The notes under the pieces were generated by a model, which was not told the origin of the DNA, searched no databases, and worked only from the letters and a program-made list of their open reading frames with translations. From the IMG/VR virus record IMGVR_UViG_3300050821_001608, positions 1 through 22,283 of that record: a stretch of DNA of 22,283 bases. One strand, written 5' to 3'. Origin of the DNA: a virus. The position numbers and the translations under genes were made by a program. Position 1 is the first letter of the stretch. Every line of letters begins with the position of its first letter. Shown piece by piece: positions 1 to 22,283 of the stretch.

Positions 1-10
1 GGAGCGGCAT
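1..10 (-). CDS. start of next baseplate/tail gene (5' fragment only)
   Basis: Only an ATG and two further codons (Met-Pro-Leu) are visible before the left edge. The ATG shares a base with the TAA of the baseplate J-like gene (TAATG, positions 12-8), the same kind of coupled junction seen across this operon. In Mu-like tails the gene after gp47 is gp48 (DUF2313 / YmfQ-like, tail protein I-like), so that is the expected product. This identity is inferred from gene order alone; the sequence itself cannot show it. Confidence 0.4.
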
Positions 11-1113
11 TAGATAATCGTCAGGTTGCCCATGACCGGCAACGCTCCGGCTGGCGCAGTGACCGGCGTCGCGGGGATCGTCATGTCGAAGCGGTTGACG
101 CCCGGTGTCGCGCTGATCGCGGCGTAAAGCTGCGACGGATAGACGGTTCCCGCGATCTCGCCGATCGCCAGGAAGGCGTCTTGTAGCGATGCGAGGATGT
201 CGGCTTCCATCGCGACCGTCGAGGGATCGAGATTGGCGAGCGTCACATCGATCGGTGACGGCACTGGCGCGGCGACGAACACAAGCGCGGTGACCGGCTG
301 CACCGGCCAGATATGTTCGGCGACGGCGAGTTGATCGCCGCTCGCGGTCGGTCCTCGAATCTCCTCGCTCGCGCAACCGTCGGTGCCTTGCGGAAAGCCG
401 CCATCGGCAGCATTGGCAACGTCGAACATCGGATAGACCTGAACCTGACCGGCGCTCGATTGTATCCAGGCGCGCGTGCAGCCGGGCACCTCCATCGCCC
501 ACTCGATGTAATCGGACGCGGCGCCGCCCTGCGGCGGTTGAGCATACTTGAACAGCATTCGCGTCCGCAGTTCGTCTTGCTTCTCCTGGTCGCTGCCTCC
601 GGTCAACGGCGAGACGGTCACGCCGCCTGAGTTGATCCCCGGCACCGGATTGTCGATCGAGATCGCAACGCCGGTATCGGCGTTCGTCGCGGCGCCATTG
701 ACGGCGGCGACGATCGGCACGACCAGCGCGCCGGTCGCATCAACGGTGCCATCGGCAGTCGTCGTATAGGGAGTGCCGTCCTGGCGGGTTAGCGACGCTC
801 CGGAAGGCAGCACGAGATCGGCGGTGCCGGTAAATTGCGCGCTGCCGGTCGCGGGCGTGCTGTCCTTTTGATAGACGCCGATCATCGCCGCCCAGGCGTA
901 TAGATATTCGTCGGTCGCGGTAAACGGAACCGACTGGCGGCTGATCCAGTCAACATAGCCGTAAACCGAATACGCGAGACCGGACATGCACCACGCGAGG
1001 GCGCGCAGCACCGCGTTGCGGAGCAAGCCGTCGAGACCCGGCACCCCGCTTGTCGTGACGTCTTGGATTGCTTGATTGCGCAGCGCGGTCAAAGTCGGTC
1101 TAGCGAAGGGCAT
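10..1113 (-). CDS. baseplate J-like protein (Mu gp47 family)
   Basis: A protein of 367 residues that builds the baseplate wedge of the contractile tail. The start at 1113 (MPFARPTLTAL) is chosen over an in-frame upstream ATG because GGTGAGG lies just before it and because the gp46 stop is 2 bases upstream. Family signs are the N-terminal helical region with ATDEYLYAWAAMIGVYQK (about 67-83), a beta-rich middle (LPSGASLTRQDGTPY, about 102-116), and the typical segment GGSDQEKQDELRTRMLFKY (172-190) followed by GGAASDYIEWAMEVPGCTRAW (about 196-216). The C-terminus has the usual lysine-poor segment with VYPSQLYAAISATPGVNRFDM. It follows the gp46-like gene as in phage Mu. It could equally be called GpJ-like after the P2 nomenclature; the family call is secure. 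Confidence 0.92.
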   Translation of the reverse strand: MPFARPTLTALRNQAIQDVTTSGVPGLDGLLRNAVLRALAWCMSGLAYSVYGYVDWISRQSVPFTATDEYLYAWAAMIGVYQKDSTPATGSAQFTGTADLVLPSGASLTRQDGTPYTTTADGTVDATGALVVPIVAAVNGAATNADTGVAISIDNPVPGINSGGVTVSPLTGGSDQEKQDELRTRMLFKYAQPPQGGAASDYIEWAMEVPGCTRAWIQSSAGQVQVYPMFDVANAADGGFPQGTDGCASEEIRGPTASGDQLAVAEHIWPVQPVTALVFVAAPVPSPIDVTLANLDPSTVAMEADILASLQDAFLAIGEIAGTVYPSQLYAAISATPGVNRFDMTIPATPVTAPAGALPVMGNLTII

Positions 1114-1115
1114 AT

Positions 1116-1709
1116 TTACCTCACCATCGCGCGCTGGCGTTGCATAGGCGGCGGCGGAACGCGAACTGGCGACGGCAGGACGGCGAGGCCTTGCCACGCC
1201 CAGCCGAACGTAAAGCGGGTCACGGTTCCATCCGGCTTTAGGATCGCGATCCCGATCCCGAGCAAGGTCGAGCCGACCGCGGCGCCGAGCCAGGACGTAT
1301 TGACGGCGATCTGCTTCGCCACCCCGTCATCGACCAGCCATTGCAACGCCTCTTCGGCATAGCGGCGCGCGAGACCGAGCGTGTCGCGGGTTTTCTTGGC
1401 GCGCTCTAGCTGCCAGAGGTTCGAGCCTAGCGGCTGATCGTTGTAAGGATCGGCCCACCAGCCGCGCCGGTCGCTCGTGCCATCGGTCGGAACGAAGTCG
1501 GGCGTCGCGAGCTTGTCGGAGAACAGCGACACCAGGCACGCAGTCTCCAAGTCTTGCCCGGTCTGGAGATCGCCGACCGCCAGGGTCCAGTCGCCTTGCG
1601 CGTTGACGTTATCCCACAGGATGTAAACGTCGCCCGCGCAATTCGCCGGCTGCAACACGCCATCGGCAGAAGGAACTGGCAAGCCGGCTTCCTCGATCCA
1701 GCCGGTCAT
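1116..1709 (-). CDS. Mu gp46-family baseplate protein
   Basis: A protein of 197 residues. The start ATG at 1709 overlaps the stop of the spike gene (ATGA). Family hallmarks are clear: a [20 protein letters not shown] segment in the N-terminal third, then [27 protein letters not shown], and [20 protein letters not shown] leading to [16 protein letters not shown]. In Mu, gp46 is a baseplate component encoded between the gp45 spike and the gp47 wedge protein, exactly the position here. The C-terminus ends in a Pro/Arg-rich tail ([16 protein letters not shown]) of no evident function. An in-frame reading continues 46 codons upstream inside the spike gene, but it is Arg-rich out-of-frame sequence and is not used. 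Confidence 0.9.
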
Positions 1710-2911
1710 GGGCGCGCCTCGAGCGCAGCGATCCGCGCGGTAAGCTCGGCGACGACGGCGGAAAGCTGATCGAGCGCGCTGACCGCCGCCGCGTCGAATT
1801 CGAGCGCGTGACCGTCCCATTGCGACGCGCCGATCGGCGGCACCCATACGAAACCGTCGCTGCCGAGCCGCGCGGAATTGTTCGCGTCGGCGCTGACGCG
1901 CGCCGGCCCTGCCGGCCCGGTCGCTCCGGTCGCGCCAGCCGGACCCTGCGGCCCGGTCGCTCCGGTCGCTCCGGCAGGGCCTTGCGGCCCCGTCGCGCCG
2001 GTCGGCCCTACCGGACCGGGAACCGTCGAATCAGCGCCGGCGGGGCCTTGCGGCCCTGTGGCGCCGGGTGTGCCGGCGACCCCTTGCGGACCTTGCGCGC
2101 CGGTCGCGCCGGTCAGGCCGATCGGACCTTGCGGCCCCGTTGCTCCGGTCGCGCCGGTTGCGCCAGTCAAGCCGATCGGACCTTGCGGCCCGGTTGCTCC
2201 GGTCGGACCCGCAGGACCGGGAACCGTCGAAGCTGCTCCTGGCGGGCCTTGGGCGCCGGTCGAGCCGGTCGCGCCGGTATCGCCCTTCGGCCCCTGTGGT
2301 CCGGTGGGCCCAGCGGGTCCGGTCGCTCCGGTCGGCCCAGCGGGTCCGGTCGGCCCAGCAGGTCCAGCAGGCCCAGGCGGTCCCGCCGAGCCGCCGCCCC
2401 GGTTCGCGTCGCAGTAATGCTTGGTGACGACTTCGTTCGGGTCCGCAGGCTCATACGCCATGGTCTGCCGGCCCTCGACGTGCACGAGAGGCGTCGTCAC
2501 GGTCACACCGTCGGAGGCGTTGACCTCGACGGTCGGAACCGTGGTCGTGTGCTTGCCGGTCGCGGCGACTTCGATGTTGCCGCCATTGGCGAGCTTTATG
2601 ACGCTGCTGTGGCTGTCATAGAGCGCGACCTCGCCGAGCAGGAGATTGCGTAGCCGATACTTCTGATTGCCGGTTGCGACGATGACGCCGTTTGATCGGT
2701 CGCCCGACCCGAAGATCGCCATCGCGTCCGACCCCGGCATTGCGTGCGACGCGAGACCGTAAATCTGCAACACCGGCAGCGCGTCGATCGTCTCGGGCGG
2801 AAAGCCGCGCACCTGTGCACGATGGATGGGGCCGGTGTCGTCGGTCGCGGTAATCTTGACCGGCGCGATCGTCATCTGGGCGCGGCGATAGAGCCGATCC
2901 GTCACGCTCAT
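1706..2911 (-). CDS. Mu gp45-like baseplate spike (gpV-type) with collagen-like domain
   Basis: A protein of 401 residues whose start overlaps the stop of the hub gene (ATGA). Residues 1-150 match the Mu gp45 / baseplate assembly V pattern: [20 protein letters not shown], then [20 protein letters not shown], then [18 protein letters not shown] and repeating beta strands, as expected for an OB fold followed by a triple-stranded beta-helix. Residues 150-170 ([14 protein letters not shown]) resemble the neck motif of tail fibres. Residues 177-337 are about 49 Gly-X-Y triplets in three blocks broken twice by a seven-residue GA(A/D)STVP. The last 30 residues ([20 protein letters not shown] onwards) look like a short coiled coil, a plausible trimerisation segment. 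In Mu the corresponding spike is a compact pointed trimer (known); the collagen extension is unusual for this protein. Confidence 0.88.
1901..2383 (-). repeat. collagen-type Gly-X-Y repeat region inside the spike gene
   Basis: Codes for residues 177-337 of the spike. There are 16, 20 and 13 Gly-X-Y triplets separated by two interruptions (GAASTVP at 225-231 and GADSTVP at 292-298) exactly 67 residues, or 201 bases, apart. The underlying DNA ACCGGGAACCGTCGAA (plus strand, around 2015-2030 and 2216-2231) is repeated at the same 201-base spacing. A shorter 54-base repeat ([14 protein letters not shown], residues 241-258 and 259-276; plus-strand DNA from about 2117 and 2171) lies inside. This points to growth by duplication and makes the region prone to length change. 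The plus strand is open across it, but only as the complement of the repeat. Confidence 0.9.
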
Positions 2912-4107
2912 GTGCTGACGGTCCCGCCCTTCGGATTAAAGCTGTTGTCGGCGTTCGGCTTGGTCGGATTGGCGTTGTTTACGTCGTCCTGCGTGACCAG
3001 CATGTTCGGCGATGTCGGCTCAACGGTGAACGCCTCGGGCGGCCATAGTCCTAGTTGCGCGTGCTGGCCGGCTTCGTCGCGGACATAGGTGACGGTGCCG
3101 ATCAGCCAGCTTTTGTTGGCGAGCTTCAACTGTGGCGCGGTGATCGGCGCGAGCTTGTTCGGCTCCCAGAGCTTGCCGGCAGCGTCGCGCCATGCGTCGC
3201 ACTTGACGGTAAAAGCGAAGCTCTGCCCCCATCGGCGGTTCTTTTCCCAGAGCGCGCGCTTACCGGCGAGCGGCTGGCCCATAACGAATTGCTCGCTGAT
3301 GACATAGAGCTTGCGGAAGCGCGGCACTTCGTCGTCGCGGACGATCTGGCCGACGGTCGGCGAGTTGATTCCGGCGTCGGTGCCGAGCGCCATCATCGAG
3401 ATTAGATGGCCTTCGTATTCCTGATAGCGTTGATCCATCGAGAAGCTGACACCAGCGGTCTCGACGTTCTCGCCGACCGTAAAGCCCGACGCCATCGACT
3501 CGGTGCCGACCTTGGCGAGCATGACCGAGCCATCCGGCAGGTCGTACGGGATCATCTCGGAATAGCGGGTGATCCGGTCGATGATCTCCCAGACGGTCTC
3601 GCCGAGATTGATGTTGAACTGCGGCACCTGAATGCCATCGCCCGCCGTGCTCTGGACTTGGACGCCGTACGGCGCGGCGAGCTTGCGAACGATGTCGAGC
3701 GTCGAGCCGTTGCGGATTTGCATCCCCTCTTTGCTTTCGCTTCCGGCGCTGGTGTTCTCAACGATCGCCGAGCAGTCAACGAGGTCCTCGCTCTTGCTGC
3801 GCCCGATGATCCGGATCGTGTGCTGCTCGCCGCTGATCTCGGAGGTGTAGCGGTCGACATAGCCGGTCAGCACGAGATCGGCGCCGATTTGGACGGTGCA
3901 AGGCTGCCCCGGCTTTAGGTCGATGTCGGCGGCATTGGGATACTTCTCGGTCGCCTCGATCGAGAAGCTCGCCGGAATCGCCGCAAGGGGTCGCGTGACG
4001 GATACCCGCTGCCAGCCAGTAACCGCCTGGAGACCGACGATCAGCGTCAGGACGTCGCTCGATCCTGGCGGCGGACCATGCGTGACGACGCCGTGCGCGT
4101 CGCTCAT
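2908..4107 (-). CDS. Mu gp44-like baseplate hub protein (P2 gpD-like)
   Basis: A protein of 399 residues that forms the central hub of the baseplate, linking tube and spike. The start (MSDAHGVV) at 4107 overlaps the upstream stop as ATGA; the long open frame upstream of it is Arg-rich shadow sequence. Hub features visible are [20 protein letters not shown] (18-37), [13 protein letters not shown] (about 45-57), [20 protein letters not shown] (65-84), [19 protein letters not shown] (96-114) and [18 protein letters not shown], all typical of the gp44/gpD-type fold. The downstream neighbour is the spike with which it would form the hub-spike assembly. The C-terminus ([18 protein letters not shown]) is polar and probably disordered. 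Confidence 0.9.
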
Positions 4108-4670
4108 TGGTTCAACGCCGGGAAGGCGGTCGGCAGGAACAGCGGATGCGGCGGATCGGCGGACGCGACAAGCCCCGGCTCGCGCGGCGTGTCCTGATAG
4201 AGCGTCCAGGCTTCGGCGAGCGATGGCATGGGCGCGCGGGTGTCGATCTCGACCAGCCATGCGAGATTGGCGCCGCGCACCGCGAGATCGAGCGCGACGG
4301 CGGCGCGAAGCGTCCGCAACGCCTGATAGGTCGCATCCTTGCCGGCGTCGCCGGCCCGCGTCGCTTCGGCGTCTAGCGCGCCGCATACGGCGATCCGGAC
4401 GGCTACGGCGTCTTGGTAGGAGTTCGGCAGGTAAGCCTGCGTAGCCTGCGCTAGAGCCGCGCAACAGGCACATCGGAGGGTGGACGCCAAAGCGTCCTGC
4501 GCGGCGCGCGCTTCGGCGGACAAGGGACCGGCCCCGGCGATCGGCGGCGGCATCCAGCCGGCGAGCGGCAGGAGGAGCCGGATCGCGTCGGCGGGATCAT
4601 TGGCGGACGCGGCGAGGGCGTTCGCGAGATCGACCCCGGCAGCGGCGAAGGCGTCGGATTGCGCGCTCAT
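4104..4670 (-). CDS. C-terminal part of a gp43-like DNA-circularisation/tail protein, encoded separately
   Basis: A protein of 188 residues whose ATG overlaps the stop of the N-terminal gp43-like gene (ATGA at 4670-4667). It resembles, from memory, the C-terminal half of single-chain gp43 homologues: ANDPADAIRLLLPLAG (23-38), SYQDAVAVRIAVCGALDAEA (84-103), DATYQALRTLRAAVALDLAV (112-131), RGANLAWLVE (132-141) and LAEAWTLYQD (151-160), ending with a Pro-rich tail. The two pieces together total 481 residues, close to the roughly 490 residues of Mu gp43. The piece starts in what would be the linker. It is unlikely to be a dead fragment, because it has a clean coupled start and no internal stops. 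The alternative is a real unrelated tail protein, which I consider less likely. Confidence 0.68.
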   Translation of the reverse strand: MSAQSDAFAAAGVDLANALAASANDPADAIRLLLPLAGWMPPPIAGAGPLSAEARAAQDALASTLRCACCAALAQATQAYLPNSYQDAVAVRIAVCGALDAEATRAGDAGKDATYQALRTLRAAVALDLAVRGANLAWLVEIDTRAPMPSLAEAWTLYQDTPREPGLVASADPPHPLFLPTAFPALNQ

Positions 4671-5548
4671 AGGAAGCTCGCGGCGGTGTTCACGAGATTG
4701 GCGGTCGAGTTGACCAAGGTCCGCGCCGTCGTCGCCGCGGCGAGCGCGCCCTGGACGGTCGCGGTCACCGGCTGGAGGGTCGACCGGCTTCCGGTCCCAT
4801 ACCTGCCATAGAAGCCGGCGAGACCGCGGACGCTGTTGAATATCCGGCTGGCGTCATTGACCGCGCTCATCGCGATCCCGGTGAACTGACCGACCGAAGC
4901 GGTCGCCGCGTGCGCGACGCTGGCGACGCTCGCCAGGGCGGACCCTAGGTCGGAGGCCGACGCGATGTTGAGTTGAGCGGCGGCGGCGACGACGGTCTGC
5001 GCGGTCGCGGTCGTGGTCGCCGGATATTTGACGTCCCCGGCGACGATAAAAGAGAACTGAAGCTCGACGACGCGACCGCGCTCGCGCCGGTCGGCGCACT
5101 GGAACTCCAGCAGCACGCATTGAATGCTCCCGAGCGTCGGATGCACGAGCGTGCCGGCGCCGGATTGCTCGCAGGCCCGAAGCATGGCGTCGCGCTGCTG
5201 ATAGACGTCATCGCCGACAAGAAACGCCTGGATCGAGAACCGTCTCGGCAGCTTGCCCAAGTCCTCGGCCCAGGCGTCGTCTCGATAGGGGTATTCGTGG
5301 ATGGCGACGCGCCGGCCTGCGGCGGTCATGCCGGCATCGAGCACGAAGCCGACGCCGCGCCACGACCCGGGTTGAAGCTGCTGGAACCACGCGCCGTCCG
5401 CCCAGGACGCGCCCGAGCTATCCGGTATCTGCGATCCGCCGAAGCTCTGGCCGATCCGCGCGACGTCGCTCACGACGCTGCCGGTGGTCTGCACGAGCCG
5501 GTTGACGCCGGAGATCGCGCCGCTGATCGGCCCGAGGAAGCCGCTCAT
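4667..5548 (-). CDS. DNA-circularisation protein N-terminal domain (Mu gp43 N-terminal part)
   Basis: A protein of 293 residues. The domain named DNA_circ_N is unmistakable between about 60 and 170: SWRGV (62-66), GRRVAIHEYPYRDDAWAEDL (78-97), FLVGDDVYQQRDAMLRACE (109-127), GAGTLVHPTLGSIQC (130-144) and VELQFSFIV. In contractile-tailed phages this protein is encoded just after the tape measure and is a baseplate/tail-tip component; the DNA-circularisation name is historical. Residues 170-293 are Ala/Ser/Thr/Val-rich low-complexity sequence, likely helical linker, and the reading frame stops at the point where the next gene begins. The start overlaps the tape-measure stop (ATGA). Confidence 0.88.
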   Translation of the reverse strand: MSGFLGPISGAISGVNRLVQTTGSVVSDVARIGQSFGGSQIPDSSGASWADGAWFQQLQPGSWRGVGFVLDAGMTAAGRRVAIHEYPYRDDAWAEDLGKLPRRFSIQAFLVGDDVYQQRDAMLRACEQSGAGTLVHPTLGSIQCVLLEFQCADRRERGRVVELQFSFIVAGDVKYPATTTATAQTVVAAAAQLNIASASDLGSALASVASVAHAATASVGQFTGIAMSAVNDASRIFNSVRGLAGFYGRYGTGSRSTLQPVTATVQGALAAATTARTLVNSTANLVNTAASFL

Positions 5549-7590
5549 ATGCTCGCCATGTCCTGATGCTCGACGCGGACGGGCGCGACGTTGACCGATC
5601 CCGATCCGGTCGCGGTGACCGCGCTATTCGGCGGCGGGTTCTTGTGCGTGATCGAGACATCGACCGCGCCGTTGACCGGCGCAGCCTGCCCGACCTGGAC
5701 AGGCGGCGCGGTGGCAACAGGTGGTGCGGCTGCAACAGGGGGAGCCTTGGCGCTGGCGACCTGCTGCGCGTAGTCGATACGGACGCCGGCATTGCTGACG
5801 GCTGGGCGTTCATACTCACGCTCGACCAGGGCGGCTGCCTGACCTGATGACTTGGTGGTGCGCAGTGCCGCCATCATGCCGGCATACTGTGGCGACCGAA
5901 GCTCCTGGCGCAGAAAGCCGTAATTCGCCTCGTCGCTCTTGGGGTCCAGGTTGTTCTGCTTGGCGTATGCCTCGAATGCATCGCGCCGTGGTCCGGTCCA
6001 CTGCGCCCAGCCGAAGCCGCCGCGCCCGCCGCCGATTGGTGCCTTCTCCTGGACGGCTTGCAGACCAGACTCCGCTTGTAGGTTGCCGACCAAGCCGGAT
6101 GCCTGATCCGGCGTCAGGTTCAGATCGGCGGCGAGCTTGTCGCGGATGGCTGCGCCCCGCTCCACCTTGGCTTGCGGTAGGTTCATGGGTCCTGGCGCTG
6201 CCTGCTGCTGGATCGCCTCGGGGCCTTTCCATAGCCGCTCCAGCCCCTTCTCGATCCAGCCGCCGCCGCCATGCGGACGGCCCTGCTTTTCCAACATCTG
6301 GTCGTATGTGAGCGTCTCGCCGGTAGTCGGATTGCGGAAGGTCGGCATCCCGAACGCGCCGCCCGACTGCTGTTCGTAGCCCATGCCCTTCGCTTGGTCC
6401 TCGATCTCCTTCTGTCCCGCCTTGTTGCGTTCATAGGTGGTGATAATGGCGAGCGCGGCGGTGATCGGGAGAAGCGCCGCGGCCAGCGGACCAAGCGCGG
6501 CGACGACGGTCCCGATATTGGCGACGATCCCGACCGCCCACTTGACGGCGAACGCCAGGGCGATGTCCTCGGTGACATCCTTGATCGTGTCGAGGTGGTT
6601 CAATACCCATTGCAGGCTATCGAGTAGCTTGCCGATGCCCTGCTCGACCTTCGACCAGTCAACGCCTTCCAGCCACGCGGCGAATTTCTGCGAGATGCGA
6701 TCGACGGCGGCGACGATCTCAGGCGTATGCTTTTCCACGAAGTCGGCGAAGTGCTGGAGCAGCGGGCCGAAGTCGCGCGCGACCACGACGGATATCTGCT
6801 GGCCGAGCCGATCGAACGCAACGGCGAGCCGACCTTGTGCCTCGGTGAACCGTTGCAGGCTTTGCTTCTGTTCGTCGGTGAGGTTCTTGTATCGGCTGAC
6901 GTCGCTGAACCATTGCCCGAAGCTCTGGCTGCTCTGGCGGAACGTCTCGACCAGCTTATCGCCCGAGGCGCCGAGCAATTCGTTAGCGGCGCGCGCGCGG
7001 TCGAGCGGGTCCGGCATCGCGGCGATTTTCTGGATCAGCTCCGGCATGACATCGGCGGTCGCGCGTATGTGGCCGGTCGCGTCGCGCGCGTTGATGCCGA
7101 GCTTGTTGAACCACTGGAGCGCCGCCGCCGCGTTGCCGCTGCCGACGTTGATATTGCCAAGGGTGTTGTGCAGCCCCTTTAGGCCCTCGGTCATATCCTC
7201 TGTGCTGCCGCCCGCGAGCCGCGTCGCGTCCTCGAACTGCTGGAGCTGCTGCGTCGTCATGCCGATGTTGTCGGCGTTTTGCACGAGCGTGTGCGACCAC
7301 GCGGCGTATTGCGATACCAGCTTGACCATGCCGGCGATCGACGCGGCGCCGGTTATGGCGCCCATGACCGGCACGATCGCGGTCAACGTCCGGAGCACGC
7401 TGCCCGCCGCCTTGGCGATCCAGTCGAAGCCGGTCGCAACCTTGCGCAGACCGGACACGTCAACGAACTTCGATACCTGCCGCGATAGGCGATCGAGCGG
7501 CGCGCGCATCTGCGTCATGCGCCGGTTGATCGCGTCGATCTGCTTGGTCGCGTTATCGACGACGGTATAGGTGACGGAATAACCGGCCAT
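5545..7590 (-). CDS. tape measure protein with tail-lysozyme domain
   Basis: A protein of 681 residues that sets tail length and is threaded through the tube. Its ATG shares a base with the TAA of the chaperone frame (TAATG). N-terminal region 1-60 has heptad-like hydrophobic spacing. Residues about 62-92 and 343-386 are hydrophobic; the second (VKWAVGIVANIGTVVAALGP onward) could be one or two membrane helices. Residues about 488-605 match the phage tail lysozyme domain: LTPDQASGLVGNLQAESGLQ (492-511, E507 the likely catalytic acid), GGFGWAQWTGPRRDAFEAYA (524-543), EANYGFLRQEL. The last 75 residues are Pro/Ala/Val-rich. By the known rule of about 1.5 angstrom per residue the tail would be near 100 nm. 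Confidence 0.93.
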   Translation of the reverse strand: MAGYSVTYTVVDNATKQIDAINRRMTQMRAPLDRLSRQVSKFVDVSGLRKVATGFDWIAKAAGSVLRTLTAIVPVMGAITGAASIAGMVKLVSQYAAWSHTLVQNADNIGMTTQQLQQFEDATRLAGGSTEDMTEGLKGLHNTLGNINVGSGNAAAALQWFNKLGINARDATGHIRATADVMPELIQKIAAMPDPLDRARAANELLGASGDKLVETFRQSSQSFGQWFSDVSRYKNLTDEQKQSLQRFTEAQGRLAVAFDRLGQQISVVVARDFGPLLQHFADFVEKHTPEIVAAVDRISQKFAAWLEGVDWSKVEQGIGKLLDSLQWVLNHLDTIKDVTEDIALAFAVKWAVGIVANIGTVVAALGPLAAALLPITAALAIITTYERNKAGQKEIEDQAKGMGYEQQSGGAFGMPTFRNPTTGETLTYDQMLEKQGRPHGGGGWIEKGLERLWKGPEAIQQQAAPGPMNLPQAKVERGAAIRDKLAADLNLTPDQASGLVGNLQAESGLQAVQEKAPIGGGRGGFGWAQWTGPRRDAFEAYAKQNNLDPKSDEANYGFLRQELRSPQYAGMMAALRTTKSSGQAAALVEREYERPAVSNAGVRIDYAQQVASAKAPPVAAAPPVATAPPVQVGQAAPVNGAVDVSITHKNPPPNSAVTATGSGSVNVAPVRVEHQDMASI

Positions 7591-8065
7591 TATTGCCGCT
7601 GCTCGGCTAGCTCGCGCTCGCGTTCAGCGATGCGCTGCGACTGCTCGGCCCACCAGATCAACTCTGATCCGGTAAGTCCCCAGGCGTCTTTTGGTCCCCA
7701 CCCGTAGAAGCGGGTAAGATCGGCGACAAGGTGTTTCCAGTTAGACGGAAAAGCGGCGTATAGGGTTCCAAAAAACGCCACGCCTCCTCCATCTGACTGA
7801 TCCGCATTTTCTCGACCACTTCGCGCGGAACGGCGGCGACTTCGGCGATCAGCTTGATCTGGTAGCGCCGGAGCGTGAACATGTTCGACCCGGCGGCGAT
7901 CTCGAATTCCGCGCGCTGCACTTGCAGCGCGGTCGGCTCCACCAGATGCAAGGTTGTGAAGTGTTTCTTGAGGTATTCGATCGGCGGATCGATATCGAGG
8001 TCCATCTCGCGCGGCGGCGGAAGCGACTGATCGAGACCGAGATCGAGATCGGTGAGCGCGTCCAT
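7590..8065 (-). CDS. tail assembly chaperone, long form made by -1 frameshift (gpG-T type)
   Basis: This entry is the joined product: 8065 to 7769, then a step back of one base and on to 7590, about 158 residues. The shift joins ...EEAWRFL to GTLYAAFPSNWKHLV and so adds RFYGWGPKDAWGLTGSELIW followed by a charged tail (AERERELAEQRQ). The downstream frame has no ATG and no ribosome site of its own; its only nearby start is a GTG just upstream of the slippery run. Position directly before the tape measure is where tail chaperone pairs with frameshifts are known in lambda, P2 and Mu-like phages. The extension would bind tape measure while the shared part binds tube protein (role known in lambda, inferred here). 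Confidence 0.82.
7658..8065 (-). CDS. tail assembly chaperone, short form (gpG / Mu gp41-type)
   Basis: A protein of 135 residues read without frameshift. The start is supported by GGAG 9 bases upstream; the tube gene stops 3 bases before it. Family signs are PIEYLKKHFTTLHLVEPTAL (about 28-47), FEIAAGSNMFTLRRYQIKLI (about 54-73), VPREVVEKMRISQMEEAWRF (about 79-98), typical of phage tail assembly chaperones of the gp41/gpE kind. The part after the slippery site (EPYTPLFRLTGN and a Pro/Gly/Asp-rich tail) is unique to the short form and low in information. It would hold tape-measure protein and tube subunits during tail assembly. Confidence 0.85.
   Translation of the reverse strand: MDALTDLDLGLDQSLPPPREMDLDIDPPIEYLKKHFTTLHLVEPTALQVQRAEFEIAAGSNMFTLRRYQIKLIAEVAAVPREVVEKMRISQMEEAWRFLEPYTPLFRLTGNTLSPILPASTGGDQKTPGDLPDQS
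7769..7775 (-). promoter_or_regulatory. slippery heptamer T TTT TTG for -1 ribosomal frameshift
   Basis: On the minus strand the chaperone gene reads CGT TTT TTG GAA in frame, so the heptamer T TTT TTG is in the exact X XXY YYZ phase. After a one-base slip both tRNAs can re-pair (TTT TTT), and the frame entered is the 59-codon extension that runs to the tape-measure start. The two frames differ by precisely -1. I did not establish a downstream stem-loop or pseudoknot. Confidence 0.85.
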
Positions 8066-8068
8066 CGC

Positions 8069-8434
8069 CTATGACTCCGATACGTCGATACCGTCAAAGC
8101 GCACCTGAAAGGTGCCCTCGGCGGCGCGCACTTCGAGCGCGCTGGTGTTCCACATGTTCGATCCGCCCACCACCTTGCCATTGGCGAGCGAGACCAATAC
8201 CTCGACGCAGCGCATATCGTTGAAGTCGCCCACGGTGATGTCGCCGCTATCGCGCAGGGTGGCTTCAATGAAGCCCTGGAGCGGAACCTCGCTAAAGCCG
8301 TGGACGCTATCGAGACCGACAAGCGTCTCGCGCTTCCACTTGGCCGGCGACCAAGTGACATCGCTTACCACCATGTATGCATTGCCATCGATGGTGACGC
8401 CGGTAATACCGGCAAGCCGTTCACATGCAGCCAT
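8069..8434 (-). CDS. tail tube protein (Mu gpM-like)
   Basis: A protein of 121 residues forming the inner tube of the contractile tail. Two adjacent ATGs lie at 8437 and 8434 behind AAGGGGG; the second gives a spacing of 5 rather than 2 and is preferred. The sequence fits the tail-tube family: RLAGITGVTIDGNAYMVVSD near the N-terminus, then WSPAKWKRETLVGLDSVHGF, VPLQGFIEATLRDSGDITVG, and a C-terminal beta sandwich NMWNTSALEVRAAEGTFQVR. Mu gpM is of about the same length (118 residues). The gene directly follows the sheath gene, whose TAA abuts the ribosome site, and precedes the chaperone, as in Mu. Confidence 0.9.
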   Translation of the reverse strand: MAACERLAGITGVTIDGNAYMVVSDVTWSPAKWKRETLVGLDSVHGFSEVPLQGFIEATLRDSGDITVGDFNDMRCVEVLVSLANGKVVGGSNMWNTSALEVRAAEGTFQVRFDGIDVSES

Positions 8435-8444
8435 CATATCCCCC

Positions 8445-9917
8445 TTACGACTTGCGGAACTGGAGCAGGATCGCGATCTGCCGAAGCTGATTGACCAAAT
8501 CAACCGGCGCGAGGATCTTCACCAGCCCATTGCCGGCATTCTCGACGACGATGTTCTGCGCGAACGTCCTGCTGTTCTGCACATAGCCCGCCGCCTCCAG
8601 CGCGCGATATTCGGAGATCACCGACGCGCGGATCATCGGCGCGTTGACGCAGTTTGATCCGGCGAGAATGATCGTCGTATCGCTCACCAGCTTCTTGCGC
8701 GCGTAGCGGGTCAGCAGATAGTTGGACAGGTCGCGCGACACGAACATCAATCCATACATCGTCTCGACGTCGAGGTAGCTGTCATCGTTCGCACCCGCCG
8801 CATTCTTTTGGTAGGTGGTCGCCATGCGCTCGATGATGACCGTGTCATCGTCACCGACGCGCGTCGTGCTCATTCCGTCATACAGCAGCGTGTTGCGCTC
8901 GCCGAGAATCCAGCGATCGGCGATCGGCGGCGCCTGCAAGGTCGTGTTGATATATTGCAACGGCAGGCCGGGATCGACGCGCAAGCTCGCCGCGCTCGCC
9001 GCGGTGATCTCGGCGGCCCAAATCCAGATCGGATCGGGCGAGCCGTTAAACGCCGTAATAGACATGTGCTGGTCATTGCGCGCCATGCCGAACGTCGTGC
9101 ATTCGCCGAGCGTCCCGCGATAGGCGGAAAAGCATCCGCCATAGACCATCTCCTGCCACGACCAGCGACCGACATCGTCGGCCAGGAATGACTTCATCGC
9201 GTCGAGCGACGCGGTGTCATTGTAGGGCAGGCAGATAAAGTCATACGGCTGCGATGACAGGTTCGCCAAGCCGTTCGTCAGGATCGGGTTCGCGGTGCCG
9301 CCCGCCATCGCCGCGAACGCGACGGTGATCCCAGGGACCGGATATTCGCCGCCTGCCGCGCCCAGGTAGTTTTGGAGCAGCACGATATCGTTGCCCGCTT
9401 CGCCCTTGTTCTTTGCGGTCAGCGTCAGGACGTCGGCGGCTGCGACCGCGGTCACGGCGAGATTCGTGTTGGCGGTGATCGCCGCTTCAAGGTTCGCCGC
9501 GGCAGCGGTCGCGGTATCGCCGCTGTTGACGACGGACTGAATGCGGATGCCGCCGATGTAGACATTCAGCGTCCCCGAAGCGGTCGCGGTGCCGGTCAGC
9601 GTGATCGTCCCGGTCGCCGCGGCGCTCGCCGCATTGTCGGCGAGCGGCAGCATATAGACCGCGCCGAAGCTATCGCGCTGCAGGTAACGCTGCGCCATCT
9701 GGGCGAGGATCGAGCCGGCGCCGCAAAGCGTCAGCACTTGCGCGAGGCTCTCGACCAAGATGGGATTATCGACAACCGCCTGACCGGCGCTGGTGATCTG
9801 GCCGATCAAGAGCGTCTTTTGTAGCACCTGCGACGTGTTCGCTTGGCTCGGGTCCATCTCGACAAAGACGCCGGGAACCCGGTTGCTGGTCGGATAGTAG
9901 GTAAAGTTAATGCCCAT
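8445..9917 (-). CDS. contractile tail sheath protein (Mu gpL-like)
   Basis: A protein of 490 residues, near the 495 of Mu gpL. It has a strong ribosome site (AGGAGAGGGA) upstream of the ATG. The N-terminus NRVPGVFVEMDPSQANTS (12-29) and QKTLLIGQITSAGQAV are typical of the Mu-type sheath. An Ala/Thr-rich beta insertion occupies about 95-210 and is probably the surface-exposed variable domain. The conserved sheath core follows: QPYDFICLPYNDTASLDAMK, FGMARNDQHMSITAFNGSPD, IWAAEITAASAASLRVDPGL, PIADRWILGERNTLLYDGMS, and the C-terminal NAPMIRASVISEYRALEAAG, ILAPVDLVNQLRQIAILLQF. Its presence defines the tail as contractile. Confidence 0.95.
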   Translation of the reverse strand: MGINFTYYPTSNRVPGVFVEMDPSQANTSQVLQKTLLIGQITSAGQAVVDNPILVESLAQVLTLCGAGSILAQMAQRYLQRDSFGAVYMLPLADNAASAAATGTITLTGTATASGTLNVYIGGIRIQSVVNSGDTATAAAANLEAAITANTNLAVTAVAAADVLTLTAKNKGEAGNDIVLLQNYLGAAGGEYPVPGITVAFAAMAGGTANPILTNGLANLSSQPYDFICLPYNDTASLDAMKSFLADDVGRWSWQEMVYGGCFSAYRGTLGECTTFGMARNDQHMSITAFNGSPDPIWIWAAEITAASAASLRVDPGLPLQYINTTLQAPPIADRWILGERNTLLYDGMSTTRVGDDDTVIIERMATTYQKNAAGANDDSYLDVETMYGLMFVSRDLSNYLLTRYARKKLVSDTTIILAGSNCVNAPMIRASVISEYRALEAAGYVQNSRTFAQNIVVENAGNGLVKILAPVDLVNQLRQIAILLQFRKS

Positions 9918-9920
9918 CGG

Positions 9921-10103
9921 TCAGTCCCTCTCCTGGCGTACTGCTGGCGGATCGACGACGGGCGGATCAGTGGTCACGTCGCCGTCGCGCAGGCGGCGCG
10001 TCCAGAACATGTCACTGTCCGGAACTTCGCGCCCCTTATCGGGTAACACCTGAAAGCTAACCGGATCGCGCACGGTGCGGCCCGGAACGGGATAGATCAT
10101 CAT
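9921..10103 (-). CDS. DUF2635 family small tail protein
   Basis: A protein of 60 residues. The start at 10103 sits 7 bases after GAGGAG; an ATG at 10118 and another at 10100 are alternatives. The segment YPVPGRTVRDPVSFQVLPDK, GREVPDSDMFWTRRLRDGDV matches the DUF2635 pattern (PxPGxxVRDPxTxxxLPxxGxxVPxxxxWxRRLxDGDV). This small protein is found directly upstream of the sheath gene in Mu-like phages and has no assigned function. The C-terminus is Pro/Asp/Val-rich and looks disordered. Confidence 0.82.
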   Translation of the reverse strand: MMIYPVPGRTVRDPVSFQVLPDKGREVPDSDMFWTRRLRDGDVTTDPPVVDPPAVRQERD

Positions 10104-10127
10104 CGATGCGCTCCTCATGCAGTGCAG

Positions 10128-10721
10128 TTACGGCTCATCCGGCCAGGGACCATTGGTCGGCGGGATCGGCGCGTCGCCGGTCGGAATTTGCACGACGGCG
10201 GCGGGCATATCGCCCGCCGTGACCGGCGCCTTAAAGATATCAACCTCGATCGTTTCGAGCGGTATCGACGGCGGCTGGACGCCGTCCGCGTCGGTGATCT
10301 GCCAATCGATGTTGAATTCCCACTGATACCAGAGCCGCGCGCGATCGAGATCGAGATACCGCGCGCCGGAGAACGACGCGCCGCGAACCATGCGGCAATT
10401 GCCGACCTCCAGATTGAGCACCGAGGCGAATATCTGCGCTTCGATATCTTCGAAGCCCATCGACGGGTCCTGGCCGCGCCGGTCGCGTTGCGCGTCAAGC
10501 TCGACCGCGACGCCGACGCTCTTGTGGATGATCTGGATTAGCCCGTTCCAGACTTGGTTCGGCTCGGCTTCCTGGCCGAGCGGTAGGACATAGGCGGCGG
10601 GCAATACCATCGACGTGTTGTAATTGCGCAGCCCTGCATAGAATTCCGCCGCGCCGGCAACGCGACCGCCAAAGATCGGAGCATTCGCCCGCAGTTGGGT
10701 AATGAATGCCGCCATAATCAC
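10128..10721 (-). CDS. tail terminator-like protein (Mu gp37 / DUF1834-like position)
   Basis: A protein of 197 residues. A GTG at 10721 overlaps the previous stop as GTGA, in keeping with its neighbours; an ATG at 10715 is the alternative start. The N-terminus FITQLRANAPIFGGRVAGAA, EFYAGLRNYNTSMVLPAAYV, LPLGQEAEPNQVWNGLIQII is typical of the tail terminator / neck family encoded just before DUF2635 and the sheath. The expected role is capping the tube and joining tail to head. The C-terminal part has an acidic and Pro-rich end (PTGDAPIPPTNGPWPDEP). Similarity to a named family is recognised by pattern, not by search. Confidence 0.72.
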   Translation of the reverse strand: MIMAAFITQLRANAPIFGGRVAGAAEFYAGLRNYNTSMVLPAAYVLPLGQEAEPNQVWNGLIQIIHKSVGVAVELDAQRDRRGQDPSMGFEDIEAQIFASVLNLEVGNCRMVRGASFSGARYLDLDRARLWYQWEFNIDWQITDADGVQPPSIPLETIEVDIFKAPVTAGDMPAAVVQIPTGDAPIPPTNGPWPDEP

Positions 10722-11242
10722 GGCGCCTTGGTTTCCTTCCAGGTCAACGCATTTTCCAGCGCCTTGCGCACGCGGCGATCAAGCTCGCCGGCTTCCTGCG
10801 CCATGACGCGATCGAGGAACGGACGCGGCTCCAGCACGCGCTTGGTATAAACGCCCTTCGCCCGCATGTGCCGACCGGTGCGGCGGTTGACCGGCTTCAC
10901 GGCGCGCGCTCCGGGGTTGCCGCCGCCCTTGGCGCCGGCCTCGAGGAACAGCGCATAGAACTGCCGCGCGCGGACGGCGAAGCCCTCGCCCGACTTGAAC
11001 ACGAAGGTCTTAAGCGAGGCGCGGAGATCGCCCGAGACGCGGACGGGCGGCGATCCTGGCGCCGACGCGCGATAGCGGCCTGCGGGTCCGGAATACAAGC
11101 GCCCGCTGCCCTGGCTCTGATTGATAAGCCGTCCGGCCTTGTTTTTCACGTCATTGCCCGCGGCGCGCATCAGCTTGGTCAACTCGCGCTTGTCGAGCGC
11201 GACCGTGCCCCAGTGCGTGACGGTCAACTTGAGATCGCTCAC
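10718..11242 (-). CDS. HK97 gp10-like neck/minor tail protein
   Basis: A protein of 174 residues starting at GTG, which overlaps the stop of the small membrane protein gene (GTGA). The gp10 signature is clear: YRASAPGSPPVRVSGDLRAS (57-76), YALFLEAGAK (96-105) and LEPRPFLDRVMAQ (137-149). The family acts in the neck between head and tail. Basic residues are abundant around 111-135 (ARAVKPVNRRTGRHMRAKGV), a region that replaces the usual short loop before the RPFL motif. It lies between the head-closure genes and the tail terminator, as expected. Confidence 0.87.
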   Translation of the reverse strand: MSDLKLTVTHWGTVALDKRELTKLMRAAGNDVKNKAGRLINQSQGSGRLYSGPAGRYRASAPGSPPVRVSGDLRASLKTFVFKSGEGFAVRARQFYALFLEAGAKGGGNPGARAVKPVNRRTGRHMRAKGVYTKRVLEPRPFLDRVMAQEAGELDRRVRKALENALTWKETKAP

Positions 11243-11406
11243 CAGAAGCGGCCCCCGCCGAACAGCAGCAAGAGGACGATTATCAACAGGACCAAGCCGA
11301 TGCCGCCGAAGCCCTGCGGGCCGTAGTAGCCGCCACGGTAGCCGTAATAACCGCCGAAGCCGCCGAACAGTACGAGCAGGACGATAATGAGCAGCACTAG
11401 GTTCAT
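11239..11406 (-). CDS. 55-residue double-helix membrane protein, DUF3309-like
   Basis: The ATG at 11406 overlaps the stop of the head-closure gene (ATGA) and its own TGA overlaps the GTG of the gp10-like gene, so it is a translated member of the chain. Two near-identical hydrophobic helices, LVLLIIVLLVLFGG (3-16) and LVLLIIVLLLLFGG (38-51), flank a Gly/Tyr-rich turn (GYYGYRGGYYGPQGFGG, 19-35). The layout resembles small DUF3309-type membrane proteins common in Alphaproteobacteria. It has no known part in head or neck assembly. A membrane-acting role (for example holin-like) is conceivable only by shape. The internal repeat suggests a duplicated helix. Confidence 0.75.
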   Translation of the reverse strand: MNLVLLIIVLLVLFGGFGGYYGYRGGYYGPQGFGGIGLVLLIIVLLLLFGGGRFW

Positions 11407-11879
11407 AGCGGGTTCACTCCAGGCGGCGCCGCAGCCGCGCCGTCGTATGGTTCGGTTAGCAGCGCGTTGCGCGTGCCGTCGCCGTCGTCGGGCGTCGTGC
11501 GGCTATGCTCTAGCTCGCATTCCATCTGGATGAACCGCTTCCGACCGGCGATCTCGGTCGAGCGGCGGACGCGGAATAGCTCGGTGCGCCAGTCGCCGGT
11601 ATTGGGTCGGTAGGTCGAGCGGATCACGACGTCGATCGTTCCCGGATAGTCCTGCCAGCGGATGTAGATGAAATGCGTCACCGGGCCGTCGATCTGCGTG
11701 CTCTGGTAGAGCGTCGAGGGCCGGCTCGGCTGGACGTCGGCGTGGACGGTCGCGATCGGGACCAAGGTCTCGGATAGCGCCAAGTCGTCGGCGGGCACTT
11801 GGTCGCGGCGATAGAGCGTCACCAGCCAGCGGAGCGCGCCGATCGACGCCGCTAGAGCGCCTGACGGATTATCCGGCAT
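11403..11879 (-). CDS. head-closure (head-tail adaptor) protein
   Basis: A protein of 158 residues, ATG at 11879. Family signs are LRWLVTLYRRDQVPADDLAL near the N-terminus, then ATVHADVQPSRPSTLYQST, THFIYIRWQDYPGTIDVVIR and ELFRVRRSTEIAGRKRFIQM followed by ECELE. This is the order of strands in the head-tail joining family (SPP1 gp16-like). It would plug the connector after packaging. A 68-base stretch (11880-11947) separates it from the gp6-like gene, and I see no gene in it. The C-terminal 30 residues (DDGDGTRNALLTEPYDGAAA) are not part of the fold. Confidence 0.8.
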   Translation of the reverse strand: MPDNPSGALAASIGALRWLVTLYRRDQVPADDLALSETLVPIATVHADVQPSRPSTLYQSTQIDGPVTHFIYIRWQDYPGTIDVVIRSTYRPNTGDWRTELFRVRRSTEIAGRKRFIQMECELEHSRTTPDDGDGTRNALLTEPYDGAAAAPPGVNPL

Positions 11880-11947
11880 GGTTCATCCGCCCGAAGCTCC
11901 GGCGCCGCGTAGCCCCTGCCGCAAGGCCGGCGCGGACGGTGTTCGGC

Positions 11948-12580
11948 TCATCCCGCGAAGGTCCAGAGACGATACGGGTCGAGAAGCCGATAGAAAGCCG
12001 CCGGCATCTCTGCCGGAACGTCGCCGCGGTTCTCATAGTAGTGCGCCGTGCCGATCAGGATCGCCGTCCGGATCGGCATGGGGACCGCGGACGGGTCCGC
12101 GTCGTCATAGCCGGCGGTGTAGTCGATCAGCATCGACTGTTGCGGTATGCGCGGCAGCAGTTGCGGCTTGACCGCGACATAGCCCGGATCGACCGCAAGG
12201 TTCAGGTCGTAATCCTCGGGATCGGCTAGCTGCATATCGCCGAGCGGCCCCCAGGTGATCTGCTCGACCGACTGGCACGGCGCGCGCGGTAGCTCGATCG
12301 GTCGCTTTGCCAAGGGCGGCCAGTTCAAGGGAAACACGATCAAGCTCTGCGGCACGAGCGGCGTCGCGGTCGGCGGCGGCGCCCAGGTGATGGCGAATTG
12401 CAGCTTTTGGGTGAACAGCGCGCGGTTTAGATAGGCTTCGGCCTCAAGCCGCGCGTTCTGTATATACATCTCCACCAGATCGTCGTCATAGTCGGAGTCG
12501 ATCCGGCAGTGCCGGCGCGCGAGATCGACCGGCACCGGCTCGGTCGCGGGCGCTTCGAGGACGTGCAAGCCGCCATACAC
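11948..12580 (-). CDS. head-tail connector protein (HK97 gp6-like)
   Basis: A protein of 210 residues starting at GTG (12580), with AGGAAG 9 bases upstream. The N-terminal helices match the gp6/QLRG connector family: PVPVDLARRHCRIDSDYDDD (15-34), LVEMYIQNARLEAEAYLNRA (35-54). The middle has the usual beta-hairpin part (KRPIELPRAPCQSVEQITWG, about 91-110) and the C-terminus IRTAILIGTAHYYENRGDVP (about 169-188) followed by PAAFYRLLDPYRLW. It forms the ring under the portal. Compared with gp6 of HK97 (about 108 residues) it is longer, as often in this family. Confidence 0.87.
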   Translation of the reverse strand: MYGGLHVLEAPATEPVPVDLARRHCRIDSDYDDDLVEMYIQNARLEAEAYLNRALFTQKLQFAITWAPPPTATPLVPQSLIVFPLNWPPLAKRPIELPRAPCQSVEQITWGPLGDMQLADPEDYDLNLAVDPGYVAVKPQLLPRIPQQSMLIDYTAGYDDADPSAVPMPIRTAILIGTAHYYENRGDVPAEMPAAFYRLLDPYRLWTFAG

Positions 12581-12586
12581 GGCGGG

Positions 12587-12799
12587 TTACTTCCTGACGA
12601 CGCCGCTCGGTTGCCGCGGCGCCGGATCCTCGGTCCCGGCGAGCTTCGGGACCATGATATGCAACGGCTGCGCGAGCCGCTTCGCGGCAAGCTCCTGCGC
12701 CGCCGCCATTGGCACGGCGATCAGCTCGCCCGCCGTGTAGTGCGAAAAGCGTCGCATGGTCCGCATCTGAACCAGCGTGCCGGCGACTTCGCCGCTCAT
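12587..12799 (-). CDS. small protein of unknown function with AGE motif
   Basis: A protein of 70 residues not assigned to a named family. A near-perfect ribosome site (AGGAGG) overlaps the stop region of the Ig-like gene, 9 bases before the ATG, so it is very probably translated. Residues 17-46 (RFSHYTAGELIAVPMAAAQE, then LAAKRLAQPL) align without gaps to residues 18-47 of the neighbouring Ig-like protein (HFASYNAGESAAFTADEAAR, then LAEQGVTGEA). Short proteins with this YNAGE-like segment are often seen in phage head clusters. A structural role is inferred from position only. Confidence 0.7.
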   Translation of the reverse strand: MSGEVAGTLVQMRTMRRFSHYTAGELIAVPMAAAQELAAKRLAQPLHIMVPKLAGTEDPAPRQPSGVVRK

Positions 12800-12812
12800 T
12801 TGGTCGGTCCTC

Positions 12813-13223
12813 CTATGTTACGACAACGCCATTCGACGGTGGCGCTGTGGTCGAGCCGTTCGCGTTCGTCGCCGTTACGACGCAGGTCGCGGTAAGCCCG
12901 ACGGCGGCGGGGGTTACGTCAACGGTCGCGGAATCGGCGCCGACGTTCGCGCCGTCAAGCTGCCACTGATAGGCGTAAGCGGTCGGCTCGCCGCTCCACT
13001 CCCCCATCGTGCAAGTGAGCGTTGCGCCCACCTGCTCGACATAAGGCACGGCGACAACCGCAGGCGGCGCGGTCGGTGGAGGGGCTTCGCCGGTCACGCC
13101 TTGCTCGGCGAGCCGCGCCGCTTCGTCCGCTGTGAAGGCGGCGGACTCGCCGGCATTGTAGCTCGCGAAGTGCTTGGAAAACGTGACCACCACATCGCGT
13201 TGCGGAATTCCCTCCACCGACAT
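12813..13223 (-). CDS. Ig-like domain protein, candidate capsid decoration
   Basis: A protein of 136 residues with GGGAG 8 bases before the ATG. N-terminal residues 1-47 carry the HFASYNAGE segment shared with the next small gene. After a Pro-rich linker (APPPTAPPAV, 47-56) comes one Ig-like domain: GATLTCTMGEWSG (66-78), AYQWQLDGANVGADSATVDV (84-103), GLTATCVVTATNANG (109-123), SNGVVV. C71 and C114 could pair and W87 would pack the core, as in the common bacterial Ig-like pattern. It is encoded immediately after the major capsid gene, the usual place for decoration proteins; Ig-like domains on phage capsids are known to bind glycans weakly. Confidence 0.82.
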   Translation of the reverse strand: MSVEGIPQRDVVVTFSKHFASYNAGESAAFTADEAARLAEQGVTGEAPPPTAPPAVVAVPYVEQVGATLTCTMGEWSGEPTAYAYQWQLDGANVGADSATVDVTPAAVGLTATCVVTATNANGSTTAPPSNGVVVT

Positions 13224-13248
13224 TATGCGTCTCCCAGGTTTGTTAGAA

Positions 13249-14796
13249 TTACGGAGGATCGGTCAGCGTCGGCGGCGGGTTCGCGCCGGTCGCGACGGCT
13301 GGCCGGATCGCGGTTGCCTGCGACCACGTTGGGTTGAGCGGTTGCGTCGAGTAAGGCGCCCCAGGCGCGCCGGGAACACCGGAGAAGCCCCAATCCTGCG
13401 TGAGCAACACGACAAGCGATTGAAGGTGTCGCATGTTGCAATCGTGCTCGGCGATCACACGGAACAGCGATTGATCGCGCTGGAACGATGAGACCATTGA
13501 CGTGCCGTCATTGTAGGCTGCGACGTCGGACGCATCGACGACGACATTGTACGTGTCCGCGATGACGAAGTCGGCCATATCGACAAAGTAAATCTCCGAC
13601 GCCTTGGTGAATGTCGTCATCACGAGGTTGGTCGGTATCTGCTGCGTCGTGCGGACCGGGTAGCCTTCCCACATGCCGCGCTCGATCTCATCCTTGAAGT
13701 AGAAACCGCCGACCTGATCGCGAGCGAGCGCGATAAAGCGCACGAGCGTCGGCGACATGATCCACGTCGGTCGGATCATGCGGGACATACCGTTTTGCAA
13801 GGCGAGGATCGCCGCCGACGACGCGGCGAGGATCGCGGTCAACTGATCGCCCGCTGCCGGCGTCGCCGGCATGGCGGCGACCGTTATCAGGTTCGCCGGC
13901 AACACGAGATGGCGCATTCCGATCGGCCCCTTGTCGGTGCCGTCGCCGCGTAGGAATGCCAAGTCCTCGCGCCGCGCGATCGTCTGCACGAGATCGTCGC
14001 GCACGATCTCCTCGACGCCGATCGGCGAGCGGCGGATCAGGTCATTGCTAACCGGAACCATCGCGGTCAATTTCTTGGCCACGAAGTTGACGTCATCGAA
14101 CCGCTCTTGACTGATCGCGATGTCGTCCAGTTCGTTCTGGTAGCCGGCGGTTGCGCCACCAGCGAGACGCGGGATGGTCAAGTTGCCCATCGGCATCCCG
14201 ACTTCCATCGGGTTCGCGCCGCGCACGGCGGTCGAGGCGCGGAGAAGCTCGATCAGGTCCGCCATGAAGTCCTGCGGGATCAACGCGCCGCCTTCGCCGG
14301 TTATGCCCGCGTTGAGCGCGCGGGCGACCACATCATCGCCGAAGCGATTGGAGATAAACTCCGCAGCCTTCTCGATCGAGACGTGGTGGAAGCGCGCGTG
14401 CAGGAGACCGAGCACATAGCGCGACGCCTTAATGCCGCGCTTTTCCTTTAGGCCAGCGTCGGGGTCGCGCTTGGCGCGCGCCGGTTGCGTGGCCGCGCCG
14501 CCGCCGACGCGGAAGCCCGCGCTATGAACGCCGCGCAGAGCGGCCTCGCCGTCGGGATCATCTTCGGTATTGGTCGCGTCCTGTGCGCCCTCCGCTGCGG
14601 CTTGCATGGCGGCGGCGACGCGCTGGAGCCGCTGGTCGATCGCGGCGAGCGCGGCGGACAGTTCATCGAACGTGGTGGACTGTTCGTCGTCGATCGGCTT
14701 GTCGTCGGTGTCCTCTTTGACGATCGCGGTCATCTTCGCGACGATTTCGGAACGCCGACGCTTTAGCTCGCGGTGCTTCTCTGAGAGTGTTGCCAT
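13249..14796 (-). CDS. major capsid protein, HK97 fold
   Basis: A protein of 515 residues. Residues 1-75 form a charged coiled-coil region (EKHRELKRRRSEIVAKMTAI) that acts as the built-in scaffold and would be removed by the protease encoded upstream, probably somewhere in 90-125. The HK97 core starts near 125: GITGEGGALIPQDFMADLIE (164-183), NLTIPRLAGGATAGYQNELD (205-224, E-loop region), KKLTAMVPVSNDLIRRSP, REDLAFLRGDGTDKGPIGMR (276-295), MSRMIRPTWIMSP, and the C-terminal AYNDGTSMVSSFQRDQSLFR, RVIAEHDC. Residues 470-515 form a Pro/Gly/Ala/Thr-rich tail not usual for HK97 gp5, which is shorter (385 residues). Start at 14796 has GAGG upstream. Confidence 0.93.
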   Translation of the reverse strand: MATLSEKHRELKRRRSEIVAKMTAIVKEDTDDKPIDDEQSTTFDELSAALAAIDQRLQRVAAAMQAAAEGAQDATNTEDDPDGEAALRGVHSAGFRVGGGAATQPARAKRDPDAGLKEKRGIKASRYVLGLLHARFHHVSIEKAAEFISNRFGDDVVARALNAGITGEGGALIPQDFMADLIELLRASTAVRGANPMEVGMPMGNLTIPRLAGGATAGYQNELDDIAISQERFDDVNFVAKKLTAMVPVSNDLIRRSPIGVEEIVRDDLVQTIARREDLAFLRGDGTDKGPIGMRHLVLPANLITVAAMPATPAAGDQLTAILAASSAAILALQNGMSRMIRPTWIMSPTLVRFIALARDQVGGFYFKDEIERGMWEGYPVRTTQQIPTNLVMTTFTKASEIYFVDMADFVIADTYNVVVDASDVAAYNDGTSMVSSFQRDQSLFRVIAEHDCNMRHLQSLVVLLTQDWGFSGVPGAPGAPYSTQPLNPTWSQATAIRPAVATGANPPPTLTDPP

Positions 14797-14834
14797 AACC
14801 TGTGTCCTCTATGTGCGGCGCGACATCGCGCGCG

Positions 14835-15521
14835 CTATTCGGTTGCTTGTGCCAGTTGGAGCGCGCGTCGGCGGCGTGCTCGTGCTCTTGTTAATTCTTG
14901 ATTGAAGGCTGTCACTTCCTCGCCGGTTACCGGCGGGGTGTCGGACGCGATAGCCGTTCCCTCGCCCGGTCCGGGCGCTTCGATCAGCGCCTCTGGATTG
15001 GCTGGAACGGTGACAACGGATAGCTCGACAAGCTCCTGTTCCTCGAAGTCGATACCGGGGAACCAGTCGTCGGCGCCGCGCGCTTGGTCGCGTGTGTAGT
15101 CCCACTTGATCGGTCGGAAGCCGACGCTGGTCGCGGCGATAAAGCCGCCGCGCGCGAGCCGATAAACCGACTCGGCGAACTGACCGCCTTCCGGCGTATC
15201 GAGCGGGATAAACTCGACCGACGCTTTCAACGCGCCATCCTCGATGCTGACATTGAACGCGCGACCGATCGGCAGGCGCGAAGCGTCGTGGCCCCACAAC
15301 ACGACCGGATTGCGGGCGAAGTTCTTGAGGTCCCAACCGGCAAGCGCGATGCGGTCCTGCTCGCGGTCAACGTCATCGGTCGAGATGGTAAAGCGGAGCA
15401 CGCGCGCGTCGCCGAGCTGCTCGGCTGGCGCGATGATCTGCTTGCGGAGACCGATCGCCGCGCGGGTGACGTTGCGGCCCCGGTTATACGCCTTGAACTG
15501 CGTGGCACTGACGATCTGCAT
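14835..15521 (-). CDS. prohead protease (HK97 gp4-like, U35 family)
   Basis: A protein of 228 residues whose ATG shares a base with the TGA of the portal gene (TGATG). Protease features: RFTISTDDVDREQDRIALAG (43-62), WGHDASRLPIGRA (76-88) with the likely catalytic H78, GGFIAATSVGFRP (125-137) with the likely nucleophile S132, and EEQELVELSVVTVPANPEAL (160-179). It cleaves the N-terminal delta domain of the capsid protein, encoded 38 bases further on. The C-terminal 50 residues are Glu/Pro- then Arg-rich and may be self-processed, as in HK97 (inference). Confidence 0.92.
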   Translation of the reverse strand: MQIVSATQFKAYNRGRNVTRAAIGLRKQIIAPAEQLGDARVLRFTISTDDVDREQDRIALAGWDLKNFARNPVVLWGHDASRLPIGRAFNVSIEDGALKASVEFIPLDTPEGGQFAESVYRLARGGFIAATSVGFRPIKWDYTRDQARGADDWFPGIDFEEQELVELSVVTVPANPEALIEAPGPGEGTAIASDTPPVTGEEVTAFNQELTRARARRRRALQLAQATE

Positions 15522-16873
15522 CAGCTAACCCCTCCCGGCTCGGGCTTCGGCGCGGCGGCAGTCGGCGCGTTACTCGCCTCGGACGGCGCGGCTGCGGTCG
15601 GCGGTTGATCGGTCGGCAGAGCGGTGTTGAGCGGCACGCGGTATTCGTCGCCGTGGCCGTCGTCGATCGGATCGAGGTTCTCGCGGGCGCGCACTTCATT
15701 GCGCGACATCCAGCCGTTGAGCGTGCCGATCTGATACGCCTGATAGCGCGTTAGGAGATCGCCGCGCGTCATGTCGTCGAAGTCGAATTTGCATTCGAGC
15801 GTCAGGCGTTCGTCGTCGAACAGGAGATGGTGGTCGAACAGTTGCTCGATCGAGCGCGCAACCGGCTTTAGCGCGCTATCGACGTATTGCTGATTTTGCT
15901 GCTCGATGTTGTTCAGCGTCGCCTTGTCAAGCTCGCCGAGCCGATGCGGCGGCACGCCATAGAGCCGGCAGATATCGACCACCTGAAAGCGGCGCGTTTC
16001 TAAGAACTGCGCTTCCTCGTTGGTGATCGCGATCTTTTCGTATTTCATGCCTTCCTCGAGGACCGCCGCCTTGTGCGCGTTCTGGACACCCGCGTGCGTC
16101 TCGCGCCAGGAATTCGCGATCCGATCCCCCGCTTCCTTGGACAGCTTGCCGGGGTGGCTGATAACGCCACCGATCTGCCCGCCCTGGCGGAACAGGATGC
16201 CGCCATGCTGCTGCGTCGCGAGCGCGAGACCGATCACGTCCTGCGCGACGGCGATCGGCGAGACGCCGACATAGCCATCCATCGAGATATTCTTGATGTG
16301 GATCATGTCGTCGGGCGGCACGAGCAGGCCGAAGCCGAGCCGGCGGGAGTTGATCCGATACCAAAGCTCGCCGTCGTCGGTCAGCATGATCGAGCAGCGA
16401 TCCGGCGCGATCGGGACAAGCTCGATCGGGTTCGCATCCTTGTCGCGCTCGACGACGATAAATGCGTTGCCGCGCAGGCAGAGCGACGTGACCGCGTAGC
16501 CGATAAATTCGAACCATGTCTGCCAGCGGTTCGGACGCCTGAACAGCTTGTTGAGCGGATGGCGCGTGTCGCGCCGGTAGCCGCCCCCGCCGAGACGACG
16601 GCGGACGAACGGCGTCAGCATGGCGATATCCTGCGAGACCGCGCGAATGCATGAATAGACCGCAGCGGATTGCAGGGCGGTGAACGGGGTAACGGGAACG
16701 CCGGTATTCGACGCATAGCCGCCGAGCGCGGCGTAAAGCATCGGCTGCGGCCACCCCAACCCGCCAAGGGTCGAAGTAACCGCAGCGTCAGCCTTCGTCT
16801 CGGTCGCGGACGGCGCGGCGGACTGTTGAGACGATCCCAACAGCCATTGCCCGAGCCGCTCGCGGAAGGTCAT
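15521..16873 (-). CDS. portal protein (HK97 gp3-like)
   Basis: A protein of 450 residues that forms the DNA gate at one capsid vertex. Family signature: FTALQSAAVYSCIRAVSQDI (64-83), HPLNKLFRRPNRWQTWFEFI (105-124), TSLCLRGNAFIVVERD (129-144), the segment GFGLLVPPDDMIHIKNISMD, GYVGVSPIAVAQDVIGLALA, then CRLYGVPPHRLGELDKATLN and the C-terminal crown with Ala/Pro-rich low complexity. The ATG lies 2 bases after the stop of the proline-rich gene, with no clear ribosome site of its own, so translation is probably coupled. It is directly upstream of the protease and capsid genes as in HK97. Confidence 0.95.
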   Translation of the reverse strand: MTFRERLGQWLLGSSQQSAAPSATETKADAAVTSTLGGLGWPQPMLYAALGGYASNTGVPVTPFTALQSAAVYSCIRAVSQDIAMLTPFVRRRLGGGGYRRDTRHPLNKLFRRPNRWQTWFEFIGYAVTSLCLRGNAFIVVERDKDANPIELVPIAPDRCSIMLTDDGELWYRINSRRLGFGLLVPPDDMIHIKNISMDGYVGVSPIAVAQDVIGLALATQQHGGILFRQGGQIGGVISHPGKLSKEAGDRIANSWRETHAGVQNAHKAAVLEEGMKYEKIAITNEEAQFLETRRFQVVDICRLYGVPPHRLGELDKATLNNIEQQNQQYVDSALKPVARSIEQLFDHHLLFDDERLTLECKFDFDDMTRGDLLTRYQAYQIGTLNGWMSRNEVRARENLDPIDDGHGDEYRVPLNTALPTDQPPTAAAPSEASNAPTAAAPKPEPGGVS

Positions 16874-16875
16874 CG

Positions 16876-17457
16876 TCAGGCCGGCTTCGGCGCCGGGGTC
16901 GGCGCGATCGGCTGCGTCGGACGGGCCGGCGCAGGCGGTAGCCCCTGATCCGGATGTGCCGGCGCAGGCGGTAGCCCGTGATCCGGATGGCCCGTCGTCG
17001 GCGGCAGCGGATAACCGACCGACAGGCTAGGATCGACGACGGTATAGCCTACCACCTGTAGACCGCCCGCCGCCGAGACCGCGACGATCGCGACAAGGAA
17101 CTTCTGCGACGGCAGACCATGATCCGGACGCGGTGGTGCGCCGGGCAATCCCTGGTCAGGGCGCGGTGGTGCGCCGGGCAATCCCTGGTCAGGGCGTGGT
17201 GGCGAGCCGGGCGGGACAATCGGTCCACCGCTTACGACCGGAGGCCAGATCGAGCCGGGTGGCATCGGATAGTCAGGCGGCAGTGGCGTCGGCGGCCAGA
17301 TACCGACCGGAGGCGGCCATATCCCAGGCGGCGGCGGCGGAAGCTCGATCGGGTGCGTCGGCACGCCTGGGGCGCCGGCGATGGGCGGAAGCGAATTGTC
17401 CGGACCAGCGGGGACCACGAGTATGCTACCGGCGGGAACGGGAAAAGTTGCTGCCAT
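16876..17457 (-). CDS. proline-rich repeat protein of unknown function
   Basis: A protein of 193 residues, with GGAG 8 bases before the ATG. It holds six copies of a PD(Q/H/N)(G/S)LP motif (at 19, 89, 100, 111, 158 and 169) and three (G/S)IWPP motifs (45, 52, 69). Between them is one short hydrophobic beta-like segment, KFLVAIVAVSAAGGLQVVGY (119-138) followed by TVVDPSLSVGYP, that looks like the only folded part. No signal peptide or clear membrane helix. It sits between the large terminase and portal genes, where other phages of this kind carry similarly Pro-rich hypothetical proteins (recollection, not searched). I cannot give a function; a flexible structural or interaction protein fits the composition. 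Confidence 0.75.
   Translation of the reverse strand: MAATFPVPAGSILVVPAGPDNSLPPIAGAPGVPTHPIELPPPPPGIWPPPVGIWPPTPLPPDYPMPPGSIWPPVVSGGPIVPPGSPPRPDQGLPGAPPRPDQGLPGAPPRPDHGLPSQKFLVAIVAVSAAGGLQVVGYTVVDPSLSVGYPLPPTTGHPDHGLPPAPAHPDQGLPPAPARPTQPIAPTPAPKPA
17131..17196 (-). repeat. perfect 33-base tandem duplication in the proline-rich gene
   Basis: Positions 17131-17163 and 17164-17196 are identical base for base, coding two copies of an 11-residue unit (GAPPRPDQGLP register). Partly decayed copies flank both sides, including one with PDHGLP. Perfect identity against decayed neighbours suggests a recent duplication. Confidence 0.92.
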
Positions 17458-17482
17458 TACGGGAACTCCATTGGGGTTGAGG

Positions 17483-17496
17483 GTTTCACTTGAAAC
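17483..17496. other. short palindrome GTTTCA-CT-TGAAAC between large terminase and proline-rich genes
   Basis: A 6-base inverted repeat with a 2-base centre in the 53-base gap (17458-17510) between the large terminase stop and the proline-rich gene start. It could be a protein-binding site, but a single short palindrome can occur by chance and there is no nearby promoter pattern. Confidence 0.3.
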
Positions 17497-17510
17497 GATC
17501 GCGCGCGGCT

Positions 17511-19196
17511 CTAGCCGCCGAGCACGAGTAGCCCCCTGCTTTCGTAAACAGAGGTCGCATCGACGTGCGACATGCTGCGAGCGATCGCCATGATCGTTGC
17601 AACCGCCGCGTCGATCTTGTTCTCGGGTCGCGCCTTGCGCGGATAGACATTGCCGCGCGCGTCATAGTGGCCGACGACATTCGACATGCACCACGCGAGC
17701 GCGCCGTTGCCATCGTGGCGAAGCCGACCGGCGCGGATCGCGGCGTCGAGTTCTTTCGTCGGCTCGCTAAAATTCTGCGTATTGGCGCGGAACTCGACCA
17801 CCGGAACGCCTTCGGCGGCGAGCCGCTGCGCAAGCTGCGTCGATCCCCACGGATCATAGGCGAGCGATTGAACGTCGAAGCGCCGGCAATCCTCGATCAG
17901 ATCGATCTCGATCGCGCCGAAGTCGGTCTCGTTGCCCGGTGTGATCTGAAGCACGCCGTCGCGCGCCCAGGCCGGATAGGACGGATTGCGCGCTTCGGCG
18001 ACCGCCGACTCGTTGAGATAGCACCGGCAGAACACCGTGTAGTGGCCGGCGTCCGGAAACACGAGCGAGACCGCCGCGAGATCGGTCCTGCTCGCAAGGT
18101 CGAGCGCGATATGGCACGGCCTGCCGGCGAAGTCCTCGATCCGAAGCGTCGGATCGGCGCACGCCTGCCAGGAGCGAACCGAGAACAGCGCCTCATCCGC
18201 GCCGACCCATTGGTTCAGGTGCCGGGTCTTGAATACCGACTCCCGCGCCGCATTGTTGCGCGCCTGCTGGGCGATCGAGCGGATCGCGTCAGGCTGGACG
18301 GTCTGGCCCCAGCCGGGGTTGACCTTGCGCCACGTTACTTCGTCCCAGGTGTCGTCGCTCGCGTCGGCGGTATAGATCAACGCGAATAGCCGCTCATCCT
18401 CTTGCACGCCGTCGAGCACGCGCAGCGAGTAATCCCATAGCTGCTTGCCGATCCCCGCCGTGTTGTCGGTCGCCGTCGTAATGCAGATCAGCAATGGCTG
18501 GACGCGCTTACCCATCGCGGTCAACAGGACGTCGTAAACCTGTGCCGTCTTATGGCTGGCGATCTCATCGCAGACCGCGACCGCGACGTTCAAGCCGTCG
18601 AGGGCCTTCGCGTCGGAGGAGATCGGCGCGAAGCGGCTCGCGGTGCGCTCCTGAAAAATCGCGTTGACCATGACGTTCACCGACAACGGCGGACGCTGGA
18701 GACGCGGCGTCCGCCGCACCATGTTCTGCGCCATGTCGAACAGGATGCGCGCCTGATCGCGGGTAACCGCCGCCGCGTAGCCTTCGGCGCCGCCTTCGCG
18801 CTCCATGAACGTGCAGTAGAGCGCAGCCGGCGCGACAATCGTCGTCTTACCGTTGCCGCGCGGGACAGCGACGTACGCCTGCCGGAAGCGTCGCAAGCGG
18901 GTGCCCGGCTCGACGAAGCCGAAGATGTTCGCATAGACGAACCGCTGCCAGTCCATCAACCGGATCGGCTTGTCAGCTTCCGGCCCCTTGATATTCGGTA
19001 GCTGCGAGGCGAACAGCATCGCGCGATTGGCGAGCGCCGGATCGAACTGCCAAGCCGAGTTGCCCGCCTTCGCGTCCGCAAGCTCGCGATTGAACCGCGC
19101 CGCCGCCTTGCGCGCGGTCTCGCAAGCGGTCGCGTCATCGGCGAGCCGGCGAGCGAATTCGATCGCGGAAGTGACGTGGTCGCGGCTAGGCGACAT
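17511..19196 (-). CDS. terminase large subunit (HK97-type)
   Basis: A protein of 561 residues, the packaging motor ATPase and nuclease. The N-terminal ATPase has DWQRFVYANIFGF (82-94), Walker A AVPRGNGKTTIVA (110-122), and Walker B with the catalytic acid VAVAVCDEIASH (204-215, D210 E211). A coupling motif candidate is CITTATDN (238-245). The nuclease half shows the expected acidic residues: D366 in HIALDLASRTDLA, D448 in LAYDPWG, and D529 in KIDAAVATIMAIAR. The ATG overlaps the small terminase stop by 11 bases. The motifs indicate the Terminase_1 class, used by HK97 and relatives for cohesive-end or related packaging; the end type cannot be read from sequence alone. Confidence 0.95.
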   Translation of the reverse strand: MSPSRDHVTSAIEFARRLADDATACETARKAAARFNRELADAKAGNSAWQFDPALANRAMLFASQLPNIKGPEADKPIRLMDWQRFVYANIFGFVEPGTRLRRFRQAYVAVPRGNGKTTIVAPAALYCTFMEREGGAEGYAAAVTRDQARILFDMAQNMVRRTPRLQRPPLSVNVMVNAIFQERTASRFAPISSDAKALDGLNVAVAVCDEIASHKTAQVYDVLLTAMGKRVQPLLICITTATDNTAGIGKQLWDYSLRVLDGVQEDERLFALIYTADASDDTWDEVTWRKVNPGWGQTVQPDAIRSIAQQARNNAARESVFKTRHLNQWVGADEALFSVRSWQACADPTLRIEDFAGRPCHIALDLASRTDLAAVSLVFPDAGHYTVFCRCYLNESAVAEARNPSYPAWARDGVLQITPGNETDFGAIEIDLIEDCRRFDVQSLAYDPWGSTQLAQRLAAEGVPVVEFRANTQNFSEPTKELDAAIRAGRLRHDGNGALAWCMSNVVGHYDARGNVYPRKARPENKIDAAVATIMAIARSMSHVDATSVYESRGLLVLGG

Positions 19197-19716
19197 CCCG
19201 CGTCAACTCATCCCAGGCATCGACCTCGCCCTCGATCAATCGCGGCCCGCCTTGCGGGATCAACTGGATGCGCGGTCGCGAGGCCGGCGAGAAGCCGAGT
19301 TCACTGCCGCAGCGGAGCATGATGAGCGCGGCATGGTTCATGATCCGGAGATACGGCGAAGCGGTCGGCGAACCATCCTTCGACTTGGTCAACAGCGGCA
19401 TCTGATTGCCGAGATCGAGCCGCGCTTGCGTCATCATCGCCGTGCGGTGGCGGTCCTCCGCTTCGACCCAGGTCACCAGCACCGAGCGGTCGAGGGCCTT
19501 GAGCAGACCGCGCGGCGCGTAGCGCATGACATAGGTCCAGCCCTCTTTCTGGCTCGGCGTGAGGAAGTCGGGCGGCACGACGTCGAGATCGGTCTCGGGC
19601 TGCGGTTCGAACGGTCGCGCGTTGCGATCGGCGCGGTCGGTGCCGTGGAGCTTGTGCAACGCGGTCGGCTTGCGCGGACGTCCGCCCTTGTTGCGACCGT
19701 GCCGGGGCTTTTTCAT
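19186..19716 (-). CDS. terminase small subunit, P27 family
   Basis: A protein of 176 residues. The basic N-terminus NKGGRPRKPTALHKLHGTDR (9-28) and C-terminal GSELGFSPASRPRIQL (137-152) are hallmarks of the P27-type small terminase, with LTPSQKEGWTYVMRYAPRGL and LDRSVLVTWVEAEDRHRTA between them. It recognises the packaging site and directs the large subunit. The ATG overlaps the stop of the CmoA-like methyltransferase gene (ATGA), so it is probably co-translated with it. The C-terminal acidic region (EGEVDAWDELTRDVA) would contact the large subunit (inference). Confidence 0.92.
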   Translation of the reverse strand: MKKPRHGRNKGGRPRKPTALHKLHGTDRADRNARPFEPQPETDLDVVPPDFLTPSQKEGWTYVMRYAPRGLLKALDRSVLVTWVEAEDRHRTAMMTQARLDLGNQMPLLTKSKDGSPTASPYLRIMNHAALIMLRCGSELGFSPASRPRIQLIPQGGPRLIEGEVDAWDELTRDVA

Positions 19717-20384
19717 GTCTCGACCAGCCAGCCGGCGAATTCGCCGAAGCGGAAAAACTCGACCGCGCGTCCCGGCAGGAGCGTGCGCGCGATCGGACGC
19801 TGCACGCCGCTGAGTGACAATTCCTTGGCGACGATCTCGCCGGGTTCGACGCCAGCGGCGAGCTTACCGGCGAGCGCAAGGCGCCAGAGCACCGTGCCGG
19901 GATAGCCGCGCTCGGCTTCGCACTTGTCGAACACGATCAGCGCGCCGCCAGGACGTGCAGCAGACACCAGGTGCTCGACCAGCGGGCCGCGCTCGACCGG
20001 CGCGACGAACATCAACGTCAGGAACGCAACCGCGACATCGAACGGCTGGAACGCGACGCACTCGGCGCGCTCGATCAGCAATTCGCTGTCAGGCGGGCCG
20101 GTATAGATCGCCGCCATCTCGGGCGACGGCTCGACCGCGATCAAGTGCGCGCCGCGCGCTGCCAAGGTCGGTGCGAGCGCACGACCGATGTTCCCGGTTG
20201 CTGCGCCGAGATCGTAAACGAGACCGCCTTGCGGGATGTAATGCCGCGCAACGTGCGCGACGGCGCCGGTCGCGATCTCATACCAGGGGAGCTGCTCGCG
20301 GACATGCCGCTCGAAGCCGTTCGCCACGGCTTGGTCCTGAAACGTCCAGTTGCGCGGGATGTCGAAGGCGTCGGCGGCATCCAT
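19713..20384 (-). CDS. class I SAM-dependent methyltransferase, CmoA-like
   Basis: A protein of 223 residues from the start MDAADAFDIPRNWTFQD at 20384; an in-frame ATG at 20453 would add 23 residues of doubtful relevance. The SAM-binding motif I is VYDLGAATGNIGRAL (56-70), followed by the acidic residue in LIAVEPSPEM (E85). The N-terminal FERHVREQLPWYEIATGAVA (24-43) and the C-terminal RAVEFFRFGEFAGWLVE resemble CmoA, the enzyme that makes carboxy-SAM for tRNA U34 modification (similarity from memory). The substrate cannot be assigned: it may act on tRNA, on carboxy-SAM, or on a small molecule. It overlaps the small terminase gene and probably leads the late operon. No clear ribosome site precedes 20384, which leaves the start uncertain. 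Confidence 0.78.
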   Translation of the reverse strand: MDAADAFDIPRNWTFQDQAVANGFERHVREQLPWYEIATGAVAHVARHYIPQGGLVYDLGAATGNIGRALAPTLAARGAHLIAVEPSPEMAAIYTGPPDSELLIERAECVAFQPFDVAVAFLTLMFVAPVERGPLVEHLVSAARPGGALIVFDKCEAERGYPGTVLWRLALAGKLAAGVEPGEIVAKELSLSGVQRPIARTLLPGRAVEFFRFGEFAGWLVET

Positions 20385-20506
20385 TAGGTGAATTCTGCAG
20401 CCCTTGGCTGCGAATGCCCTGGATAATCCGCCGACGCCAGTCGATAGGACCATTGCCGGCCCGGCAAGGCCGGCTTCGTCAACCTCAACCTCGAAGGAAT
20501 TCGATC
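20385..20506. promoter_or_regulatory. divergent intergenic region with hairpin
   Basis: This 122-base stretch separates the minus-strand late operon from the plus-strand island and must hold control signals for at least one of them. A 7-base inverted repeat, GCCGGCC at 20455-20461 and GGCCGGC at 20468-20474 with a 6-base loop, is its clearest structure; no T run follows on either strand close enough for a strong terminator. A direct repeat of GAGGTT lies on the minus strand at about 20482-20493. GATAAT at 20422-20427 (plus) resembles a -10 box but has no -35 partner at normal spacing. I could not place a promoter with confidence. Confidence 0.4.
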
Positions 20507-21358
20507 ATGCCTGCATCTAACAAGAAAGTCACCAAGCCGTCTGCGAAGGTCGCGGCGGTTCGCAAGGCGATGGACAAGAACATCGCGAAAAACGTCGCCA
20601 AGCGCGCCGCCAAGGTCCGCGCGGCGAATGCCGCCGCCGATGGGCGGGAGGCGAATGCCGCCAAGGCGCCGAAGGTTACCGCCGAGATGAAAGCCGCTCT
20701 GACGCCGAAGGGCTTCGGCTCGCTGATCGTCGGCGGCAACGCCAATCCGGCGAAGCCGACCAAGCCGGCGAAGGCCGGCAAGGCGACCGCCGCGCTGACG
20801 CCGATCGAGCGGCAAGCGATCGAAGGCATTCTCGCGAGCGACTACATGGATGGCATGACCGGCAACGATGCGGTCGGTCATCGGGTCTGGACGTGGAGCG
20901 CGAATCCGTTCGCGTCGAAGCCGACCTTTAGCGGCGCCGCAAGCTCGCTGGTCAAAAAGGGCTTTGCCGCGATCGACGGCGCCGGCAAGGATGCCTGCAT
21001 CCAGATTACGCGCGCCGGCATGGATGCGTTCGAAGCGACCGCCGCCGCCAAGCCGGTTGCGAAGGTCGCCAAGGCCGGCAAGGCGTCCGCCGCTACTACC
21101 AAGCCGGCGAAAGCCGCGAAGCCTGCCAAGGCCAGCGCCAAGCCGGCGACGGACGGCGTCAAGGCGCCGACCGGCGCGAAGGCGACGATTATCGCCATGA
21201 TCGAGCGGAAGGACGGCGCGAGCGCCGCCGAAGTCTGCAAGAAGCTCGGTTGGGTCAAGGCCGGCGCGACGATCGGACGCGCGATCAAGCTCGCGCCGTT
21301 CAAGGTCCGCAAGGAGCGCGATGCCGACGGCGCTCTCCGCTACTACCGGGAGGGCTGA
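20507..21358 (+). CDS. histone H1-like basic protein with two probable winged-helix segments (DUF3489-like C-terminus)
   Basis: A protein of 283 residues on the strand opposite to the phage operon, with AAGGA 8 bases before the ATG at 20507; a long open frame further upstream is Arg-rich shadow sequence. Residues 1-60 and two linkers (80-96, 181-222) are Lys/Ala/Pro-rich with PAKAGKA and PAKAAKPAKA units, like histone H1 tails and some bacterial nucleoid proteins. Residues 97-178 (LTPIERQAIEGILASDYMDG ... SSLVKKGFAAIDGAGKDACI ... ITRAGMDAFEA) look like a winged helix. Residues 223-281 (GAKATIIAMIERKDGASAAE, VCKKLGWVKAGATIGRAIK, RDADGALRYYR) resemble DUF3489. DNA binding or compaction is the likely role; target unknown. 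Confidence 0.75.
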   Translation: MPASNKKVTKPSAKVAAVRKAMDKNIAKNVAKRAAKVRAANAAADGREANAAKAPKVTAEMKAALTPKGFGSLIVGGNANPAKPTKPAKAGKATAALTPIERQAIEGILASDYMDGMTGNDAVGHRVWTWSANPFASKPTFSGAASSLVKKGFAAIDGAGKDACIQITRAGMDAFEATAAAKPVAKVAKAGKASAATTKPAKAAKPAKASAKPATDGVKAPTGAKATIIAMIERKDGASAAEVCKKLGWVKAGATIGRAIKLAPFKVRKERDADGALRYYREG

Positions 21359-21361
21359 CCG

Positions 21362-21460
21362 ATGCTGAAAGCTCTTGTCGTCATTCTCCTGACGCCGCTC
21401 GTGCTTTGTCTCGGCGTCTACGGCTGCACCATGGCGCATGTCGCGGTGCTGACGCATTAG
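21362..21460 (+). CDS. 32-residue membrane peptide
   Basis: Starts 3 bases after the stop of the H1-like gene, with GGGAGGG about 8 bases before the ATG, so it looks like a translated second gene of the island. The sequence MLKALVVILLTPLVLCLGVY forms one hydrophobic helix after a single Lys, followed by GCTMAHVAVLTH. The cysteine after VYG is near a lipobox place but the pattern is not a proper lipobox. Function unknown; a small membrane or entry-exclusion-type peptide is possible. It ends 5 bases before the convergent stop of the cytosine methyltransferase gene. Confidence 0.55.
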   Translation: MLKALVVILLTPLVLCLGVYGCTMAHVAVLTH

Positions 21461-21465
21461 GCCGG

Positions 21466-22283
21466 TCAAGCGGCTACTCTCGGAAGGGGCGCGGAGCGAT
21501 CCGCGCCCTTTCTGCGTGCGGGGTCGAGGACGCGATCTCGGATCGTCGCGGCGATTGCCGCCATCATGACCGGCGGGACCGCGCGACCGAGCCGCTCCCA
21601 CTGTTCGGCATAGGTGCCGAGCAGCACGAAGTCATCGGGAAACGCGCATATCCGGCGAAGCTCGGCGATCGAGAATTTCCGGCACTCGGTCGGATGCGCG
21701 ACGCTCGCCGCGTGCGCCTTCCGGCCCTCTGCGGTGATCGTCGGCGACGGCGCCGCGAGAGACGCGCGCACTAGCTGGAAATACCGACCGGAGGTCTCGC
21801 CCTGGCCGAGCTTGTCAAGCTCGCGACCGACCGCAAAGCGCTGCATGTCGGCTTCCGGCTCGACCATCAGCGTCATCTCGCTCCGGGTCCGTCGCCGGCC
21901 ATGCGTGAGAACGGTCGGCGCCGGATCGTTGATCGAGCGCGCGCCGTCGAAGGTGCCGACCTTGACGCGGACGGCGCGCGACGCCTGGACGGTCGCGGCG
22001 GGCTGGCTGCTAGGCGCCATAGCGTGACCGTTGAAGCCGTTAGCGCACTCGACCGCGCCGATCCACGGCAGCGCGTCGCGGACGCTGTAGCGGTAGCTCC
22101 GTGGCGCCGGAAAGGCCGGGTCGGTCGCAAGGTCGAGCCGCGTCCCAACAAAGATCAGCCGTTGCCGCGCCTGCGGAACGCCGAGCCATTGCGCGTCGAG
22201 CAGTTGCGCGCGGACGCGGTAGCCCGCCGCCTTCAATGCCGCGAGGATGTCGAGGAAGTAGCCCTTGCCGGCGCCCTTGACCA
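21466..22283 (-). CDS. DNA cytosine-C5 methyltransferase, C-terminal part (cut by window edge)
   Basis: The gene enters from the right edge; 271 residues are visible. The open frame runs through to the edge (VKGAGKGYFLDILAALKAAG before AQLLDA), so the TTG at 22236 is not the start. Conserved C5-methyltransferase parts: motif VIII LGVPQARQRLIFVG, motif IX RKFSIAELRRICAFPDDFVL, motif X ERLGRAVPPVMMAAIAATI (GRAVP in place of the usual GNAVP). The target-recognition region has three P-x-T-(V/I) segments (QPAATVQAS, DPAPTVLTHG, PSPTITAEG). Motifs I-VI, including the catalytic PC, lie outside the window, so activity cannot be judged. It probably protects phage DNA against host restriction (inference). 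Confidence 0.87.
   Translation of the reverse strand, partial: VKGAGKGYFLDILAALKAAGYRVRAQLLDAQWLGVPQARQRLIFVGTRLDLATDPAFPAPRSYRYSVRDALPWIGAVECANGFNGHAMAPSSQPAATVQASRAVRVKVGTFDGARSINDPAPTVLTHGRRRTRSEMTLMVEPEADMQRFAVGRELDKLGQGETSGRYFQLVRASLAAPSPTITAEGRKAHAASVAHPTECRKFSIAELRRICAFPDDFVLLGTYAEQWERLGRAVPPVMMAAIAATIRDRVLDPARRKGADRSAPLPRVAA
21487..21511 (+). terminator. hairpin terminator of the plus-strand island
   Basis: A 9-base stem, GGGCGCGGA (21487-21495) with TCCGCGCCC (21500-21508), closed by a GCGA tetraloop (GNRA type) and followed by TTTCT on the plus strand. It lies 27 bases after the stop of the membrane peptide, where a terminator of that transcript is expected. It also falls inside the last codons of the minus-strand methyltransferase gene. 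On the minus strand no T run follows, so it should act mainly on plus-strand transcription. Confidence 0.7.

Follow-up and report, generated by a model that had tools for sequence, protein, structure and literature searches.

An antisense, probably moron-type island with a predicted winged-helix, probably DNA-binding product, among the late genes of a virus

Linker histone H1 is built from a winged helix plus a basic extension. Rok-type xenogeneic silencers, as presented in an excerpt of PMC7074111, also join a winged helix to a basic or oligomerising extension, and silencers of this kind are carried by mobile elements. Morons are defined in PMC4378225, where the passage concerned treats a differing base composition as usual but not defining, and STMMW_20121 is an example of an antisense prophage accessory locus (excerpt of PMC7067206). 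Regarding phage proteins of the DUF3489 type, a known case comes from Bordetella phage CN2 (KY000219, 8744-9601, L265), with 285 amino acids and annotated as a hypothetical protein; its domain is preceded by a charged linker of Lys, Ala and Pro, just as a Lys/Ala arm precedes that of the protein described here. A term search of the main text of the CN2 paper (PMC8471281) gave no mention of DUF3489 or histones, and a passage elsewhere in the literature links DUF3489 to a SCOP superfamily that it leaves unnamed. In the literature on H1-like and histone-like phage proteins, taken at outline level, no description of the present protein was recognised.

The window analysed here is a whole virus record of 22,283 bases, in which the minus strand holds all the late genes identified by Pfam, namely terminase, portal, protease, capsid, tail sheath, tail lysozyme and Mu-type baseplate proteins. 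Against them, on the plus strand and with ribosome sites, stand the two genes that the original prediction had singled out. Gene A (20507..21358, ATG at 20507 and TGA at 21356-21358) encodes 283 amino acids and has homologues in relatives, while gene B (21362..21460, ATG at 21362 and TAG at 21458-21460), starting 3 nt after gene A, encodes a hydrophobic peptide of 32 amino acids. Their Shine-Dalgarno-like sites, read directly, are AAGGA at 20494-20498 for gene A and GGGAGGG at 21348-21354 for gene B. The right flank is dcm, a C-5 cytosine methylase gene cut at the window end (21466..22281, minus strand), as had been expected; on the left, the island is not directly next to the packaging genes, but to a SAM methyltransferase gene (19713..20384, minus strand), assigned by family matches to phrog_4752 and CmoA-like, after which come the small (TerS, 19186..19716) and large (TerL, 17511..19196) terminase subunits, both on the minus strand and identified by Pfam. 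Elsewhere in the window, a Mu gp45-type baseplate protein carries a long collagen-like repeat (1706-2911), and a proline-rich protein with repeated PGAPPRPDQGL-type units has no Pfam match (16876-17457).

Gene A is a true coding sequence, since it has a coding-type GC content at the third codon position, dN below dS and homologues at the same site. Its GC by codon position is 0.61/0.56/0.86, resembling the neighbour genes, and dN was lower than dS for the C-terminal domain in all 12 pairs of relatives compared, with ratios from 0.08 to 0.77; most pairs show a clear constraint, and only the pair of the window with L009 a weak one. Of the 70 viral loci retrieved via the methyltransferase, 16 have this domain at the equivalent position and in the equivalent orientation. 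Long antisense ORFs are frequent in this GC-rich window, and a minus-strand ORF (20384-21601) covers the whole of gene A, as would be expected if the plus-strand ORFs were chance open frames; however, this explanation is scarcely credible, being refuted for gene A by those homologues, by the selection and codon pattern and by a confidently predicted fold. Lysine makes up 13.8% of the gene A protein, compared with 0.7-5.1% of the 13 other window proteins examined, whereas the overall GC of gene A (0.674) falls within the range of the 13 other window genes (0.624-0.714), so its composition is not foreign.

Comparison of relatives revealed the empty site of the island. The 16 island loci reduce to 14 distinct ones at the junction, in which dcm is separated from the methyltransferase gene by an antisense gene of the DUF3489 type; the window is included in these counts through L006, a contig of the same kind that is 100% identical over the genes compared. 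By contrast, the two genes overlap or lie within 150 bases of each other at 45 distinct junctions of relatives. A third class, of nine junctions, has a gap of about 1.36 kb between them. In one of these (L017), the gap holds a sense-strand gene at 5207-6577 that reads as asparagine-synthase-like from its sequence; open frames of that type also occur at the dcm-methyltransferase junction of L003 (4501-6252) and L068, scattered in the tree, and the L068 junction carries both inserts, the island and the asparagine-synthase-like one. A tree built on 95 methyltransferase rows groups all 14 island rows in one clade (support 99/89) with L028, whose contig begins inside the methyltransferase gene and is uninformative on the island, and the nearest row outside this clade is L116, from a Caulobacterales MAG, in which the two genes overlap by 22 bases. 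Read most simply, this pattern probably reflects a single insertion event that was then inherited vertically. Judging by L116 and rows like it, the probable host is an alphaproteobacterium. An integrase is encoded in five of the nine island-bearing records, and none was found in the window record, which is a fragment.

The island was also predicted to have its own terminator. A terminator-like hairpin does exist, formed by a stem with a GCGA loop followed by TTTCT (21483..21512, plus strand), but it lies beyond the interval originally assigned to the island, where the extended 3' end of dcm has its last codons. Its folding gives a z of -3.3, but the T-run is weak, and a simple terminator scan of the window did not list it. 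When a hairpin of at least eight GC pairs at the dcm end, in the direction of the island, was sought among relatives, it was present at 11 of the 14 island junctions, one of the 45 adjacent ones and none of the nine with the 1.36-kb insert, compared to shuffled rates of 3.6%, 0.3% and 0%, respectively. Of the remaining island loci, L016 has none, while in L019 and L021 a hairpin with seven T after it lies shortly beyond the stretch tested. The reverse of the hairpin encodes a C-terminal tail of Dcm (window 21466-21512), such as KGADRSAP in close island loci, that is missing from the 15 adjacent loci read; the island insertion thus seems to have lengthened the neighbouring Dcm protein. Since this tail is encoded by the reverse of the hairpin, the conservation of the latter may partly be protein conservation, but the hairpin, as compared across junctions, still accompanies the island. 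The moron layout proposed at first was sustained by both the empty sites and the terminator, the latter as judged from sequence.

Regarding the gene A protein, a structure model built from a 19-row alignment comprises a basic helix (residues 13-53), a middle winged helix (residues 99-181, in a domain of about 97-179, 20795..21043), a Lys/Ala arm (residues 182-222) and a C-terminal DUF3489-like winged helix (residues 224-281, in a domain of 224-283, 21176..21355), the last being the conserved core of the island. The helix and both winged helices are mostly predicted with pLDDT >90, and the C domain modelled alone gave 90, whereas the arms score low and are predicted to be disordered. These boundaries agree closely with the two winged helices that had been guessed at 97-178 and 223-281, and both predicted domains show the winged-helix topology, helix-(strand)-helix-helix-wing, with winged helices as their structure matches. 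The best of these are MarR family proteins for the middle domain (Z up to 8.9) and DriD (8tp8) for the C domain (Z 8.2, 2.0 A across 60 residues); the architecture predicted here, of three helices plus a wing, is also that of these MarR/ArsR-type and DriD proteins, but middling Z values and low identities point to fold likeness only. Foldseek returned no gene A match in the PDB at E 0.001 or better, but it did match two DUF3489 proteins of viruses, with E-values of 1.7e-6 and 1.3e-5. Positions 9-65 of the 68 of the PF11994 (DUF3489) profile match the C domain, with a score of 23.5 bits that is under the Pfam gathering cut-off of 29.5; of 42 records searched, three exceed this cut-off, namely the ones belonging to L015, L019 and L068.

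Searches by sequence found little else. Among solved structures, the C domain had weak matches alone, ArgR/HipB among them and none better than E 0.12, and the middle domain had none; a scan of bacterial genomes for close relatives of the C domain turned up 481 pattern stretches, none of which was confirmed as a relative. Gene A had no match in a plasmid search, and in phage records the middle domain alone was matched, in one record, while a search with the L074 relative gave no match, nor did a nucleotide search with 12001-22283; Rfam gave no match either. The middle domain is a stand-alone small ORF in other phage contigs, which makes gene A of the window a fusion, and among the distinct island junctions only the gene of the window has both winged helices in tandem. 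The middle region of the CN2 protein was considered as a homologue of this domain and rejected for lack of a sequence match, even though Foldseek gave an alignment of 212 columns, at a low TM. The CN2 gene lies on the strand of its neighbours, unlike the antisense gene A.

As first suggested, the arms are rich in lysine and alanine (19% Lys and 30% Ala, with a net charge of +25), and this composition recurs in all 13 island proteins examined, whose arms have 9-24% Lys and 18-34% Ala and whose pI values are 9.7-11.3. From the predicted fold and the charge, the gene A product likely binds DNA, in a design that recalls Rok, although gene A would have two winged helices, the likeness to the excerpted description of Rok (PMC7074111) is by design only and silencing is putative. 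A late-made, H1-like protein condensing DNA for packaging or protection during infection would also suit the Lys/Ala arms and winged helices, as well as the proximity of the methylase and packaging genes. Such a role is nonetheless improbable, as the gene is oriented against the late operon and missing in relatives that share dcm and the methyltransferase gene, and the arm varies in length among island proteins, from 34 residues upward.

The 122-bp divergent intergenic region (20385..20506) holds three conserved elements in addition to the Shine-Dalgarno site of gene A. Aligned over nine sequences, these are a dyad TGCAGC-5-GCTGCG, with TCGCAG...CTGCGA in relatives (20396..20412); the element ATGCCCTGG, or TTGCCCTGG in relatives, which is a possible -35 box or operator (20414..20422, plus strand); and a GC hairpin or dyad that lies in the probable leader of gene A and whose changes among relatives are paired (20455..20474, plus strand). 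A promoter scan found no sigma-70-like site for the island. Pairing over both helices was kept in 95.6% of cells versus 23-52% in slid controls, and the GC hairpin alone was paired in 98.5% of cells, both sides having changed in three of its pairs. Two of the five pairing measures did not rise above the shuffles of control (a), 302 of 500 of which reached them. The alignment supports a maintained inverted repeat, acting as RNA or operator, among sequences that are related and few.

These elements bring up a serious rival, in which gene A would be the phage's own local regulator, binding the dyads of the 122-bp region and repressing its own promoter as well as a late promoter created by the insertion. 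The divergent arrangement with the methyltransferase-terminase operon, the conserved elements shared between them, the two-sided changes of the GC dyad and the retention of the gene throughout the clade all agree with such a regulator. On the other hand, a leader hairpin and a promoter would yield the same elements, and the recognition helix is conserved even where dyad 1 is absent. The motif, furthermore, had no convincing recurrent site elsewhere in the eight records searched. Local regulation is regarded as possible, with the odds against it. A wider role of the intergenic motif, as a phage-wide operator, was rejected: when viral contigs were scanned for exact 15-base matches, 111 stretches came up, most of them probably due to chance, because among the fetched loci the C domain occurs only in known island contigs. 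Within the window, moreover, the motif at three mismatches was no commoner than expected by chance.

The case for gene B is weaker than for gene A, and on its own it could still be spurious. It had no family match in profile searches, including PF14373, and the gene A and gene B pair, which was to be looked for in other prophages, is not conserved, as the second slot holds different genes or none in the relatives. No ORF was found in this slot at five of the 14 distinct island junctions and at least one of 25 or more amino acids at the other nine, seven of which have a strongly hydrophobic stretch. In L075, one of these seven, the slot is filled by a protein matching Imm_superinfect (PF14373, E 4e-17) and phrog_1039, immunity to superinfection, and a DUF3846 gene follows it in that island (2034-2396). 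L007 and L068 may have a lipoprotein-like product in common, by our reading of their likeness and lipobox. A known exclusion family appears in just one of the nine occupied slots. The idea of a two-part prophage cassette, where a constant H1-like silencer would be coupled to an interchangeable cell-surface exclusion gene for protecting the lysogen from rival phages, is doubtful.

The preferred reading, to which we give a probability of roughly 0.55, is that of a moron-type cassette, inserted once in reverse, kept thereafter, with a DNA-binding product and a swappable surface slot. With the moron and prophage accessory loci of PMC4378225 and PMC7067206, as excerpted, the island shares the insertion between adjoining genes, its own terminator and the orientation opposite to lytic genes; however, two usual moron features fit poorly, since its composition does not differ from that of the neighbours and the gene occurs throughout the clade instead of sporadically, and its promoter and lysogenic expression are putative. 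Retention throughout the clade suits a function in the phage cycle equally with one in the lysogen. According to this moron-type scenario, a gene with its own terminator would have entered the dcm/methyltransferase junction in an ancestor of a lineage of temperate phages whose tails are Mu-like, where it was retained. Its conserved product would be a DNA-binding protein, with the DUF3489-like winged helix held by the Lys/Ala-rich basic arm, to which the gene of the window would have added a second winged helix by fusion of the stand-alone phage protein. We infer that the protein is most likely made from the prophage, as a small architectural or silencing regulator, whose winged helices would touch DNA at two places while the arms grip it non-specifically, like Rok or linker histones, possibly compacting it. 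The downstream slot would supply exchangeable, mostly membrane or lipoprotein-like products, which probably act at the cell surface, superinfection exclusion being one example.

The DUF3489 family, whose function is unknown, occurs in 11 of 96 genomes of one bacterial class, and a single insertion with clear empty sites offers a testable setting for it. Gain of the island seems to have given the neighbouring methylase its tail and to have created a place that exchangeable membrane genes can occupy. Were the two-part cassette true, phage-borne silencers would have a new family in the DUF3489-like proteins. Gene A itself would add a new architecture among phage-borne DNA-organising proteins.
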